DNA from: a virus | DNA length: 64,000 nucleotides | IMG/VR virus record: IMGVR_UViG_3300034759_000344 | Span: 32,187 to 96,186 of that record | Direction: 5' to 3' (one strand) | In this document: in pieces, positions 1 through 64,000 of the stretch | Layout of the letters: every line of letters starts with the position of its first letter | Position numbering within the stretch: the stretch's first letter is position 1 | Position numbers and translations under genes: made by a program | Notes under the pieces: model-generated | The model's database searches: none | What the model saw: the letters and a program-made list of their open reading frames with translations, nothing else | Told to the model about the DNA's origin: nothing

Positions 1-26
1 TATAGTTGAAAATAAAACTTTGTCAA
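1..26 (-). promoter_or_regulatory. possible leftward promoter cut by the window edge
   Basis: On the minus strand there is a perfect TTGACA (26-21), then 16 bases, then TATA reaching base 1. This would start a transcript leaving the window, divergent from the replication operon. The -10 box is incomplete because the window ends, so the call is tentative. The string TATAGTTGAA at the edge resembles the ATAGTTGAA arms in the leader near 12.3 kb. Confidence 0.4.
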
Positions 27-102
27 CATGTAGTATAAAAATTTTTGGGAAAAACTTGATTAAATCCACATGAATCAATATAATAACTATGAGGTGATGG
101 AA

Positions 103-1539
103 TTGATAACCATCGAGATAACCAACACTCTCTCCAGGGTAAAGTTTGATAACCCACGCAGCCAGATAAACAAAGCAGTAGCCAAAAAACTCTACGACCG
201 TTTAGCATACAAGCAACCCGGATATCAATACACTTCTGCCTACCAGAATGGTACCTGGGATGGGTACATACGTCTTTATAATATGTATTCAGGAAAGTTT
301 CTAACTGGGCTGCTGAACAGGGTAATTTCCATTCTGGAAGAAGAAAATATAGCTTACCGCATAGAAGATAAAAGACGTAAACCACAAGTAGAACTGAAAG
401 AGATAAACCTAAACGGAGTAACTTTAAGAGACTATCAAATCGAAGCAGTAGAAAAAGGAATTCAGGCAGGAAGAGGTATATTCGATATGAGCGTAGGAGC
501 CGGTAAAACAGAAATAGCCGCAGCATTAATTCAAAGACTGGATGTACCCACCCTGTTCATAGTGCACATGCGCACCTTGCTCCACCAAACTAAAAAACGC
601 CTTGAAGAAAGGCTGAACACCGAAGTTGCACAATTTGGAGATGGTAAGTATGAGTGGGGCAAGATAGTAGTAGCTTCCATTCAGTCTTTACACCGCTACA
701 TCAAGAATCCTACTCTCAAAGAATTAGTAAAGAATATGAGCATGGTAATTGTGGATGAAGCACACCATGTTGCCAACAACACATATAAAAATATTCTTCA
801 AATATGTGACGCCTATTACCGCTTTGGTTTATCAGGAACCCCTCTTGACAGAGAAGACGGAGGTTCTATGATAACTGTGGGTTATCTTGGTGAAGTCATC
901 TATCAAACTAAAGCTTCGGACCTTATAGAAAGAAACTATTTAGTAGTACCAGAAATAAGGTTTAGTATTGTTCCCGAGGAAGCCATACCTTTACAGTACC
1001 GCCTGGAATACAGAAGGAGCAGCGACTGGAGAGAAGTCTACGAACTAGGCATAGTAAGTAACGACTACCGTAACCAGATGATAAAGGATGAGTTGAAAAA
1101 CTTGTTAAAAGAAAAAAGACATATTTTAATAGTTGTCAAAGAAATAAAACATGCTATAATACTGTTCGAAGACTTGGTTAAAGAAATAGACAAAATTACC
1201 TACTTAACAGGCCAAGAAAGCAGTACTAAAATCCAAAAAAGCATTAAGGATTTCAAAAACGGCAAAATTCAAGTGTTAATTGCCACTCCGCTTTTCGACG
1301 AAGGAGTGGATATACAAGAAATAGATGCTATTATCATGGCAGGGGGTGGTCAAAGCACTATAAAAACCATTCAAAGACTGGGACGTGGAATTCGTAAGAC
1401 CAAGCAGAAAAACAGCGTAACCATAGTAGACTTCTTAGACCTGCATCATCCCATCCTTTACCGACACTCAATGAAGCGGCTGCGCATTTACCAGCGTGAA
1501 AGAGCTTTCAAAGTCCTGGTTCCTGAAAAAATAACTTAA
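103..1539 (+). CDS. SF2 DNA/RNA helicase (UvsW/DEAD-like)
   Basis: Superfamily 2 helicase, expected to unwind or remodel branched DNA during replication or recombination, like T4 UvsW. Counting from an in-frame ATG at 70, the Walker A motif SVGAGKT is at residues 141-147, DEAH at 229-232, then SGTP, and motif VI QRLGRGIR near the end. An N-terminal region of about 110 residues precedes the motor. I prefer the TTG start at 103 because GAGGTG at 91-96 is correctly spaced for it; ATG 97 and ATG 70 are alternatives. It is the first gene of the rightward replication operon. The SF2 helicase call is secure; the exact role is inferred. Confidence 0.88.
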   Translation: MITIEITNTLSRVKFDNPRSQINKAVAKKLYDRLAYKQPGYQYTSAYQNGTWDGYIRLYNMYSGKFLTGLLNRVISILEEENIAYRIEDKRRKPQVELKEINLNGVTLRDYQIEAVEKGIQAGRGIFDMSVGAGKTEIAAALIQRLDVPTLFIVHMRTLLHQTKKRLEERLNTEVAQFGDGKYEWGKIVVASIQSLHRYIKNPTLKELVKNMSMVIVDEAHHVANNTYKNILQICDAYYRFGLSGTPLDREDGGSMITVGYLGEVIYQTKASDLIERNYLVVPEIRFSIVPEEAIPLQYRLEYRRSSDWREVYELGIVSNDYRNQMIKDELKNLLKEKRHILIVVKEIKHAIILFEDLVKEIDKITYLTGQESSTKIQKSIKDFKNGKIQVLIATPLFDEGVDIQEIDAIIMAGGGQSTIKTIQRLGRGIRKTKQKNSVTIVDFLDLHHPILYRHSMKRLRIYQRERAFKVLVPEKIT

Positions 1540-1552
1540 GAAAGGGGGGTTA

Positions 1553-1792
1553 TTGTTGTTAGAAACTTTACGTACCAAAGTACCCATGGAAAAGGTGGAT
1601 AAAGTATTCGGTGACGTGTTACTAAACAGAAAGCAAGTTAGTAAATTACTGAACCTATCTGAAGTATATATATGCCAGCTAACTAGAGAAGGTAAAATAC
1701 CCGCCTACCGCATCGGAAGGAGAATACTGTATTCCCTGAACGAAATAAAAGAATGGTTAGCAACCAAAAAGATAAAAAAGGGTGAAAGGTAA
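1553..1792 (+). CDS. small HTH DNA-binding protein (excisionase/MerR-like)
   Basis: A 79-residue protein whose second half reads LNRKQVSKLLNLSEVYICQL followed by a GKIPAYRIGRR stretch and an EIKEWL helix. That is the winged helix-turn-helix pattern of the excisionase/MerR-like HTH_17 family. It could be a transcription factor or a replication accessory protein. A strong AGGGGGG ribosome site (1543-1549) precedes TTG starts at 1553 and 1556. Its stop overlaps the next ATG, so translation is coupled. A second HTH protein of the same type ends this operon (9420-9812). Confidence 0.75.
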   Translation: MLLETLRTKVPMEKVDKVFGDVLLNRKQVSKLLNLSEVYICQLTREGKIPAYRIGRRILYSLNEIKEWLATKKIKKGER

Positions 1793-2619
1793 TGCTAACT
1801 GGAGTAAGAGTACACGATGTAGGAAATGCCTCAAGTACCGTACGAGGAAAGGAACTTTTGGAAAAAATATGCAGCAGCATAAATACTTTACAGTATATTG
1901 TAAACCAGCGTATTAAAAAATGTGAGTACTTAAAAGTAGTTTGTGATGACACAAACAAAAATATTATTGAAAAGTACAACCAAGTTTTAAAGGATTTGTG
2001 CATAGAAACTTTACACTATGAGTACCACCACCACTGTATCAGCGAGCTCACCACCACTTATGGAATACACTACCACCACGGACAGTTCAGCTTCCCAATA
2101 TCCATGACAGTACTGGTAAGTGGATATATAACTCCAGGACTCACCATCAAAACCCTTAAGGACTTCTGCCAATCTCTTAATGCAGTATACGGAATACAGG
2201 AAATGCAAAAAATACTCAGCACCCAGTATGCGGATCAGTTAGCTTACCTATGGTTAAACCAACCGGCAACACTCAAAGACTACAAAACCTACATAGACGA
2301 AGAAGTGTTAAGACAGGCAGTAAACTTGAACTATCCCTTTGCGCTATGTTACCAAAAACAACCCCTGTACATTTCTAATTTACTAACCGTAGATAAAGAA
2401 GAAAAACAAAAAATAGCTGAAATCATAAACCATATGTACCGGAAAAACCTAAGAGTACTCAGCACCGTAAAGCTCCCCAAGAAAGAAGATGAGAAGCACA
2501 CCGTCGTCCTTGTTCCTCTTTATCATTTAGAAACTACTTATGATTGCTTTCTGTTTGTGCCTCACAGTTTAACTGCCAATATGGCTATTCCTACTTCAGG
2601 GGGTCCTCAACCGTGCTAA
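1792..2619 (+). CDS. unknown replication-operon protein
   Basis: A 275-residue protein that I do not recognise. It has a His/Tyr-rich stretch (HYEYHHHC, IHYHHGQ) near residues 75-95 but no clear enzyme motif, signal peptide or membrane segment. The start overlaps the preceding stop (ATG inside GGTAATG) and the end overlaps the next gene by a few bases. Such tight packing argues that it is translated and works with the helicase and primase genes around it. Confidence 0.7.
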   Translation: MLTGVRVHDVGNASSTVRGKELLEKICSSINTLQYIVNQRIKKCEYLKVVCDDTNKNIIEKYNQVLKDLCIETLHYEYHHHCISELTTTYGIHYHHGQFSFPISMTVLVSGYITPGLTIKTLKDFCQSLNAVYGIQEMQKILSTQYADQLAYLWLNQPATLKDYKTYIDEEVLRQAVNLNYPFALCYQKQPLYISNLLTVDKEEKQKIAEIINHMYRKNLRVLSTVKLPKKEDEKHTVVLVPLYHLETTYDCFLFVPHSLTANMAIPTSGGPQPC

Positions 2620-3077
2620 GCGAAAAAGAACAAAAGGAACGAGCCCTGCTTTTAGGCAGGGCTTACGAATCTAACTATTTCCGGTACTACAAAAGACACC
2701 GCAAGGTATTCGGAAAGAACCCTGAAAAATCTAAATACTGGAACCGAATACTGAAATTTATTTCCCTACTGCAGAAAGAAGGAATCAACAACCCTGCTTA
2801 TTATGTAGAACAGGTATTCAAAGAGTTTCACAGCTACTTTCCCAAGAACAAAATATGCACTTTGTATCTGGTAACTTCAGAAAAGGGTATCGAATTTTTT
2901 CAAAAAAGTCAGCGTAAAGTATACATTCCTTCAGAATTAAACGCTATTACAGTTGAAATAGATAGTGAATACATATATAATACTTTAAGTAAAGTAGATG
3001 AATCCATCAAAGAAAATCCAGTTCTACGCAAACTGCTAAAAATCAAGATGGGGAGAGATATTTTCGGTGAAGATTAA
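2613..3077 (+). CDS. unknown replication-operon protein
   Basis: The open frame extends back to 2544, but AGGGGG at 2598-2603 is well placed for GTG 2613, giving 154 residues and only a 7-base overlap with the gene before. The protein is basic at the N-terminus (YYKRHRKVFGKNPEKSKYW) and otherwise featureless. Its position immediately before the DnaB-like helicase would suit a helicase loader, but no sequence motif supports that. Confidence 0.7.
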   Translation: MLSEKEQKERALLLGRAYESNYFRYYKRHRKVFGKNPEKSKYWNRILKFISLLQKEGINNPAYYVEQVFKEFHSYFPKNKICTLYLVTSEKGIEFFQKSQRKVYIPSELNAITVEIDSEYIYNTLSKVDESIKENPVLRKLLKIKMGRDIFGED

Positions 3078-4341
3078 ACAACACGAACTAGCTTACCTAA
3101 TAACTTTCAATAGAGAACTGTACCTCCTGGCCACAGAAATAGGAGGGGAACAGCTTTTTGAAAGCCACATTCTCAAAGATATCTACCGTACTGCATCTGA
3201 ATTCTATGACCGCTACGGAACATCTCCAACCTTCGAATCCTTCTTTACAGCGTTTGAAAAGCACTATAGCAAAAAGTACCAACTACTGGACATAGTTGCC
3301 TTAAAGAAAAGCTTTCAAACTCTGCGAGACAGCATACAACCGGAGTTAGCAGAATTTTATGCTGACCACTTAAAAGAGCTCTACAGAAAAAAGCAAGCAG
3401 AGGAAGTAATTCGCAGAGGAATTTCTTACATAGAAAGTGGAAACATAGACAGCTTTGTGCACGACGTAGTAAAACACCTTTCCCTGGAAAACAAGTACAT
3501 AAGATCCGGCAAACTGCTCAGCGATGCGGAAGAAATAGGTAGATATCTACAGAACATTGAGGATACCAGGATACAAACTTTGATACCCATCCTGGACAAA
3601 GTATTGGGAGGAGGGTTTGCTCCACGAGAGCTGGTAATTGTTCTGGGAGGAACTGGAGGAGGAAAGACTGCCTTCCTGATTAACCTGGGATGGGCAGCGG
3701 TTATGCAGAAAAAGAGGGTGCTTTACTACACTTTTGAAGTAGCTATGGAAAGAGTTTTGGCTCGAGCTATCTGCCACATCCTGCAAAAACCCTACCAGGA
3801 AATCATAAGAAATCCTAAAAAAACCAAACAGCTTCTTGAAGAGCACCGCATGTCTCCATACATGGACAATTTTAAAGTTATCGAAGCCCCTACTTTTACC
3901 ATGACCGTTCCCCAGCTAGAAGCCCATATTGAAATGGAAATCATCAAAGAGGGCAAACCGGATATGATAATCGTCGATTATGCAGATATCATGCTTCCTT
4001 CACAACACTACAGCGACCGCTGGCTGGAACTTGAAAACTCCTACATGTACCTGCGAAGCATTGCCCAAAAACACGATGCCGTTTTGATTACTGCTTCTCA
4101 GGTAAACCGAGAAGGAGCTCAAGCTACGAAAATAAAGAACGAACACATTAAAGGTGCATACGGTAAAACTCAAAATGCCGATGTAGTAATCGCCCTCAAC
4201 CGCTCAGCAGAAGATAAAGAAAAGGGAACGGTAAAGATAAGCATCAACAAAAACCGCAATTACGTGGCTGACCAAGTAATTGAAGTTATGGTCAATTTTG
4301 AAACGATGACTTTTTATCAGCCGGTAACCAGAAATGCTTAA
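3067..4341 (+). CDS. DnaB-like replicative helicase
   Basis: Hexameric replicative helicase of the RecA-fold DnaB/DnaB-C type, which would unwind the fork and recruit primase. The Walker A motif GGTGGGKTAF lies near residues 192-201, followed by YYTFEVAMERV (motif 1a), IIVDYADIM (Walker B) and ITASQVNREG (motif 3), then KGAYGKTQNADVVIAL near the C-terminus. The N-terminal 150 residues are a divergent DnaB-N-like helical region. It starts at GTG 3067, overlapping the previous gene by 11 bases, and overlaps the primase by 8 bases. Confidence 0.92.
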   Translation: MKIKQHELAYLITFNRELYLLATEIGGEQLFESHILKDIYRTASEFYDRYGTSPTFESFFTAFEKHYSKKYQLLDIVALKKSFQTLRDSIQPELAEFYADHLKELYRKKQAEEVIRRGISYIESGNIDSFVHDVVKHLSLENKYIRSGKLLSDAEEIGRYLQNIEDTRIQTLIPILDKVLGGGFAPRELVIVLGGTGGGKTAFLINLGWAAVMQKKRVLYYTFEVAMERVLARAICHILQKPYQEIIRNPKKTKQLLEEHRMSPYMDNFKVIEAPTFTMTVPQLEAHIEMEIIKEGKPDMIIVDYADIMLPSQHYSDRWLELENSYMYLRSIAQKHDAVLITASQVNREGAQATKIKNEHIKGAYGKTQNADVVIALNRSAEDKEKGTVKISINKNRNYVADQVIEVMVNFETMTFYQPVTRNA

Positions 4342-5296
4342 GGAAAGCTTAATAAGAATTTTGGAAAATTACGGAATTGAATATCGAGAAACCTCAAAAG
4401 AGGATGTGCGCATCGACTGCTTCTTCTGTGGAGATGTTAAAAAGCATCTTTATGTAGCTCCCAGCAAGGGATTTAACTGTTTTAGATGTGGAGAGCACGG
4501 ATCGTTTAGGCGCTTCTTGAAAGAGCTGGGAAAGGTCATCAACGTGCAGCTTCAAGATGCCGAAAGTGAAGAAGAAAGTTCCGAACCAGAAAAACCGGTA
4601 CTTCCCGATGCTTATCAGAAATTCAGCGATGAACCCCCCGGATGGTTTGAAGCGCTTACCTATCTTCTAAAACGAGGAATTACTCCTCCACAAATAAAAG
4701 AGTACCAAATAGGTTACTGTGCGATGGGGAAGTATGCGGGAAGGATTATCTTTCCCATCTTCCACCATCAAAAAATAGTCAGCTTTGTAGCTCGAGCAGT
4801 TTCTCCTAAAATGATTCCCAAAATACTCAACCCATCCAGCTATGAAGCACCGCCTCCCAACCGCTTTCTATACAACTTTGATAAAGCAGTATTCTTCCCC
4901 AATTTAGTACTCACCGAAGGCGTTTTTGACTGCCTTACCGTAGACCGTATAGGATTTGAAGCCTGTGCTGTAGCCACTTTCGGTAAAAAATTAAGCAATG
5001 CACAACTGGAATTAATCATCGAAGAAGGAAGCTTCAAAAAGATCATCTTTGCCTGGGATACCAGAGATGCTATACCGGAAATCTATAAGCACGCTAACTA
5101 CCTATCCAACTTCTACGACGTCTATGTAGCTTCCTTTCCAGGCGAAGAGGATCCTAACTCATTGGGAAGAGATCTGGCTCAGCATTACATAAAGCGTGCT
5201 GAGCCATTTGACAAGATAAAGATGCGCCTCTACGCACATGTTAAAGGAATATTAAATAAGGGGGAGATAAATTTTGACCAGCTTACAATTGCTTAA
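4334..5296 (+). CDS. DnaG-like primase with zinc finger and TOPRIM
   Basis: Primase that would lay RNA primers for the phage polymerase. The N-terminal zinc finger is CFFC...CFRC (about residues 29-53), as in CHC2 domains. The TOPRIM core is visible as VLTEGVFDCLTV and, further on, FAWDTRDA, the acidic metal-binding motif. At 320 residues it is shorter than cellular DnaG and lacks the helicase-binding C-terminal domain. A second, unrelated primase (7898) follows in the same operon. Confidence 0.88.
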   Translation: MLKESLIRILENYGIEYRETSKEDVRIDCFFCGDVKKHLYVAPSKGFNCFRCGEHGSFRRFLKELGKVINVQLQDAESEEESSEPEKPVLPDAYQKFSDEPPGWFEALTYLLKRGITPPQIKEYQIGYCAMGKYAGRIIFPIFHHQKIVSFVARAVSPKMIPKILNPSSYEAPPPNRFLYNFDKAVFFPNLVLTEGVFDCLTVDRIGFEACAVATFGKKLSNAQLELIIEEGSFKKIIFAWDTRDAIPEIYKHANYLSNFYDVYVASFPGEEDPNSLGRDLAQHYIKRAEPFDKIKMRLYAHVKGILNKGEINFDQLTIA

Positions 5297-7901
5297 ATGT
5301 GAAAAGTGCCCTCTGCAGGGCAAAACCAAAGTCGTCAGGAAGGACTACGGAAAGGATGTAAAGGTTTTGATAGTGGGAGAAGCTCCAGGAGTGGAGGAAG
5401 AAATACAGGGAGAACCCTTCATAGGTAGAGCCGGACAGCTGCTAAGGGAGGTACTCCAGGAAATTGGAATAGACATAAACAGTGTAAGCATCACCAACAC
5501 CTGCCTTTGCCGCCCCTCCGATGCTAACGGTAAAAACCGACCTCCCACTCCCGAAGAAATAGAGTGCTGTAAAAGCCGCCTGCTTGATGAGGTAAGAACC
5601 TCTCCAGCAAGAATAGTGCTTCTTTTGGGTAATGTAGCATTAAGGGCGGTACTCGGAAAAAACGGAATCAAAAAGCACGCTGGCTACGATATATACGACC
5701 AGGATCTCAAGAAGTGGATCATTGTAACCTACCACCCAGCAGCAGTACTCCGTAACTATAACCTGCTTTCAGCTTTCAAATCCCACATCAGCAAAGTCAA
5801 AAAGTATTTAAACGCTGAAAAGGATACCACAGAATACGCAGTAGTCCACAATCTGGAAGACTTCCTTTACTACTACGGAATACTTAACCAAAGTACGGTG
5901 ATTGCTTACGACATAGAAACCAACCAGCAGCTGTCACCATTTTCTGAAGAAGCAGTTATCACCACCATAGCTTTCTCCTGGGATAAAGGCAAAGTAGTAT
6001 GTATACCTTTAAACTACCAGGAAGCTAAATACACTCCAGAAGAAATAGCTAAACTGAAAAGAAAGAAACAGCAGGAACTCAGGAAGCAGGGACTTCCAGC
6101 GGAGGAAAGGAAAAAGATAGCTGATGAATACGAATACCAGCTGCTTAACGAAAAGAAGGGGGAGCCTTACCTTTCCCAAGAACTGGTAAACAGGCATATC
6201 ATACCAAGACTGCACAACTTGTTCTCCAAAAAGGACGTAATATTTGTGGCCCACAACGCTATGTTTGACGCCCTGTGGCTTAACGTAAAATACGGAATTC
6301 CCTGCAGAATGGACTTTGATACCAAAATAGCCGGGTTTATGATTAATGAAAACGACCGCAACAATCTAAAGTACTTAGCATCTCTTTACACCGATATGGT
6401 AGAGTATGAGGCTCCTATGGAAGTTTTCGGCAAATACCAGTTCCTGCTGGCCACTCCTGAGGTGTTTTTCAGGTACAACTGCTCGGATGCCGATGCTACC
6501 TACCGCCTCTATCTGGTCTTAAAGCAGAAGCTAAAAGATGAAGGAGTTGAAAGAGCATATCAAATGGTGTTGAAATTTGCTGAATCACTATTGCAAATTC
6601 AAAGAATAGGGTTTAAAATAGACCAGAGGGGGTTGGATAGGTACATGGCCCGAATAGGAGAAAAACTCCTCGAAAAATTAGAAGAAATAAAAAACCGGCC
6701 GGAAGTAAAATCCTGGGAGTCCCGCAACCAGAAAGAGTTTCTTCCCCATTCCAGTCAGCACGTATCGGATATTCTGTTTAACTGCCTGGGTCTTACCCCT
6801 CATAAAACTACGGAGGCTGGAAACTACTCGGTAGACAAGGAAGTACTTAGCAAGCTGGCTGAGCAGCACCCGCTTCCCAAGCTCATAGATGAGTATAAAA
6901 AACTGCACAAGTTTTACACTTCATTTTTATGCAACCTCAAGAAAGCCAGTGCTTACGACGGCAGAATCCATACTTCCTTCAATCCGGTAGGTACCAAAAC
7001 CGGACGCATCTCTTCTTCAGAGCCCAATCTGCAGAATATCCCGGCCCACGAAACCAAGGATATCAAGAAACTGTTCATCCCTACTTATCCGGATTGGTAC
7101 ATCATGCAGTTTGACTACTCTCAAATGGAACTAAGGGTGCTGGCCTCTTTAGCCAACGAGGAAAAGATGATAGAAGACTTCAGGTCCGGAAAAGACATTC
7201 ACCGGGCTACCGCTCAACGCGTCTTTAATACTGAAGAAGTAACCGATGAACAGCGCTCTTTTGCCAAAAGAATTAACTTCGGAATCGTATACGGCATGAG
7301 CGCCAAAGGTTTAGCAGAACTGCTGAATATACCGCTTGAAGAAGCTCAAGGTTTTATCAACGCCTATTTTGAAACTTACCCAAAAATAAAACAGTACATC
7401 AACGAGTACTGTTACATGGTAAGAACTTACGGATACGTAACTACACCATTTGGAAGGAAAAGGAGGTTACCAGAAGTCATGTCCGGGAATCGAGGAGAAA
7501 TTGCTTCCGCAGAAAGAAAAGCTATCAACGCTCCTATCCAGGCTACTGCCTCGGATATAACTCAAATAGCTATTTATAACATTCAAAAAATATTAAAAGC
7601 TCAGGGCCTCCAAGCACGAGTGGTGCTTACCGTTCACGATTCTATAGTACTTGAAGTTCCAGAAGAGGAGGTAAGAGAGGTGTACTACTTGGTAAAAGAT
7701 ATTATGGAAAACCTTCCCTTAGACTTCATGAAAGTTCCTTTGGTGGCGGATGCCGGCATCGGTAAAAATTATGGAGAGCTGGTGGACGTCGAAGGAGACA
7801 TCCACCAGGCCTTAGAGGCGGTTCTCTCCTCCCCATCAACCTCGCCGCCAAGGACAGGGAAGTCAGAGAGTGAGGAGACAGAAAGGAGGAACCTCCAATG
7901 A
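5274..7901 (+). CDS. fused family-4 uracil-DNA glycosylase and DNA polymerase I
   Basis: An 875-residue fusion. Residues 1-180 are a family-4 uracil-DNA glycosylase: GEAPGVEEE (35-43), PFIGRAG, four cysteines suited to a 4Fe-4S cluster (C9, C12, C79, C98/99) and the HPAAVLR motif (154-160). Then comes a 3'-5' exonuclease with DIE at 213-215, FVAHNAMFDAL and NCSDADATY, and a family-A polymerase with motif A D614 in FDYSQMELR, motif B KRINFGIVYG and motif C HDS with D789. All catalytic residues appear present. Start is TTG 5274 after AAGGGGGAG. The fusion suggests uracil sensing or excision coupled to synthesis. From memory, SPO1-like phage polymerases carry a related N-terminal domain; not checked. 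Confidence 0.95.
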   Translation: MTSLQLLKCEKCPLQGKTKVVRKDYGKDVKVLIVGEAPGVEEEIQGEPFIGRAGQLLREVLQEIGIDINSVSITNTCLCRPSDANGKNRPPTPEEIECCKSRLLDEVRTSPARIVLLLGNVALRAVLGKNGIKKHAGYDIYDQDLKKWIIVTYHPAAVLRNYNLLSAFKSHISKVKKYLNAEKDTTEYAVVHNLEDFLYYYGILNQSTVIAYDIETNQQLSPFSEEAVITTIAFSWDKGKVVCIPLNYQEAKYTPEEIAKLKRKKQQELRKQGLPAEERKKIADEYEYQLLNEKKGEPYLSQELVNRHIIPRLHNLFSKKDVIFVAHNAMFDALWLNVKYGIPCRMDFDTKIAGFMINENDRNNLKYLASLYTDMVEYEAPMEVFGKYQFLLATPEVFFRYNCSDADATYRLYLVLKQKLKDEGVERAYQMVLKFAESLLQIQRIGFKIDQRGLDRYMARIGEKLLEKLEEIKNRPEVKSWESRNQKEFLPHSSQHVSDILFNCLGLTPHKTTEAGNYSVDKEVLSKLAEQHPLPKLIDEYKKLHKFYTSFLCNLKKASAYDGRIHTSFNPVGTKTGRISSSEPNLQNIPAHETKDIKKLFIPTYPDWYIMQFDYSQMELRVLASLANEEKMIEDFRSGKDIHRATAQRVFNTEEVTDEQRSFAKRINFGIVYGMSAKGLAELLNIPLEEAQGFINAYFETYPKIKQYINEYCYMVRTYGYVTTPFGRKRRLPEVMSGNRGEIASAERKAINAPIQATASDITQIAIYNIQKILKAQGLQARVVLTVHDSIVLEVPEEEVREVYYLVKDIMENLPLDFMKVPLVADAGIGKNYGELVDVEGDIHQALEAVLSSPSTSPPRTGKSESEETERRNLQ

Positions 7902-9841
7902 CAGATATTATTATAAAAACAGCTCAAGCATTTGTCAATAGGGGATACCATGTAGTTCCAACAAAAAATAAGGCGGCAACCATCAAATGGGGGAACCTCC
8001 TGGAGAAAGAACCATGTCTACCTCCTAATATAGAAGAGGAACTAGCTTTGGTACTCGGCGAGGATCTAATAGTACTGGACTTTGAAACGGAAGAAGTTTA
8101 CCAGAAGTTCTTAACCCTTTGTGAGGCATTTAAAATTGATTTAAACACCACCTGGCAGGTAAAAACTAAACGTGGATACCACATCTACTTCAAGAGCAGC
8201 ATCATCTGTACCAATCCAGTAAAACACTCTTCCGTTTGGGGGGAATTTGAACTAAGAACTGGAAAGCAGTACTGCCTCATACCACCTTCTAAAATAACTC
8301 AAACTGGAGCAGAATATAAATGGATAGTTAAACCTAACTTCCTAGATAACTCTGAATGTGAAGAAGATAATCTAATGGAATTCCTAACTGTAAGACCAGT
8401 ATACCGTCTATTCCTAGACTTACTAACTGAAAATAGTGCTGAGAAATCTGATACTGGTAATGAAAAAGGAATGGTAGGTGAAAGTTCTTCTTCTGTTTTT
8501 AACACAAATAAAGAGCAAAATATCTTTACTTGTGTTAAAAACAAAGACAACGTTCAACTTAAAAACAGTTTAGTGAGAGAGGAAGTTAGGTTGAACAACA
8601 ACTCCAGTTTGTGTTTTAAGGCCTTTCAAGAGTTCTTTGGTATTGATGTGGATTCTAATATGGGAAGCTATATTCACTGTATCTTTAGAGATGAGACCAG
8701 ACCTTCTACTAAGTTTACAGTTTTAGAGGACGGCCACATAGGTTATAGAGAGTATCACGGTACTGATGGTATTTACACTTATAAGTGGGAGACTGCTTTT
8801 TATGCTTTACTATATGGAATCCCTCTTTGTGAGGTTAAGATAGAGGATAGAGAAGATTTTAGAGATAAGTTAAGCTTTATTATTAGGGGTTTAGAAGGTT
8901 ATTTTAAGGATATGGAAGCTGAAAAGGGGAGCTATCGCAGGATTAAGCTTCTGGCTAAAATACTTTCTCATTTAAATTTGAGCGATGAGGACAGGGATTT
9001 GCTTATTGATGCCTGGAAAATGGTGGAATTGAGCTATCACGGAAGTGGAAGCCGGACGGTTTTTTGGCTTTCCTGCAGGGATTTAGCACGCATGCTTAGG
9101 TTGTATACTCCAGGTGGAAATTTGAATATATACAAAGCTAACCGCATACTTAACTTTTTCTGCATATTGGGATTGCTTAACAAAGTAGGGTGCACCAGCA
9201 GAACCCATGCTGATGAATACGTATTTGGTGATGTTCGTGAAGGCGTAATTGAGAAGCTGGCTGGGTACAATACTTATTCTTTCTCTAAGGCAAAAGCAGC
9301 AAAGATTATAGGTGAGTATGAAGCAAGTTTGATATATAGAAGGAATTGTGTTAAAATAGATGATGTAGATATAAACGATGTATATACACATTTAGTAAGT
9401 AGAGAAAGAGGTGAGAGTGTTGGAGGAGAGAATTCCTGCGAAGAACTTGGAAGCTGTGGATCAGTCGCTGTCTGCACCGGAGGAGAAGACGATGGAGGAG
9501 GTGATGGAAGAGGAGGAGGAGATGCTGTCGGGGAAGGTAGCGTATTGCACGGTGAAGGAAGTGGCCGAGGAATTGAATATGAGCCCTTTGACGATAAGGA
9601 GCTATATTCGGAATGGCAAGCTGCGTGCGAAGAAGATAGGAAAGTCATACTACGTTTCGGAGCAGGACTTGGAGAGGCTCAAAGAAATGCATCAGGTGGC
9701 AGGAAGAAAAAGAAAGGAAGAAAGGAGTTCACTGTCAGTATCCGCCCTAACCGATACCGAAAAATTTTACGAGGAGCCGCCGGGAAAGCCCACCCTTTTA
9801 AGGGTGGGATGAGAGGCGGCAAGGCCTGGCCTGGGCCCTGA
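7898..9841 (+). CDS. prim-pol type primase, C-terminus uncertain
   Basis: The N-terminal 170 residues match the bifunctional primase-polymerase fold: IVLDFETEE (acidic motif), RGYHIYFK (His motif) and FELRTGKQYCLIPPS. Around residues 250-290, HCIFRDETRPSTKF resembles a degenerate DnaG zinc finger, followed by a helical region to about residue 505. The start overlaps the polymerase stop (ATGA) with a GGAGG site upstream. After about 9410 the frame becomes Gly/Glu/Asp-rich and looks like the shadow of the HTH gene in another frame, so the real end may be near 9400. A 48-base palindrome lies in frame in the linker at 8495-8542. Confidence 0.82.
   Translation: MTDIIIKTAQAFVNRGYHVVPTKNKAATIKWGNLLEKEPCLPPNIEEELALVLGEDLIVLDFETEEVYQKFLTLCEAFKIDLNTTWQVKTKRGYHIYFKSSIICTNPVKHSSVWGEFELRTGKQYCLIPPSKITQTGAEYKWIVKPNFLDNSECEEDNLMEFLTVRPVYRLFLDLLTENSAEKSDTGNEKGMVGESSSSVFNTNKEQNIFTCVKNKDNVQLKNSLVREEVRLNNNSSLCFKAFQEFFGIDVDSNMGSYIHCIFRDETRPSTKFTVLEDGHIGYREYHGTDGIYTYKWETAFYALLYGIPLCEVKIEDREDFRDKLSFIIRGLEGYFKDMEAEKGSYRRIKLLAKILSHLNLSDEDRDLLIDAWKMVELSYHGSGSRTVFWLSCRDLARMLRLYTPGGNLNIYKANRILNFFCILGLLNKVGCTSRTHADEYVFGDVREGVIEKLAGYNTYSFSKAKAAKIIGEYEASLIYRRNCVKIDDVDINDVYTHLVSRERGESVGGENSCEELGSCGSVAVCTGGEDDGGGDGRGGGDAVGEGSVLHGEGSGRGIEYEPFDDKELYSEWQAACEEDRKVILRFGAGLGEAQRNASGGRKKKKGRKEFTVSIRPNRYRKILRGAAGKAHPFKGGMRGGKAWPGP
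8495..8542. repeat. palindromic repeat copy 1, in frame inside the primase gene
   Basis: Two 20-base arms, GTTTTTAACACAAATAAAGA and the inverse of GTTTTTAACACAAGTAAAGA, differ by one base and flank a short loop. The same element occurs at 63100-63146 and 63194-63242. Here it encodes part of the linker (FNTNKEQNIFTCVKN) between the two primase domains. Confidence 0.85.
9420..9812 (+). CDS. HTH DNA-binding protein (excisionase/MerR-like)
   Basis: The frame is open from GTG 9411. I prefer TTG 9420 because AGAGGTG sits six bases before it, giving about 130 residues. An acidic N-terminus (EEVMEEEEEM) precedes a clear HTH_17 domain: YCTVKEVAEELNMSPLTIRS, then GKLRAKKIGKSYYV and DLERLKE. It overlaps the 3' end of the primase frame by 420 bases in a different frame, and this frame carries the recognisable domain. 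The last residues (about KPTLLRVG) and the stop codon are encoded by the left hairpin of an inserted IS605-derived element. Confidence 0.8.
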   Translation: MEERIPAKNLEAVDQSLSAPEEKTMEEVMEEEEEMLSGKVAYCTVKEVAEELNMSPLTIRSYIRNGKLRAKKIGKSYYVSEQDLERLKEMHQVAGRKRKEERSSLSVSALTDTEKFYEEPPGKPTLLRVG

Positions 9842-9986
9842 ACAGGCCGTAGGGCTGGACCGGCCCGAACTTAAGCCTTCGGAGAGAGAAGCCGCTGTGC
9901 GGGTGCTGGGGAGCAACCCCTACATCCGCGTAAGCTTTCCTCGGTGAAAGAGGAAGCCCACCCCTTTAGGGGTGGGAGGAGGTCAC
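9786..9986 (+). mobile_element. IS605-derived mini-element with omega-RNA-like sequence
   Basis: A left hairpin (CCCACCCTT/AAGGGTGGG, 9789-9808) and a right hairpin (CCCACCCC TTTA GGGGTGGG) ending in GGAGGTCAC frame about 200 GC-rich, highly structured bases without a transposase or tnpB. The 3' half (AGAGGAAGCCCACCCC then hairpin) looks like the 3' omega-RNA/right end of TnpB elements. In such elements the guide is the flanking DNA, here starting at 9987. It would have to be mobilised or used by a TnpA/TnpB acting in trans. Confidence 0.6.
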
Positions 9987-10046
9987 AGCTTTGGGATAAG
10001 CACCGAAAGCAGGCAGCTTCAGGTTCTCAATGATAGCTTTTCAGTT

Positions 10047-10096
10047 CTTGAATAAAAGTTTTTCGCAGCTTGAATAAAAATTTTACATAATGTAAA
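10047..10096. promoter_or_regulatory. operator-like repeats in the convergence zone
   Basis: CTTGAATAAAA occurs twice, 22 bases apart (10047 and 10069), next to a 15-base near-perfect palindrome TTTACATAATGTAAA (82-96 of that line, 10082-10096). The stretch 9987-10129 holds no gene. These repeats lie upstream of the promoter at 10130 and could bind a regulator. Confidence 0.35.
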
Positions 10097-10129
10097 TTAT
10101 GGGAACTAAAAATTTTTTGGGATTACCTG

Positions 10130-10158
10130 TTGACACATGGGCATATAAGTTATAAAAT
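10130..10158 (+). promoter_or_regulatory. sigma70-type promoter for a structured RNA
   Basis: TTGACA at 10130-10135, a 17-base spacer, then TAAAAT at 10153-10158. A transcript would begin near 10165, at the base of the 16-bp stem of the downstream RNA. No coding frame follows on the + strand, so the promoter appears to serve an RNA. Confidence 0.6.
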
Positions 10159-10161
10159 ATA

Positions 10162-10328
10162 ATTGCTTCCTGGTTGTATCCCTCTGCAAGGCAGAGGTAC
10201 CTATCCAACCCCAAGACAACCAGGAAGCAATTTACGGGGACGGAACAGCCCTTTGAGCGTGGGTAATCTGGTAACAGAAGTTACCTTGACCACGAAGCCA
10301 CCACCTCTACAGGTGGTTGGTAGTTCAC
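10162..10328 (+). ncRNA. structured RNA, TnpB omega-RNA-like, stand-alone
   Basis: A 16-bp perfect stem (ATTGCTTCCTGGTTGT at 10162-10177 with its complement at 10216-10231) encloses a hairpin CCTCTGC/GCAGAGG. A second half follows with GGTAAC-AGAA-GTTACC and a terminal CCACCTC/GGTGG hairpin ending in GTAGTTCAC, typical of a TnpB-element right end. In one frame the 3' half reads VTEVTLTTKPPP, which looks like a worn tnpB C-terminus. The next bases (ACCTTTCTACCGTAAG) would be the guide. It is a remnant of a transposon or a retained guide RNA. Confidence 0.55.
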
Positions 10329-10831
10329 ACCTTTCTACCGTAAGAATCTATTAAGCGGTCAATAAGTTCCAGCTCTTCGGTGCTGTCTTCCTCTTCCTGA
10401 ACATCCAGATCTTCTAGCATCTCTTCTTCCTCTTCTTCAAACTCTCCCTCGGCAGCTGCTATGTTCAGCTTCATATCGGAAAGATCTTCTATCCTGGATA
10501 AAGATACGAAAACAACTACGTTTCCCTTTTTAGAAGATTTGGATTTTTTGTTTCTCAAGTATACGTATCTTAACACTCCCTCGGAAGCTAAAAGATCCAG
10601 ATACTCGCTGATTCTGGGTATTTTGCGGAAAGGCAGCTCTTCTATAAACAGGTCATAGGTTGGAGGTTTACACACCACTTCTCTTTTGTAATTGATGCCT
10701 TCTGCATGTCTTAAAAGCTGGATCAGGAAAAGTTTAGCCGCACTCCATCCTTTGCGATAATCAGCAGAAGTATTCATTCTGCAGATAGCATTAACGATAT
10801 CCGGTATGTTTAACAGGTTACTTTCTGCCAT
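10325..10831 (-). CDS. unknown acidic-tailed protein, possible winged helix
   Basis: 168 residues, unrecognised. The first 110 residues are mixed helix/strand with a possible winged-helix arrangement (KIPRISEYLDLLASEGVLRY then a KKSKSSKKGN loop). The last 50 are strongly acidic (EFEEEEEEMLEDLDVQEEED), as in proteins that mimic DNA or bind basic partners. It overlaps the upstream gene by 14 bases. Its stop codon TGA is contributed by the TTCAC end of the adjacent IS605-derived element. Confidence 0.7.
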   Translation of the reverse strand: MAESNLLNIPDIVNAICRMNTSADYRKGWSAAKLFLIQLLRHAEGINYKREVVCKPPTYDLFIEELPFRKIPRISEYLDLLASEGVLRYVYLRNKKSKSSKKGNVVVFVSLSRIEDLSDMKLNIAAAEGEFEEEEEEMLEDLDVQEEEDSTEELELIDRLIDSYGRKV

Positions 10832-11396
10832 AGCGGTTCACCTTAGCTTGGTTCAGTATTTTACGCAAATCAGTATCCATTTTACTTTCTTTGATAATTA
10901 GTTCCGGTATGGAAAGAAAAGCACGATTTTCTATAAGTAGGACGGCATTGTTAATATTGTATTCCAGATCCCCGAAGATTAGCTTGGTGGCGTGGGGTGT
11001 GGAAACGACTTGTAGGTTTACCGCTAAATGGTCGTTACCGCTGGATAGGATGCTTACTTCCGGAAATAGGCTTTGTTCCAATACGTTGAGCCAGCGGGTG
11101 TAGGATATGTAGTTCTTTAAATACTTTCGAAGCAGGATACTGCGCCTGATCATCAGGAAATTATTGAGGTGCAAAGTTAAGTTTTCATCTTTTCTCTTTT
11201 TAGAGAAGTTTATCACTTGTTCTATAGATTGAGCTATACTAATAGTTCGCTTACTTTTAGTAAGTTCGCTTAGTATGTACTGGCTTATGTAGCACAGCTC
11301 GGTCTTTTCATGGTACAAGATGTGGGGAATCACCCCTATCCACTTTACCTTCTCCTTAGGCATTGGTGCTTGGTGGTATTTTATTTTTATGAACAT
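10818..11396 (-). CDS. unknown protein of the leftward early operon
   Basis: 192 residues, rich in Ile, Lys and Leu, with no motif I recognise (start MFIKIKYHQAPMPKEKVKWI). Lys/Arg clusters near residues 45-95 would fit nucleic-acid binding, but this is weak. It is preceded by AAGGAGGG and sits between the metallophosphoesterase and the acidic protein in an operon driven from about 12.35 kb. It ends in NRYGRK, and the neighbouring protein ends in DSYGRKV, a small curiosity. Confidence 0.7.
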   Translation of the reverse strand: MFIKIKYHQAPMPKEKVKWIGVIPHILYHEKTELCYISQYILSELTKSKRTISIAQSIEQVINFSKKRKDENLTLHLNNFLMIRRSILLRKYLKNYISYTRWLNVLEQSLFPEVSILSSGNDHLAVNLQVVSTPHATKLIFGDLEYNINNAVLLIENRAFLSIPELIIKESKMDTDLRKILNQAKVNRYGRK

Positions 11397-11408
11397 ACCC
11401 TTCCTCCT

Positions 11409-12236
11409 TTACAGTTCACAGGTTTTGATTTCGATTCTTCCTCGGTACTGCCTTTTAGGACCGTAAGGGCTTTCAGTTCCGTAAAAAGTTATTTCATTCA
11501 TACATTGTGCAGGGGGTGGATAGCCATGCTTTCTGGCATATCCACCGTAATTCAGGAAGGAGGGAGTGAGTACTATAAATTGTGATTTCTCAATTACGTT
11601 GAGGTTGCGAAGATCTGGAAGGTGATAACTGGTAGTAATTACCTGGGAAGTGTGCAGGTGGGAGACTACTACCACATCGGCCAGTATGGTTCTTCCGAAC
11701 CTTTCCATCATGTTGGATTTGGCTCCAGCGGTTCTTCCTCCCCCGTATCCATGTGTTTGGTACAGAGTGTACACAAAAGGTTTTTTATTGTAACTTTTTG
11801 ACCCTACTCTTACCACATGCAATATGGATACTGGATTGAAAGGTACTCCCAGTATGTAGGCAATCTCTTTTCCGTAGTCGTGGCCGTCGCTGCGCTTGTC
11901 GTGGTTTCCGGATACAACTCCTAATATCTGGTCTTTAATAGGCTTCAGGTACTCTAAAGCTACATCCACTTGTTGGTCTGGTGAGGTGTACTTGAGCTGG
12001 TAGATGTCTCCCTTTGAAGTTCTGGTAACACATTCAACAATGTCTCCATTGATGAGTACTAGGTTGCCGGTTTCCTTGATGTAGCCGATGACTCTTTGCA
12101 GCATCTTTTCGTCGCACAGTGGGCTTCCAATGTGGATATCAGAGAGGACGTTAATAGTGAGTAGCTCTTTATCAGGGAAATCCCAGCGAAGTATTTCGAT
12201 GGATGTGTCCAACGTCTTCTTTGACACTTCCTGCAT
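11409..12236 (-). CDS. metallophosphoesterase (calcineurin-like)
   Basis: Two-metal phosphoesterase, probably a nuclease or phosphatase of the Mre11/SbcD-like fold. The motif set is complete: SDIHIG (D33, H35), INGDIVE (D65), SGNHD (N111, H112), a later THGYGGG and SHLH. Length (about 275) fits a stand-alone catalytic domain. ATG 12236 follows AAGGGGGG; an upstream ATG at 12251 lies inside the ribosome site. It is the first gene after the promoter/attenuator at 12.3 kb. The substrate cannot be told; a DNA-end-processing role is inferred from the phage context. Confidence 0.88.
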   Translation of the reverse strand: MQEVSKKTLDTSIEILRWDFPDKELLTINVLSDIHIGSPLCDEKMLQRVIGYIKETGNLVLINGDIVECVTRTSKGDIYQLKYTSPDQQVDVALEYLKPIKDQILGVVSGNHDKRSDGHDYGKEIAYILGVPFNPVSILHVVRVGSKSYNKKPFVYTLYQTHGYGGGRTAGAKSNMMERFGRTILADVVVVSHLHTSQVITTSYHLPDLRNLNVIEKSQFIVLTPSFLNYGGYARKHGYPPPAQCMNEITFYGTESPYGPKRQYRGRIEIKTCEL

Positions 12237-12283
12237 ATTCCCCCCTTCCATTATCTAAACTATGTTATAGTTGAACGGGCCTT

Positions 12284-12314
12284 AACAAAAGAAAAGGGAG
12301 CCTTTCAGCTCCCT
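12284..12314 (-). terminator. intrinsic terminator or attenuator in the leader
   Basis: On the minus strand AGGGAGC-TGAAAG-GCTCCCT is followed by TTTTCTTTTGTT. It sits about 30 bases downstream of a consensus promoter start and upstream of the metallophosphoesterase gene. Arms ATAGTTGAA and TTCAACTAT (12318-12326, 12267-12275) flank it and could pair. It may end transcripts of the fibre array, attenuate the early operon, or both. Confidence 0.8.
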
Positions 12315-12349
12315 GCATTCAACTATTTAGTTATAGAAACTCTAATTAT

Positions 12350-12378
12350 ATTATATGTGTAAACAGTCATTTTGTCAA
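12350..12378 (-). promoter_or_regulatory. consensus sigma70 promoter
   Basis: TTGACA (12378-12373), a 17-base spacer and TATAAT (12355-12350) on the minus strand: a perfect match to the vegetative consensus. The start would be near 12343. The -35 box overlaps the last codons of the small gene at 12375-12491. It should drive the leftward operon 12236 to 10325. Confidence 0.85.
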
Positions 12379-12491
12379 CAGTATTTTAACTTATCTAATT
12401 TCTCGTCCGTTTCCCATTGCTTCCTTTTGATGTGTTCAAGGTCATTTTTTAGAACAGCAAGTGTTATTCTCCCGTTGTTGTTCTCAGCCAT
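12375..12491 (-). CDS. 38-residue coiled-coil protein
   Basis: A short frame starting MAENNNGRITLAVLKNDLEH and ending in DKLKYC, preceded by AGGGGGTGTG. The ITLAVLKNDLEHIKRKQ pattern looks like the N-terminal helix of XhlA/hemolysin-type proteins, but there is no membrane segment here. It overlaps the -35 box of the downstream promoter. It is small and unproven, though the ribosome site and position between genes support it. Confidence 0.5.
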   Translation of the reverse strand: MAENNNGRITLAVLKNDLEHIKRKQWETDEKLDKLKYC

Positions 12492-12520
12492 CGCCACACC
12501 CCCTAATACAAGCAGGATAG

Positions 12521-12925
12521 CTATCCAAGCAGTTTTTCCAGCACAGCTTCAAAGATTTTTTGGTCAGCATACTGCCAGGTAAGTTGGTCTACGTGCTGAT
12601 TGGCTATGACAAGTACATTGTCTTTGGTCATGGGGATAATTCCTGCTTGGAATGGATCATGTGGCTGAAGGTATAGAAGTTTTCCATCCACATACACGAG
12701 ATATACTTCACCATCATCTGGAACGTCTTCACGAGCAACGATTTTTTCTGGTGGAACACCGTTGATAGGAGTTTGTTTATCCCAAATCTCAATTCTAAAG
12801 CGAGAACGCTCCTGCTCAAATATGGCTTGCTGATCTACTTGAGACAAAGCAGTTTCGATTTCAGATAGAGTTTTAGTTATTCCAACTTCATTTAAACGTT
12901 GCCAAACTTGAAGCTCAGTTAACAT
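12521..12925 (-). CDS. unknown protein at the end of the fibre array
   Basis: 134 residues, unrecognised. The start is helical (LTELQVWQRLNEVGITKTLS), then a beta-rich middle with GEVYLVYVDGKLLYLQPHDP and a helical C-terminus ending KIFEAVLEKLLG. It lies last in the leftward late array, directly after the Kelch adhesin, with a GGAAGTG-type ribosome site. Position suggests a fibre-associated or chaperone-like protein, but nothing in the sequence decides it. Confidence 0.65.
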   Translation of the reverse strand: MLTELQVWQRLNEVGITKTLSEIETALSQVDQQAIFEQERSRFRIEIWDKQTPINGVPPEKIVAREDVPDDGEVYLVYVDGKLLYLQPHDPFQAGIIPMTKDNVLVIANQHVDQLTWQYADQKIFEAVLEKLLG

Positions 12926-12949
12926 AGTTTCACTTCCTTTCGATATTCT

Positions 12950-13924
12950 TTATGCTTTAATGGACAGATAAGATAACAAGGTATTTAACCCTACAATAAT
13001 AGAAGAAGTGATATATTCTTCATTAACACTAAGATAGTTACTACCGTAGCCACCTATAGCATAGATTTGATTTTTAACAGGTGATACTGCTACTAACCCC
13101 CCTCTTGCAGTAGGCATTGAGGGTTTTGAAGACCATGTATTGGTATCAGAATCATACACTTCATTAGTGGAAAGATTTCCCGGATTTATGCCACCTATGG
13201 CATAGACTTTACCGTCTCTTGGGGATGTTGCGGCAAGAACATTCCTTGCGGTAGGCATTGGAGCTTTTGTAGTCCAAGTATTAGTATAAGGGTCGTATTC
13301 TTCATTAGTAGCAAGATATGAGCCGTTATAACCACCTATGGCATAGATTTTACCATTTCCTGGTGACGCAGCTGCCAAAGCATTCCTTGCGGTGGGCATA
13401 TTTGCTTTAGCAGTCCACGTGTTGGTATCAGGATCATATTCTTCATTAGTGGAAAGGTAAACACTGTTATAACCACCTATGGCATAGACTTTATTGTTCA
13501 CCGCTTCTGCAGCAAAAAATGACCGCACAGTGGACATATTTGCTTTAGCAGTCCACGTGTTGGTATCAGGATCATATTCTTCATTAGTGGAAAGGTTTGG
13601 GGTGCCACTATTTCTTCCTCCGATAACATAAACTTTACCATTTCCTGGTGATACAGCTACTGCACCTTCTCGAGCAGTAGGCATTGGAGCTTTAGTAGTC
13701 CAAGTATTAGTATAAGGGTCGTATTCTTCATTAGTAGCAAGATATGAGCCGTTATAACCACCTATGGCATAGATTTTACCATTTCCTGGTGACGCAGCTG
13801 CCAAGTATCTTCTTGCGGTAGGCATTGGTGCTTCTGTGGTCCATCCCTCTCCCACACTTTTCAATTTCTTAGCCAAGGCATATCCTATTACATCCATCGA
13901 TGTTGTTTCTACCTCCTTTCCCAT
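12950..13924 (-). CDS. Kelch-repeat tail adhesin
   Basis: 324 residues with about six Kelch blades of roughly 47-49 residues, each containing KIYAIGGYN or a variant, TNEEYDP and NTWTTKAPMPTAR. These form a beta-propeller, probably a receptor-binding tip. The N-terminus (MDVIGYALAKKLKSV) resembles short attachment segments of Firmicute phage fibre proteins. DNA repeats between blades are almost identical (13260-13400 and 13680-13820), a sign of recent blade duplication. It acts outside the virion in host recognition. Confidence 0.88.
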   Translation of the reverse strand: MGKEVETTSMDVIGYALAKKLKSVGEGWTTEAPMPTARRYLAAASPGNGKIYAIGGYNGSYLATNEEYDPYTNTWTTKAPMPTAREGAVAVSPGNGKVYVIGGRNSGTPNLSTNEEYDPDTNTWTAKANMSTVRSFFAAEAVNNKVYAIGGYNSVYLSTNEEYDPDTNTWTAKANMPTARNALAAASPGNGKIYAIGGYNGSYLATNEEYDPYTNTWTTKAPMPTARNVLAATSPRDGKVYAIGGINPGNLSTNEVYDSDTNTWSSKPSMPTARGGLVAVSPVKNQIYAIGGYGSNYLSVNEEYITSSIIVGLNTLLSYLSIKA

Positions 13925-13942
13925 TACGGTCGAGGTGGTTGA

Positions 13943-14404
13943 TTACGATACACTCCTTGTTATAGAAGTTACGTTTCCGTTAGCATCGTAACTGAGTGTA
14001 GTAGTTATTGTCTGACCTGCCACTTCCTCGGTTACCGTAGTGAGATTTCCGTTCGCATCATAAGTTAGGGTTGTGGTTTTCACAATTGTTTCTCCATTTT
14101 TTTCAACCACAGTAGACACGTTCCCACCGGCGTCGTAGGTTACTTCTGTTGTTCTGGTGTCAATCTGTTGGTTGAGAGCCATAAAAAGATTAACATCCTG
14201 GTTGCTACTTCCAAGTATGGCATAATCCCCGCCACCGCCTCCAGAAGGAGCGTCGATAAATTCCAGCCCGTCCTCAGTAGCCTTGACAGCAACAACCTTT
14301 CCACCAGCCCCAGTATATGAGCTGGGAGTATCGGAAAGAGAAGCAAAGGAGGCAAGAATTTCTTTCAAATCTCCTGACGTTTCATCGAGGATTATCACTT
14401 TCAT
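13943..14404 (-). CDS. small tail-fibre protein with YD-type repeats
   Basis: 153 residues. The N-terminal part ends in GKVVAVKATEDGLEFID, a motif frequent in phage fibre proteins that carry a GKVLAVNATGTGLEF signature. A glycine hinge (GGGGG) follows, then repeats TYDAGGNVSTV, TYDANGNLTTV and SYDANGNVTSI, like RHS/YD repeats. Probably a trimeric or beta-solenoid segment of the fibre. It starts four bases from the previous gene, so the fibre genes form one operon. Confidence 0.7.
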   Translation of the reverse strand: MKVIILDETSGDLKEILASFASLSDTPSSYTGAGGKVVAVKATEDGLEFIDAPSGGGGGDYAILGSSNQDVNLFMALNQQIDTRTTEVTYDAGGNVSTVVEKNGETIVKTTTLTYDANGNLTTVTEEVAGQTITTTLSYDANGNVTSITRSVS

Positions 14405-14407
14405 CGC

Positions 14408-14920
14408 TTATGCCCTCACAATCAAGAAAGTGTCTGGTTCAAACTTGATTTTGTCAGTGCTAATCGCCCTTCCGATATATTGAACAATGTTTCCAGAACC
14501 GCCTGGTGGAGTAGTCGTAACCTGTCCAGGAGTCGTGGCAAGGAAATATTTGCTTCCTGTAGTGAACCCAGAGCCGGGTAAAAATCCATCAGTATACACC
14601 GAAACATTACTGCCAGCGGTTGCTGCTTCTTTCACGTATCCGACAGCAGGTTTGGTAGCATCTGTTGCATCTGCCTTCCTGGCTTTAAGAGTTCCTGCGT
14701 CGTCGTATATATTCACCACGTCATTAGCCGCAAGGTCCTCTCCAGCCTGGACAACGATAACTTCAGCACCAATACCCTCAGGCATAACGGTGTCATCGAG
14801 CTTCCCGTCGCTTCCAAGGGCAACGATTTTCCCAGCATCAGCCGCACCAGACGATTGAACCGTTGCCTCTACTTCCTCGAGATTTCCAGTTGTTCCAACC
14901 TTCAAATATTTTTCAGCCAT
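14408..14920 (-). CDS. tail-fibre-associated protein
   Basis: 170 residues, beta-rich, no Cys. It contains GKIVALGSDGKLDDTVMP, common in collar and fibre proteins, and a second domain with DLAANDVVNIYDDAGTLKAR and ATKPAVGYVKEAA, a small beta-barrel seen in many phage decoration or fibre proteins. It most likely forms an oligomeric fibre segment next to its similar neighbour at 14936. Confidence 0.68.
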   Translation of the reverse strand: MAEKYLKVGTTGNLEEVEATVQSSGAADAGKIVALGSDGKLDDTVMPEGIGAEVIVVQAGEDLAANDVVNIYDDAGTLKARKADATDATKPAVGYVKEAATAGSNVSVYTDGFLPGSGFTTGSKYFLATTPGQVTTTPPGGSGNIVQYIGRAISTDKIKFEPDTFLIVRA

Positions 14921-14935
14921 GACTTAATGACCTCC

Positions 14936-15406
14936 TTAAGCGAGTTTAACAGGAATACCAATACTAAGTGCAAGACGTGTAGCGCTTTCTGCTACACCAA
15001 CAACCAAAACGAAGCCGGTATCGGGCTTCGTATCTATGATTTCTCCGCCGTCACCGAGAAAGTAGACACTCCCCGGAGATAAGTTCCAATTCGGATTCTC
15101 TATCGCACCTATGCGATACACAAGCCCGCTCTGCCCCTCAGCAATATCTTCTACAGTCATTCCTACGATGCGGTTCATATGGGAAAGGTTATAGCAGGAT
15201 GCACTCTGTATCTTACCCTCGGTGTTGACATAAACGATGTGAAAAGCAGGAACGCCTCCAGTTCCCGCTACAAATTTCCCTATTGTGGTTCCAAAGGCAT
15301 CGTCTATTTTCTGCATGTTATCGGCAAAATCCTGAGCAAAAGAACCTACCTGTGCATTGTCGGAAGACTTTACGAGCCCAAGCTTATCGGTTCTAACTTC
15401 CGCCAT
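14936..15406 (-). CDS. tail-fibre-associated protein
   Basis: 156 residues. The N-terminus (DKLGLVKSSDNAQVGSFAQD...MQKIDDAFG) resembles fibre N-termini that attach to the baseplate. The rest (FHIVYVNTEGKIQSASC, MNRIVGMTVEDIA, VYFLGDGGEI) is the same barrel type as in the gene at 14408. It overlaps the 15393 gene by 14 bases. No catalytic residues are evident. Confidence 0.68.
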   Translation of the reverse strand: MAEVRTDKLGLVKSSDNAQVGSFAQDFADNMQKIDDAFGTTIGKFVAGTGGVPAFHIVYVNTEGKIQSASCYNLSHMNRIVGMTVEDIAEGQSGLVYRIGAIENPNWNLSPGSVYFLGDGGEIIDTKPDTGFVLVVGVAESATRLALSIGIPVKLA

Positions 15407-15710
15407 AGGACGCCTCCAATGTGCTCTCTACATACTCAACAACGGCATCAGACACGAGATGTATTCCATCCTGAAAATCTACCGCCACCTGGAAGGTGTA
15501 GTTTTCGTCTCCTATATCCAAATCCCCTTCTTGAACGGTATAACGAACCTTGCCCTCAGATGCGGAATAGATTTCTGCATCTCGAACTGCAATAGTATTC
15601 CCTTTCTTGATATAGACCTGAACCGTTGTCGCTGTGGAAAGGTCATATGCGTTACCGTTTTCATCCTGCAGCACGAAAATAATATTTATCCCCTTTTCGC
15701 CTTGTTTCAT
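15393..15710 (-). CDS. BppU-like baseplate/fibre protein
   Basis: About 105 residues of an immunoglobulin-like fold typical of the N-terminal domain of BppU-type upper baseplate proteins: INIIFVLQDENGNAYDLSTA, TVQVYIKKG, KVRYTVQEGDL and YTFQVAVDF. Start ATG 15710 is set by GGAGGG seven bases upstream; the frame is open to 15725. It lies among short fibre genes and probably helps dock fibres. Confidence 0.72.
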   Translation of the reverse strand: MKQGEKGINIIFVLQDENGNAYDLSTATTVQVYIKKGNTIAVRDAEIYSASEGKVRYTVQEGDLDIGDENYTFQVAVDFQDGIHLVSDAVVEYVESTLEASYGGS

Positions 15711-15925
15711 AGGCGAACCCTCCACGTATAATCTTTAGCAACCCTGCACACTTTGCTTACCATAGATTGAAGTCCGCATTGAACCTCGTAGAAGAACTGC
15801 AATATCCCGCTAATCCCGAACCACGAAAATTGATTTATCTCCTGCCAGGATAATTGATTTGCTTCCGCCCAGGACAGGCCACCAACAATCTCTTGTTTAT
15901 ATTTGAAGGAAAGGACTTTGTTCAT
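15707..15925 (-). CDS. small Trp-rich protein
   Basis: 72 residues with a repeated WAEANQLSWQEINQFSW pattern, each W followed by a short loop. No known family comes to mind. It overlaps both neighbours by four bases (ATGA type), which argues for coupled translation with the 48-residue membrane peptide before it and the BppU-like protein after it. Confidence 0.55.
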   Translation of the reverse strand: MNKVLSFKYKQEIVGGLSWAEANQLSWQEINQFSWFGISGILQFFYEVQCGLQSMVSKVCRVAKDYTWRVRL

Positions 15926-16068
15926 CGCTTAAAGATGTCCACCAAAAGCAGCGTGAAAATAGCGCAGGCAATCCCGAAGGTCAACAGCGAAAAGATGTTG
16001 CCAGAACCAACCACAACATCACCAACGCAGGCATCGTTACCGAGCACGAAAGAAAGGTTGCCGAACAT
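15922..16068 (-). CDS. 48-residue membrane protein
   Basis: A short frame with a good AAGGAGGCGG site, starting MFGNLSFVLGNDACVGD and carrying one hydrophobic span (IFSLLTFGIACAIFTLLLV) close to the C-terminus, which ends DIFKR. It could be a small holin-like or spanin-like peptide, or a fibre-operon oddity. The overlap ATGA with the next gene supports expression. Confidence 0.55.
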   Translation of the reverse strand: MFGNLSFVLGNDACVGDVVVGSGNIFSLLTFGIACAIFTLLLVDIFKR

Positions 16069-16080
16069 GTTTCCGCCTCC

Positions 16081-16244
16081 TTAAGCTGGATTAGCGTTTA
16101 CCCACTTACCGGTTGCCCCATCGTATTTCAAAATTTGCCCATCGGCTGGACTTGTTATCTCAACATCGTCCAGGTCATTAAGCGTGGGCTTTGCGTTTAT
16201 CCATTTACCGGTTGTATCATCATATTTAACGAACCATAGCAAGA
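16081..16244 (-). pseudogene. tail-fibre gene fragment lacking its 5' end
   Basis: In one minus frame the sequence ends with WFVKYDDTTGKWINAKPTL, then NDLDDVEITSPADGQILKYD and GKWVNANPA: two copies of the fibre motif YD-TTGKW-NA. No start codon precedes it because an IS605-type left-end hairpin lies directly upstream. It is the 3' remnant of a fibre gene truncated by that insertion or a following deletion. Confidence 0.65.
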
Positions 16245-16247
16245 AGT

Positions 16248-16269
16248 CTCCACCTTCTATAAGGTGGAG
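16248..16269 (+). mobile_element. solitary IS605-type left-end hairpin
   Basis: A perfect 9-bp stem CTCCACCTT-CTAT-AAGGTGGAG followed by ATGAATTGC. The same design is seen in the left end of the IS605 element at 63.35 kb and the element at 18.83 kb. No transposase gene or right end accompanies it. The 16085-16411 stretch otherwise contains only broken coding frames (one reads QDIDGNYLQLSDKY...). Confidence 0.6.
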
Positions 16270-16411
16270 ATGAATTGCTGGGTAATGTAATTATTGTTTC
16301 TGCAAATTAGAACTAGCTCGCTAGGATTTATTTGCTTGTACTTGTCTGACAGTTGCAGGTAGTTGCCATCTATATCCTGCACGTATACCCACTTACTTGA
16401 ATTGTGTCATT

Positions 16412-16759
16412 CTACTGAGTTTCTTCTTTGTGTTTAGCATAGGGACTGTTCTGGTAAGCAGTACGTACTTCAGCTTCTATCTCTTCATCAGAGAGCTGAA
16501 TGTTTACCTTAGCCAGCAGCTGCTTAGCAATATCTACTGCCTTGCGCAGTTTTTCAATTCCAGATGGTTTAGTGGCGGAATTGGCGTAGAAGTCTTCGGC
16601 AGCAGCTACTGCTTTGTCAGCAACGGTGGTGATTATCATGATACGGTTGAGAATCTCTTCCCTTTTGTTGCGGTCTTTCACATAGTAAGTGAGAATGAAC
16701 GCAATAAGCATGGGAGCAATTCCCAACAGTATTTGCTGTAGAGTTTCAGACCAACTCAT
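16412..16759 (-). CDS. LLH-family holin-like membrane protein
   Basis: 115 residues: an N-terminal membrane span (ILLGIAPMLIAFILTYYV) followed by a charged helical domain with VADKAVAAAEDFY and IEKLRKAVDIAKQLL. This is the layout of the phage_holin_LLH family. It would sit in the host membrane and time the escape of the endolysin encoded just upstream at 17355. A GGAGG site precedes it. Confidence 0.8.
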   Translation of the reverse strand: MSWSETLQQILLGIAPMLIAFILTYYVKDRNKREEILNRIMIITTVADKAVAAAEDFYANSATKPSGIEKLRKAVDIAKQLLAKVNIQLSDEEIEAEVRTAYQNSPYAKHKEETQ

Positions 16760-16774
16760 TTTAATTACCTCCTT

Positions 16775-17350
16775 TTATTTGTTAATATCCCAGTTGGGAT
16801 TTTCGTGGATTCCATTTTCATCTATGGAATATATCCAGTTTCCGTCAGGATTAACTTGGCTGGAGTACTTCTTAACTTCTCTGTTTATCTCCTGTCTGAT
16901 CATCTCCTGAAACACATAGTCAAACTTTTGAAGCTGGATTTCAAAATCCTTGCGCAGTAAATCCCCAAGCTTTTCCCGGTTGTAAACGTGAGTGTAGTAC
17001 TCGATACACTGTTCAAGATCTGTGGCTACTTGGTCTACATATTTTTGCACTGTATTTGAAAACCATTTCCATCCTGATCTTTCCAGGTCTAAATACTTCC
17101 AAGTTAAGTAGTGCATTATCCTCGGTGATATGAGCCACACTATATCCACCAAAGCCTGAATCAGTTTTAAGTACTTTACAAAGTTGTTTACGAAGGTTTC
17201 TTCATCTACTCCCTTTTCTGGAAGGTAGCGGTACAGCTTCCTTACTAAAGCTTCTACTTTCTCTGGACAGTATTCCCCTACTAAAACTAAAAGCTTGCGG
17301 GCTTCCAGAATGATACGAGCGTAGATGAAGAAGAGCTTGAGGTAGTGCAT
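16775..17350 (-). CDS. unknown helical protein of the lysis cassette
   Basis: About 191 residues from ATG 17350 (frame open to 17386). The protein is rich in aromatic and basic residues, largely helical (ILEARKLLVLVGEYC, VKYLKLIQALVDIVWLI) and ends in a polar tail with NWIYSIDENGIHENPNWDI. No membrane span is convincing. It starts immediately after the endolysin stop and precedes the holin, so a role in lysis is plausible but not shown. Confidence 0.65.
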   Translation of the reverse strand: MHYLKLFFIYARIILEARKLLVLVGEYCPEKVEALVRKLYRYLPEKGVDEETFVNNFVKYLKLIQALVDIVWLISPRIMHYLTWKYLDLERSGWKWFSNTVQKYVDQVATDLEQCIEYYTHVYNREKLGDLLRKDFEIQLQKFDYVFQEMIRQEINREVKKYSSQVNPDGNWIYSIDENGIHENPNWDINK

Positions 17351-17354
17351 AGAG

Positions 17355-17840
17355 TTATTCCCACTTGATGTATCCCAAATCCTCAATAACTTTAGCCACT
17401 TTCTTTATCTTATTATAATAATTAGGATCAGTAGCCCATCCCGGTTCTCCAGGTTCAGGTAAAAGGGCTTTCAGGAACTCGTCAGCATTGCCCAGGTGCT
17501 CTAAAGCATCCTGGAACCAGGGAAGGGTTTCTAACAAGTGGTAGTAGTCAAGCAAGCACTCCTGCCAGCTACGGTACTTTCTCCATCTGGCAGTTGTGCG
17601 GTACCATCCTTTTTCTTTAGACCACTCCCACGTGGGAAGCTCTACGACATCCCCTTTCCAACTTTTGCCTGCTTTAATACCAAATAAGTTGTTAGCAGCT
17701 TTGGCTAAGTAAGACTGTCCCCAGTTACTCTCTAAAGCTGCCTGCGCAAAAATGACCGGTTTATTCAGTCTGGCACCGCGCTTGGTAGCCCAGTAAAAGG
17801 CTTTTTCCATGCGTTCTAGAAATGCTCTGCGGTAGTCCAA
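17355..17840 (-). CDS. endolysin, GH73 glucosaminidase
   Basis: 161 residues of a peptidoglycan N-acetylglucosaminidase (GH73/FlgJ-like) domain. The signature FAQAALESNWGQSYLAKAAN contains the catalytic Glu, followed by NLFGIKAGKSWKG and WRKYRSWQECLLDYYHLLE. No signal peptide, so export would depend on the holin nearby. A second enzyme of the same family is fused to a baseplate spike at 37086. A GGAGGG site lies upstream. Confidence 0.92.
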   Translation of the reverse strand: MDYRRAFLERMEKAFYWATKRGARLNKPVIFAQAALESNWGQSYLAKAANNLFGIKAGKSWKGDVVELPTWEWSKEKGWYRTTARWRKYRSWQECLLDYYHLLETLPWFQDALEHLGNADEFLKALLPEPGEPGWATDPNYYNKIKKVAKVIEDLGYIKWE

Positions 17841-17854
17841 GTGGGTCCCTCCTT

Positions 17855-18058
17855 TTACAGCTCTTCTAGGTATTTGATGGGTATTTCCACTTTTAGAGCC
17901 AAGTCTTTCAAGGACTCAGGAGTGTTAGGGTTACAATAACGGACCAGAGCCTTGTCTTTTCTGAATTCCACAATTTGACCTACCCAGGCTCGACAGTGTC
18001 TAGTCTCTGGTGAAGGGTCTGGTTTAACCCAGACAAAAGATCCTATATCCATACTCAA
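17855..18058 (-). CDS. small SH3/KOW-like protein
   Basis: 67 residues beginning at TTG 18058 (or ATG 18052). The sequence IGSFVWVKPDPSPETRHC-RAWVGQIVEFRKDKALVRYC has the alternation of a small beta-barrel. No catalytic residue is evident. It lies between the 26-residue membrane peptide and the endolysin. Confidence 0.55.
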   Translation of the reverse strand: MSMDIGSFVWVKPDPSPETRHCRAWVGQIVEFRKDKALVRYCNPNTPESLKDLALKVEIPIKYLEEL

Positions 18059-18135
18059 TCACCGAAGTGACTGACAGCTTCTAAAATAAGTAGGACTAGA
18101 GCCAAGATGGCTAAGAGGTACCAAGAACTGCTCAT
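18055..18135 (-). CDS. 26-residue membrane peptide
   Basis: A short frame MSSSWYLLAILALVLLILEA followed by VSHFGD, almost entirely a single membrane span. GGAGG lies eight bases before the ATG, and the stop overlaps the next start. It sits between the PAAR and endolysin-cassette genes. It could be a small lysis regulator (antiholin or holin-like), but size makes this uncertain. Confidence 0.5.
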   Translation of the reverse strand: MSSSWYLLAILALVLLILEAVSHFGD

Positions 18136-18139
18136 GGTT

Positions 18140-18454
18140 TTAGCCTCCAATGATAACATTTGGAGAGCCAGTAGCTATTACTCCTACGTTGTTTTCACAG
18201 AAGCAAGAAAGTAAATCCCCTACTCTGGCTGCCCCCTTTCCATTGATAAGTACACTGCTGGATCCTTCAACTACGTTGCAGGGATGCGTGGTAACGCTTC
18301 CAATGTAGGCTGCAGGATGTCCGTTGATGAATACATTAGGGGAACAGTTAGTGGCAATTTCGTTTTGTAGTACCTGACAAGAGGGGTTTCCTTCTTCATC
18401 CTCAGTTACTTCCCAGCAGGTAGTTATGCTTCCTAAGTAGGCTCCCTGTGGCAT
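18140..18454 (-). CDS. PAAR-domain tail spike tip
   Basis: 104 residues with the PAAR layout: repeated short motifs NVFINGHPAAYIGSVTTH and SVLINGKGAARVGDLLS, and a C-terminal NVIIGG. PAAR proteins cap the central spike of contractile tails and bind a metal at the tip; His and Cys residues (H, C at several loops) are available. The ribosome site overlaps the stop codon of the upstream gene remnant. Confidence 0.85.
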   Translation of the reverse strand: MPQGAYLGSITTCWEVTEDEEGNPSCQVLQNEIATNCSPNVFINGHPAAYIGSVTTHPCNVVEGSSSVLINGKGAARVGDLLSCFCENNVGVIATGSPNVIIGG

Positions 18455-18462
18455 GGTTCACC

Positions 18463-18566
18463 TCAATACTTGAAGTAGTTAACTCCCCAGACTATCTTGT
18501 ATCCTTCGTCTACAGGACATACCCCTTCGGAGCAAGAGGAGCTTTCCTTTTTATTCTTGCTCTTCT
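18463..18566 (-). pseudogene. 3' remnant of a second transglutaminase-like gene
   Basis: This stretch encodes KSKNKKESSSCSEGVCPV, then DEGYKIVWGVNYFKY and a stop, nearly identical to the end of the lipoprotein gene at 19768-20484. DNA identity is high: CAATACTTGAAGTAGTTAAC is shared by both. The 5' part was removed where the TnpB element inserted (right end at 18567). So an earlier tandem duplicate of the lipoprotein gene was destroyed. Confidence 0.8.
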
Positions 18567-18805
18567 GTGAACTACCCCTCCCTAACCCCTCCGGGTTAGG
18601 GAGGGGCTTCGGTAGGGTTTCCTGCTTCATCGTAACCCCAACGGGTTAGCTCCACAGGCTTGACGTCCCGTGGTTCCCACGGTAGGGAAGCTTTATGCCG
18701 CTTCCAGAGCCAACGCTTTCTTCAGGATATTCCGGGCGGCATTTACATCCCGGTCGAGTATAAGGCCACAATAAGGGCAGTAATGAGTCCGCTCTTCTTT
18801 AAATA
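18567..18805 (-). pseudogene. truncated tnpB with right end and omega RNA
   Basis: Minus-strand bases 18805-18693 encode EERTHYCPYCGLILDRDVN followed by AARNILKKALALEAA and a stop: the zinc ribbon second half and RuvC-III aspartate of IS605 TnpB. Downstream lies a typical 3' omega-RNA region (GATGAAGCAGGAAACCC) and a 14-bp right-end stem (18575-18606), ending GGTAGTTCAC at 18567. The rest of tnpB is missing; the break joins an oppositely oriented mini-element. Confidence 0.85.
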
Positions 18806-18808
18806 ATA

Positions 18809-19013
18809 TTCATATAAGCCAGCACAGGAGACTCCATCTTCTTTAAGATGGATAGGAATGCGCTGATTCCTCCTTTCTAATATTAGTGTTTTTGCTCTTA
18901 TTGTCTTTATTAGAAGATCTACGTCCGGACTGGGCGGAAGTAACGCCTGTGGAGTGGAAGTTGTCCCACGATGAAGCAGGAAGCCTTGCATTTAAATGCG
19001 AGGAGGAAGTCAC
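18809..19013 (+). mobile_element. IS605-derived mini-element with omega-RNA-like sequence
   Basis: A left-end hairpin TCCATCTT-CTTT-AAGATGGA (about 18832-18851) followed by GGAATGCGC, then about 100 bases lacking an intact gene, then ACGCCTGTGGAG, CGATGAAGCAGGAAGCC, a TTGCATTTAAATGCGAG hairpin and GGAAGTCAC at 19013. The second half matches the omega-RNA pattern of the truncated tnpB next door. The first 38 bases recur at 19390-19427. The guide would be the DNA from 19014, inside the XhlA-like gene. Confidence 0.6.
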
Positions 19014-19375
19014 TTAATGAGCTTAGAGAGGATAACCGCTACTAAAATGGGGGAAAGGATGGAAGATAGGACGGCAACTACCTTATCAGCCGTCCAGCGG
19101 TTAAGATTTCTTCTTTCTCTAAGTTCATCTTGTAGAAATGTAATGTCCTTGTCTTGTATGCTGTTTTTGTTGCTTAAATTTATGACATTGTCATTTATCT
19201 TTTCGAGCTTGTCGTATATTTGCTTTAGATTTTGTTCTAAAATAGCCGAGTAGTTAGAAGCCTCTTTACACAACCTACTCACTTCCTTTTCAAGTGAAGC
19301 TACTCTGGTTTCTATAGAAAGCCTGGTTTCAATATAAGGACATACCTTACTGTCGTTACGTTCTTGATAGGTCAA
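19010..19375 (-). CDS. XhlA-like membrane-anchored coiled-coil protein
   Basis: 121 residues: an N-terminal coiled coil (ETRVASLEKEVSRLCKEASN, LKQIYDKLEKINDNV) and a C-terminal membrane span (VVAVLSSILSPILVAVILS). This is the layout of hemolysin XhlA and related phage lysis accessory proteins. It begins at TTG 19375 after GGAGGG. Its TGA stop is formed by the GTCAC end of the adjacent mini-element, so the original last residues may have been altered. Confidence 0.75.
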   Translation of the reverse strand: MTYQERNDSKVCPYIETRLSIETRVASLEKEVSRLCKEASNYSAILEQNLKQIYDKLEKINDNVINLSNKNSIQDKDITFLQDELRERRNLNRWTADKVVAVLSSILSPILVAVILSKLIK

Positions 19376-19389
19376 GAGAGACCCTCCTT

Positions 19390-19427
19390 TTCATATAAGC
19401 CAGCACAGGAGACTCCATCTTCTTTAA
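19390..19427 (+). repeat. 38-base direct repeat of IS605-type left end
   Basis: The 38 bases starting TTCATATAAGCCAGCACAGG match 18809-18846 exactly and include half of the left-end hairpin. The TAA stop of the gene at 19424 lies inside this repeat. It is either a truncated insertion or a by-product of recombination. Confidence 0.7.
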
Positions 19428-19744
19428 AGATTTCTGTTTATAAGTCTGTAGTTTAGACTTTGAGTGTCAAAGTAGTTTTTGCACATATTTAAAAAGAGGT
19501 CAGTACTGATAGGGGAGCAGGAAAAAAGGTCTATAAATAATCGGTTTTTGTATTGACTCAATATTAGATGTGATTCAGCTATGATAGCAAATACTGTGAA
19601 GTGGTTTTTGTATTCTATAACATCTGGACCGAACACTACCGTTAACGGTAAGTCTTTTATGCATTTACAGACAAATTCCATCGCTTGACCTTTGGCTGCT
19701 GGTTCTTTGGTTAGCATATCTACCATGATTTGGGTTCCTACCAA
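19424..19744 (-). CDS. S-adenosylmethionine decarboxylase-like protein
   Basis: 106 residues from TTG 19744 (GGAGGGG six bases upstream; an earlier in-frame TTG at 19771 would include the ribosome site). The key feature is IIAESHLILSQYKNRLFIDLF: the ESH triplet (57-59), where prokaryotic SpeD proenzymes self-cleave to create pyruvoyl, and a Cys (C76) in the DLFSC block matching DIFTC. Family enzymes decarboxylate AdoMet for spermidine, and some relatives decarboxylate ornithine or arginine. Polyamines could help package DNA. The C-terminus ends inside an IS-derived repeat and may be shortened. Confidence 0.65.
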   Translation of the reverse strand: MVGTQIMVDMLTKEPAAKGQAMEFVCKCIKDLPLTVVFGPDVIEYKNHFTVFAIIAESHLILSQYKNRLFIDLFSCSPISTDLFLNMCKNYFDTQSLNYRLINRNL

Positions 19745-19767
19745 TACCGACCCCTCCTTTCTTATAA

Positions 19768-20484
19768 TCAATACTTGAAGTAGTTAACTCCCCATATTAA
19801 GTAGTTGTTTACAGGGCATACCCCTTCGGAGCAAGAAGAGCTTTCCTTTTTATTCTTGCTATTCTTGTTCTTCTTTAAGCAATACGCATCAGTGTAGTAG
19901 AGTACGTGTCCTCTTTCTACTAGATAGTTGATACGGTCCCATACTGGAACTTCAAGGGTAACTTTCATATCTGGATAGTACTTGCGCATGAACTCGTCAA
20001 AGCTATTGTGGCTTCCGAAGTAATACCATAAGTTCCATACGTAGACCTTACCATCTGGCCCGTAAGCGTAAGACAGAGCATGTCCTGGAGTTCCAATATC
20101 TTTCTTTGGATATATGTGCACATAGTAAGCTTCATACCCAAGTGCTTCTTTAGCAAGGTATGCAGTCATTAATGCCCAATCATCACAGTCTCCTTCCCAT
20201 TCTGGTTTTACTATAATACTCCCTTTATTTTTTGCATCTGGTATGCACTTCATTGGTAATTCTGCTGGTGTGAAATAATATCCATTGTATCCAGTTAGAA
20301 TTTTGTCCGAATTATATTCTGCATTTACACTTCTTAAATAGGTCTCGATCAGTTTAGGGGTAGTAATCCAATCGGGAAAGTCAAATAACTTTTGTGGTTC
20401 TGGGTCTATTGGTGTTGGTGCTATAAGGCACCCAGCTACGTTGAACAGCAAAGCAAAGATGACGATAATAGCTATCTTGCGCAT
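19768..20484 (-). CDS. transglutaminase-like lipoprotein
   Basis: 239 residues from ATG 20484. Residues 1-19 are a lipoprotein signal ending in NVAGC (lipobox, C19). The domain has the Cys-His-Asp/Asn arrangement of bacterial transglutaminase-like cysteine peptidases: EWEGDCDDWALMTAYLAKEA (C100), then GHALSYAYGPDGKVYVWN (H135). The C-terminus is Ser/Cys/Lys-rich (NKKESSSCSEGVC). A phage-made lipoprotein outside the cell might block superinfection or alter the wall; that is inference. A broken duplicate lies at 18463. Confidence 0.82.
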   Translation of the reverse strand: MRKIAIIVIFALLFNVAGCLIAPTPIDPEPQKLFDFPDWITTPKLIETYLRSVNAEYNSDKILTGYNGYYFTPAELPMKCIPDAKNKGSIIVKPEWEGDCDDWALMTAYLAKEALGYEAYYVHIYPKKDIGTPGHALSYAYGPDGKVYVWNLWYYFGSHNSFDEFMRKYYPDMKVTLEVPVWDRINYLVERGHVLYYTDAYCLKKNKNSKNKKESSSCSEGVCPVNNYLIWGVNYFKY

Positions 20485-20592
20485 TTGGACAATCACCTAT
20501 TCTAAAGTAGTTTTATAGACAGATATAAGGAAGTTAAGATTGGTTATAAGTAGTAAGGTTCTGAGCTTCTTCGGTGGTCAGCCAGGGACGCT

Positions 20593-20739
20593 TCACGAAC
20601 GCAAAGCTTGTAGTATTTCCCGTTTTTCTTCTTCAGTTAAGGATGGGTATTCAGCAAGAATTTCCTCTGCCGTTCTATTCTCGGCTTGCATTCGGTAGCG
20701 AACTACACGAACGAAAAGGGTTTTCTTCCAAGTAGGCAT
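20593..20739 (-). CDS. 48-residue protein with DUF433-like tail
   Basis: Short frame with GAGGTG six bases before ATG 20739. The C-terminal half, NRTAEEILAEYPSLTEEEKR, matches the end of DUF433 (VapB-type antitoxin) proteins. The usual N-terminal part of that family is absent. It may be a trimmed DNA-binding protein or coincidence. The next 97 bases to the lipoprotein gene hold no convincing gene. Confidence 0.5.
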   Translation of the reverse strand: MPTWKKTLFVRVVRYRMQAENRTAEEILAEYPSLTEEEKREILQALRS

Positions 20740-20744
20740 TTATG

Positions 20745-21017
20745 TCACCTCACAGATAAGTTTCCGATAAGATAAGCAATAGCTGCTTCAATATCCTTAA
20801 TTCTTTCATCGGTTGGGGGCTCTGGAGGCTCGGGTGTTGGGTCGTGGTTAGCTATAACTCGCTGTGCAAGTTCCACCTCGTTTGAATCAACTTCTATCTC
20901 AAATCTACCATCAGGGTATGAAGTAACTCGTGGATTTTTTATACCAGCTTCAATCAGTTCTTTGTGAATTTTTATGTGGTTAAGGTTTTGGGCATTGATG
21001 ACTGCTCGGATAGACAT
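20745..21017 (-). CDS. small unknown tail-region protein
   Basis: 90 residues: a beta-alpha N-terminal domain with IKNPRVTSYPDGRFEIEVDS, a proline hinge (PTPEPPEPPTDERI) and a short C-terminal helix (IEAAIAYLIGNLSVR). Similar small proteins follow fibre genes in many Firmicute phages, but I cannot name a family. GGAGG lies upstream. Confidence 0.6.
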   Translation of the reverse strand: MSIRAVINAQNLNHIKIHKELIEAGIKNPRVTSYPDGRFEIEVDSNEVELAQRVIANHDPTPEPPEPPTDERIKDIEAAIAYLIGNLSVR

Positions 21018-21056
21018 AAAAATACCTCCTCAATATTCCTTTACTATAATACTCTC

Positions 21057-22538
21057 TTAAACCTTATTAAAGTATGGAGAACCGAGTTCTGCCTTGTAAG
21101 TATAGCCAGCACCAGAAATGGATACTTTTAATATTGTGGTAGCGTTGTGAGGTATCCCATAAATACACCCATTGGTAGCAAGAATGCCACCGTCCCACTT
21201 GTACAAATCGGTCAAACTTCCAAAGGTGGTTATTGAGTCATCAGATGGATTTATCTTAAGAACTGTGGTAGCGTTGCTAGGTATCCCATAAATACACCCA
21301 TTGGTAGCAAGAATGCCACCTTCCCACTTGTACGAACCGGTCAAACTTCCAAAGGTGGTTATTGAGTCATCAGATGGATTTATCTTAAGAACTGTGGTAG
21401 CGTTGAAAGGTATCCCGTAAATACATCCGTTGGTAGCAAGAATGCCACCTTCCCACTTGATTGAGTCACTACTCAAACTTCCAAAGGTGGTTATTGAGTC
21501 ATCAGATGGATTTATCTTAAGAACTGTGGTAGCGTTGTGAGGTATCCCGTAAATACATCCATTGGTAGCAAGAACGCCACCAAACCACTTGTACGAACCG
21601 GTCAAACTTCCAAAGGTGGTTATTGAGTCATCAGATGGATTTATCTTAAGAACTGTGGTAGCGTAGTGAGGTATCCCATAAATACATCCATTGGTAGCAA
21701 GAACGCCACCAAACCACTTGTACGAACCGGTCAAACTTCCAAAGGTGGTTATTGAGTCATCAGATGGATTTATCTTAAGAACTGTGGTAGCGTTGTAAGG
21801 TATCCCGTAAATACATCCATTGGTAGCAAGAATGCCACCAGCCCACTTGATTGAGTCACTACTCAAACTTCCAAAGGTGGTTATTGAGTCATCAGATGGA
21901 TTTATCTTAAGAACTGTGGTAGCGTCGTGAGGTATCCCGTAAATACATCCATTGGTAGCAAGAACGCCACCAAACCACTTGTACGAACCGGTCAAACTTC
22001 CAAAGGTGGTTATTGAGTCGGTTGTGCTAACAGTAGTTACGTGCTCAAGTCCATAAAGAGCTGGTTTCCACGTCCAGAAATAGCTTAACAGGTAACCGTT
22101 TTGCGACAACACTTGCCGACCTACTGTGGAGTCGTGGATAACGGAAATGGCAGTATCGCTTTCTCGAATAATGCCCATTGCGTTGCTACTTTCGGCGATA
22201 ATGCCCATTGCGTTGCTACTTTCGGCGATAATGCCCATTGCGTTGCTACTCTCGGCGATAATGCCCATTGCGTTGCTACTCTCGGCGATAATGCCCATTG
22301 CGTTGCTACTCTCGGCGATAATGCCCATTGCGTTGCTACTCTCGGCGATAACACTCATAGTTTGCAGCGTTTTATAAGGTTCAAAGCCTATGCCAATGAC
22401 ACCACGAAAATACCGCCCAGTAGTCTTGTAGGCATCTGTAAGGGCAAGAATGTCGCTCAGGTTGCCATATAGGCCTTCAACAAACGTATTTAATTTATAC
22501 GTTCCACCGCCACGCCTAACAAGTGTCCCTTCGCCCAT
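21057..22538 (-). CDS. tail fibre with decapeptide repeats and seven-bladed propeller
   Basis: 493 residues. After about 60 N-terminal residues come six copies of a ten-residue repeat (AESSNAMGII), a linker region, then seven repeats of about 41-43 residues containing KW-GG-LATNGCIYGIP and ATTVLKINPSDDSITTFGSL. Seven repeats fit a closed beta-propeller, the likely receptor-binding head. Blade sequences are nearly identical, so recombination could change blade number. It is read directly after the fibre protein at 22539. Confidence 0.85.
   Translation of the reverse strand: MGEGTLVRRGGGTYKLNTFVEGLYGNLSDILALTDAYKTTGRYFRGVIGIGFEPYKTLQTMSVIAESSNAMGIIAESSNAMGIIAESSNAMGIIAESSNAMGIIAESSNAMGIIAESSNAMGIIRESDTAISVIHDSTVGRQVLSQNGYLLSYFWTWKPALYGLEHVTTVSTTDSITTFGSLTGSYKWFGGVLATNGCIYGIPHDATTVLKINPSDDSITTFGSLSSDSIKWAGGILATNGCIYGIPYNATTVLKINPSDDSITTFGSLTGSYKWFGGVLATNGCIYGIPHYATTVLKINPSDDSITTFGSLTGSYKWFGGVLATNGCIYGIPHNATTVLKINPSDDSITTFGSLSSDSIKWEGGILATNGCIYGIPFNATTVLKINPSDDSITTFGSLTGSYKWEGGILATNGCIYGIPSNATTVLKINPSDDSITTFGSLTDLYKWDGGILATNGCIYGIPHNATTILKVSISGAGYTYKAELGSPYFNKV
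22160..22345. repeat. six tandem 30-base repeats
   Basis: AATGCCCATTGCGTTGCTAC recurs six times at 30-base intervals from about 22169 to 22340. The copies differ only at one or two positions and encode the decapeptides in the propeller fibre. Such arrays are prone to length change. Confidence 0.9.
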
Positions 22539-23120
22539 TTACTTCACCACCTTGGCCGTGAATGGCAAGTCTACGGTTGGCTTCTCTATAGCATAAAAGG
22601 TTATGCTATTTGTTCCAGTTACTGCCCTGTAAATGTAGCCCCATTCCTCATTTCTTATGCTGTCTGTTGCGTAGTTTCCACTCATCACGACATCGATAAT
22701 TGGCTCATCATCAGCAGTAATTCCAGTAATTGAAACTGTTTGAGAATAAGGAGCAGCCGTTCCAGACCACCCAACAGCAGATAATGTTCCAGAGTAAGTG
22801 GCTACGGTGGCAAAGTCGGAAGCACTATACCCACTATCCTGTAAATTCCCCGTAGCGTCCAAAGAAGCAAGGTTGCCAGCAGTAGTGCCAGGAACCTTGT
22901 CGGCTTTATCATTATGGGTATGTGATGCTGGTGCTGCTCCTACCTGTTCATAGGTAACCTGGTGAGGGTTATCAGTACGCAGCTCATGTGAGTTTATTTG
23001 CACCTGCAAACTGTGCAAAGTGCTGTCTATAATAGTAAAGTTGTTGTTTAATTTGTCGTCCCAGTAAGTTTCACCCTCAGAAGGAAGATATAAGTTGTAG
23101 TTAGGAGTGTAAGTAGCCAC
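22539..23120 (-). CDS. tail-fibre protein
   Basis: 193 residues. The start YTPNYNLYLPSEGETYWDDK followed by NNFTIID is a common N-terminal attachment domain of Firmicute phage fibres, and NPHQVTYEQVGAAPASHTH is the usual shaft/hinge motif. The C-terminal 100 residues are a beta domain with GTNSITFYAIEKPTVDLPF near the end, as in short fibre heads. It is encoded directly before the propeller fibre. A paralogue of the N-terminal part is at 27185. Confidence 0.82.
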   Translation of the reverse strand: MATYTPNYNLYLPSEGETYWDDKLNNNFTIIDSTLHSLQVQINSHELRTDNPHQVTYEQVGAAPASHTHNDKADKVPGTTAGNLASLDATGNLQDSGYSASDFATVATYSGTLSAVGWSGTAAPYSQTVSITGITADDEPIIDVVMSGNYATDSIRNEEWGYIYRAVTGTNSITFYAIEKPTVDLPFTAKVVK

Positions 23121-23134
23121 CGACTATCCCCTCT

Positions 23135-23644
23135 TTAACTACAAGCTTGCTGGTACACTTCTTCAAAAGCTGAGTCCAGGAACTCCTCAGCATTTTGGGG
23201 AACTAAAACTCGTAGTGAAGTACCGCTGCTAGTATTTTTCAAAGACTCTATGGCTCGCAGTACGTTTATGCTTAACTGGGTAAGCAAACCCATAGTTGTG
23301 GTTAGTGTACTCTCGTTACTGATAATTGCTTGAGCAATTAGACGGGACATTACCAACTCGTTGAACAAGTTAGGTTCATCACTTTCTATTCCGCTTGCAT
23401 CAACCAATTCTCCAAATTCTTCAGATTCCAGATAATCGTGGATTTCTTTAATGTGTTTATTGAAGCCTTCATTGAGGTGGTAGATACAGAATATATTTTT
23501 GAACAAGTAGTTGAGCTGGGCTAACTCGTCTCTGTTTAGCTGAAAAGCATTAGCTTTCTCAATTAAAGAATCTATGTGCCTATCATCGCAGTTTCCCATT
23601 AACCAATAGTAGGGTTTAAGCTCTTTACTGCTAATAGTCAACAC
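23135..23644 (-). CDS. unknown helical protein next to radical-SAM genes
   Basis: 169 residues, mainly helical, unrecognised. It contains SKELKPYYWLMGNCDDRHID near the start and a hydrophobic stretch with IAQAIISNESTLTTTMGLLT. It starts three bases after the stop of the second radical-SAM gene, so it belongs to the same translational unit. It could be a third component of the modification cassette or a fibre chaperone. Confidence 0.65.
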   Translation of the reverse strand: MLTISSKELKPYYWLMGNCDDRHIDSLIEKANAFQLNRDELAQLNYLFKNIFCIYHLNEGFNKHIKEIHDYLESEEFGELVDASGIESDEPNLFNELVMSRLIAQAIISNESTLTTTMGLLTQLSINVLRAIESLKNTSSGTSLRVLVPQNAEEFLDSAFEEVYQQACS

Positions 23645-23647
23645 CAG

Positions 23648-24778
23648 TTACACCTCACATTTATTCCAAGGTAACTTTATACGCACTTCGTTTTGGTATC
23701 TCAAAAGCATTTTGCACACATCAGGTATGGGAATGGCTAAATCGCCCCAAAACTCAAGCTGTGCTCCCAAGCATCCTCCAGCACAGTACTCTTGGTTGAT
23801 AGGGAATTTGCACTTATGACATATCAGATTGTTATTGCGGTGGAAGTAATAAAAGAACAGAAACTTATTGCAGTCCATGTTTTCTAAATCATGAATGCTT
23901 CCAATCTTTAAATCAGGGTATATTAAGCGGTGACAAGGATAAATACTTCCATCCCAAGCTACGGTAAGCTGGGTTTGAAAACTGCAGGTCAGCCCTCTTT
24001 TTACCATCCCTGGTGTGCGGAATAGGTTAAACTGAGTTTCTCCCAGATTGATGTTTTCTTTTTGTATATAATTAATACACTTCCAGCTTTCCTCTATAAG
24101 GGTGTTTATGCGGTCGTCGTGCCAGGTTCCTCCGTTCCTCACCTGGAGCAGGAATAAATCATCTCCTACTGGATGGTCCTTGCCTCGAACCAAGCGCACG
24201 TTATCTACAAAAAACTTGAAAGTGTCAAACAAAGTATGCACAGTGGGAGCGTAGACCATAGGATGAAATCCACACAAATATCCTTCTCCATAAAGCTTAA
24301 AGAGGTTGTCGTAGTCAAGTTTTAAGTGTTTATACTCAGGGAGGCTGGGCCTCTGTTTTTCTTCCACATAAGGACCGTCAACTGAGAAGCTGAGGTTGAG
24401 CTTTCCGTACTTTTTATACAACCGCTTTATCTCTTCGGGATAGGTGGAGGCAACCCACCCGTTGTTGGGTATATTGACTAAAAATATCTGTGGGTCTTTA
24501 GCTGCTTTCTGAAGTACGTACTCAACCAAGTCTAACTGTAGAAGAGGTTCTCCACCGAACAAATCGATTTTAAACGGACGGTTTCGATACTGCTTTATCT
24601 TGGCTACAGCGGTATCTATAGTTTCTATGCTCATTTTTGGAGACTTATTACCTTGATTGTGTCGGGGCATGTAGCAGTAGCGGCAGCGTAAGTTGCACTC
24701 TGGTGACAGTATTAACTCTAAAGTCTGGAACAGTTGGTGATTTAGTAGTCTTTTAACATGCAGGAATAGTTCGTTCAA
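23648..24778 (-). CDS. radical-SAM/SPASM maturase 2
   Basis: 376 residues. The 4Fe-4S motif CNLRCRYC (C28, C32, C35) is followed by LFGGEPLLQ, the SAM-binding GGE motif, and FSVDGPYV. The C-terminal SPASM domain has an AWDGSIYPCHRL segment, then CHKCKFPINQEYCAGGCLG, giving ligands for auxiliary Fe-S clusters, as in sulfatase maturases and peptide-modifying enzymes. It overlaps the first radical-SAM gene by 26 bases. Probable role: oxidative modification of a protein or peptide made nearby; substrate unproven. Confidence 0.9.
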   Translation of the reverse strand: MNELFLHVKRLLNHQLFQTLELILSPECNLRCRYCYMPRHNQGNKSPKMSIETIDTAVAKIKQYRNRPFKIDLFGGEPLLQLDLVEYVLQKAAKDPQIFLVNIPNNGWVASTYPEEIKRLYKKYGKLNLSFSVDGPYVEEKQRPSLPEYKHLKLDYDNLFKLYGEGYLCGFHPMVYAPTVHTLFDTFKFFVDNVRLVRGKDHPVGDDLFLLQVRNGGTWHDDRINTLIEESWKCINYIQKENINLGETQFNLFRTPGMVKRGLTCSFQTQLTVAWDGSIYPCHRLIYPDLKIGSIHDLENMDCNKFLFFYYFHRNNNLICHKCKFPINQEYCAGGCLGAQLEFWGDLAIPIPDVCKMLLRYQNEVRIKLPWNKCEV

Positions 24779-25898
24779 AATTGCTCTGCCCCCATTCTTT
24801 GTAGTGTTTGTAGAACACTTTTACTATTTTGCAGAAATGAAAGTTTGGTGAGTAGTGAAGTCGGTTTAGATTGTGCATGTCCATAGGACATTGCCAGCAC
24901 AAAAAGGGAAATTCTTGGTACACTTCACATTCTTGCTGTTTACAGAAAGCAGCTCTAATTAGGTCGTAGTTATATTTGAAATACACATTGCGGTAAACGG
25001 CTTTGGGATCCAGGTACTCTGCATAAACGTTCCCTAATTTGAAGTAGTCCTGCTTGGTGTTGTCTGTAGACGGTCCGTGGCAGTGGTAAATGCTTCCATC
25101 TAAATCAACACATACTTGAGAATGACATGCTGAACAAACGTTGTTGGGCCTGTTGAAGTACACAAACCATCCCAGTTGTGCCTTTTCATTCTTTTCACAG
25201 TACTCTTTACAGCGGTAAAGGTCTTCATCAAGAGCTTGGGCAGCTTCTTCATCATAAACACTGTCTTTGACTAAGGTAACTGGAGACATAGGATGTTTTA
25301 GCTCTTCCCAAAAGAATTCGCAGGCTTTGTAGAAGTGCCCTTTTTTGACTTGTTCAGGACTTAAAGTGGACTTTATCATCAATTTACTGGTGAAATCTGG
25401 TATTTCTTTGGTCATTATTTCGTAATGTTCCATAACTTTATGGAAAGACCCTTCTCCACCCGCTGTCTTTCTTGCGTAGTCGTGTACTTCTTGAGGTCCA
25501 TCAAGGCTTAGCTGTATGCTTTCAATTTTGTCCCAGTGTTTTTTAACAAACTTGACATAACTTTCGGGAGTGGTAGTGGCATTGGTTGACCAGTTGGTGG
25601 TTACTGGACAGTCAGAGTAATTTTGGAATATGTAAGTAAGTACTTCTTCAATGGTATCCCATTGACATAGTGGTTCGGCACCCCACGGTATGATCTTGCA
25701 CGGAGTGTTGGGTTTAAGTATGTTGGGAAAAACCTTTCTTATCGGCTCTAAAAGCGGAATAACTTCATTGGCTTTAATTTCTATTTGTTTGTAGGTAGCA
25801 TCTCTGATATAGCAGTAAGAGCAGCGGAGATTACATTTTTTGGACATGGGAATTTCTATAACATAAATGCTTTTAAGAAATTTGGACAAGTCTACCAT
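24753..25898 (-). CDS. radical-SAM/SPASM maturase 1
   Basis: 381 residues from ATG 25898, chosen because GGAGG lies six bases upstream (the frame continues to 25952). CNLRCSYC (C22, C26, C29) is the radical-SAM motif; IIPWGAEPLCQWD replaces GGEP; SLDGPQEVHDYARKT follows. SPASM-type cysteines appear as VCSACHSQVCVDLDGSIYHC and FLCWQCPMD. Its start lies within the end of the small gene at 25873 and its end within maturase 2. Together with 23648 it forms a pair, suggesting two-step or heteromeric modification. Confidence 0.9.
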   Translation of the reverse strand: MVDLSKFLKSIYVIEIPMSKKCNLRCSYCYIRDATYKQIEIKANEVIPLLEPIRKVFPNILKPNTPCKIIPWGAEPLCQWDTIEEVLTYIFQNYSDCPVTTNWSTNATTTPESYVKFVKKHWDKIESIQLSLDGPQEVHDYARKTAGGEGSFHKVMEHYEIMTKEIPDFTSKLMIKSTLSPEQVKKGHFYKACEFFWEELKHPMSPVTLVKDSVYDEEAAQALDEDLYRCKEYCEKNEKAQLGWFVYFNRPNNVCSACHSQVCVDLDGSIYHCHGPSTDNTKQDYFKLGNVYAEYLDPKAVYRNVYFKYNYDLIRAAFCKQQECEVYQEFPFLCWQCPMDMHNLNRLHYSPNFHFCKIVKVFYKHYKEWGQSNFERTIPAC

Positions 25899-26193
25899 AA
25901 AATGCCTCCAATACTGCCTCAAATGAAGGTAAGTAGCAAGGACCTTTTGCACTTACCGCATTGTTGGTACTGTTAACTCCATCTACACTACGTTGATGGT
26001 GGGCAGTAGAGTTCAAAGTGGAATAGCTCAAACTGTGCCCATCGTTACTGTATACTGCTTTGTTGTAGCTTGTGTAGTAAGAGCTGTTGTGAGTAGGACA
26101 GGCAGCTTCCAAGCTCTCTATAGCAGTCCTTAATTCAGAAATATGTACTTGTCTCACTTTTGTGGTATTAGTTATACTATCGGTCCAAGACAT
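25873..26193 (-). CDS. small Tyr/Ser/Asn-rich protein, candidate maturase substrate
   Basis: 106 residues with GGAGG five bases before the ATG. The N-terminus MSWTDSITNTTKVRQVHISE then LRTAIESL resembles the HINELR-type module of phage and cell-surface proteins. Residues 32-90 are low complexity: Tyr, Ser, Asn, His and Thr dominate (HNSSYYTSYNKAVYSNDGHS), with a Cys at each end of the tract. It shares its N-terminal design with the neighbour at 26206 and overlaps maturase 1 by 26 bases. Candidate precursor or fibre tip modified by the radical-SAM pair; this is inference. Confidence 0.7.
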   Translation of the reverse strand: MSWTDSITNTTKVRQVHISELRTAIESLEAACPTHNSSYYTSYNKAVYSNDGHSLSYSTLNSTAHHQRSVDGVNSTNNAVSAKGPCYLPSFEAVLEAFYGRLVQIS

Positions 26194-26205
26194 GATTGCC
26201 TCCGT

Positions 26206-26592
26206 TTATACGTAGTGCACGCAGTTGCCACTACCCAAAGCATAGTTGTATTTAGCAGTTCCGTTTTCGCTTGAGTCGTGGCCGCTGTAGTTGGATCCGT
26301 AATCAATACTGTGAGCAGTTCCGTAGTTAGAACAGTAACCGTCGTAGCTTGAGTTATAGGAGCGTACGGTAGTATGGTGAGTACCACAGCCAACAGTTAG
26401 CGGGGTTCCATCAACAGCAGAACGCAGGTCATTTATATGAGAAGCAAGAATTTTACTTTGCTCAGCAGTAATATTTATGGAAAGCTGGGAATACCCACGC
26501 TCACTACGCTCTGTGTTGAGCCTGGATACTATTTCGTCAATATGTATCTTTCTGATTTTAATATTGGTTAAATTAGTATCTGTCCAAGCCAT
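26206..26592 (-). CDS. small Tyr/Gly/Ser/His-rich protein, candidate maturase substrate
   Basis: 128 residues. The N-terminus MAWTDTNLTNIKIRKIHIDE parallels the 25873 protein, with a second module ASHINDLRSAVDG at about residues 49-61. The last 62 residues contain 9 Tyr, 10 Ser, 9 Gly, 6 Asn, 5 His and 3 Cys (for example SYNSSYDGYCSNYGTAHS). It starts three bases after the previous stop and lacks a strong ribosome site, so it is probably coupled. The leader-plus-core look suggests a modified peptide or an adhesin tip. Confidence 0.7.
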   Translation of the reverse strand: MAWTDTNLTNIKIRKIHIDEIVSRLNTERSERGYSQLSINITAEQSKILASHINDLRSAVDGTPLTVGCGTHHTTVRSYNSSYDGYCSNYGTAHSIDYGSNYSGHDSSENGTAKYNYALGSGNCVHYV

Positions 26593-26595
26593 GGG

Positions 26596-26937
26596 TTAGT
26601 GGATTTGCCTAATGACAATATCCAAATCACAAACTGGAATACCGAAGGTGAGGTTTATTTGGTCCAATAAGTAACCAGGTTCTGTGTTTCCTATAGTGTA
26701 AAAGCACTTGGTGTTGTAGTAGAGGTTCATCTCAATAGGCTTTTTAGCCACTTCGTTCAGCTGACTGGCAATGCGTACAGCATCTTCAGGAGACACGTTA
26801 ATGCGTATGTGCATTACATTTATTAAAGATCCGTCGCTGGCAATTTCTTTGTTCTGCATCATGGAAAGAAACCCTACTTCCTCAGCCAAAACTGTCTCAG
26901 TATTTTCTCTATCTATGATTTCTATGGAATAGCCCAT
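26596..26937 (-). CDS. unknown fibre-operon protein
   Basis: 113 residues, mixed alpha/beta, unrecognised: MGYSIEIIDRENTETVLAEE at the start, then HIRINVSPEDAVRIASQLNE and a C-terminal strand-rich part. It lies in a tightly packed run between a fibre gene (27185) and the modification cassette. Perhaps a structural adaptor; no motif decides. Confidence 0.6.
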   Translation of the reverse strand: MGYSIEIIDRENTETVLAEEVGFLSMMQNKEIASDGSLINVMHIRINVSPEDAVRIASQLNEVAKKPIEMNLYYNTKCFYTIGNTEPGYLLDQINLTFGIPVCDLDIVIRQIH

Positions 26938-26939
26938 AG

Positions 26940-27188
26940 TTACACCTCCATGGGAATCAAATACATTTCAGAGAGTTTATGGCAGGTATAGATACTTACG
27001 GTCTTCAAGTTAATGAAGTATGTGTTGTTTTCCCACTCTACTTCCAGGTTGTATCCAGGGTTTACGTAGTTCATAATTGACTGCAGTACTGGAAAAGATC
27101 CTCTGATGCGAATTCTGTTTCCTGTAGGCAGCTCATCTACCCCGACATAATCTACTTCAAACTCTCTTCCATTTATTAAAATATTCAT
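26940..27188 (-). CDS. small beta-rich fibre-operon protein
   Basis: 82 residues: MNILINGREFEVDYVGVDEL, GNRIRIRGSFPVLQSIMNYV and YNLEVEWENNTYFINL suggest a compact beta domain. It overlaps the end of the 27185 gene by four bases and is followed two bases later by the next gene. Function unknown; it is likely co-assembled with fibres. Confidence 0.6.
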   Translation of the reverse strand: MNILINGREFEVDYVGVDELPTGNRIRIRGSFPVLQSIMNYVNPGYNLEVEWENNTYFINLKTVSIYTCHKLSEMYLIPMEV

Positions 27189-28282
27189 CTTATCAACACC
27201 TTTATTTTCCTAACTTCATGCCGTCCTACACTTTCCATAGCTTTAGCTACCACTTCTTGGTTGCGTTTGGCTTTTTTCAGCATCCCGTCTTTTCCTACAG
27301 TAAGTGGGTCTCCAGGTTTCACGCCTTTTTTACCACCATCCACTTTGGCATACACTTGACCTACTAAAGCTAAAGGAACTTTCTTGTGTTTTTGGTATTC
27401 TTCTTCCCAGTTATGGGTCATACCTAAAAGCAGTCCTGGATGATAAGAAACTATACCTGCAAAGCTACCTCCATTTACTGCTTTCATAACCCTACCGTCA
27501 TCTGTGAACACCATTACTGTACCTTCTTCAGGCAGCCTAGGTTCTACAGTAATAAATCCTTCAGCAAGGTCGGAATTGTACACGGCTCCCACTAATCCGT
27601 AATCATTGACATAAGCTCTGGTAGTTCCTCCAGTCTGGAAATAGATAGTTTGCCCTGAAGGAACATTTATGCCAGTAGCTGAAGTGTTGCTTTTCCATAC
27701 AAAGTCCTCAGCATGTTTATTATCTACAGTATCGGCATTGTCAGCCTGCTCTACACTTCCATCACTATCTGGGTCATAGGTAGCTTTGGTCATCTCTCCA
27801 GCTACAGTGTAATTACTGCCATCAGTTGAAAACTCAAGCAGGGAGCCGTTAACCCTGAAGTGGATGTTATCTACGGTATCTGAATTGTCAGCTTGTTCTA
27901 CGCTTCCATCATCATCAGGGTCATAAGCGGATTTAGTCATTTCCCCAGCTACAATGTAGTTGCGACCGTCAGTCGAAAATTCCAGCAGTCCAGCGCTGAC
28001 TCTTAGGTGGACGTTGTCCACGGTATCAGCATTGGCAGCCTGAGGTACCTGACCGTAGATATCGCTACCTACATGCTGGTGCTGCGCAGGAGCAGCACCA
28101 GTTTGGTCATAGGTGACTTGATGGGGATTGTTAGTGTCATTTTTGTGAGCATTTAACAATCCAGTTAAGGAAGCTATAAGACTGTCTATAGTTTCCAAAT
28201 TCCCGTTTATCTCATCGTGCCAGTTTACGTCTCCTGGTGCTGGTAAAGCAAAATTGTAGTTCGGAGTGTAGCTGTTAGCCAT
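27185..28282 (-). CDS. tail-fibre protein with C-terminal peptidase-like domain
   Basis: 365 residues. The N-terminus SYTPNYNFALPAPGDVNWHD and NPHQVTYDQTGAAPAQHQH match the fibre at 22539. The shaft has two near-identical repeats (DTVDN-HLRV/HFRV, LLEFSTDG, YTVAGEMTK, YDPDSDGSVEQAD). The last 150 residues, from YNSDLAEGFITVEPRLPEEG onward, including MVFTDDGRVMKAV and PLALVGQVYAKV, resemble the hedgehog/peptidase-like C-terminal domain of many phage fibres. It would form a host-contact fibre. Confidence 0.8.
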   Translation of the reverse strand: MANSYTPNYNFALPAPGDVNWHDEINGNLETIDSLIASLTGLLNAHKNDTNNPHQVTYDQTGAAPAQHQHVGSDIYGQVPQAANADTVDNVHLRVSAGLLEFSTDGRNYIVAGEMTKSAYDPDDDGSVEQADNSDTVDNIHFRVNGSLLEFSTDGSNYTVAGEMTKATYDPDSDGSVEQADNADTVDNKHAEDFVWKSNTSATGINVPSGQTIYFQTGGTTRAYVNDYGLVGAVYNSDLAEGFITVEPRLPEEGTVMVFTDDGRVMKAVNGGSFAGIVSYHPGLLLGMTHNWEEEYQKHKKVPLALVGQVYAKVDGGKKGVKPGDPLTVGKDGMLKKAKRNQEVVAKAMESVGRHEVRKIKVLIR

Positions 28283-28294
28283 TTAGAACACTCC

Positions 28295-31200
28295 TTACCT
28301 AAGGAGTACTATCAAGTTGGTGCAAGCTGGTTGGTCAGTTACCTGTAGGGTATTCAAGTCCACTCTAACTTTAAGTGAAGTTGCTGGACTACCTAAAGTA
28401 TGAGTGTACTTTCTGCGTTCCCAGTTGTAAGCTGGAGAACCCACTAAAGTCATATTGGTGAGCTCTGTCCAATTTTGTCCGTTATCAGTAGAAATGCTTA
28501 CTGTAGCACTACAGTTGGTAGCTGATGGACGGTAAACATCACACCAAAGCTCTATGTTGGTAAACTCACCGTTGGAGATTATAGTTCTTGATACATAGGT
28601 TGCTGAAGTGTCTAATTGGTACAAAGATATCAGTAATTTGTCCGCTACTACTGGGCTCAGCCTATCAGTATTGGATTCCATTTCCAACTTCAGTTTTATG
28701 GAAGTTGCCTGGACTTTGGGAGTATCGTTTACCAGATTGTTAGCTAACGGATACCAGGTAGCTCCATTGTCAAAAGAATAGTAGAGTTTTATCTTAGTGT
28801 TTTCTGGAATGTAGGTGGTGAGCTGGGGCAGTACTTGGAGATAGTTGTAGTTAACGGTTTCGGTAACTATGGTGGCACTGCTTGCTGTAAACTGAGCTCG
28901 GTAGATTTTGAATTTAATATCCCAAGTTTGATGGTCTGCCCAGGCTAGGGCGTTGGACGAGGAGAACATCAGTCCTTGCAAGTAAGGCTGTCTGGATATG
29001 GGAGCTCCAGTTAGTAGGTCTGATTGTCCCATTTCAGCGTAGAACACTTCGTATGCAGTACTGTCGGAGGAAATTGTTATGCAGTAGTAGTTTTCTCCTA
29101 ACAGCAGGATTGGTGAGTCAAAAGTTATTACCGTTTCTGCTGAGGAATCATCAGATACATTTATTTGGTCTGGTGTAACGGTTTTGCTGGCTATAATATC
29201 TTCTCCAGGATAACCATTCACCACATTTCTTATTTGTACAGTTACTGGGATGTTATTACTGTCTTTCTTTTTGAAGTAGAGCCCTACTGAGGTTATGAAA
29301 CAGGTATCTCCTACGTAGAAAGTTTGAGCTACAGGATCTTTTCCGTTGTTGCAAGTTTTTTTGTTTGCAGCACTACCCAGGAATCCTCCAAAAATGGCTC
29401 CAAGCAAAGCTCCTATTGGACCAGCTACCATTGCACCTATAGCTGCTCCTGTAGCTGCTCCAACTACAGTAGAAGCTGAACTTGAAGAGCTGGATGATGA
29501 TGGCTTAGGGGTACTTGTTGGTTGGTTGGTGGGTTGTGAAATAGCGCAGTTTTGAGATGGACGGGGAATGGGACAGGGAGGTGGTGTGTAGTTTGGAGCG
29601 CTCTGGTTGTAGATGGTTCTTTCCACTTGATTAATCTTTACTCTTTCGTAGACGTCCCTTACGCCATTGGCATAGAAGTAAGTTTCTGCGCTTTGGTAGT
29701 CGTTTTTAACCTCTATTTTCTTAAGTCCTGTTGTAAATTTGTTGGCAGGTAAGGTTACGGTCAGAGCAAAAGTGCCGTCGCTTTTGGATTTCACTGTTCC
29801 TACATCTGTTCCCAAAGGAGTACCTTCTATAGGAGTGGCTACTAAGTTTACTCCGTCAACGTAAACTTTCAGATTATCTTGGTCGGGATAGAAGTTAGAT
29901 CCTCTAATGGTTATGGTAGTGTCTTCAGGTATTAATTCTAGTGATTCCTGACGTAGCAGTCTGTTTTCAAACCAAGAGCTGATAATTCTATCAGATACTG
30001 AGTTTCTTGGATGGAAGCGGTCGTAACGAGCGTACTTGGTGTTTATAACTACTGTTTCTGTGGATTCATTGATGATCACATCGGAGTTGTATATCTTTTC
30101 GCTTGGATCTGTGCTTAAGAATGGTTCCCGCTCGAATAGAGCATACTGGTTAACTCGAATACTGGACGAAGCTTTTGGTTGTTCTATGTAAATCGTTTCT
30201 TCATAGGGAAGGATGTAAGCGTTTTGTGTCTTTTGAGCTGTTGAAGATGCTACAGGTAAAGCTACATGATTTACTTCGGAGTAACCAGGAACAAAAGCTT
30301 GTAATTCAGGTACGATAGCCCCGTTCCAGTTAGGATGGTAAATGTCTGCTTTGGTGTATCCCACACAACCCTCGGAGAACATACCCACTAAGTCGGTGGG
30401 TGAAGAGCCCAAGTTTACTGGGTCGTCGAGCTGAGATAAAGCTAAATTGTATTCAAGCATTTCCACTCTGCGAATTAGCTCGTGCAGTTCAGGCATTGAT
30501 ATGCGTTTCAAGTTGTAGTTAGTGACTTCTAATTGATTGGAGTTAGGTGGGAAATAGATTTCGCAGAGCGGTAGAGAAGTAGATGGTGGAATAGGTTTTT
30601 TGTTGAACCCAACGTCTGCTGGTTCGCCTTCTAAGCGTGTTATGTTACCGTCTTTATCCAAATAAAGAACATCGGTTCTGGCTAAGTAGTAGTCGTAGTC
30701 AACTTCAAAGTACGAACCGTCTACTATGTTATCTACGGTGGGTAGAAACTTGATAATGGTGTCTCCTTTGGTGTCGGTAGTTACTTGGTAATCGTTGCCT
30801 TCTCCAGGAACCAGTATTTTCTGGTAGATAAAAGTTACCGTGTAAGATGTTCCTGGATTAGGTTCTGCTCCTAGTGGAGACCAATCAATTATGTTCCCAT
30901 TTACAATGTTGTAATCTGTGCCTGCAGTATAAGTGGTAGTGTCTTGCTTAACTTCGATTACTTGCAGTACGTTGTTGAAGGGTATAGTATCTGCTCCACC
31001 GATGGTTGCACCGCGTACCATGTTGTAATCGGTTACCTGAACGTTGGCTCTTACTACGTTTACAGAGGCTACAGGTTGCTTGTAAAGAGCGTAGTCGGTA
31101 GTTCCCGATTGGTAGAGGTGCATCTCATCGGTTATTGATCTGGTGGAAGTGCAGGGATTCACCGTATTAATAACTGGAGAAGGAATGGAAACTTCATATC

Positions 31201-31864
31201 CTAAAACATAAGCTTTACCTGGAGCAGTAATCAAGTCCGCTTTACCATCTTCTCGAAGCAAAGCTGAAGTAGTCAACCCTCTTACCAGGTAGTTTTCGGA
31301 TTCATCGTAAGTTCTGCGGGCTAAGATGTTTAAAATGGTGGAGTATTCGGTAGCCTGGCGGTGCTGAACTAATGCACCATCTTTAAGTTCGTACAGTTTG
31401 ATGGTTGGGGTGGGACTTAACACCACTTGGGTGGTAATTTTCAAGCGGTGGGCACCAGGTTTTCCGTAACCTCTTCCACCTGGATAGATGTCTCTCAAGT
31501 CAGGGTCTTCTTCTTCAGTGACTATCTCTTCAGTTATATCAACTCCAATTATTTCCGTACCAGTTCCCGTTATGCCTAAGACGGTTTCTGCTACGGGAAC
31601 TATAAACCCGTTGTAGTAAACACTCCCTGAAGTAATGGTTACTGTATTTCCTTCTATAACAATCTGACATCCTTCTACTATAGCTCCCTCTTTAAACAGA
31701 ATGTTGGCTAAGTCACGAAGCTGGAGCTGTACTAAGTGCTGTAGTTGGGAAAGTTCACGGGCTTGTATGTAACGTCCAGGTACTGCCAATATTTGGTAGT
31801 ACCCTTTAGCTTTTTCCTCTTCAGTCTTTATCAAGTATGGACTTTGGGTAAGGTCTACAGCCAT
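28295..31864 (-). CDS. large DUF4815-type tail/baseplate fibre protein
   Basis: 1189 residues. The N-terminus (YYQILAVPGRYIQARELSQL) is the DUF4815 signature of large tail proteins in myoviruses. Beta domains follow, an Ig-like part near residue 670 (TTITIRGSNFYPDQDNLKVY), and then a proline/serine linker and a glycine-zipper stretch (VVGAATGAAIGAMVAGPIGA) around residue 800. The C-terminal 350 residues are jelly-roll-like beta domains. Probable role: long fibre hub or tail sleeve. The glycine zipper is unusual in such a protein. Confidence 0.8.
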   Translation of the reverse strand: MAVDLTQSPYLIKTEEEKAKGYYQILAVPGRYIQARELSQLQHLVQLQLRDLANILFKEGAIVEGCQIVIEGNTVTITSGSVYYNGFIVPVAETVLGITGTGTEIIGVDITEEIVTEEEDPDLRDIYPGGRGYGKPGAHRLKITTQVVLSPTPTIKLYELKDGALVQHRQATEYSTILNILARRTYDESENYLVRGLTTSALLREDGKADLITAPGKAYVLGYEVSIPSPVINTVNPCTSTRSITDEMHLYQSGTTDYALYKQPVASVNVVRANVQVTDYNMVRGATIGGADTIPFNNVLQVIEVKQDTTTYTAGTDYNIVNGNIIDWSPLGAEPNPGTSYTVTFIYQKILVPGEGNDYQVTTDTKGDTIIKFLPTVDNIVDGSYFEVDYDYYLARTDVLYLDKDGNITRLEGEPADVGFNKKPIPPSTSLPLCEIYFPPNSNQLEVTNYNLKRISMPELHELIRRVEMLEYNLALSQLDDPVNLGSSPTDLVGMFSEGCVGYTKADIYHPNWNGAIVPELQAFVPGYSEVNHVALPVASSTAQKTQNAYILPYEETIYIEQPKASSSIRVNQYALFEREPFLSTDPSEKIYNSDVIINESTETVVINTKYARYDRFHPRNSVSDRIISSWFENRLLRQESLELIPEDTTITIRGSNFYPDQDNLKVYVDGVNLVATPIEGTPLGTDVGTVKSKSDGTFALTVTLPANKFTTGLKKIEVKNDYQSAETYFYANGVRDVYERVKINQVERTIYNQSAPNYTPPPCPIPRPSQNCAISQPTNQPTSTPKPSSSSSSSSASTVVGAATGAAIGAMVAGPIGALLGAIFGGFLGSAANKKTCNNGKDPVAQTFYVGDTCFITSVGLYFKKKDSNNIPVTVQIRNVVNGYPGEDIIASKTVTPDQINVSDDSSAETVITFDSPILLLGENYYCITISSDSTAYEVFYAEMGQSDLLTGAPISRQPYLQGLMFSSSNALAWADHQTWDIKFKIYRAQFTASSATIVTETVNYNYLQVLPQLTTYIPENTKIKLYYSFDNGATWYPLANNLVNDTPKVQATSIKLKLEMESNTDRLSPVVADKLLISLYQLDTSATYVSRTIISNGEFTNIELWCDVYRPSATNCSATVSISTDNGQNWTELTNMTLVGSPAYNWERRKYTHTLGSPATSLKVRVDLNTLQVTDQPACTNLIVLLR

Positions 31865-31878
31865 TTACGCCACCATCC

Positions 31879-32391
31879 TTAGAAGTTGAATACGATGTAG
31901 AATACTTCGTACTGATTGGGCTGAATGTGCAGCGGTTCTCGATTAGACACCCACTCAAGGTATCCCGTAAATTCCACTTCAGATGGAAGCAGTAAGGTTT
32001 TTCCTTCATTGCCTGCAGTTGGTACCAACTTGCTGTATAGTCCTACCTGACGGAAAGTAACATCGTCACTGATATCGGTATCAGTAATAGTTGCTTTAAT
32101 GAGTATTGTGGTCACCAGGTTGTTGCGAGCAAATTCTTCGGATACTGCTTTATAAGTTACTCCTTGTACTATGTACTCGCCTGTAGTATCTTCTACCACA
32201 AAGGTTTTAACGTCTGCTTTTTTAAAGATTACTGGTTCTTCTACGTCTAAAATATCTGGACTTACTATAGGTGGATTATTTTCATCTGGCCAGGGAGTGG
32301 TTCTACCTATACAAATCCATAAATCTCCAGATATGAAATCCATAGCTCTTGATATGTTTCCAATTACAGGAATGGCAATACTATTTGGCAT
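31879..32391 (-). CDS. baseplate/tail-fibre connector protein
   Basis: 170 residues, beta-rich: DLWICIGRTTPWPDENNPPI, DVTFRQVGLYSKLVP and WVSNREPLHIQPNQYEVFYI. The pattern with a -RTTPW-DE-NPP- segment and a late REPI-like block is common in T4-like and Firmicute phage baseplate wedge-associated proteins. It lies between gpI-like and DUF4815 genes. Function by position only. Confidence 0.65.
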   Translation of the reverse strand: MPNSIAIPVIGNISRAMDFISGDLWICIGRTTPWPDENNPPIVSPDILDVEEPVIFKKADVKTFVVEDTTGEYIVQGVTYKAVSEEFARNNLVTTILIKATITDTDISDDVTFRQVGLYSKLVPTAGNEGKTLLLPSEVEFTGYLEWVSNREPLHIQPNQYEVFYIVFNF

Positions 32392-32404
32392 AATCTATTC
32401 CTCC

Positions 32405-32947
32405 TTAATATTCGTACGTAATGCGGGTATATACACTTCCGTAAGGTGTAGTACCGCCGTAACCATCTATGCCGTATCCACCAGAACTCATCAAAACGCT
32501 CTCAGCGTTGGTAATGGTTACGTTTGGTACGCTGTATGTGCTTGTGACTACCAGACTACTTTCAGTGCTAGCAGCTGCCTGAGAATAGTCGGTAATAAAA
32601 TTAAGTCGAGTAGTCCTTCCTAAGATAGTGAGAGGTTTAGGTACGTAAGTAAAGGAACTGGTAGTCAGCTCTACACCGTGGGATACGTTAGAAGTGGAAA
32701 TGGAAATAGTCGAGCGGTAGTTAATAACTGAGTACTTAGTTCCAAAAAGAGGTGTTGGAGTTGGATAGGTTTTTACCATAGCAGTTACTACAACCACTCG
32801 ATGAGCCATGGCGGGATCTCCATAAGGGTCCAGACCGTACCTGGATTTACCGTATCCTGGTACGGTTTCCATAACTCCCGTCTTGAGTTTTTCAGGAGTA
32901 GCTATGGCGTGTATGTGTACTTGAGTGCTGGTTTTTAGATAGCCCAT
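32405..32947 (-). CDS. unknown baseplate-region protein
   Basis: 180 residues, Thr/Ser/Tyr-rich with repeated GYGKSRYGLDPYG and GGYGIDGYGGTTPYG patterns at about residues 30 and 155. It looks like a beta-structured virion protein; I do not recognise the family. Its ends fit closely between neighbours, supporting expression as part of the baseplate operon. Confidence 0.62.
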   Translation of the reverse strand: MGYLKTSTQVHIHAIATPEKLKTGVMETVPGYGKSRYGLDPYGDPAMAHRVVVVTAMVKTYPTPTPLFGTKYSVINYRSTISISTSNVSHGVELTTSSFTYVPKPLTILGRTTRLNFITDYSQAAASTESSLVVTSTYSVPNVTITNAESVLMSSGGYGIDGYGGTTPYGSVYTRITYEY

Positions 32948-33610
32948 TTACGCTATTCCTCCAGCATTCAACTTTCCAATGGTGTTGGTTACATAGTAAG
33001 CTCCACCAGGGTCGGTGACACACAGCACGGATTCGGTAGTTGTACTTGGGGTATAGAGACTGGTATCTGTAAGAACGGATGCGAGTACATAAGTGTAGAT
33101 TACTTGTACTCCAGCAGCCTTAGTATTCTCGACTTTAAACTTTACTTCATCACTTAGGTAATCCGGTGTTTGGATATCGATTAGTGCCCAGGTCCAATAC
33201 TTGTAGTCAGGTATTCGGGACTCGTTGGCTGTAAAGCCCCCATTTAGCGGGTAAAGCTCGGTGTGGGGTTCATATACTACTACATCTGCTTCGGCAATAT
33301 CCGAATACATAGAAACTATTCTCTTCAGTCCTGCTTTGGTTTGCTTAGGTAAAGTTACCTCTTTGATTATGCGTTCCCGATAGCTTTCATCCCCCTCCCC
33401 GCTTAACCTGGAAATTCCGAATATTTTCCCCCACTCATCTAAATACTCTCCTTTAGCCTGTAGAAAGTAAGCGTTGGAAAGCAAAGAAGTTACATCACCT
33501 TCAGCAGTTTCTACTGCACTCTGCAAAGTCCTTATCAAAGTACTGTGATCACTACCTGGTTCACTATCTGCTTTTAGGAAAGGAGGCAAAAACCTGACTA
33601 TTCTGGACAT
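32948..33610 (-). CDS. gpI/YmfQ-like baseplate protein
   Basis: 220 residues. The N-terminal helical portion with FLQAKGEYLDEWGKIFGISR and ESYRERIIKEVTLPKQT is the pattern of phage tail protein I/YmfQ-like and XkdT-adjacent proteins. These sit between baseplate J and fibre proteins in P2-like tails. Its gene order (J-like 33613, then this) agrees. Confidence 0.75.
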   Translation of the reverse strand: MSRIVRFLPPFLKADSEPGSDHSTLIRTLQSAVETAEGDVTSLLSNAYFLQAKGEYLDEWGKIFGISRLSGEGDESYRERIIKEVTLPKQTKAGLKRIVSMYSDIAEADVVVYEPHTELYPLNGGFTANESRIPDYKYWTWALIDIQTPDYLSDEVKFKVENTKAAGVQVIYTYVLASVLTDTSLYTPSTTTESVLCVTDPGGAYYVTNTIGKLNAGGIA

Positions 33611-33612
33611 GG

Positions 33613-34653
33613 TTATCTATCCTCAACTGTTTGTATATTTACAGTTACCACACCGCTTTTCAGCACTTGGTTGGAGAGTATGGTGTACTGAGAATCTGGT
33701 ATCACTTCTACCGTGCGGATGATTTCAGGATGTTGAGCAAGTATTAAGCCTGCTAGGTGCTGGGGATAGAAGTCTTTTCCAACTTCCCTGGAGTTTAAGT
33801 AATTGGATACTAAAGTTTGGATACTGGAAGCAAGTTCTGTAGTGTCAACGTTGGGAACTATACCGACATTGACAGTAACATTTAGATTGATTCTACCTAT
33901 TTGTATGGGTGTGGCTTGAATGCCGGCAGCCTTTACCGATTCAATGGTCTCTTCTAGCTTTTCCTGGAGTTCAGAATCTATCTCTCCGTTTACGGTGTCC
34001 AGGTATATGTAAATACATCCTGGAAACTGCTCTTCAATCTTTACGTAGGTAACTTCTGGAAGTAAAGAAAGCTCATAACGTATGGCATCGAAAGTTCCTC
34101 TTCCCAGTGCTTTGACGAAGGAGGCAAATCTTTCCCTTTTGCTCAGTTCAGTTTCTCCATCAAAACCGCCTTCCGCAGTTTTGGGATTGGTTACTGAAAT
34201 CACATAAGGTACGTAGCTTCTAAGGTAGGTAATGGTTCCAGCAGATACGTTACCAATGCTCCCCTCGTACTGACAAACTACCGGAACGGACACTGAAGTT
34301 TCACCAGCTGCTACCTCAACATCCTGGGAAACTTCAAAAACGATTCCGTCTTTGGTAGCCAGCAGGGTTCCTTTGGGTATAACAAATGCTGGATGATCAA
34401 AAGTTAAGTTGAACTGCACATCAGTGTAAGCTTTAGTAGCCTGTAAGGCAGTAAATCCAAAAGCCTGATACACACTAGTAGCTATGGCTTTGATTATTGT
34501 TTCATGAACATACAGGTAAAGCTCTTCAATTTCTAGAGCCAAAGCTTCAAAAAAGCCTCGAATGGTAGAACCTACCGAAAAGTCAGTAACCTTCTTACAC
34601 AGTCCTTGAAAAAAAGATACTAAGCTTACAAGAACTTCTTCTGCTGTTTTCAT
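33613..34653 (-). CDS. baseplate J-like wedge protein
   Basis: 346 residues with the Baseplate_J layout: an N-terminal helical segment (GSTIRGFFEALALEIEELYL), then FVIPKGTLLATKDGIVFEV and EGSIGNVSAGTITYL, a GGFDGETELSKRERFASF stretch and a C-terminal beta domain with NLNVTVNVGIVPN. J-like proteins form the ring of wedges around the hub in contractile tails. It overlaps the gp25-like gene by four bases. Confidence 0.88.
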   Translation of the reverse strand: MKTAEEVLVSLVSFFQGLCKKVTDFSVGSTIRGFFEALALEIEELYLYVHETIIKAIATSVYQAFGFTALQATKAYTDVQFNLTFDHPAFVIPKGTLLATKDGIVFEVSQDVEVAAGETSVSVPVVCQYEGSIGNVSAGTITYLRSYVPYVISVTNPKTAEGGFDGETELSKRERFASFVKALGRGTFDAIRYELSLLPEVTYVKIEEQFPGCIYIYLDTVNGEIDSELQEKLEETIESVKAAGIQATPIQIGRINLNVTVNVGIVPNVDTTELASSIQTLVSNYLNSREVGKDFYPQHLAGLILAQHPEIIRTVEVIPDSQYTILSNQVLKSGVVTVNIQTVEDR

Positions 34654-35564
34654 ATGCGCACCACCGTGCTTAGAGGTAGAACGAGATCAGTTTTAAGCAG
34701 TACTTTGCAGGAAATATCTATACGGTCACCAAAGATCTTTACGTCGATATTGGTCACATCTTTTACCCTGAAGTCCTGCATAAGAGTTTGGCGAACTTCA
34801 AAAGCCAGGCGCTCCGGTAAATGGCTTTTAGTAGGATGTCCTATGTAAGTGGGAAGAAGTGACCCGTATTCAGGATGTAGAAAGTAAGAACCTCTTACAG
34901 TTATTAGCTTGCGCACCAAGGCTTGAGCAACATTTTCGGCTCCCGATACCAGATACAGGTCTCCTTGAGGGCCCGCTTCAACTTCCCCGAAAGTTTCGTA
35001 GTTTGCTGGGTTGTACTCAGCAAAAATGTCGGTGCCGTAGAGGTCGTTGTAGTCCAGCAAAGTGTTGGATTGACCATCGTCGATTACTACATAAATGCTT
35101 TCTCCAGGTTTCAGTACTCTTTTGTAGTATCCACCACTGAATTCGGAATCGTTGCTGATAGTTAATCCTGAGTACTCTTCAGAATCAAACTTCCAGGTGC
35201 TGTTTTCCGGTACGTTGTAAGCTTCTCCGTAACTTTCCGCAGTTACGTTTATATCTCCCTGCTGGATTCCCGACACTAAAGTTAACTCTTCTGTGGTTAA
35301 AAAACTCAACCATATTCCGTTACGCAAACAAAGCAGTCGAGTTCCTTTAGGAATAGTGACTTCAGTGTTTAACAGTTCCTCGCTTTTGGTTACGGTAACT
35401 GTACCTTGACTGTAGCCTTCCCTGGGATAGTCAGCATCTACTATATAGGGATACTCCAGATTGTTGAGGTTGATTAAGGTTTGCTCATCTTTAGTAGCTG
35501 GAAAGAGCTGCAACACGTTCTGCAGAGTATCCCAGGCTTTTAGAGTGTAGGTGCTCAAATACAT
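34650..35564 (-). CDS. baseplate wedge protein with gp25/gpW-like C-terminus
   Basis: 304 residues. The first half has a J-like beta segment (TEVTIPKGTRLLCLRNGIWL, GEAYNVPENSTW). The second half, with VAQALVRKLITVRGSYFLHP and EYGSLLPTYIG, FEVRQTLMQDFRVKDVTNID, is the GPW_gp25 family (lysozyme-like wedge initiator that starts sheath assembly). The combination of a J-type N-terminus with gp25 is a fusion worth noting. Confidence 0.8.
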   Translation of the reverse strand: MYLSTYTLKAWDTLQNVLQLFPATKDEQTLINLNNLEYPYIVDADYPREGYSQGTVTVTKSEELLNTEVTIPKGTRLLCLRNGIWLSFLTTEELTLVSGIQQGDINVTAESYGEAYNVPENSTWKFDSEEYSGLTISNDSEFSGGYYKRVLKPGESIYVVIDDGQSNTLLDYNDLYGTDIFAEYNPANYETFGEVEAGPQGDLYLVSGAENVAQALVRKLITVRGSYFLHPEYGSLLPTYIGHPTKSHLPERLAFEVRQTLMQDFRVKDVTNIDVKIFGDRIDISCKVLLKTDLVLPLSTVVRI

Positions 35565-36475
35565 AAGACTTTTTTCACTCCTCGCAGGGACTGGATCAGG
35601 AGCTTGTTGAGCTTAATGTCAGAAAATATTTTTTGGTTGTAAAGGTAAGTGTATACATCTACTAAGGGTAAGTTTACATAATTCAAATCAATAAAGCCGT
35701 GTAGGTATAAAAGATTCTTCAAGGTTTGGTGTACGTTTACTGTAACTCCGTTTATCTCTCTTTCTGGAGGGTTGCTGAGCTCTTCCTCCACCACGTTCTG
35801 CAGGGATTTAACCACTAAATAAAAGTAGTAAAGCAACGCTTCTATGCAGTAATAGTTAGGCATTTGACTGTACTTGGTATTGAGCAGGAAAAAGTTTTTA
35901 TAGTTAAAGATAAGCTGTTTAAATGAAGGATCTAAATGCAGGTTCTGAACGGGAATAGTGCTAAACTTGGTGAAAAAGTCCCCAGAAGATATCACCTCAT
36001 CCTGGAAACCTACCCTACCTATCGATTCTTGACGGGGGGCTGATAAAGCCAGATTTATTTTGCTGGGCTGCAGGGTACCAGTAGTGGTAGTTATCAGTAT
36101 AGAGGAAGCAGACCCTTGTTTAGCATAGTAAGTGTTAAAAGCAGCTGAGATGTTTTGGAAGTGCTGGTACTGTTCCGGGTTAAAGCATAGGTAGTGCAGG
36201 AATTTGGTAAGCCCTGGAGGTACCTCACTCACCTCCGCTTCCTGAATTGCGGATATTTTGGTGTAGTTATCTCCCGGTATGTAAAAAGCGATGGTATTGG
36301 GAGCTAAATAGTAATTCTTACCTATAACCACTCCGTACTCGCCGTCTATAGATAGAATGGTTCCCGGTACATAGCTTTTGGCTAGGTCGTAAGATACTTC
36401 TGCACTACGCATGATGTACTTTGTATACTCACTGCTAAAAGGATTTCGGTAAGATACTCTATGCAGTAAGCTCAT
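35555..36475 (-). CDS. unknown baseplate protein
   Basis: 306 residues, Tyr- and Asn-rich, with no family I can name. It has ILSIDGEYGVVIGKNYYLAP, which looks like a small beta barrel, and a long helical C-terminal half (YYFYLVVKSLQNVVEEELSN, LKNLLYLHGFIDLNYVNLPL). Gene order, between gp25-like and a hub-associated protein, makes a baseplate role likely. Confidence 0.62.
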   Translation of the reverse strand: MSLLHRVSYRNPFSSEYTKYIMRSAEVSYDLAKSYVPGTILSIDGEYGVVIGKNYYLAPNTIAFYIPGDNYTKISAIQEAEVSEVPPGLTKFLHYLCFNPEQYQHFQNISAAFNTYYAKQGSASSILITTTTGTLQPSKINLALSAPRQESIGRVGFQDEVISSGDFFTKFSTIPVQNLHLDPSFKQLIFNYKNFFLLNTKYSQMPNYYCIEALLYYFYLVVKSLQNVVEEELSNPPEREINGVTVNVHQTLKNLLYLHGFIDLNYVNLPLVDVYTYLYNQKIFSDIKLNKLLIQSLRGVKKVLCI

Positions 36476-37059
36476 GGGAACACCTTCAAAGGATCGTTGA
36501 AGTCTTCGCTGTTTGCAAATTCAGGAAGAGAGTTAAATGGGTAACCCATAGCTCCTGCAGGAACCCGTAGGTCCCCCCGCAGGGCTTGGGGATTATACTC
36601 GTCAAGGTAAGAATAATAAATAACGATTAGATTGATGTCGTACTGGTATAAGTACGGCTTGGAAGAGCTTCTGTTCAGGGTGAATTTCTGCGGCATAGTG
36701 ATGAACAGCAAGTTATCCGTATAGTTAAAAACGTAGAGAACTTTGGATACCGGTATTCCCGGCAGGCGGTCTTTGAACACTTCTTCATGAACTATGCGGT
36801 AGAGTTTTTTGAACTGCTCAAAAGCAGTATTCAAAGTTTGCGACTGACTGTTGCGTATGGTATCTGCAACTACACCTCTTAAAGAAAGCGTACCTATACC
36901 CAAACCAAAGTCATCTATAAAGACACCGCCTTTGGTTTGGATGGCGTTAACCCTGGTCGGTACGGTAAAGTTGTAGTCTTGAGGGTTAATAATAAGGTCG
37001 TAAGAACTTAAAATATTGTTGGTGCTCAAATCTCTTACTTCAAAAGAGAACTTTTTCAA
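36472..37059 (-). CDS. baseplate/tail-associated protein
   Basis: 195 residues: KKFSFEVRDLSTNNILSSYD, GGVFIDDFGLGIGTLSLRGV and VYIL-like strands resemble the tail proteins placed beside LysM/XkdP-like genes in Firmicute phages. No LysM domain is visible. It overlaps the 35555 gene by four bases. Likely a structural hub-ring component. Confidence 0.6.
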   Translation of the reverse strand: MKKFSFEVRDLSTNNILSSYDLIINPQDYNFTVPTRVNAIQTKGGVFIDDFGLGIGTLSLRGVVADTIRNSQSQTLNTAFEQFKKLYRIVHEEVFKDRLPGIPVSKVLYVFNYTDNLLFITMPQKFTLNRSSSKPYLYQYDINLIVIYYSYLDEYNPQALRGDLRVPAGAMGYPFNSLPEFANSEDFNDPLKVFP

Positions 37060-37085
37060 AGCTTCCCCCCTCCAAAATATAATAT

Positions 37086-38366
37086 TCAGTTAAGTTCGAT
37101 AATGCCAGCATTAACATCCACAATAGAACCACCGTTGATGATAACCGCACCTGCATTGATGTACAGAGTACCTCCTACAAGCTTTATTGATGCTCCACTG
37201 GTTTTCAGTTCCAGGTAATCTCCCCGCATGTACACCTGAGTTCCCGTCTTATTGATGGCCGTAATGGTGTCTTGTTTCATAAATATCTGACTTCCGGTGT
37301 GGTTTTTGGCTTGAATGGTATCATCTTCAATCCTTACATAGTCGCTAGTATCCCCTTCCGAGGATTTGAGAAGTATCTTTCTGGGCAGTATCTCTAATCT
37401 GCTTTTGGCTTTGTCGTTGTTTACTTCCACCTGAATCAAATCCTCGCCAAGTATTACACTTTCCGACTTTTTCTTCTTACCTTCTTTTACTCTAGTTAAA
37501 GCCAAATAATCTGCCCGAAGCTGTATCTGATCAGTTAGTTTCTGATAACTGCTATTCCCTGCTCCTCCGTTGTTGTGGTAATCAAGGAGCAATCCGTCGT
37601 CTTGAAACTGCAGGGACATAGCTTCAGTTACCTGATAGTCCTCTACCTGACTTGTTTCTTCTGAAGTTTCTTTAGCCTGCTGGTCACTGCTCTCCTCCTG
37701 AGATTCTTCTTTAGTTTTTTCCAGCTTCTCTTTTACTAACAGCAGTTTAGAATCGGGAGCTATCTTGAAGGTTAAAGCATTTTGGGGCTCGTCATCAGCA
37801 TCCACATGTTGGAGTTTAACGTAGTAGCGTTTTTGTTGTACAGCCGCTCCTTCTTCATCTTTGCTATACTTCTCAACTCTTTTGGCACTCTGTGGAAAAT
37901 ACGTAGGGAAAGTGTCTATGTTTTCTTGAGGTGGAGAAGTAGGATCTACTGCAGTTTCCTCACTGCTTAAGTACTGGTCAAAGACATCCTTAAGCTTCTT
38001 AGAGTACAAAGGATCTTCAGCCCAGGCTCCGGTGTTAGGTTCTGTAGTACTTTGTATTTCTTGGAAGAATTTTTCAGGGTTGTTACGAACTTCCCAAGCA
38101 GTTATGTGGTGCTTCTTTAGGTTGTAAATGTAAGATTCTACAGCCTCCCATTGATCAGAAAACAAGGCGTAGCCTTCAGAATCTACACCTGCTGGTCCGG
38201 TAAAGCGCATACCCCAAAGATTGAACGGGTTGCGCTCCATAGTACTCCCCCAGCCGGTTTCCAGGGCTGCTTGAGTTACAATGATTCTCCAGTCTATTCC
38301 GTATTTAGCTTCAGCTACTTGGGCATAAGGCTTTAAGTAGTTTATAAAATCCTGCTGACTGCTCAT
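37086..38366 (-). CDS. tail lysin: GH73 glucosaminidase with beta-helix spike
   Basis: 426 residues. Residues 1-150 are a GH73/FlgJ-like glucosaminidase (IIVTQAALETGWGSTMERNP with catalytic Glu, then NLWGMRFTGPAG and WAEDPLYSKKLKDVFDQYL). A linker with acidic repeats (KEETKEESQEESSDQQAKE-like) follows. The last 130 residues are short repeats such as DYVRIEDDTIQAKNHTGSQI and GGTLYINAGAVIINGGSIVD, a triple beta-helix spike like gp5 C-termini. It would digest peptidoglycan locally during injection. Confidence 0.88.
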   Translation of the reverse strand: MSSQQDFINYLKPYAQVAEAKYGIDWRIIVTQAALETGWGSTMERNPFNLWGMRFTGPAGVDSEGYALFSDQWEAVESYIYNLKKHHITAWEVRNNPEKFFQEIQSTTEPNTGAWAEDPLYSKKLKDVFDQYLSSEETAVDPTSPPQENIDTFPTYFPQSAKRVEKYSKDEEGAAVQQKRYYVKLQHVDADDEPQNALTFKIAPDSKLLLVKEKLEKTKEESQEESSDQQAKETSEETSQVEDYQVTEAMSLQFQDDGLLLDYHNNGGAGNSSYQKLTDQIQLRADYLALTRVKEGKKKKSESVILGEDLIQVEVNNDKAKSRLEILPRKILLKSSEGDTSDYVRIEDDTIQAKNHTGSQIFMKQDTITAINKTGTQVYMRGDYLELKTSGASIKLVGGTLYINAGAVIINGGSIVDVNAGIIELN

Positions 38367-38380
38367 GATTCACCTCCAAG

Positions 38381-39703
38381 TTAGAGGCACGCGACTTCAG
38401 TCGTGTGAGATATAGAATAGTTTGTTTTTGTCTTGCTATATTGCCAACCATCGGCTGTTTGAATCAGCTTGCAGTACTTATAACTTATTCCCTGACATAC
38501 CCTTTTGCCATTTTTATCCTTAATGTCGAAAAATCCGCTTGCTCTCACTGCTACCATACCCATCCAGATACCAGCGTACTTTCCTCGTGGTACAATAGCT
38601 TTAACTATATCTCCAGTTTGGAAACCAAAGTGTTTCTTACATCTTTGCCTATGCCCACGTGGGAAACCAAACTTATCTGTATTACACATCTGCCTTGTTC
38701 CACGACCAACTGCACGCCATATTTGCACATAACTTTGTGTTATACGTATCTCGCTCGGTGTACTCTCACCAACACAACATGCATCGAAATAGTGCTCTTT
38801 GGGAAACCCCAGACGAATGCGATTTGCCTTTGTTAGCGCTCCTGTTCCGTATTCAACTGGTATTCCAAAACCGCTTAATGATTTGCGCAGATATGAGCGT
38901 ATCGAGTTCATGAATGCTGCTTGCTTGTATGTTTGTCTAGCCTGCTCTTGAACATGTGGGTATCCAAACTCAACAGCTGTTTTGTTGCCCTTCTTTTGGT
39001 TACACTCGTGGCAAGCAAGTGTTAGATTTGATACTCTATCTGTGCCACCTCTTGACCTTGGTACGATGTGGTCGATTTCCAGTGGTACGTCACTTCTACC
39101 ACAGTACGCACACTTTCGTCCCCACTTTTCCAAAAGATATTCCCTTACCTCGTAGCCAAAAAGCGTGCCTCGTTGGTATTCGATACCAGAAATCTCTGGA
39201 TTTTGCAACTTTTGAGTATCAAACTTTGCATCTTCGATGGATATTGCACTTATTGGCAACAGCTTTGTCAGTTTCCTTACCGCATTTATAAGCTGGTCTA
39301 CTCTTGCTTTGAGCGATGGTGGCAGCCACCCTTCAGGCCGTCTGCGATTTAGAAACCTAGGCTTTTGATATCTAGTCTTTCTGTTTCTTCTACTTCGACG
39401 AACAGCACGCCTGGCATCAAGTTTTTGCTTTATGTCTGTCTTGTGGTGTATCTCGCAAAGAAAAACTGTTTCTGCTACATCGCCGTCTTCTCGCAAAACT
39501 GCTACTCCTGTAGTTTTTGCGCCAGGGTCAAGTTTTAGCCTTAATGGTTGCAACTGACTTTGCTGTACTGTTCTGTCTTTTAGACGTATAGTGAACGGAT
39601 GCATTTTGTGGACTACTGCCCTGTCACGACTTAGTAACTGTCTTGCGCGCTTTTCTGAACACGGCATCAGAGGCTTTTTGTTTTTGTCCAACACAAACAC
39701 CAT
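38381..39703 (-). CDS. iscB: IscB RNA-guided endonuclease
   Basis: 440 residues from ATG 39703 (AAGGAG eight bases upstream; the frame is open to GTG 39712). Domains in order: PLMP (residues 11-14), RuvC-I LKLDPGAKTTG (D59), an Arg-rich bridge helix (98-125), RuvC-II SIEDAKF (E157), HNH with CAYC, DHIVPRSRGG (H212) and CHEC zinc pair, RuvC-III HYFDAC (H304, D307), and a C-terminal target-binding region with FGFQTGDIVKAIVPRGKYAG. All nuclease residues look intact. Cas9-ancestor family enzyme guided by the upstream omega RNA. The last residues and stop lie in the element's end hairpin. Confidence 0.93.
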   Translation of the reverse strand: MVFVLDKNKKPLMPCSEKRARQLLSRDRAVVHKMHPFTIRLKDRTVQQSQLQPLRLKLDPGAKTTGVAVLREDGDVAETVFLCEIHHKTDIKQKLDARRAVRRSRRNRKTRYQKPRFLNRRRPEGWLPPSLKARVDQLINAVRKLTKLLPISAISIEDAKFDTQKLQNPEISGIEYQRGTLFGYEVREYLLEKWGRKCAYCGRSDVPLEIDHIVPRSRGGTDRVSNLTLACHECNQKKGNKTAVEFGYPHVQEQARQTYKQAAFMNSIRSYLRKSLSGFGIPVEYGTGALTKANRIRLGFPKEHYFDACCVGESTPSEIRITQSYVQIWRAVGRGTRQMCNTDKFGFPRGHRQRCKKHFGFQTGDIVKAIVPRGKYAGIWMGMVAVRASGFFDIKDKNGKRVCQGISYKYCKLIQTADGWQYSKTKTNYSISHTTEVACL

Positions 39704-39712
39704 GTGTCTCAC

Positions 39713-39995
39713 TCCTTGAAAATGCCCTTACGGGCCTTATGACGTGCTAAAGCGGACTCACTTTAGCACTCTCCTCGCCAATGTTGGTAGCCGGCGCGTG
39801 TGCTGGTCCGTTTCGCCCACACCCCAAAGGTTGTCTGCAACCAGCACTTCCAGGGTCCGGGACTGGAGAAGCATCCCGGAGTGGGTCTTGAGCCTACTAC
39901 CAACGTAGCACCTTCGTCCCCTTGTCCTTTGGGTCCGGTGCTTAGGCTGGTCAACCAGGGCTTTTACAAGCCCTCGACTTCAGTCGGGGGTAGTT
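39713..39995 (-). ncRNA. IscB omega RNA (HEARO-like)
   Basis: Upstream of iscB, the minus strand holds about 280 bases with no real gene but dense pairing: the end hairpin CCCCCGAC-TGAA-GTCGAGGG, CAGCCTAAGCACCGG with GGTGCTACG and GTAGGCTC, and, near iscB, GTGCTAAAG-(8 bases)-CTTTAGCAC and GCCCGTAAGGGC followed by ATTTTC. This position and shape match HEARO/omega RNAs. The guide would be the flanking sequence 5' of the element, that is GTCGGAAGGAGATAGTCAAC or nearby, in the 39964 gene. Confidence 0.75.
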
Positions 39996-40770
39996 GACTA
40001 TCTCCTTCCGACTGCTGTGTAGAGGAACCTTCTTCTTGAGCTTCTTCCTGCTTTTCTTGGAATCTAATATGCTTTTCAGAAAGCATAATGCCGTCGGGGT
40101 CTTCAAACCCTCCAGGAAGGGTATCCATAACTTTAACTGAAGCGGTAGACGGCAAACTGCCGAAAGCCGCTCCCAGTACTGAACCTAAGATCCCTCCTCC
40201 ACCGCTGAATCCGGCTAAAAGGTCCCCGATGGTGCTTCCTCCTAAAAGGTTTCCAAACATGCCTTTAAAAGGAGCGGGAAGCAGTTTATTTAAAGCACTT
40301 CCAATAAAGTACTTAACTACATCTTTCACTATCTGGTCCGGGCTGGTGTTTTTGAGGTACTGAACGATTCCCATGAAAGTTCCAAAGTATCCAGCAGCTT
40401 CAGAAAGCACGCTTTTTACATTGGAAGGAAAGAAAGAGGTAAAGAAGGCAATGCAGTTGTTCAGGTTGAGCTTTCCATTTTCAATTATGGAAGCTAAATT
40501 GCGGAAAAACGAAAGCCCTTTAGCTACGGAAGCTAAAGACCCTCCCGTTAATTCATTCAGCACTCCTAAAGCGCTGTCAAATTTGTTGAGCAGGTCCTGA
40601 AATCCGTTAATGGTTGGATTGTCGAATATCCCTTCCAAACCGTTGTATACGGTATCTATCTTGTTGTAGATGTCCAGAATTTTGTTTTTAGCTTCTTCAG
40701 GACCCAATTCTACAGCCAGCTGTAAAATGTCTTCAACGTCTATTTTGATGCGCTGTCTAGTTTCTGCCAT
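39964..40770 (-). CDS. unknown hub-associated protein, 3' end replaced by the IscB element
   Basis: 268 residues. A helical N-terminal half is followed by Gly/Leu-rich hydrophobic segments (LAGFSGGGGILGSVLGAAFG) that could insert in membranes, and an acidic Gln/Glu tail. Family not recognised. It lies between the OB-fold spike gene and the tail lysin in the hub region. The final residues LPPTEVEGL and the stop are encoded by the end hairpin of the IscB element. Confidence 0.68.
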   Translation of the reverse strand: MAETRQRIKIDVEDILQLAVELGPEEAKNKILDIYNKIDTVYNGLEGIFDNPTINGFQDLLNKFDSALGVLNELTGGSLASVAKGLSFFRNLASIIENGKLNLNNCIAFFTSFFPSNVKSVLSEAAGYFGTFMGIVQYLKNTSPDQIVKDVVKYFIGSALNKLLPAPFKGMFGNLLGGSTIGDLLAGFSGGGGILGSVLGAAFGSLPSTASVKVMDTLPGGFEDPDGIMLSEKHIRFQEKQEEAQEEGSSTQQSEGDSQLPPTEVEGL

Positions 40771-40778
40771 GGCAATCC

Positions 40779-41801
40779 CTACCTATTAGGGTTATCGACA
40801 ACGGTACCGCAGTTGGAACAAGTCCAAGTATCCTTATAGGGACAGCCGTCTACTGGAGAGCCACAATTCGGACAGGTCGCCCATCCTGCACCGCAAACGC
40901 AAGATGAAGCAGGATCCTCAGGACTGATGTCTATAGCCCCACAGCAGCATCCCCCGTCGTTGTAATCTTCTTCAGTATCCGGGTCTCCGCTCAAGATTTT
41001 CTGTACCTGCTTATCGGCTAAAACCTTGTCTACGGCTTCTTCCATGGTGAGCTCTCCCGATTGGACCTGATTAACTATATCTTTAACGGTATCCAGATCG
41101 AGAATTTGAGCAGCTTCTTTCATTTCTTCTGCTTTCTCTTTAGCTTTAACTACAGAATCTATTAATCCTTTGGCATCGCTTACGGGATCCTCACGTCCTA
41201 TTTTTATGAAGAAGCCTCCCAGCTCGCTGCTGTTTTTACCTAAGGGAAAAGAAGCTTCAATTTCTCCCAAGTGGTTTACTTTAAACCATACTCCAGAAGG
41301 AAATACAGCAATGTAGCGCTCTTTTTCAGCAAGTACATAGTTTTCCGTAGGACCTTGCTCGTCTTCAGGATCCTCGCTGGCTCCGCTGATGTTTAGGGCT
41401 CGGAATAAAGGATGCAGGCATCCCAGTACTACCGGTGAAGAATAGTTGCCTCTTAAAAATCCAACTACTACGTAGTCTCCTACATTGGGAAGCATACTTA
41501 TTCCATATCCAAAAAGAGGAGACTTTAAGTGCTTTCCGTACTCGGTGCTTTCTGAAAACCAGTTTTCTGTAGGTACTGCACCGGCTAGGGGAGTGAGCAC
41601 TGGTACCTTGATGCCCAACTGCCCTTTTCCTGCGCTGTCAAAAGAGGTGGTGCCGGATACATCGTAAGTATCTAGATAAACCACGTCTACACACATGTCT
41701 AGTGGATAAACTTTAACTACACGAGCCAGAAGTAGGGAGTTTATCTTGGTTTGTTCAGTTCTCTTTACACCTGAAGTTACTCCATCATCGTAAAAAGACA
41801 T
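40779..41801 (-). CDS. OB-fold baseplate spike protein with Cys-rich C-terminus
   Basis: 340 residues. The first 150 show a gp5/gpV-like OB-fold: ARVVKVYPLDMCVDVVYLDT, GIKVPVLTPLAGAVP, PNVGDYVVVGFLRGNYSSPV and VLGCLHPL. A helical linker follows. The last 60 residues contain GGCCCGAID, CVCGAGWATCPNCGSPVDGC and WTCSNCG, enough cysteines for two zinc ribbons. Spike proteins of contractile tails often coordinate metal at the tip, but a double zinc ribbon here is unusual. Confidence 0.82.
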   Translation of the reverse strand: MSFYDDGVTSGVKRTEQTKINSLLLARVVKVYPLDMCVDVVYLDTYDVSGTTSFDSAGKGQLGIKVPVLTPLAGAVPTENWFSESTEYGKHLKSPLFGYGISMLPNVGDYVVVGFLRGNYSSPVVLGCLHPLFRALNISGASEDPEDEQGPTENYVLAEKERYIAVFPSGVWFKVNHLGEIEASFPLGKNSSELGGFFIKIGREDPVSDAKGLIDSVVKAKEKAEEMKEAAQILDLDTVKDIVNQVQSGELTMEEAVDKVLADKQVQKILSGDPDTEEDYNDGGCCCGAIDISPEDPASSCVCGAGWATCPNCGSPVDGCPYKDTWTCSNCGTVVDNPNR

Positions 41802-41816
41802 GGTTACCTTCCTTCC

Positions 41817-43550
41817 TTAATCAGGTACTTCTACTCCTCTACCCAGCTTAATAGTAGTGAAGAAGTGGGAAAAGTTTACAAATTCGTGGATTACGGACTC
41901 TACATAGAATATAAAGCGGCGGTTTCCTGCCAGGAGAGCTCCATCTTTGTTGTACACATCATAAGGATTGTAGTAAAGAACGTCTCCCGGCTTTATCTGA
42001 GGGTTGCCTCTTACGGTTACTGTTCCTATCAGAAATTCATTGCATTTTACAAACCACTGCTTCAAAACATTGGTCAGGGGAACAGCTATCGCCTGGGAGG
42101 TGTTATATATGGCTTTTTCTATGGCTTCAGGTTTATCCAGCCTCTGATTGTTAACAATAGCTGAGGTGCTTTGCTCTTCGCTTTTAGATTCCTCTTGATT
42201 GGGCAAGGCTATAATCTGAATGTAGTCGTACTGTTTAATCAAGGGGTTCAGTCCGTGTCTTCGGATATGGTCCAGATCGCAAACCGGTTCTTGAATGTGC
42301 AGAAGGTGCATACCTATAGCCCCTTGAGTTTGGGCATCTACAAAAAATAGATTGTAAGGTACCTCGTTGTTGAATCCCAGGCTTTCCTGAACTACTTCTT
42401 CATCATATACTTCGTGGATGTTGTTTTTAGTAAGTGATGAAAATACCGGACTGCTGCCTAAAAGAGTACCAAATTCTGGTTTAAGCAGAGCGTCTCCACC
42501 GCTTCCGGTAACTACCGGATAATTAGGGTCGCAGTTAAAAGGGGCTGGACGTACTAAAATGTTGCAGTAAGGATTTACTTCCAGATATATAGATCCTCCG
42601 CTGAAAGAGGCATAAATTTTGGGGTAAGTGATGATGATCTCGTTAAAAGGCTTCTGGAGAACCTGATGCACAAACTGGGAACCAGAACCGATAAAGTTGT
42701 AGTACTGAAGGCCGTAGATGGGCAGGGATTTGCCTCCTAAAGAGAAGGACTGCGAGTTATTGTCGATGATAAACATCTCTCCCAAAGCCCTTCCTTTGAG
42801 TTTTACTAGCCCTTCCTCAGCATTGGGACTGCCTGCAACTGCGTACATAAAGTCCGGACAGAAGATTTCCTGTATGTAAGTGCGAATTACCTCGTGTACT
42901 TCAACAGCTACTGCTTGGTCTCCCAACTTGAAAAGCAGCTCGTTAATCCCTACATAGGCACTGATTACTCCTCTATCTCGAAGCTGCTGGAGAGCTCCAA
43001 TGGAAGTGGTATTTGAGTACATGTAGTGGTTGTTAAAAAGTCCAGTTATGTCCAAACCAGAAATGATGAGCTTGCGGTCAGCGGCAGGATTTTCTACATC
43101 TCCCTGCATTACGGTTTGCTTGGTAATGTTGTTGACAATGCCTACCATGGTAACTGTGTATTCGTAGGGGTCCAAAGAATAAGGGTAAAGGTAATGCTCG
43201 CGGCGCATTCCGATGATTACTATATCCCCAACGTATACCTTCTCTTCCCAAGACAAACCGTACTCGTCTTGACTGTTTACTATTTCTAACTGGAAGGAAT
43301 TAATACCAAATCCGTTAACTTCTTGGTGCACTACCGCTCTAATAACGCTGCTGTCAATACGGGTAGTTTTAGACAAAGAGTTAGCATAATCCAGTTCATG
43401 AAGAGTGGCGGTAGTGGCAAAAGTGTAGTAAATCTTTCTGCGCAGTTGGTTTCCCGAAGCAGTATTGAATACTGGAAGAAAGATGGCTATCATGCTGGGG
43501 GTATCGTATACAGCTCTTGGAAACTGACTGTTGAGCTCTATCGTACGCAT
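41817..43550 (-). CDS. baseplate hub protein (gp27/XkdQ-like)
   Basis: 577 residues. The N-terminal beta domains (SFQLEIVNSQDEYGLSWEEK, GDIVIIGMRREHYLYPY) and later IKPGDVLYYNPYDVYNKDGA and FYVESVIHEFVNFSHFFTTI are typical of hub proteins that form the trimeric ring at the end of the tail tube. It follows the tape-measure gene with a three-base gap, as expected for this role. Confidence 0.8.
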   Translation of the reverse strand: MRTIELNSQFPRAVYDTPSMIAIFLPVFNTASGNQLRRKIYYTFATTATLHELDYANSLSKTTRIDSSVIRAVVHQEVNGFGINSFQLEIVNSQDEYGLSWEEKVYVGDIVIIGMRREHYLYPYSLDPYEYTVTMVGIVNNITKQTVMQGDVENPAADRKLIISGLDITGLFNNHYMYSNTTSIGALQQLRDRGVISAYVGINELLFKLGDQAVAVEVHEVIRTYIQEIFCPDFMYAVAGSPNAEEGLVKLKGRALGEMFIIDNNSQSFSLGGKSLPIYGLQYYNFIGSGSQFVHQVLQKPFNEIIITYPKIYASFSGGSIYLEVNPYCNILVRPAPFNCDPNYPVVTGSGGDALLKPEFGTLLGSSPVFSSLTKNNIHEVYDEEVVQESLGFNNEVPYNLFFVDAQTQGAIGMHLLHIQEPVCDLDHIRRHGLNPLIKQYDYIQIIALPNQEESKSEEQSTSAIVNNQRLDKPEAIEKAIYNTSQAIAVPLTNVLKQWFVKCNEFLIGTVTVRGNPQIKPGDVLYYNPYDVYNKDGALLAGNRRFIFYVESVIHEFVNFSHFFTTIKLGRGVEVPD

Positions 43551-43552
43551 TT

Positions 43553-46500
43553 TTACCTACCCTCGATGGATGAGGTGGTGATTTTCAACTTCTCAAAGAA
43601 GTCCTGCAGTACACTACTAGTGGCTTCCGCTACCCTACCGGGTATCTCAGCATTAGTACCTTCTATGTTTTGAGTTATGTTGATGTTGAAATTGAAAGTT
43701 CGGTTGTCGCTTACCGGAATGGGAAGATTGGTGAGAGCTGCTCCTATGGGAACAGTAGCTGGGGTCTCTTTCATAGCTGGAAGCCTAACCACACCGTATC
43801 CGGGTTGAGCAACCGCTTGAGGCATTTGAGGAGCAATTAGGTGGTACTCCTGCTCTTCTACCATTCTCCAGGGTGTAGGAGCTGGAATGGTTTTTCTCCC
43901 TTTTGCACCAGCTTCAGCTTCTTCTTGAGTTCCGAGCAGCTTATTGAGTTCAACTGGATTAAGAGAGAGGTTGCCGGCATTTCTCACTACTTCAGCTGCT
44001 TGATTTAGTCCGGAAACAAGATCTTTACCTTCCCTGATTTTGGAAAGCCTGTCGTAAACGATCAAAGCTAAATCTAAAGCCTGAATTTCATTTATATTGG
44101 GTTTTTCAGCAAAGGCCTGATGCAGTGCTTTGATAGCATTTATTACATTTTCTGGGAGATTTAAGGTCATATAAGTGCCTCTAAGATTCATCAATCCGTT
44201 TTCATTAAGCAGTCGGTTCAGCTCTTCAGGATTCATTCCCGATAGAAGTGCCTGCTGCAGGTCGTTCAGTACTTCTGCATTTCCTTCGTTGACTGCATTC
44301 GGTAAACTTACAGCTAAACCAGCAAATATGCTGGTTACGCTTTGCTTCCATCTTACTTTCTCTATTTCGGATCGGTACTTGCGTTTTTCCTCTTCGCTAA
44401 ATTGAGCATAACCTACCCCTACTTTTGCATAAGTGGACTGCAGTTCTTTGTAGGTTTGAAGGATTTCTTGAGTTCTTTCAGTAACTTGCTTGCGGTAGTA
44501 GTCGTAAGTAGCCTGACCGATGTCTATACCCATTTGATTTATTTTTCTGAACTGCTCTATTCTGGCTAGAGCCATTTCTTCGAATGCTGTAAGCCTGGTT
44601 TGCTTCAGCTTGTTATAGTATTTAGGAGCAAAAATAGCTGACAGGTACTCCCAGAACTTATTGGGGTTGATTTGCTGTTCTACCCTGCGTGTTTGTTCCT
44701 GGAACTGTATGTACTGCTTTACCAACTGTTCCTGATAGGTAGCTGGCTGCTGGCTTCTTTCCATCGTGGAAATGGTAGAAGCTAGGTTACTGCGGTATTC
44801 TTTGTAAAGGGCAATGTTTTCTTCTAACTGGTCTCCTAAATTGCGGAGGTAGGTGCGGAGCGCCTGAAACCCGGTTATAACACCGGTAACAATGGCTCCC
44901 AGTACCCCTATAGACATACCTCCAATAAGCGGCATGCCCTGCATAAATGGAAGGTAAGTTTGCAGGGGAGTTTTCAAGAACCTTACTGCTCCACGCCATA
45001 TGGAAGCCAGCCCTACTCCGCCTTCAGCTAACGCTTTTTGAATTTCTTTTATTCTAGCTAAATCTCCAGCTTTGCGGGCAAGTTCCAACTCACCTTTTAA
45101 CCTGAGCTGGTTTACCTCACGCCTCAGCAGTGTGTAAGCAAAGTTTCCGATTACCCAACCTGCTCCCTCTCCCACCATGTTCTGCAGTACAGAAGCCATC
45201 ATCATTCCGGTGCCCATAGCTCCTGAGGTAGCGAAACCTCGGAACAACTGCCCCATACCCTGAATACCTATCAAAGGATTGAAGGTAGCCATTCCGTAAG
45301 CCAGGTTACCTAACCCTCCAAATATCTGCGGGAAGCCTCCCATAGCAGATACAATGGGGAGGATTATTTTATCTAGTGAAGACATTAGGGCTCCCTGACG
45401 CTCGGCCAGGGCTTCCATGAACCTTTCGCCACCGGACTTACCAGCTTCAGCAAATATGGTTTCTATTCTTCTGCGGACAGCAGCCTCTTGAGAAGTATTT
45501 ACTTCTTTTTGAGCATCGATAAGTTCATCGTAAAGATTAAGCAATTCAGTAGCTTTATCTATGGTTATTCCAAAGACCTGACTGAGGTATATGGCAGAAG
45601 TTCCTCTTTGAGCCGGACCAAACTGCTTGGTAAGGAAGCGCAGAGTTTCTTCGAGCAGATTTATGTTCTGGTTCCCTACCCGTATTTGACTGATGAATCC
45701 TCCAACATCTATTTGGCGCTGAATGGCTGCTAAGGTAGCCACATCCAGGGATATTCCTCTTTGGGACAAAACGGCAGCTACTAAAGGATGCATTATGCCT
45801 CCGCGTCCGGAACGCAGCTGTTCGCTCATGGAAAGCAGAGTCTGCATGCCGTAGATGCCTCGGGTACCGGCTCCCACAGTTGGAGCTGCCATAGCACTAA
45901 ATACTGTGGCGTAGCGGGAGAGAAGTTCTGGAGATATGCCGCCTCCTGCACCTTCCATAACATATTTGGAGAAAGTCTCCATAGAAGCCAGGATTTCTTT
46001 AGTACCTATAGCACGGCGCAGGTCTTTGCGGGCTAATACGTTTCCTAAAACGTTGAATATTCCTTCCCAGCTTCCTGGTGAGGTAAACAAACGCTGAATG
46101 GTAGCAAACTGTTCAGTTACCTCAGATTCCATACCTACAAATCCGGTGCCTCTTGCCAGCTGATAAAGAGGAGCTATCTGCCCTCTCAAGAGGGTGGAGA
46201 GGCCCATGCCTCCGGTACCGGCAATATCGGTAAAGGCGGTTAGTGCCTGAGAAGCTCCTTCAATGTTGATGCGAAAGTCTCTTAATACATTCTGCATCTC
46301 CCTCTGGAATACCCGGTAGAACATTCCTCCGCCACCGGGTTGAGTGTAGTAACCGAGTCTGCCTCCCATTCTGGTTTCCAGGGGGAACAGCTGGTTGATA
46401 AACTGATCAATACCTTCGGTTACTAAGCGCTCCGGCTCTATACCTACACGGGAGATTATTCCTCCGAAGGCACCGGTTACCGCTCGCGAGGCTCTGGTTA

Positions 46501-49234
46501 CAAACAATTTACCAGGAGATAGAGTACCTAACTCTTCGATGAGGGAGCGTAAGGGATTGTTTACATACTGAGAGCTGGCAATAAATCTAGCAAAGTGCTT
46601 GAAGGGGAGATTTTCTTCCAGAGTTCTAGCTATTACATCAGGAATTTCTCCTTCTTCTACTTTAGCCAGACCCATAACGTCTTCAGACTGCCGCAACTGC
46701 AGCATGTTGTGAACGGTTACCGAGAAGGCACGGCTGTAGGAGCGGATGAGATAGTCCAACCAGGCTCTAGTTGGAGCGTAGCGCAGTCGTTTCAGGGAGA
46801 ATTGGTAGGGATCAGTAGCTACGATATTTTCGAGATTTTTGAGGAACAAACCAGTTATATACTCAGGACTGGTTACATTCCTACCTGCCTTCTGGATTAG
46901 AGACTCTCCCTCTCCAGGTTTAAGTCCCATTAAGTTATATATTTCTTGAATACGCTTTCTGCGTATTTCTTCAGCTTTGCGCTCTTCTTCCTCACGCTTT
47001 GCCGCTTCTTCCAGCAGCTTTTTGGTTTCCACAGCTCCCAAGTTGGCTAAATCTTTAGCGCTTTGCAGGATTCGCTGTACCATTTCCGGCTTCATAACTG
47101 CTTCCAGGTTGCCAATTCCTTCATCTATTATGGTTTTAAGTGCCCCTGTTATATCTGGAATTATCTCTTGTAAGTTCTGTATTTCCTGGGCAGTTTCTGG
47201 CAGGTTAATTTTCATTCCTTTTAGCCATTCGGAGATGGCATTAGTAATGGCTCCGCTGATACCTGACACTAGAGCATCGGTAGAAATAGGCTCTTCTCTA
47301 GTTTTCAATTTTTGGATGATATTTGTGGTGTAGGCGTCTATGATACTGGTCAGCTCTTCAAGTATGCTCTTGCGGTAGGCGTCATATTTCTCCTGAACTT
47401 CTTTGGTTACTTTTCCAAAATCGCGCATTGAAATGTTTCCGGACAGTACTTTAGTCATTACAGGCTCTTTGCTCAGCATTTCAGATACGGCAACAACATC
47501 TACGATGTGCTTAAGGTGGTAGCCAGTAACAGTTCTCCATTTTTTGCTTACTGCTAGCTCCCTGGCAAAATCTTCCAGTTCAGATGCTTGTATCTTTCCA
47601 CCTAAAGGAGTAAATCGTCCGATAATTGTTTCTATGGCTTTTCTTATAGGCTGGAAGCTGCTTTGTTCAATCAGTCTCTGTAGGATTTCTCCAGTATCGG
47701 TAGAAGCCCATATTTGAGCAAATTGAGTACTTAAAGCAGTTAAGAAATTTCCAAAGGCCTCATAGAGTAGTTGTTTACGCTGGGTACTTTCTTTTCCAGT
47801 TACTATTTGTTTAATTGATGTTAAATCTGTTCCTTTAAACAAAGGCTTTATATACTGATACAGGGAAGTGGCTAGAGCTCCCTCCATAGGAGTTTCAAGG
47901 CCAAAGTAGCCTTTTTCTCCGGTAAATAGCTGTTTGGTAATGGCTGCCAAAGGAGAAAGACCTTTTTTCTCTATATCCTGTAAGTAACGGTCAAAAACCG
48001 CTGCCAGCTGTTTTAATTCGTCTTCATTGGGGAAGTTTTCAAAGAGATGGTTGAGGTCGGTATCTCTATAATCATAACCTTCACCATCACCTGTCTTCTT
48101 TCTTCCTCCTCCTCCGCCTTTCTTGCCTCCTCCACCTGCAGCCGTAGGCGGACTGGATACTTTGTTTATAAACATACTTTGGTAATTGCCGAGTATCTGC
48201 TGTGCATCTTGATACAGCTTTTGTACCTTCTGGGCTACCTCTTTACCTCTGATAGTTCCACCTAAAATATATAAATCGTTGTTTTCAAATCCACCCTGGC
48301 TTTGGACAAACTCCTGCAGTGCTTTAGTGTATCTAAAGGGAGCAGAAGAAATGACGGTACTTTCTTTACCTTCTTTAAGCAGTACCCATTCTAACTGGGC
48401 TTTGTTATTGGGGAGCAGTTTTAAGTGGGCTTTTTGAACTCTTACAAAATCCTTACCAAGATTGGTTACCCGGTACTTTACAAATCTCTTTATGTCCTCA
48501 ATTATTTCATTTGTTGATTGATTGGCTAAACGTTTAAAGGTTCTAGGAATCTTTTTCTTAAACTCTTTTTCCAGCTCCTGTTGAGCTTTAATGAGATTTT
48601 CAGCAAGTGTTTCTTGGGTATTCTGAACAGCTTCCTGTACCTTTTGTTGTTGTTCTTTGTCGTATTTGGGTTTACCAAAAATCCTATTAAACCACTGGGT
48701 AGTAAAAGGTTTTACTTCTTTAGGTACCAGGCTCTTGCTGGCTATTCTCGAGAAGGAGCGGGCCATGTATTCGGGATTAGCATATTCCTTTATTCTTCCG
48801 TATATTGCCGAGTAGTCAGGAGGGCTGATAGTTGGTGAGGAGTGGTGTACTTGGTGGTAAAACTGGTGCAAGTAGGTATCTATATAGCGGGCAGCTACGT
48901 TAAAGCGCATACGGTCAAAAACTTCCCGTTCTGCAGGTCGCAAAGAAGTATAGCGGTGGAGAGCATGGCGCATTGCAATGGCATTGAGGGGGTTGGCAAA
49001 TAAAGACTGAGGAGATGCTGTAGCTATGATCTGCGCTTTATCGTAAGTTCCTACTTCTCTTTGGTAGCGCAAAGTTAAAAAGCGAAGCAGGTCTTTAACA
49101 TGTTCGTACTGACTTTCAGTAAGGACCTGCTGCAAGCGCCTTCCACCTAATAAAAAGTCGGTTGCCACATCATTAAACTTATTGGCAACCGAGTCTAGTT
49201 TTTGAATTATCCGGTCAAGGAGAGGCTCAGGCAT
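43553..49234 (-). CDS. tail tape-measure protein
   Basis: 1893 residues, by far the longest gene. Long helical stretches alternate with Gly/Ala-rich hydrophobic segments in the middle (GAMGTGMMMASVLQNMVGEG, GMPLIGGMSIGVLGAIVTGV), as in tape measures that set tail length and later enter the membrane. A glycine/lysine-rich linker (AAGGGGKKGGGGGRKKTG) occurs near residue 375. It follows the frameshifted tail-chaperone pair, the canonical gene order. A length of 1893 residues predicts a tail of several hundred nm at most by the usual 1.5 angstrom per residue rule (about 280 nm). Confidence 0.93.
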   Translation of the reverse strand: MPEPLLDRIIQKLDSVANKFNDVATDFLLGGRRLQQVLTESQYEHVKDLLRFLTLRYQREVGTYDKAQIIATASPQSLFANPLNAIAMRHALHRYTSLRPAEREVFDRMRFNVAARYIDTYLHQFYHQVHHSSPTISPPDYSAIYGRIKEYANPEYMARSFSRIASKSLVPKEVKPFTTQWFNRIFGKPKYDKEQQQKVQEAVQNTQETLAENLIKAQQELEKEFKKKIPRTFKRLANQSTNEIIEDIKRFVKYRVTNLGKDFVRVQKAHLKLLPNNKAQLEWVLLKEGKESTVISSAPFRYTKALQEFVQSQGGFENNDLYILGGTIRGKEVAQKVQKLYQDAQQILGNYQSMFINKVSSPPTAAGGGGKKGGGGGRKKTGDGEGYDYRDTDLNHLFENFPNEDELKQLAAVFDRYLQDIEKKGLSPLAAITKQLFTGEKGYFGLETPMEGALATSLYQYIKPLFKGTDLTSIKQIVTGKESTQRKQLLYEAFGNFLTALSTQFAQIWASTDTGEILQRLIEQSSFQPIRKAIETIIGRFTPLGGKIQASELEDFARELAVSKKWRTVTGYHLKHIVDVVAVSEMLSKEPVMTKVLSGNISMRDFGKVTKEVQEKYDAYRKSILEELTSIIDAYTTNIIQKLKTREEPISTDALVSGISGAITNAISEWLKGMKINLPETAQEIQNLQEIIPDITGALKTIIDEGIGNLEAVMKPEMVQRILQSAKDLANLGAVETKKLLEEAAKREEEERKAEEIRRKRIQEIYNLMGLKPGEGESLIQKAGRNVTSPEYITGLFLKNLENIVATDPYQFSLKRLRYAPTRAWLDYLIRSYSRAFSVTVHNMLQLRQSEDVMGLAKVEEGEIPDVIARTLEENLPFKHFARFIASSQYVNNPLRSLIEELGTLSPGKLFVTRASRAVTGAFGGIISRVGIEPERLVTEGIDQFINQLFPLETRMGGRLGYYTQPGGGGMFYRVFQREMQNVLRDFRINIEGASQALTAFTDIAGTGGMGLSTLLRGQIAPLYQLARGTGFVGMESEVTEQFATIQRLFTSPGSWEGIFNVLGNVLARKDLRRAIGTKEILASMETFSKYVMEGAGGGISPELLSRYATVFSAMAAPTVGAGTRGIYGMQTLLSMSEQLRSGRGGIMHPLVAAVLSQRGISLDVATLAAIQRQIDVGGFISQIRVGNQNINLLEETLRFLTKQFGPAQRGTSAIYLSQVFGITIDKATELLNLYDELIDAQKEVNTSQEAAVRRRIETIFAEAGKSGGERFMEALAERQGALMSSLDKIILPIVSAMGGFPQIFGGLGNLAYGMATFNPLIGIQGMGQLFRGFATSGAMGTGMMMASVLQNMVGEGAGWVIGNFAYTLLRREVNQLRLKGELELARKAGDLARIKEIQKALAEGGVGLASIWRGAVRFLKTPLQTYLPFMQGMPLIGGMSIGVLGAIVTGVITGFQALRTYLRNLGDQLEENIALYKEYRSNLASTISTMERSQQPATYQEQLVKQYIQFQEQTRRVEQQINPNKFWEYLSAIFAPKYYNKLKQTRLTAFEEMALARIEQFRKINQMGIDIGQATYDYYRKQVTERTQEILQTYKELQSTYAKVGVGYAQFSEEEKRKYRSEIEKVRWKQSVTSIFAGLAVSLPNAVNEGNAEVLNDLQQALLSGMNPEELNRLLNENGLMNLRGTYMTLNLPENVINAIKALHQAFAEKPNINEIQALDLALIVYDRLSKIREGKDLVSGLNQAAEVVRNAGNLSLNPVELNKLLGTQEEAEAGAKGRKTIPAPTPWRMVEEQEYHLIAPQMPQAVAQPGYGVVRLPAMKETPATVPIGAALTNLPIPVSDNRTFNFNINITQNIEGTNAEIPGRVAEATSSVLQDFFEKLKITTSSIEGR

Positions 49235-49248
49235 CTTTCTGGACCCCT

Positions 49249-49560
49249 TTAGCTTGGGTTTTTAGCTTGGTTTTTCAGACGTTCCCACTCTCTTTCAAAC
49301 TCATCGTCATAGAAGCTTTCCTTTATAATTCCGTGCTGTTTATCCACTATATGCTCTTTCTTGCGCTCTTGGCGGTTGTACATAGCAACCAATAGAGATA
49401 TTTGTTCAGGGGTAAGGGATTGGAAACGTTCATCAGTGGGAAGAATACGAAAGTGCTCAAAAATCCACCAAAAGGTTTCAAACTGCGGTAAAGCTGCGAT
49501 GTGATTCGTGTACTTACTTAGCGCTGCGAAAGGATGCGAGGAACCTTGATAGTTCCCCGT
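49249..49560 (-). CDS. tail assembly chaperone, frameshifted extension
   Basis: A second frame runs from about 49560 to the stop at 49249 without its own good start. It reads SKYTNHIAALPQFETFWWIF, then RFQSLTPEQISLLVAMYNRQ and DDEFEREWERLKNQAKNPS. Position between the 122-residue chaperone and the tape measure is that of the gpT part of the gpG/gpGT pair of lambda-like and Mu-like phages. The frame relation to the upstream gene is +1 (or -2). Slip candidates are GGGGAAC near 49555 and TTT-C near 49528. Confidence 0.72.
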   Translation of the reverse strand, partial: TGNYQGSSHPFAALSKYTNHIAALPQFETFWWIFEHFRILPTDERFQSLTPEQISLLVAMYNRQERKKEHIVDKQHGIIKESFYDDEFEREWERLKNQAKNPS

Positions 49561-49882
49561 ACAAAGTAATTATGAAATCAATGTCGTCGAATTCCAGAAT
49601 GTTTTCTAAAAATTTCGGACGCTCTACAAGTAGAGTATCTACAGTAAAGATGATGTTTAAAAGATTCTCAAGGTTGCTTGTATCCTCAGGGCAGGTTCCT
49701 TCCTTCATCAGCCCTTCTATATACTTGCGAACCTTGGCAAAGATTACCATGTTGTCGTGGATGGTATCTTTCTTAAAGACAAATTTGTACTTCTCTCCCC
49801 GGTACGGGAGCTCTACTTCGTGGGTTCTCTTGTGGCTTTGTAGGATTTCCATACCTGCTTTGTTAAGAGTTTCTTGGTCCAT
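49514..49882 (-). CDS. tail assembly chaperone (gpG-like)
   Basis: 122 residues, acidic-basic mixed helices: ELPYRGEKYKFVFKKDTIHD, VRKYIEGLMKEGTCPED, FLENILEFDDIDFIITLYGE. Length and position (between tail tube and tape measure) match tail chaperones of contractile and siphophage tails. GGAGG lies eight bases before ATG 49882. It would coat the tape measure before tube polymerisation. Confidence 0.8.
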   Translation of the reverse strand: MDQETLNKAGMEILQSHKRTHEVELPYRGEKYKFVFKKDTIHDNMVIFAKVRKYIEGLMKEGTCPEDTSNLENLLNIIFTVDTLLVERPKFLENILEFDDIDFIITLYGELSRFLASFRSAK

Positions 49883-49910
49883 TAAATATCCTCCTTCCTT
49901 GTGAAAACCT

Positions 49911-49938
49911 AGCTGGGGCTGTCTATGCAGCCCCAGCC
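49911..49938 (-). terminator. hairpin after the tail-tube gene
   Basis: Minus strand GCTGGGGCTG-CATAGA-CAGCCCCAGC is a perfect 10-bp stem, followed by TAGGTTTTC. The weak T-run suggests partial termination, which would lower chaperone and tape-measure expression relative to tube and sheath. Confidence 0.7.
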
Positions 49939-49958
49939 GTGATTAAAGTTAATGGCTA

Positions 49959-50588
49959 TTAACCACCAGAAGCAGGGGGAGTAACACCGGCAGGTACACC
50001 GGCGCCGCCAGAAGTTTGTGCGGTGTTCACATTGATGGTTTTATTATACAGGTACTCTTTTTCAGAGAAGACCACTTCAACGTCTTCAGCCAGAATTTCT
50101 CCCTGAGCTATGTTTTCAGTACAGCTGTTAATCACACAATTCCTATAAGCAAACAGCGGATGTCCTCTATACTTGTCTTTTACGATGATGTCGAATCCGT
50201 TGAGAGAGTGCCTCAAGATACCGCCTTCTACTGAATAGGAGAAAACGGTACCGGTTTCACGCATGAGGTCTTCGAGTTCCTGCAAGCGCACCATCATTTT
50301 GCTGAGAGTAAGGGTACCCTCAAACCTCATAGGAATGAATTCTTGAGGTTTAATGCTTCCTATTTCGTAAACTCCTTCTACGTTGAAGTTAAGAGTGGCC
50401 CGAAGACCGGTAGCACGACCAATTCTTACATCTTGGTTGTTAGCACCTTTAACTACTATTTCTATCTCATGGGCACCGATTACATCGTGCAACCTAAGTC
50501 GGTTAATTGCACTTTGGTTAGTAGCAGATCCTGACTTACCGAAGTAGTCGTAATAGAAATCATTAGGTGTAGTTGTTGGATATGTCAT
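49959..50588 (-). CDS. tail tube protein
   Basis: 209 residues. Beta-rich, with HEIEIVVKGANNQDVRIGRA, FEGTLTLSKMMVRLQELEDL and FDIIVKDKYRGHPLFAYRN, the pattern of inner tube proteins (gp19/XkdM-like). It follows the sheath gene directly, as usual for contractile tails, with GGAGG upstream and a hairpin after it. The Gly/Ala/Pro tail (GGAGVPAGVTPPASGG) is probably disordered. Confidence 0.85.
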   Translation of the reverse strand: MTYPTTTPNDFYYDYFGKSGSATNQSAINRLRLHDVIGAHEIEIVVKGANNQDVRIGRATGLRATLNFNVEGVYEIGSIKPQEFIPMRFEGTLTLSKMMVRLQELEDLMRETGTVFSYSVEGGILRHSLNGFDIIVKDKYRGHPLFAYRNCVINSCTENIAQGEILAEDVEVVFSEKEYLYNKTINVNTAQTSGGAGVPAGVTPPASGG

Positions 50589-50612
50589 CTATATATCTCC
50601 TCCTTAAATCGG

Positions 50613-52331
50613 TTATGCTGCAGGAGTGAATACCTGAGTCACAAAGATGTAGTTAGAAGTAAGCGCCGGGGAAGCTTCAAAGCTAATCTGCACTACATCG
50701 CCGGAAGCCACTACCTGTACGTTGCGGTAGGCTGGATTGTTTTCAGTACCTACTAAGGCACCTCTACCAGCAAATCCTTCCAGAATTCCTAACACGGTGA
50801 GTTTGATGTCGTTTACAGTGGAAGTGGTGATTGGTTTTCCGATGTAGGCAGATTCCAGGGTGGTTCTGATGGTCTTGGAGATGTTGTCAATGGTTACCAC
50901 TGCAGCTATGTCCATGTAGGCCAGGTTGTTGGTAGCTCTATAAGTGGTAACTCCCTTAACCACATAGAATCCCTTGTTGGTACGGTAAGCAACAGGAGTT
51001 ACTCCAGACTTCAAGAGAGCTACCTGCTCAGTTGGAGAGAAGCGGGTAGTGAGATTTACAACGTTGATGCTCTTGTTGGTAATGTTTTCCTGTGGACGCA
51101 GTCCTGCCTTCATTCCTGCCAACAAGGCTGCCAGGTAGTAGGAAGGACGCTTTACAGTAGTGCCTCCGTAATTTTCAATAATACCAGGAGCACAGTACAC
51201 TACACGGTAAGAAGCATTAAAGGGAAGCGCTGCTGCCTGGTAGTCGGAAACGGTAGCGTCAGGATTGCTGTGGCCTAAGAAAGCCATGCGCTCCATGCGG
51301 TTAACCACGTCGCTCATAGCTTCCACATGGGCCAAAACTGCTCCCTGAACATCACCGTCTCCAGAAGCTACACAAATGTAGTGCACATCTTCAGCTTCGA
51401 GAAGCGCTAAAGCACTGGTGTACTCAGTAACGGTAGGTGCAGCACCATCAGCTCCACCGGTGAAGAAGGAAAGTGGAGTATTGGTTGGTGCAGCAGTATC
51501 GTTGGGATCGGTTTTGCTGGCAGTTACCAGGCTAGAGTTTTTGTTAATGGTGTGAATACAAGCTCCTAAGGTTGCTGTGATTGTGAAAGTACTAGTTATA
51601 TCTTGATCAGTGACTGCATCCAAGTAAGAGCTGGGTAAATCATCGTATAACATGTAAGTGGACTTAACTGCAGTAAAGTTAGGACGCAGGTTAATGGCAT
51701 TGATTACTTTTTCAATGGTGCTGTATTCAGAAGAAGTAAGGTCCAAGGTGAAAGTGTCTTCGGGTATTACGTTGCTGGATGCATCTAAAGTGGTAACGCT
51801 CAAAGTGGTTGCTGACCCTGCAGCTACGGTGATGGTAAGAGTGGAAGTGGTTCCGGTTCCGTTGTAAGTGATGTTCAACGCAGGGCCTAAATTGTCGTAA
51901 GTTTCCACATACTGAGAGAAACCATCGATGATGGTGATTTTCTTACCAACAGTACTACCGTTGCCTACCTCAGCCTGCAGGAGGTTACCAACAGAACCGT
52001 AGTCTTTGGAAGTTAAAACCAAAGTACCAGCACTGAAGGAAGCCTGTGCAGCACCAGCACCAGCAACTTTGATGGCTACTACTTGTTGAGGAGTTCCTCC
52101 GCGGTAGACGTAGTTGATAAGCTCATACAACTCTCCGCCTTTCAAGGTCTTAAAAGCCTGTCCGGGAGATGTAAAACGGTATACTTGATTGGGAACTCCA
52201 CCTTTAGCAGGACCTATTACAGCAACAACTGATGCATCGACAGCAGATTCACGTACCTCAAAGGCAGAAACGTCATTGTAAGTGTAGACGCCAGGCAGTT
52301 CAATTGTTTTTCCGCCAAACTGATATGCCAT
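50613..52331 (-). CDS. contractile tail sheath protein
   Basis: 572 residues. The N-terminus LPGVYTYNDVSAFEVRESAV and VAVIGPAKGGVPNQVYRFTS, and the C-terminal ATNNLAYMDIAAVVTIDNIS and GIGR-like block (ESAYIGKPITTSTVNDIKLT) are typical of sheath proteins. An inserted beta domain occupies about residues 130-290. The presence of sheath defines the particle as a myovirus. Confidence 0.93.
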   Translation of the reverse strand: MAYQFGGKTIELPGVYTYNDVSAFEVRESAVDASVVAVIGPAKGGVPNQVYRFTSPGQAFKTLKGGELYELINYVYRGGTPQQVVAIKVAGAGAAQASFSAGTLVLTSKDYGSVGNLLQAEVGNGSTVGKKITIIDGFSQYVETYDNLGPALNITYNGTGTTSTLTITVAAGSATTLSVTTLDASSNVIPEDTFTLDLTSSEYSTIEKVINAINLRPNFTAVKSTYMLYDDLPSSYLDAVTDQDITSTFTITATLGACIHTINKNSSLVTASKTDPNDTAAPTNTPLSFFTGGADGAAPTVTEYTSALALLEAEDVHYICVASGDGDVQGAVLAHVEAMSDVVNRMERMAFLGHSNPDATVSDYQAAALPFNASYRVVYCAPGIIENYGGTTVKRPSYYLAALLAGMKAGLRPQENITNKSINVVNLTTRFSPTEQVALLKSGVTPVAYRTNKGFYVVKGVTTYRATNNLAYMDIAAVVTIDNISKTIRTTLESAYIGKPITTSTVNDIKLTVLGILEGFAGRGALVGTENNPAYRNVQVVASGDVVQISFEASPALTSNYIFVTQVFTPAA

Positions 52332-52348
52332 AGTGTTCGTTTACCTCC

Positions 52349-53140
52349 TTATACGGTTAATTCAATTTTGCGCAGGATGTCGTAGAAGTTGTAACCTGAA
52401 ACTTCGATTTCGAAGTTTAAAGTTAGCTGTCTCTGAAACAGAGGTTCTGGCTGGTCTTCTCGCATGTAGGGCATAATACCGCTTCCAAAAAGCTGCTGGT
52501 TCTTTACTCCCAGACCAGATACCAGCGTACGTAAGGACAGCAAAGAATGTTGTGCTATGCGGTAAAGTATCATCACCTCATTTAAGTTATTGGATATGAC
52601 GCTTATCGAATAATTTGCTTCTATTACTGTTGTTTGCGGTTCAGCATAATTTTGGAAGTAGGTGTAGTCGGCTGTGTACACCCCTTCCTCTATATAATAT
52701 TCTCCTAAAATCTGTATTTTCCCGGTGTAGTAGTCTAAAAGGTACTGATTTTCTAATAGTTTTTCTCCGTTGCAGTAGACGGTAATCTGGTAAATGGGGA
52801 AGTTGCCCAACTGACCTCTTCCGTAGGTATCCAGGGACAAAGCTTCTCCAGTAACCTCTACCAAACTTACCGCCTGTAAGTCTCCTGACTGCTGTCCCAC
52901 TTCCCTTATGGATTCTCTTTCTTCTTCACAGCTGATGATAACTGCGGGTATTCTGAAGTTGCTTATAGCATCGGTAATGTAAAAGTTTACTTTGCTTTGA
53001 GAAGCTATAATGCGCAAAGTATTTTTGTAGCTGGGATCTGGATGGGATACCAGGTAGTCAATGAATTGAGGATTTTCCTGGTAAAACTTAAAAGCATCTT
53101 TTAATATTTTGACAAAGAAATATTCTAAAGACGGTATCAT
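52349..53140 (-). CDS. tail terminator/completion-like protein
   Basis: 263 residues: a helical N-terminus (FFVKILKDAFKFYQENPQFI), then IPAVIISCEEERESIREVGQ, a domain with QITVYCNGEKLLENQYLLDY and a C-terminal LTLNFEIEVSGYNFYDILRK. Its place directly before the sheath suggests the protein that caps the tail tube (gp15/gpU-like). Not proven by a motif. Confidence 0.65.
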   Translation of the reverse strand: MIPSLEYFFVKILKDAFKFYQENPQFIDYLVSHPDPSYKNTLRIIASQSKVNFYITDAISNFRIPAVIISCEEERESIREVGQQSGDLQAVSLVEVTGEALSLDTYGRGQLGNFPIYQITVYCNGEKLLENQYLLDYYTGKIQILGEYYIEEGVYTADYTYFQNYAEPQTTVIEANYSISVISNNLNEVMILYRIAQHSLLSLRTLVSGLGVKNQQLFGSGIMPYMREDQPEPLFQRQLTLNFEIEVSGYNFYDILRKIELTV

Positions 53141-56001
53141 ATCTCTACCTCAACTTCTTTCTTTACTAAGTCTTCTACTATTCTGCGGTAGTAAGGAAGT
53201 ATGCGGGTTTTAACTTCCTCTTCAGAATAGCCTGCAGCTTCTTCTAAAGCTTGCCTTTCTATATTGGAAATCATGGACAGCAATTTGTTTACCTTACCTC
53301 TTTTTTTGTATTCTTTGGACAGGTTTTTGGTATAGTGCAGGGTTTTCAAAACGGAGTTCTGGAGATCCATAATGGGATCTGTAGGAGAAGACTGGGTAAT
53401 TTTTATATTCATAAGCAGTTTTTGGTAGCGCAAAACATCTTCTTTAGGTACCAAGTGTATCTCAGTAGCTAACATTAGGCGTACAACATCAGAATCACGA
53501 ACCGGACGGCCTTTACGCATAAAAGTGTAGTAAGAATGTCCCGGTGTTTCTTCTATCCAGGAAGCAAACAAAGCTTTGATACGCTTTTGGTAGTGCTCAA
53601 TGAACTTTTGAGTAAAGTAAGCAAGACCTCTTACCCCCATTACGGGTTTCATATAAAACGAGCTGTAGGCTGTTTTCTCACTCAAGCGCCGGAAGTAAAT
53701 GTTGCTGCTTTGCACCAGATAAGTACCTTTGTTAACCCGCACAGCATTTTTTACCCTGCCGCTGCGCACATAGCTTACTGGAACCAGCAAACTTTCCACC
53801 CGCTGTTTAGGATTTCTGTAGGTGGAAACGGTGGAGTAAATTCTCATGGGAGCAGAAATATTCTCAGGAGCATTAATTCCTTCTGTATATGCTGAAGGCA
53901 GGTTTTTCCTGTGCTTTACGCTTATGTTGGGCCCTTGATTAGGGGAAGCAAGTAATTCGGTATATCCAGAGTAAAATGCAGAGTCTTCTGGCAGTTTCTG
54001 CAAGAAGGCTTTCAACTCCCTGCTTAACTTTCTCCAGGGATCCTTGATAGTCATATCTACAGGACGAGATTTCACCATAGGAATATCCACATACCTGGTA
54101 CCATCTTCCGCCTTCTTCTTTTTGGATTCTCGAATGAACCCCCACAGGTACCCTCCTTTTCTCCCGTATTCGAGCATTCCGGCTACCATACCGGAGATAC
54201 TCACTTGAATTCCTTGGTAGGGGTCTATAGAAATGTTTAAACCGTTGAGGTAGGCAGTAATTTGCTTGGGAGTTAACGTTTTGCTGGCTAAATAGGACTT
54301 CAATTCCCGGTAAGCCGTCTTAAATGCTTCATGGAATCTTTTAACATATTCATCATAAAACTTTTTAGTGCGGTATTTTCCCAGATACCTGCTCCGCAGC
54401 TGGTAATCTTTAGTTAATTTCTTTATGTACTGCAGGTCGATGTTTATGTAGTACATCTTTCTGGGTTGCGCTGGAAGCTTCTGAATTCTGCGCAGAAGGT
54501 TTTCCACTCCACTATCTCCAGTCATCCACTTAGCATAAGCCCTACGCATGCTGTCCATTGCTTTATGCAGATCGCCAAGTTCTCTTTTAAGCTTTAATAT
54601 GTACTTGTACTCAATACTGCGCAAAAGCTTAAGGTACTCATTGTAAGTTTCCTGATAGAGATTGATTATCTTCTGAGCTGTCTCATATATTTGGGACTTA
54701 AGCTGGAAAAGGACTGCTGTGTAGTCCCTCCACTCTTTATCCATTTCAGAAGCAAAGGTCAGCGCAGCTGCCTTTAAGCGCAGCTGGTTGATTTGCTTGG
54801 AAAGATTTTTGAGCAGATTATCGGTGCTACTTATCAAATTCTTAATCTTTTCTGCCTGATTTTTCAGCTTATCCACATAGGAAAGTACTTCTTCAGGAAG
54901 CTTCTCAACTTCACGGGGCATCCCAACATCTTTAATTTTTTTCTCAAGTTCTTTGGCAAGGCTTTGGTTAGCTTTCTCTACGCTATCCTGTATAGCCTTT
55001 ACTACATTATCCTGAGTAAGTTCCTGCTGCAGCTTTTCTTTCTCGGTAGAAATTTGGGAAAGAACCTTTTCGGCTTCATTAAGGATCTCTACAGCTTCTT
55101 CAAAGTAAGACTCCAAATAATCGGTATTCTTTTCAAGAGCTTTTAGAATTTCTTTTCTGTACTGCTCAAACTCATAATTAATCAGTTTAGCTATCTCCCT
55201 GGATACCGCAGAAGTAAGCGGAGCTTTTTGTACGAGTACGTTCATAAATTCGTGTCTTCTTCCGCACTTGGGACAGGTGATGATAACCGTGCCTAGTTGA
55301 GAACCAGCTTCCACATCGTTTAAGTCTATACTCGAAACTATATCCAGAAGCTTTACGCTGTGTTTGCAGTCGGATGCTAAACTCTTGAGCTGGATCCTGG
55401 AAATACGATCCAGTTCTTTAGCCAGCATTTCCAAAAATTTATAAGCCTCTATTTTAGATCCTTTAGGAGGCTCTTTGTACATAACCAGGGCCTGGCGGAA
55501 CTTGTTTAGATTAGCTATATCAGGCATTTCTATAGCTTTTCTGGCGGAAGTCAGCAGGTTGGCGAGCACGTTATTATAGACACTAACTAAAAGCTTAAAT
55601 TGAGAAACTACTTTATCAGGGCCTACTTTTACTTTAGTTAACAGGTAATAGTTGTGTCGGGGGTCAATGATGGGAAGAATCTTTTTAAGAACTCGGTAAG
55701 CGGTTGCCTCAATGGTTAAAGAATCTTTGTAGACGAGCAGCTGATTGCTCATTTCTCTCAGAAGGAATTCCACTTTCTTTACAAAGTTCTGGATGTCGAT
55801 CAGCAAATCTGCAAGGCCTTCCATTGACTGTTTAGTGGGCTTTTGGCTTTTCAAACCTGCCAAAATAGCACCAAGTTTAAACAGCAGCCGATCTTTAATC
55901 AGCGATACCTGCTGATTAATTTCTTCTGCTATACCAACTATAGAGGCCTTTTTAGCTATCTCTTTTATTTGCTCAATGGTTTGTTCCAGCTGACGGTTCA
56001 T
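53137..56001 (-). CDS. large coiled-coil head-tail region protein with zinc motif
   Basis: 954 residues, mostly helical and Lys-rich, unrecognised. Residues 200-250 carry CKHSV...TVIITCPKCGRRHEF, a possible zinc site. Coiled coils follow (AEKVLSQISTEKEKLQQELT, ILIKNLISSTDNLLKNLSKQ-like). Around residue 620, AGMLEYGRKGGYLWGFIRES resembles neck/minor head proteins with an EYGR block. It lies between connector and tail terminator; perhaps a neck or internal head protein. Overlaps both neighbours by four bases. Confidence 0.68.
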   Translation of the reverse strand: MNRQLEQTIEQIKEIAKKASIVGIAEEINQQVSLIKDRLLFKLGAILAGLKSQKPTKQSMEGLADLLIDIQNFVKKVEFLLREMSNQLLVYKDSLTIEATAYRVLKKILPIIDPRHNYYLLTKVKVGPDKVVSQFKLLVSVYNNVLANLLTSARKAIEMPDIANLNKFRQALVMYKEPPKGSKIEAYKFLEMLAKELDRISRIQLKSLASDCKHSVKLLDIVSSIDLNDVEAGSQLGTVIITCPKCGRRHEFMNVLVQKAPLTSAVSREIAKLINYEFEQYRKEILKALEKNTDYLESYFEEAVEILNEAEKVLSQISTEKEKLQQELTQDNVVKAIQDSVEKANQSLAKELEKKIKDVGMPREVEKLPEEVLSYVDKLKNQAEKIKNLISSTDNLLKNLSKQINQLRLKAAALTFASEMDKEWRDYTAVLFQLKSQIYETAQKIINLYQETYNEYLKLLRSIEYKYILKLKRELGDLHKAMDSMRRAYAKWMTGDSGVENLLRRIQKLPAQPRKMYYINIDLQYIKKLTKDYQLRSRYLGKYRTKKFYDEYVKRFHEAFKTAYRELKSYLASKTLTPKQITAYLNGLNISIDPYQGIQVSISGMVAGMLEYGRKGGYLWGFIRESKKKKAEDGTRYVDIPMVKSRPVDMTIKDPWRKLSRELKAFLQKLPEDSAFYSGYTELLASPNQGPNISVKHRKNLPSAYTEGINAPENISAPMRIYSTVSTYRNPKQRVESLLVPVSYVRSGRVKNAVRVNKGTYLVQSSNIYFRRLSEKTAYSSFYMKPVMGVRGLAYFTQKFIEHYQKRIKALFASWIEETPGHSYYTFMRKGRPVRDSDVVRLMLATEIHLVPKEDVLRYQKLLMNIKITQSSPTDPIMDLQNSVLKTLHYTKNLSKEYKKRGKVNKLLSMISNIERQALEEAAGYSEEEVKTRILPYYRRIVEDLVKKEVEVEI

Positions 56002-56714
56002 GAGTTGAGAGTATTGATGAAGTTTTGTTTACTTCCTAAAATAGTATCTTCTCTTTGCACCAAGTACTGATTGGGAAGCTCCACTTCCCTGCCCTGCAGG
56101 TCTTTAATGCCCCGGGCTTCATGAAGGATGTTGACCACTACATAAACCACCGGTGCCTGCAGGCGTATGCTGATACGTACATCATCGGGTATGTTGATGA
56201 AGGTAATGGTATCGATATCAAAGGTGTAGTCCACTCCCTCTACCAAAGTGTAAAGGCTTCCGTCATCAGCAATACGCTTAATGCTCTCTATGGAAGTTAT
56301 GGCTCTCGGAAACTTAAAGCTGTCTCCACTTTTTATAAAAGTCTCCAAGAACACTCCTTCGAAGTTGGGGAAAAGCAAGCGGTCACGCATGCCCAGCTTA
56401 ATATAGCTTTGGGTGGTAATGTAAGCGGTACCAAATACCCACAGTCCCGGCTGGGCGAATTGAGGAATGGCTTCTAACCTGGTGAACACTACCTGAATGT
56501 CGCTGTCGTAAGTGTAGGCATAGCCCCTTCCATAACAGTAAGAACAGTAAGAATTAGGTACACCGTTTAAATCCACACAGGGACAGATGTGGGCCTTCCA
56601 CCACTGTACGCTGACTCCCCGCTCGGATATAAACTCATCTGCCTTTTCAAGATGCAGGGTAGCTGCCTGGTAGGGAATGCGGATACCGCCAAATTTAAGC
56701 GACGACAAAGTCAA
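55998..56714 (-). CDS. head-completion region protein with zinc finger
   Basis: 238 residues. The segment WWKAHICPCVDLNGVPNSYC followed by SYCYGRGYAY contains CPC and CSYC, likely a zinc site as in several neck proteins of Firmicute myoviruses. Beta-rich remainder (DDVRISIRLQAPVVYVVVNI). It overlaps the connector at 56695 by 20 bases. Probable neck protein by position. Confidence 0.65.
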   Translation of the reverse strand: MTLSSLKFGGIRIPYQAATLHLEKADEFISERGVSVQWWKAHICPCVDLNGVPNSYCSYCYGRGYAYTYDSDIQVVFTRLEAIPQFAQPGLWVFGTAYITTQSYIKLGMRDRLLFPNFEGVFLETFIKSGDSFKFPRAITSIESIKRIADDGSLYTLVEGVDYTFDIDTITFINIPDDVRISIRLQAPVVYVVVNILHEARGIKDLQGREVELPNQYLVQREDTILGSKQNFINTLNS

Positions 56715-57414
56715 TCCCCCTAAAGGAATGAGCTACTTGATCGAAGAAGAGCTGAATGTCTCTACGATACTCTTCAATTTTAGGGTGCTTGGAAAAAGCA
56801 GTAGTGGACTGAGACACTCCGTCTACTGTTATGGATTGAGAGCCCACATTAGGACCTACTACCAGGTCCATGAAGGTTTCGGCCAGGTTAACGCAAACCA
56901 TCTTGGCCAAAAGCTCTTTTAGGGCATCGGGAACCGGGTCAAATCCAGCTGTGTAAGTTATTCTCCACAATTTAGGAGCATACTGCCATTGGCGGAAGAT
57001 AATAGGAAGCCACATACCAGAAGAAGTAATCATTACCGTTCCCAAAGCTCCAAAGGTCGGAAAGAGCTGAATTTGACCTTTACCGTGGCTGGCTCTTACC
57101 CACTCTTTGTTGAACTCCAGCACGGAATAGTTGGTAAATACCATCTCTACTTTGTCTATAGAAATTATCGGGCGGCGGTAAAGGTCGATGTATGCCCAGG
57201 ACTGGTAATCCTGTACATAGTAGTCGTGCTCTTCTACAAACTGCCTAGGCTCTATCTGCACGTTTAGAGCACGCTGGAGTCTATCTTGAGCTGACTCTAT
57301 ATACGCTGATAAAACAGAATCTGGGAGCGGATTTCCAGATGCATCTCGGATATCCAGCCCCCAGAGATAGTTGTTGCGTACGTAGTCAGGTGTAATAACC
57401 GCCACAAGCATCAC
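56695..57414 (-). CDS. head-tail connector protein
   Basis: 239 residues. The N-terminus with LPDSVLSAYIESAQDRLQRA is typical of gp6/gp15-type connector adaptors; later WRITYTAGFDPVPDALKELL and AKMVCVNLAETFMDLVVGPN are also characteristic. These form a ring under the portal. GAGGTG precedes the start (two adjacent ATGs). Confidence 0.78.
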   Translation of the reverse strand: MMLVAVITPDYVRNNYLWGLDIRDASGNPLPDSVLSAYIESAQDRLQRALNVQIEPRQFVEEHDYYVQDYQSWAYIDLYRRPIISIDKVEMVFTNYSVLEFNKEWVRASHGKGQIQLFPTFGALGTVMITSSGMWLPIIFRQWQYAPKLWRITYTAGFDPVPDALKELLAKMVCVNLAETFMDLVVGPNVGSQSITVDGVSQSTTAFSKHPKIEEYRRDIQLFFDQVAHSFRGIDFVVA

Positions 57415-57420
57415 CTCGCT

Positions 57421-57789
57421 TTAGCGCTGGTGACCTTGGACGACTGTCTTAAATCCCAGCACGTTTAAGTAGTTTTCATTGCTACCAAGATCCGGAGTGA
57501 AAGTGATTACCAGCGACTTTTCCAGATTGAAGTTCATAGATATCTTAGGACTGAACTCCAGTCTTTGAGCTATGCGGGTTTTGAACACTGTCTCTCCGCC
57601 GTACTCTACGGTAAGTACCCCATTGCCATACACTACAAAATCGGTAAGCGAAACTGCTAGACCGTCCTGTACGGGAAAAGAGTAATTTAAAGCAGAACCA
57701 TCGGTACTTTCTAAAGTAATGCTAAAGGGGCGGTTAAGCAGTACGTAGTACTGGTTTACACCTAAACTCAGTGAAGCCAGCCTTTTCAA
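57421..57789 (-). CDS. unknown beta-rich head-region protein
   Basis: 122 residues, almost all beta strands: QYYVLLNRPFSITLESTDGS, AVSLTDFVVYGNGVLTVEYG and SLVITFTPDLGSNENYLNVL. It might be a capsid decoration or head-completion protein; family not recognised. Lies between the acidic 57804 protein and the connector. Confidence 0.62.
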   Translation of the reverse strand: MKRLASLSLGVNQYYVLLNRPFSITLESTDGSALNYSFPVQDGLAVSLTDFVVYGNGVLTVEYGGETVFKTRIAQRLEFSPKISMNFNLEKSLVITFTPDLGSNENYLNVLGFKTVVQGHQR

Positions 57790-57803
57790 ATTAGCTCACC
57801 CCT

Positions 57804-58127
57804 TTATTCCTCAGGTTCTGCTTCTGGTATTTCTTCTTTAGGCTCTTCTTCTTCTTCTTTTTTCTTCTTCCTGGATTTTTTAACTGGTTTTTCTTCTTCT
57901 TCCAAACTGCCAAAAGGTTTAGAATCTATACTGGAGAAGGCTTCTATAGGCTCGGATTTGGGAAGATCCTTTGCCTCCTCAACAGGTTCAAAGCCAGGTA
58001 TTTTTAGAAGAGCCAAATACAGCTCCCGATCATTGATTTCAGCTATTCCGTTGTTGTCAAACTGAATGACGCCTTGAGCGGTTATAGAACGCAGTCCTTT
58101 AAGGCGTAAGTTGCGTATTTTTGGCAT
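57804..58127 (-). CDS. small protein with charged tail, downstream of capsid
   Basis: 107 residues from ATG 58127 (AAAGGGG eight bases upstream; earlier ATGs at 58133 and 58145). A short N-terminal domain (MPKIRNLRLKGLRSITAQGV, IQFDNNGIAEINDRELYLAL) is followed by a tail of Lys and Glu blocks (KKSRKKKKEEEEEPKEEIPE). Similar small proteins follow capsid genes in many phages; a decoration or head-stabilising role is possible. Confidence 0.65.
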   Translation of the reverse strand: MPKIRNLRLKGLRSITAQGVIQFDNNGIAEINDRELYLALLKIPGFEPVEEAKDLPKSEPIEAFSSIDSKPFGSLEEEEKPVKKSRKKKKEEEEEPKEEIPEAEPEE

Positions 58128-58155
58128 ATACATTTCCCCTTTCAATCTATGTTAA

Positions 58156-58181
58156 GCGGGAGGGGGGATCCCCCCTCCCGC
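58156..58181 (-). terminator. 26-base perfect GC palindrome after the capsid gene
   Basis: GCGGGAGGGGGG and its exact complement meet around a central AT, making a fully self-complementary 26-mer. It lies 20 bases after the capsid stop. No T-run follows on the minus strand, so it may act as an mRNA-stabilising 3' end or a partial terminator. Confidence 0.65.
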
Positions 58182-58201
58182 ATTACCAAGGGTTGGTTAG
58201 A

Positions 58202-59641
58202 TTAGAACTCCAGGCTGGAGTCATCCAGACGCCCAATGTTCTTAACGACAACCCACTTACGTGGTGCGTACATAATCAGAACGCCGTACATGAGCAGGAT
58301 CCAACGGATTGCCGGTTGGATCTGGGCCAAGGGCACCTGGGTAAGCGGAAGGAGTTCTTTCCACTCTAATACGTTGGGTGAGAGTTCGCCGAGGAACGCA
58401 GTATAGGTTCCGGGCATGGTGTCGTTGACGTCTTTGAAGGTGGTGGTACCGCCGGAAGCAATGCTGGCAGCAGGTACAGAAGCTATCCAGTAGTACTTAC
58501 CTCCGTTATCGCTGCGGTAAATGTTGAAGTAGGCAGGAGCATTCACTACCGAAGCAGCATTGGTAATGGTAAGGGTGACCGATTTCTGAAGATCACCAGA
58601 GGTTATGCTGACTGCAGCTGATTCTACCGGAGCAGATTCACCGTAGCGGTTTACTGCAGTAACTTTATACTGGACAGTAAGACCGGTAGCACCAGATTTT
58701 GCCCAGTCTCCGCCGTCATCAGCAAGGCTGAGTTCAGCGGTTACGGATGCAGGAGCGGTAGCTGCACTAGCATGAGTGGCTGCCTCAGGAGGCTGTTTGA
58801 GCGGGCAGCGCAGATCTCCAATACCAAGGAAGAAGGTGGACTCGATGTCAATCGGTCCTGCCTGAGTGAAGAGCTTGGTTACTTCCGGGCCAGCAGTAGC
58901 ATTGCTAGGCGCAGGAAGGAATGCTCTCTGCAGGGTCATGAATTGTTTCAAGATGTCGCTGTAAACGGCTGGCGGTAGATAGAATTTGTTAGGAAATCCA
59001 TAGTTGTCCATGACTAGCTGGACGATGTTGTTCACTACGGGTTCGGTAAGCGGCTGGCCTTCCATATCGTAGGTATTCTCTACCAGGTTGTAGAGACCGT
59101 CAAACTCCAGCCATTCTGAACCACCGATGTTGAGTTTGGAGTTGCCCCAGAAGAGAGCCCATTCCAGCTGACGTGCAATCTGACGAGCACCAGCCAGGTT
59201 TTCTGCGGCAACTGCATTCATGATGTAGGTATTTACCAAAGTGGTTGGGTGGGTGATCCAACGGAGAGTTCCCAGATATTTAACGTATGCTACACCTCTT
59301 TCGAAGTTAGCATACTCTTCAGGTGGGTTTTCACCTGCGGGAACAAACACGTTGTTGTTGGACTGAGTATAGCTGGTCAAACGAATGAACTGTTCAACGG
59401 TTGAGTAAGCTTTGCCTTTTGGTATATCTCTAAAGAATTTAAAATGCTGTTCAGTATAGGTAACTACCTTGAGAGTTTTGTCTACAACTTCCATACGCAG
59501 CGGGGTAATACCAGAGGTCATGTTAAATGGATTGACCTCATACCCCATATCTACTGCTTTTTTAAGCTGCATTATTGCCTGCTGATCATTAAGGTCAAAC
59601 CCAAGATCGCTGGGAGTTGCTAATCCTAAAGTGTAGGACAT
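58202..59641 (-). CDS. major capsid protein with inserted Ig-like domain
   Basis: 479 residues, HK97-fold by pattern (NVFVPAGENPPEEYANFERG, TYIMNAVAAENLAGARQIAR, FYLPPAVYSDILKQFMTLQR), similar in style to SPO1-type capsids. Residues about 300-405 (TGLTVQYKVTAVNRYGESAP, NIYRSDNGGKYYWIASVP) look like a fibronectin/Ig-like domain inserted before the final capsid segment, probably exposed on the shell. The N-terminus shares a 33-residue module with the protease at 60362. GGAGGTGTG-type site upstream. Confidence 0.88.
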   Translation of the reverse strand: MSYTLGLATPSDLGFDLNDQQAIMQLKKAVDMGYEVNPFNMTSGITPLRMEVVDKTLKVVTYTEQHFKFFRDIPKGKAYSTVEQFIRLTSYTQSNNNVFVPAGENPPEEYANFERGVAYVKYLGTLRWITHPTTLVNTYIMNAVAAENLAGARQIARQLEWALFWGNSKLNIGGSEWLEFDGLYNLVENTYDMEGQPLTEPVVNNIVQLVMDNYGFPNKFYLPPAVYSDILKQFMTLQRAFLPAPSNATAGPEVTKLFTQAGPIDIESTFFLGIGDLRCPLKQPPEAATHASAATAPASVTAELSLADDGGDWAKSGATGLTVQYKVTAVNRYGESAPVESAAVSITSGDLQKSVTLTITNAASVVNAPAYFNIYRSDNGGKYYWIASVPAASIASGGTTTFKDVNDTMPGTYTAFLGELSPNVLEWKELLPLTQVPLAQIQPAIRWILLMYGVLIMYAPRKWVVVKNIGRLDDSSLEF

Positions 59642-59679
59642 AGATATATCACACCTCCGAGTGTTATCTCAAATAAGGT

Positions 59680-60339
59680 TTAGTTTATTCCAAGCAGTTG
59701 TTTAGTATTACTAGAAAGAACTTCAACGTTTTTGAAGGCGTTGAAGGAAGCAAACTCAGCTTCAGAAACTTTGCCTTCAACAACCAAGTTGAAGAGCTTG
59801 TCCAGAATTTCATCAGGAGAAAGCGATTTCTTCATTTCTTTACCTTTGTCGCTGTCTCCAGGAAATCTCTGGGCAGCGTCGACTTTTACTGATTTACGAA
59901 CTGGGGTCTTCTCAACTTTCTCCAGACGACCAGTCACCTCTTCTATTTTGGTGGAAAGGTTGTCCACAAATGTGCTGACTTCAGTTATCGACTTGGCCAG
60001 AATCTTCACAGCCTCGTCTTTCTTTTTGAGGGATTCCACCAAAGCATCCACTTGAGAAGCCCAGTTATGCATAACATCCTGAAGAGACTTAAGAACGTCT
60101 TCCACTTTGAGTTCTTCTTTGGTAGTCTCTTCCTGTTCTGCATCTTCTTCAGCCTCTTCAGCAGCCTTTGCAGTTTCCTGCTCATCACTCTGCTCTGCTT
60201 TGGCTTCACCAGTATCCACTTCTTCGGAACCTGCTTCAGCGCTCTTTTTGAGCTCAGTTTCTTCTTCAGATTCCGACTTGTTGAGGCTTAACAGGGCCTC
60301 AATCTCTTCCACTGATTTCTTGATGATGTTAGAAAGCAT
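59680..60339 (-). CDS. head scaffolding protein
   Basis: About 219 residues from ATG 60339 (frame open to 60390). Highly charged: acidic segment (ESEEETELKKSAEAGSEEVD) then a coiled coil with VSTFVDNLSTKIEEVTGRLE, and a basic patch RKSVKVDAAQRF. This composition, between prohead protease and capsid, is that of a scaffold that is digested during maturation. Confidence 0.8.
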   Translation of the reverse strand: MLSNIIKKSVEEIEALLSLNKSESEEETELKKSAEAGSEEVDTGEAKAEQSDEQETAKAAEEAEEDAEQEETTKEELKVEDVLKSLQDVMHNWASQVDALVESLKKKDEAVKILAKSITEVSTFVDNLSTKIEEVTGRLEKVEKTPVRKSVKVDAAQRFPGDSDKGKEMKKSLSPDEILDKLFNLVVEGKVSEAEFASFNAFKNVEVLSSNTKQLLGIN

Positions 60340-60361
60340 GTTGTAATGCACACCTCCATAG

Positions 60362-61126
60362 TTACTGTTTGATTTCGTCATAAGCCTCAAGTACTCTTAA
60401 ACACCTAGGACAGGTAAGTATGGAGTACAAGAATGCTTCTTCTCGGGTTAACTCTCCTTTGTTGAGGAGATAGGTTTTGAACTCATTGCACTTTTCCAGA
60501 ATAAAGCACAGATTTTTGAGAGCTTCATCTACTGACTCAGCGCGTAAGGCAGCTATACCTTCCGTCATTTCATGAGGATTAACCACATACCCAACATCCA
60601 CAGCCTTAACCAGCGACTTTACCAAAGCATCCATGGTAGCTTGAGGATTAACCGGACGCTTGGTAATAGCCACTTCGTAGACTTTGGCTTTGGATATGAC
60701 GGTATGACCTCCATCCGGAGATGCTTGATGCGGCTTCTCTCCTTCATAAGCCTCAATCTTCCCTTCCAGTGAGAAGTAGAGAGTTCGGGGGGAGTTGCTC
60801 TTTTTGAGGGTGACCACCAGATCCCAGATCTTATCAGCCAGAGGAAGTCCTTTAAAAAGCTCTCCAGCTACATAAAAGCCGTCTTCGGCTACATAGCATT
60901 CTTCTTTGTAAGGGTAGCCGACTATGGCATCGGGGGTATTCTGGTGATCCCAGTTAAAGAAACCATAGTCAACAAAGTAGGATATGTCTAACCCCTTTTG
61001 CAGAACGTAATGACCAACTGTATCCAGATCCGGTGTTGAGGCTTTTCCAAATATGTATCTTTTACCCTCACCGGAATCGTTGTAGGACTTTTCAATATCC
61101 ACTTCTATGTTGCAAAGCACTTCCAT
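60362..61126 (-). CDS. prohead maturation protease
   Basis: 254 residues. FFNWDHQNTPDAIVGYP has the catalytic-type His, and SPRTLYFSLEGKIEAYEG has the Ser, followed by KVYEVAITKRPVNPQA: the layout of the U35/gp21-like serine prohead proteases. The C-terminal 90 residues include LVKAVDVGYVVNPHEMTEGI, shared with the capsid N-terminus, and a CPRC motif. It overlaps the scaffold frame. Confidence 0.85.
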   Translation of the reverse strand: MEVLCNIEVDIEKSYNDSGEGKRYIFGKASTPDLDTVGHYVLQKGLDISYFVDYGFFNWDHQNTPDAIVGYPYKEECYVAEDGFYVAGELFKGLPLADKIWDLVVTLKKSNSPRTLYFSLEGKIEAYEGEKPHQASPDGGHTVISKAKVYEVAITKRPVNPQATMDALVKSLVKAVDVGYVVNPHEMTEGIAALRAESVDEALKNLCFILEKCNEFKTYLLNKGELTREEAFLYSILTCPRCLRVLEAYDEIKQ

Positions 61127-61157
61127 TGTTAGGCATCACCTCACACTACAGTATCCC

Positions 61158-61188
61158 TACTGCCCGGCCGGGGGGCTGCCGGGCAGTA
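61158..61188 (-). terminator. GC-rich hairpin between portal and protease genes
   Basis: TACTGCCCGGC and its perfect complement form an 11-bp stem around a nine-base loop. No T-run follows on the minus strand. It lies in the 115-base gap after the 36-residue gene; it may process or partly stop the transcript. Confidence 0.55.
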
Positions 61189-61241
61189 GAGCCAGGAAGG
61201 AGGAAGGGAGGTGGGGCGAGGAGAGAGGACCGGAATATTCA

Positions 61242-61352
61242 TCACACCTCAGAATTTGGTTTATTGGTTTCAAACTGAGGTTGACCAGTTTTGAAAGTAG
61301 GCTGTCCAGTTCTCAAAGTAGGCTGGACAGAAGGTTCTTTTACGTCAGACAT
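61242..61352 (-). CDS. 36-residue protein with QPT-TGQP repeats
   Basis: A short frame MSDVKEPSVQPTLRTGQPTF followed by KTGQPQFETNKPNSEV, with GGAGGAG nine bases before the ATG. Three copies of the (R/K)TGQP-like unit make it look like a linear interaction peptide, perhaps for the scaffold or portal. It overlaps the portal gene by eight bases. Confidence 0.5.
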   Translation of the reverse strand: MSDVKEPSVQPTLRTGQPTFKTGQPQFETNKPNSEV

Positions 61353-62907
61353 CTTTATTACTCCTCCTTAACTTTAAATTTTCCTTTATGAGTTCCTCTA
61401 GAACCCTTAACTGCTCCCGCTTCCATTCATACTCCATCTCCCTAAGCTTAAGCTGGTAGTTGATGTACTCGGGAGCAAGAATGATATCACCATTGGGAAC
61501 TTCCGGAAGATCCTCTTCCCTGCGCACCTCATTGATGGTTTTATAAGTGCGCAGCTCAATTTCCTGGGCCTTGAGCTTCTCCATTCCCATTCTCCGATCA
61601 AGGCCCTCAAACACAAACACATAGTTAGGGTTAATCTTCCACACTATGTGTCTAGTGATAGTACTAGCAATAAAGTCTAAAAGAGGATAAAGACCTTTAT
61701 CCCGGGACTGCCTAAGCTTGTTCTCGTAGGAGTTATCAAATAAAGCCGATTCATGAGAATCTGATCCAGAACCACCGCGGGAAGGAAAGTTAATCTCAGC
61801 AGGGTCTATACAATACACAGCGCAGATCACATTGACCAGGTAGTCCATCCACTTACCAAACTCCATATCATGGTTGGACTTCTGAAGCTCTATAAACTGC
61901 ACATCAGGAGCAGAGATAATCGGCATCTTCCAAGCACCGACTAAACCTGCAACCTGCGCCTGCCACTGCCTGCGAAAATCATCCAGCCTCTCCTTGGTAA
62001 GATTACCACCCTTAAAATTCAAAACCCCTTTAGGCAGAGCGCCCTGGCTAAAATACCGGGAATTGTACTCAGATGCATTCAGATGCGCAGTAATTTCTTT
62101 AATCAGCATCTCAAGCTCCGAGTACCCATACCCGTACGAATTTATATGCGACCGGGGATAAAAAACAGCATAAGCAAGCTCGTCATAAGTAAACTCCGCA
62201 ACCTTCTCCCCGTTAACTATTTGAATATACCCTACATCATCCGGAGTAGGATCAGTGTACCTCCCATCCCCTTCTTTATGCGGAAGCACTATCCTAATAG
62301 TCGAAGCATCAACCGCATAAAACGCAACCAGCTCCCCATTCCTATTCCTGACCAGCTCTATACACACTGCATCATAAACCAGCCTATCCCTAACTATCTT
62401 CTTTAAAAACTCTCCAAACCCATCCCGAACACTTCCATCCTCTACCCCGCAGTTCAGGATGAAATTCTCTATCTCAGTAATCTCTTTTTTAGTTTTCTCG
62501 TCTATCTCCTGCTTAGGATCCAGAGGCCTAACCTTAAACCCAATCCTGTCGTCCCTCAACCGAGCAGGATAAGAAAACCTAGAAACCTGATTAATCCGGG
62601 TATTAATAATCGCAGAAACTATTGCATTACGCTCCGACATCCTGCGGAGCAGCTCAAAAGACAGAGTGGCATCTCTTTCCTTAGCCTCAAAAACAGTAAT
62701 CAAATTCAAAGGATTAATATCCCAGAACTTAGGCCTCTTCCTGGAACGCCTCTTACCCTTATACAGTTTGTTACTGCTATCAATCTCAATAGCCTTCTTT
62801 AACTCTTCTTCACTGCGAGCAGTAAGAGCAGCCTCAATTCTTTCATCTATTTGCTTTTCGTACTTTTCACTTCTCTGAGTATTGGAAACAGACTTGCGGT
62901 TAACCAT
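61345..62907 (-). CDS. portal protein
   Basis: About 520 residues from ATG 62907 (AAGGGGG upstream; the frame is open to 62979). Features: RNAIVSAIINTRINQVSRFS, VELVRNRNGELVAFYAVDAS, YDELAYAVFYPRSHINSYGY, GYSELEMLIKEITAHLNA and QGALPKGVLNFKG, all characteristic of phage portals (DUF/gp20-like). Highly charged ends. It forms the dodecameric DNA channel at one capsid vertex. First head gene of the window; terminase must lie beyond the IS605 element. Confidence 0.92.
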   Translation of the reverse strand: MVNRKSVSNTQRSEKYEKQIDERIEAALTARSEEELKKAIEIDSSNKLYKGKRRSRKRPKFWDINPLNLITVFEAKERDATLSFELLRRMSERNAIVSAIINTRINQVSRFSYPARLRDDRIGFKVRPLDPKQEIDEKTKKEITEIENFILNCGVEDGSVRDGFGEFLKKIVRDRLVYDAVCIELVRNRNGELVAFYAVDASTIRIVLPHKEGDGRYTDPTPDDVGYIQIVNGEKVAEFTYDELAYAVFYPRSHINSYGYGYSELEMLIKEITAHLNASEYNSRYFSQGALPKGVLNFKGGNLTKERLDDFRRQWQAQVAGLVGAWKMPIISAPDVQFIELQKSNHDMEFGKWMDYLVNVICAVYCIDPAEINFPSRGGSGSDSHESALFDNSYENKLRQSRDKGLYPLLDFIASTITRHIVWKINPNYVFVFEGLDRRMGMEKLKAQEIELRTYKTINEVRREEDLPEVPNGDIILAPEYINYQLKLREMEYEWKREQLRVLEELIKENLKLRRSNKDV

Positions 62908-62954
62908 ATAATCCCCCTTGCTAAATCTATCCACTATATAATATTCAACTAAAC

Positions 62955-63056
62955 CTGCATTTAACTTAATTTTGAGCACATAAACCTATAAAAAATCTGC
63001 AGTTAACTTAAAAAACTACACAAAACAGCACAATAAAAATGCAGTTAAATTAGAAA
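62955..63056. repeat. three phased repeats upstream of the portal gene
   Basis: TGCATTTAACTTA, TGCAGTTAACTTA and TGCAGTTAAATTA recur at about 62956, 62998 and 63040, spaced 42-43 bases, that is four helical turns. They lie in the non-coding stretch 62980-63440, which otherwise contains palindromes and an IS605 left end. They could bind a regulator of late transcription or be part of a packaging or replication site. Confidence 0.6.
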
Positions 63057-63099
63057 ACCATGAAGAAATAAATCAGAATAAAACACCTAACTTCATTCT

Positions 63100-63146
63100 G
63101 TTTTTAACACAAATAAAGAGCAAATACTTTTACTTGTGTTAAAAAC
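63100..63146. repeat. palindromic repeat copy 2
   Basis: Arms GTTTTTAACACAAATAAAG and the inverse of GTTTTTAACACAAGTAAAAG around a loop of about nine bases. The first 29 bases, from TTCTG, equal copy 1 in the primase gene (8491-8519). Confidence 0.85.
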
Positions 63147-63193
63147 ATAGAAGTAGAACCAGAAGGTCTATCTCATTCTACAACCTCACTACT

Positions 63194-63242
63194 GTTTTTA
63201 ACACAAATAAAGATCCGAGACTCTTTTACTTGTGTTAAAAAC
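63194..63242. repeat. palindromic repeat copy 3
   Basis: The same arms as copies 1 and 2 with a different central sequence (ATCCGAGACT). It is 94 bases from copy 2 in the same orientation. Between them no gene is seen. Confidence 0.85.
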
Positions 63243-63444
63243 ATACTCTTCCTTCAGTTTTCTAAATCCAAACTTTCTAAATTTAGCTTTAGAAATACTG
63301 ATATAGAGAAGTTTCATTTTATCACTAATTTTAACTAACCAGCGACAGAAGTCGTCCACTTCTATAAGTGGGTGATGAATGTCGCTCGACAATTCCTTCC
63401 TTTATGATATAATCAGTATTAGAGGAAGGAGTTGAGCAAATACA

Positions 63445-63846
63445 ATGCGATTAGATACCAACAACCATTCAGTATTCTTGTTATATTATCATCTTGTTTT
63501 GGTAACTAAATATAGAAGAAAAGTTATTGATGACAATATATCAAATAGACTAAAAGAAATATTTGAGAAAATACAAGATAATTATAATATAACATTACAA
63601 GAATGGAATCATGATAAAGACCATGTGCATATATTATTCAAAGCACATCCTAACACAGAGTTGTCAAAATTCATAAATGCATATAAAAGCGCTTCATCGA
63701 GATTGATAAAGAAAGAGTTTCCTGAAATCAAGCAACAACTTTGGAAGGAATATTTTTGGTCAAGAAGCTATTGTTTGCTTACTACAGGTGGTGAACCAAT
63801 TGAAGTAATTAAAAGATATATAGAATCACAAGGAAAGGAGGCGTAA
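63445..63846 (+). CDS. tnpA: IS200/IS605 transposase TnpA (Y1 HUH)
   Basis: 133 residues. The HUH motif is H60-V61-H62 in HDKDHVHILF, and the nucleophilic tyrosine is Y125 in EVIKRYIESQG. Length is typical of the single-strand transposases that recognise end hairpins and move DNA at replication forks. It could mobilise the transposase-less elements elsewhere in this window if their ends are compatible. Followed after two bases by tnpB. Confidence 0.95.
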   Translation: MRLDTNNHSVFLLYYHLVLVTKYRRKVIDDNISNRLKEIFEKIQDNYNITLQEWNHDKDHVHILFKAHPNTELSKFINAYKSASSRLIKKEFPEIKQQLWKEYFWSRSYCLLTTGGEPIEVIKRYIESQGKEA

Positions 63847-63848
63847 AC

Positions 63849-64000
63849 TTGCTAAAAGCATATAAATACAGAATATACCCAACAAAAGAACAAGAAGAAT
63901 ATCTATCTAAAGTATTTGGTTGTGTGAGGTTTATATACAACAAAATGCTTCATGATAAAATAGAACATTACAAACAAACAGGAGAAATGCTAAACAATAC
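63849..64000 (+). CDS. tnpB: TnpB RNA-guided nuclease, 5' part only
   Basis: Starts at TTG 63849 with GGAGG seven bases upstream. The 50 residues in the window (LKAYKYRIYPTKEQEEYLSK, VFGCVRFIYNKMLHDKIEHY) are the standard TnpB N-terminus. The RuvC part and omega RNA are beyond the window, so integrity cannot be judged. Confidence 0.9.
   Translation, partial: MLKAYKYRIYPTKEQEEYLSKVFGCVRFIYNKMLHDKIEHYKQTGEMLNN

Follow-up and report, generated by a model that had tools for sequence, protein, structure and literature searches.

A gene cassette on the minus strand of a viral DNA segment, encoding two small proteins (P1 and P2), two radical-SAM enzymes (rSAM1 and rSAM2) and a 169-aa protein (positions 23135-26592) with tail-fiber genes on both sides, is, judged from the sequence, probably best explained as a phage-encoded post-translational modification system for tail-fiber-associated proteins. 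The enzymes would act on P1 and P2, for which an N-terminal module may serve as recognition element, and the product would be part of the virion. Literature searches revealed neither a description of such a cassette nor a paper tying phage radical-SAM enzymes to fiber modification. The term window is used here for the whole stretch of 64,000 nucleotides that was analyzed.

Gene organization

The following features were assigned, all on the minus strand; the basis of each assignment is given in parentheses.

27185..28282, minus strand: tail-fiber protein of 365 aa that opens the operon and has a C-terminal SDLAE domain (PHROG tail fiber)
26940..27188, minus strand: 82-aa protein between fiber and P1, cassette membership uncertain (ORF alone)
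26596..26937, minus strand: 113-aa protein between fiber and P1, cassette membership uncertain (ORF alone)
26206..26592, minus strand: P1, candidate substrate 1, 128 aa, two N-terminal modules and a Tyr/Ser/His/Gly/Asn-rich C-terminus (non-window module profile)
26404..26463, minus strand: residues 44-63 of P1, which form its second copy of the module (module profile)
26209..26388, minus strand: putative core of P1, from the CGTHHT motif (motif C..H[NDH][ST])
25873..26193, minus strand: P2, a 106-aa protein and candidate substrate 2, with a single N-terminal module and a tract rich in Tyr, Ser, Asn and His (non-window module profile)
25876..26100, minus strand: putative core of P2, from CPTHNS (motif C..H[NDH][ST])
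25873..25898, minus strand: P2/rSAM1 overlap, 26 bases (sequence)
24753..25898, minus strand: rSAM1, a 381-aa radical-SAM enzyme whose radical-SAM Cys lie at 25812-25835 (PF04055)
24753..24778, minus strand: rSAM1/rSAM2 overlap, 26 bases (sequence)
23648..24778, minus strand: rSAM2, a 376-aa radical-SAM/SPASM enzyme whose radical-SAM Cys lie at 24674-24697 and whose SPASM domain spans about 23714-23986 (PF04055, TIGR04085)
23135..23644, minus strand: 169-aa protein in the slot of the relatives' third protein of about 160-190 aa (position only)
22539..23120, minus strand: fiber protein, 193 aa, N-terminal design in common with the 365-aa fiber (PHROG tail fiber)
21057..22538, minus strand: repeat-rich fiber protein, 493 aa, tandem repeats (PHROG tail fiber, 4.8e-14)

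A preliminary description of this DNA had placed overlapping enzyme genes inside a tail-fiber operon. Both points are borne out, as the genes at 27185-28282, 22539-23120 and 21057-22538 match phage tail-fiber families, and a re-reading of coordinates and ORFs reproduced the rSAM1/rSAM2 overlap as well as the overlap of P2 with rSAM1, which has the same length. The start of rSAM1 was taken as the ATG at 25898; the ORF listing has an earlier GTG. Gene overlaps of the P2/rSAM1 type are also found in the related loci L010 and L112. Family searches returned no match for the 82-aa protein and none over the cut-off for the 113-aa protein. The 169-aa protein had been described as completing the unit; it matches the relatives' third proteins by position only, no sequence similarity to them being detectable, and its AlphaFold model (pLDDT 43) was too poor for a fold search.

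The small proteins P1 and P2

P1 and P2 had been described as sharing an N-terminal design followed by low-complexity C-termini with few Cys, and all of this was confirmed: the N-terminal design is common to both (BLASTP E=4e-6), the C-termini are rich in Tyr, Ser, His, Asn and Gly, and P1 contains three and P2 two Cys residues. A module profile made solely from proteins of other phages, with the window proteins left out, gave P1 (E=1.8e-7, two domains) and P2 (E=8.9e-7) as its sole further significant matches among 6008 ORFs. P1 is the counterpart of the double-module protein in L009, L012, L112 and L113, and P2 corresponds to the relatives' single-module protein; P2 also matches the octad-class profile with E=0.023. 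The C-terminal tract opens with the motif C..H[NDH][ST] in P1 and P2 as well as in L010, L012, L112 and L113, and this motif is rare (13 occurrences in 705,788 aa). A search for periodicity in the C-termini of P1 and P2 was negative; since the strong octad (period-8) repeats of the relatives are missing, repeated modification is less obvious in P1 and P2. A tblastn search with both proteins against cultured phages gave zero matches, as did scanning viral contigs for the module with a degenerate DNA pattern; the aligned substrates diverge too strongly to serve as a scanning query.

The combination of an N-terminal module with a separate putative core beside enzymes of a modifying type is precursor-like, and arrangement and conservation fit a RiPP pathway in which recognition is presumed. 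Secreted host proteins contain the module as well, with no radical-SAM gene inside the 16 kb read (L203), and because of this we infer, rather than observe, its role as an enzyme-recognition leader. The same occurrence allows the module to be structural, in which case P1 and P2 would be adaptors or chaperones presenting a different target, e.g., the repeat-rich 493-aa or the 365-aa fiber that border the cassette. This is very unlikely given that the repeats lie within the module proteins themselves in most relatives and that the cores open with the shared Cys motif.

The radical-SAM enzymes

Modification of P1 and P2 themselves would be carried out by rSAM1 and rSAM2, which both exceed the Pfam cut-off of 29.5 bits for PF04055 (42.5 bits for rSAM1 and 54.7 bits for rSAM2). 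The cluster-binding Cys are arranged as C22-x3-C26-x2-C29 in rSAM1 and as C28-x3-C32-x2-C35 in rSAM2. Both had been described as SPASM enzymes, which stands for rSAM2 (TIGR04085 37.3 bits, cut-off 27) but is doubtful for rSAM1, in which no SPASM domain is recognized. For PF13186, rSAM2 scores 20.8 bits, slightly below the cut-off of 21.5, and it has seven Cys in SPASM order. rSAM1 retains the Cys pattern of the first SPASM half (C255...G268-x4-C273) and is not among the Pfam SPASM matches at E<=1, with the NCBIfam view covering the best 25 of 59 families. The AlphaFold model of rSAM1 has low confidence (pLDDT 49), insufficient for a search by fold.

When viral contigs were scanned with single proteins, almost no relatives emerged (nothing for rSAM1, one locus for rSAM2), and the relatives were then recovered by an alignment scan. 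rSAM2 is 33% identical to the enzyme of L003; for this locus recoding of TAG was rejected, while TGA=W fits. In the tree, rSAM1 falls together with the first enzymes of the L009, L010, L012 and L013 pairs and rSAM2 with the second enzymes of such pairs; according to these sequences the pair is co-inherited. The closest NCBIfam models of the enzymes are RiPP maturases, e.g., PapB, CcpM and the nif11 maturase.

Recurrence of the cassette

The order double-module protein, single-module protein, rSAM1, rSAM2 and third protein, the last being matched by position only, is found in the window and is identical in three unrelated virus contigs (L009, L010, L012) and two archaea-binned contigs (L112, L113). 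L013 contains the same gene set with the substrates sited downstream. Homologs of the enzyme pair lacking the small proteins would have argued against the proposed partnership; module proteins are present in all six independent enzyme-pair relatives with enough flanking sequence (L009, L010, L012, L013, L112, L113). Across the locus set, 31 module proteins are near and none far from radical-SAM genes (p=1e-8). At least two radical-SAM genes are present in 52 of 68 non-redundant loci. In 25 of the 68 no substrate was flagged by the automatic rule, yet L030, L031, L040, L042, L052 and L083, although unflagged, hold Cys-repeat proteins below the density threshold. A scan for sister phages using a baseplate protein gave zero matches. 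One prophage example adjoins the central tail fiber J in Ca. Velamenicoccus and a further prophage example has three radical-SAM genes.

These data bear on the possibility that the enzymes are auxiliary metabolic or nucleic-acid-modifying and that the small proteins are unrelated fiber accessories, which became neighbors by chance. Radical-SAM genes of Campylobacter phages have been published as metabolic or DNA-protective (PMC2853527; PMC3322345), and there are weak matches to viperin models. However, the strict gene order, the co-inheritance over distant contigs and the confinement of module proteins to the vicinity of radical-SAM genes within the locus set make this improbable, and peptide-modifying models outscore viperin (rSAM2: PapB 97 bits versus pVip 39 bits). 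The PADLOC pVip matches of 27-39 bits are confined to the radical-SAM core, and phage viperin was rejected as an assignment for rSAM2 (36 bits, curated viperin cut-off 180).

Association with tail fibers

The relatives' cassettes sit in tail modules and beside fiber genes, and among their substrates are proteins with an S74 chaperone domain that exceeds the Pfam cut-off or with a LamG domain. The C-terminus of the 365-aa fiber in the window matches the SDLAE domain profile, which was drawn from fibers adjoining radical-SAM clusters in other phages (E=7.8e-11). The preliminary description had offered either modification of a fiber tip or release of a modified peptide. Release, e.g., of a bacteriocin or signal peptide for which the phage would be a mere carrier, is in line with the precursor layout, with the RiPP maturases as nearest enzyme models and with a review according to which phage genomes encode many biosynthetic gene clusters (PMC12360287). 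It is nevertheless unlikely, because neither the cassette genes nor the inspected relatives showed an exporter or a protease for leader processing and the relatives' substrates are tied to fibers by domain fusion and genomic location. Fiber modification is well supported by comparative genomics through the recurrent order, the co-inherited enzymes and the fiber-fused substrates, the modification itself being putative.

Proposed mechanism and implications

P1 and P2 would be ribosomal products that combine one or two N-terminal modules of helical appearance (W[ST]D...HINELRxAI) with a C-terminal core that is rich in Tyr, Ser, His and Asn and begins at C-x-T-H. rSAM1 and rSAM2, presumably translated in a coupled fashion from the P1/P2 message, would bind the module, and SAM-derived radicals would modify the core, most likely by side-chain cross-linking. 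The modified core may then be placed at the fiber or baseplate tip and alter stability or receptor binding.

More generally, we lean toward the view that many tailed viruses, those infecting bacteria and probably archaeal ones too, encode dedicated radical-SAM sets that covalently remodel their own repeat or low-complexity fiber tips as a previously undescribed virion maturation, with substrate classes (CNCNY, octad, Tyr/Ser/His) of differing chemistries. The recurrence of the cassette in distant phages and archaea-binned contigs points to chemical remodeling, by some viruses, of the tips by which they attach to cells. If true, this would explain a recurrent viral radical-SAM gene set, chemical modification would join fiber maturation and perhaps receptor-binding variation, and many new peptide-modifying enzymes would be on offer.

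Comparison with known systems

The best NCBIfam match of both enzymes is PapB/ranthipeptide maturases (NF047865), likewise radical-SAM enzymes acting on ribosomal peptides; the scores of 101.7 (rSAM1) and 97.2 bits (rSAM2) are well below the curated equivalog cut-off of 340, and the enzymes are not members. In contrast to PapB systems, the candidate substrates in the window are fiber-linked and Cys-poor. Profiles of both enzyme groups match structures of peptide-modifying radical-SAM enzymes, and 5wgg (SCIFF maturase, which we take to be CteB) and 4k37 (anaerobic sulfatase-maturating enzyme) are relatives detectable by sequence. The SCIFF maturase acts on a short Cys-rich peptide and the anaerobic sulfatase-maturating enzyme on one Cys/Ser of sulfatases; unlike the cassette in the window, neither is known to have a fiber link.

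In the gene layout of the His-Xaa-Ser system (HxsA/HxsB/HxsC/HxsD), two radical-SAM enzymes are assumed to be the maturases of a repeat target that contains His and Ser. Membership was rejected with HxsB model scores of 58.6 and 53.5 bits for the two enzymes (equivalog cut-off 370), and His-Xaa-Ser triplet repeats are absent from P1 and P2, lag 3 being outside the top lags. We know of no His-Xaa-Ser system in phage tail modules. HxsB and HxsC are named in PMC9062424. The intramolecular tail-fiber chaperone Peptidase_S74, a C-terminal domain in several relatives' substrates, is absent from P1 and P2.

Campylobacter phage CP220 encodes the radical-SAM proteins gp136 and gp023, which are related to rSAM1 and rSAM2 and were published as metabolic (PMC2853527). 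Three genes from gp136 and beside an RNA ligase/tail-fiber attachment gene lies gp140, a CDCNYCTC-repeat protein. In contrast to the window, gp140 is without a clear N-terminal module, its repeats are Cys-rich, and gp136 and gp023 are not adjacent. Cultured Campylobacter phages such as CP220, with gp140, make the idea of fiber modification testable by mass spectrometry.

Organization of the Cassette Between the Fibre Genes

The window belongs to an IMG/VR virus record of 96,186 bases. Its portal protein shares 43% identity with its counterpart in Lysinibacillus phage LysYB1 and ~42% with the SPO1 portal, by which the virus is classified as a distant SPO1-like contractile phage; its host is, by inference, probably a member of the Bacillota. 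Between the fibre genes, the minus strand encodes in this order two small candidate substrates, two radical-SAM (rSAM) enzymes and a further small protein:

26206-26592, minus strand, P1 (128 aa)
25873-26193, minus strand, P2 (106 aa)
24753-25898, minus strand, rSAM1
23648-24778, minus strand, rSAM2
23135-23644, minus strand, 169-aa protein

The consecutive genes are spaced by +12, -26, -26 and +3 bases, which suggests that their translation is probably coupled. P1, P2 and the 169-aa protein matched no curated family above cut-off. No published description of such a system was found in the literature searched, and its novelty is provisional as this coverage omits most subscription papers and all preprints. 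The rSAM genes of Campylobacter phages were interpreted as metabolic or DNA-protective (PMC2853527; PMC3322345).

The Two Enzymes and Their Relatives

Both enzymes were assigned to the radical SAM enzymes by family search; a SPASM domain is present in rSAM2, and rSAM1 has just a partial Cys pattern. A maximum-likelihood tree was built from 120 representative enzymes; in it, rSAM1 clusters with the first enzyme of each pair in the related loci L009, L010, L012 and L013 and rSAM2 with the second one, the second group also containing the enzyme of virus contig L003. The nearest kin of both groups are peptide-modifying rSAM enzymes; neither group reached a curated equivalog cut-off that would assign a specific reaction. 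In virus contigs L003 and L009, TGA encodes Trp, as in-frame TGA occurs where Trp is conserved in rSAM2.

Scanning viral contigs with a profile yielded 80 loci with related enzymes, and at least two rSAM genes are present in 52 of the 68 non-redundant loci. The arrangements closest to the window are those of the viral contigs L009, L010 and L012 and of L112 and L113, short contigs from a Nanohalarchaeota and a Thermoplasmata bin, respectively, which are probably viral in origin. All five encode, in this order, a protein with two copies of an N-terminal module, a single-module protein, rSAM1, rSAM2 and a protein of 157-186 aa, and their genes overlap slightly or are narrowly spaced as in the window. 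L013 has the same gene set, but the substrates follow the third protein. In another virus contig (L111, 6947-9860), a tandem rSAM pair is followed by a 239-aa protein with the end CDCDCMCDCSCDCECDCDC.

N-Terminal Module and Core of the Small Proteins

The module (W[ST]D...HINELRxAI) is present twice in P1 and once in P2 and precedes a putative C-terminal core. A profile built solely from non-window proteins matched P1 (1.8e-7) and P2 (8.9e-7) in 6008 ORFs, with no significant match among these beyond P1, P2 and other rSAM-side proteins. With the profile of the octad class, i.e., relatives with period-8 repeats in their cores, P2 (0.023) and P1 (0.03) ranked amid other rSAM-side proteins. After the module, P1, P2, L010, L012, L112 and L113 show the motif C-x-x-H-[NDH]-[ST], which occurs 13 times in 705,788 ORF residues, a partly post hoc count as the motif was broadened to include the P1 sequence. 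Octad repeats form the cores of L009, L010 and L113, other relatives have CNCNYCTC repeats or CTCTC tracts, and the P1 and P2 cores are rich in Tyr, Ser, His and Asn without a period. Ca. Velamenicoccus archaeovorus has a prophage-like region (L201) in which a three-module protein with a tail rich in Tyr, His, Ser and Cys adjoins three rSAM genes.

In the locus set, 31 module proteins are encoded at most 2.5 kb from an rSAM gene and none farther (p=1e-8), compared to 44 and five Cys-rich proteins, respectively; p-values overstate the association, since the loci were picked via rSAM genes and are related by descent. Among 145 Omnitrophota genomes four contain the module: in two it is found in tail modules adjoining rSAM genes, a third has it on a contig whose short length does not reveal the neighbourhood, and in the fourth (L203, 5724-13271, minus strand) several secreted host proteins carry this ELR-type N-terminal module, with no rSAM gene in the 16 kb read. 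The module is thus not exclusive to rSAM systems and may be a general surface-protein module.

Link to Tail Fibres and Proposed Mechanism

A C-terminal Peptidase_S74 chaperone domain scores above the Pfam cut-off in several module or Cys-repeat proteins of relatives, and a LamG domain is present in the candidate substrate of L010. A YADLAE-type fibre domain adjoins rSAM genes in ~30 loci, some near-identical and counted beside rSAM genes only, and is also present in the 365-aa fibre of the window (E=7.8e-11). In Velamenicoccus (L121), a module protein and an rSAM gene lie near a homologue of central tail fibre J. The cultured Campylobacter phage CP220 encodes gp140 (L005, 1161-2765), whose annotation reads hypothetical with DNA repeats. 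This protein contains six C[DN]CNY repeats and resembles the CDCNYCTC-repeat proteins that accompany rSAM clusters; it adjoins the RNA ligase/tail-fibre attachment gene and is separated by three genes from the rSAM gene gp136.

Most likely, rSAM1 and rSAM2 would bind the N-terminal module and modify the core. Judged from the enzyme family, the best guess for the modification is side-chain cross-linking, with epimerisation or Ser/Cys oxidation as alternatives. Gene context and relatives would place the cross-linked or otherwise modified product on the fibre or baseplate tip.

Further Genes and Repeats in the Window

The 493-aa fibre contains a 30-base tandem repeat (22168-22351; 6.1 copies, 99% match) encoding IIAESSNAMG decapeptides, and an additional array of a 129-base repeat spans 21135-22019; fibre copy-number variation via tandem repeats seems possible. 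Amid the tail genes, 38381-39712 (minus strand) encodes what we take to be an IscB-type RNA-guided nuclease-like protein (RRXRR start, HNH motif), and close to the window end a small protein (63445-63846, plus strand) is presumably similar to the IS200/IS605 transposase TnpA. The tail region encodes a 104-aa putative PAAR spike tip, by resemblance (18140-18454, minus strand), and downstream of the fibres there is a lipoprotein-like protein (19768-20496, minus strand) in which a Cys/His region may be transglutaminase-like.
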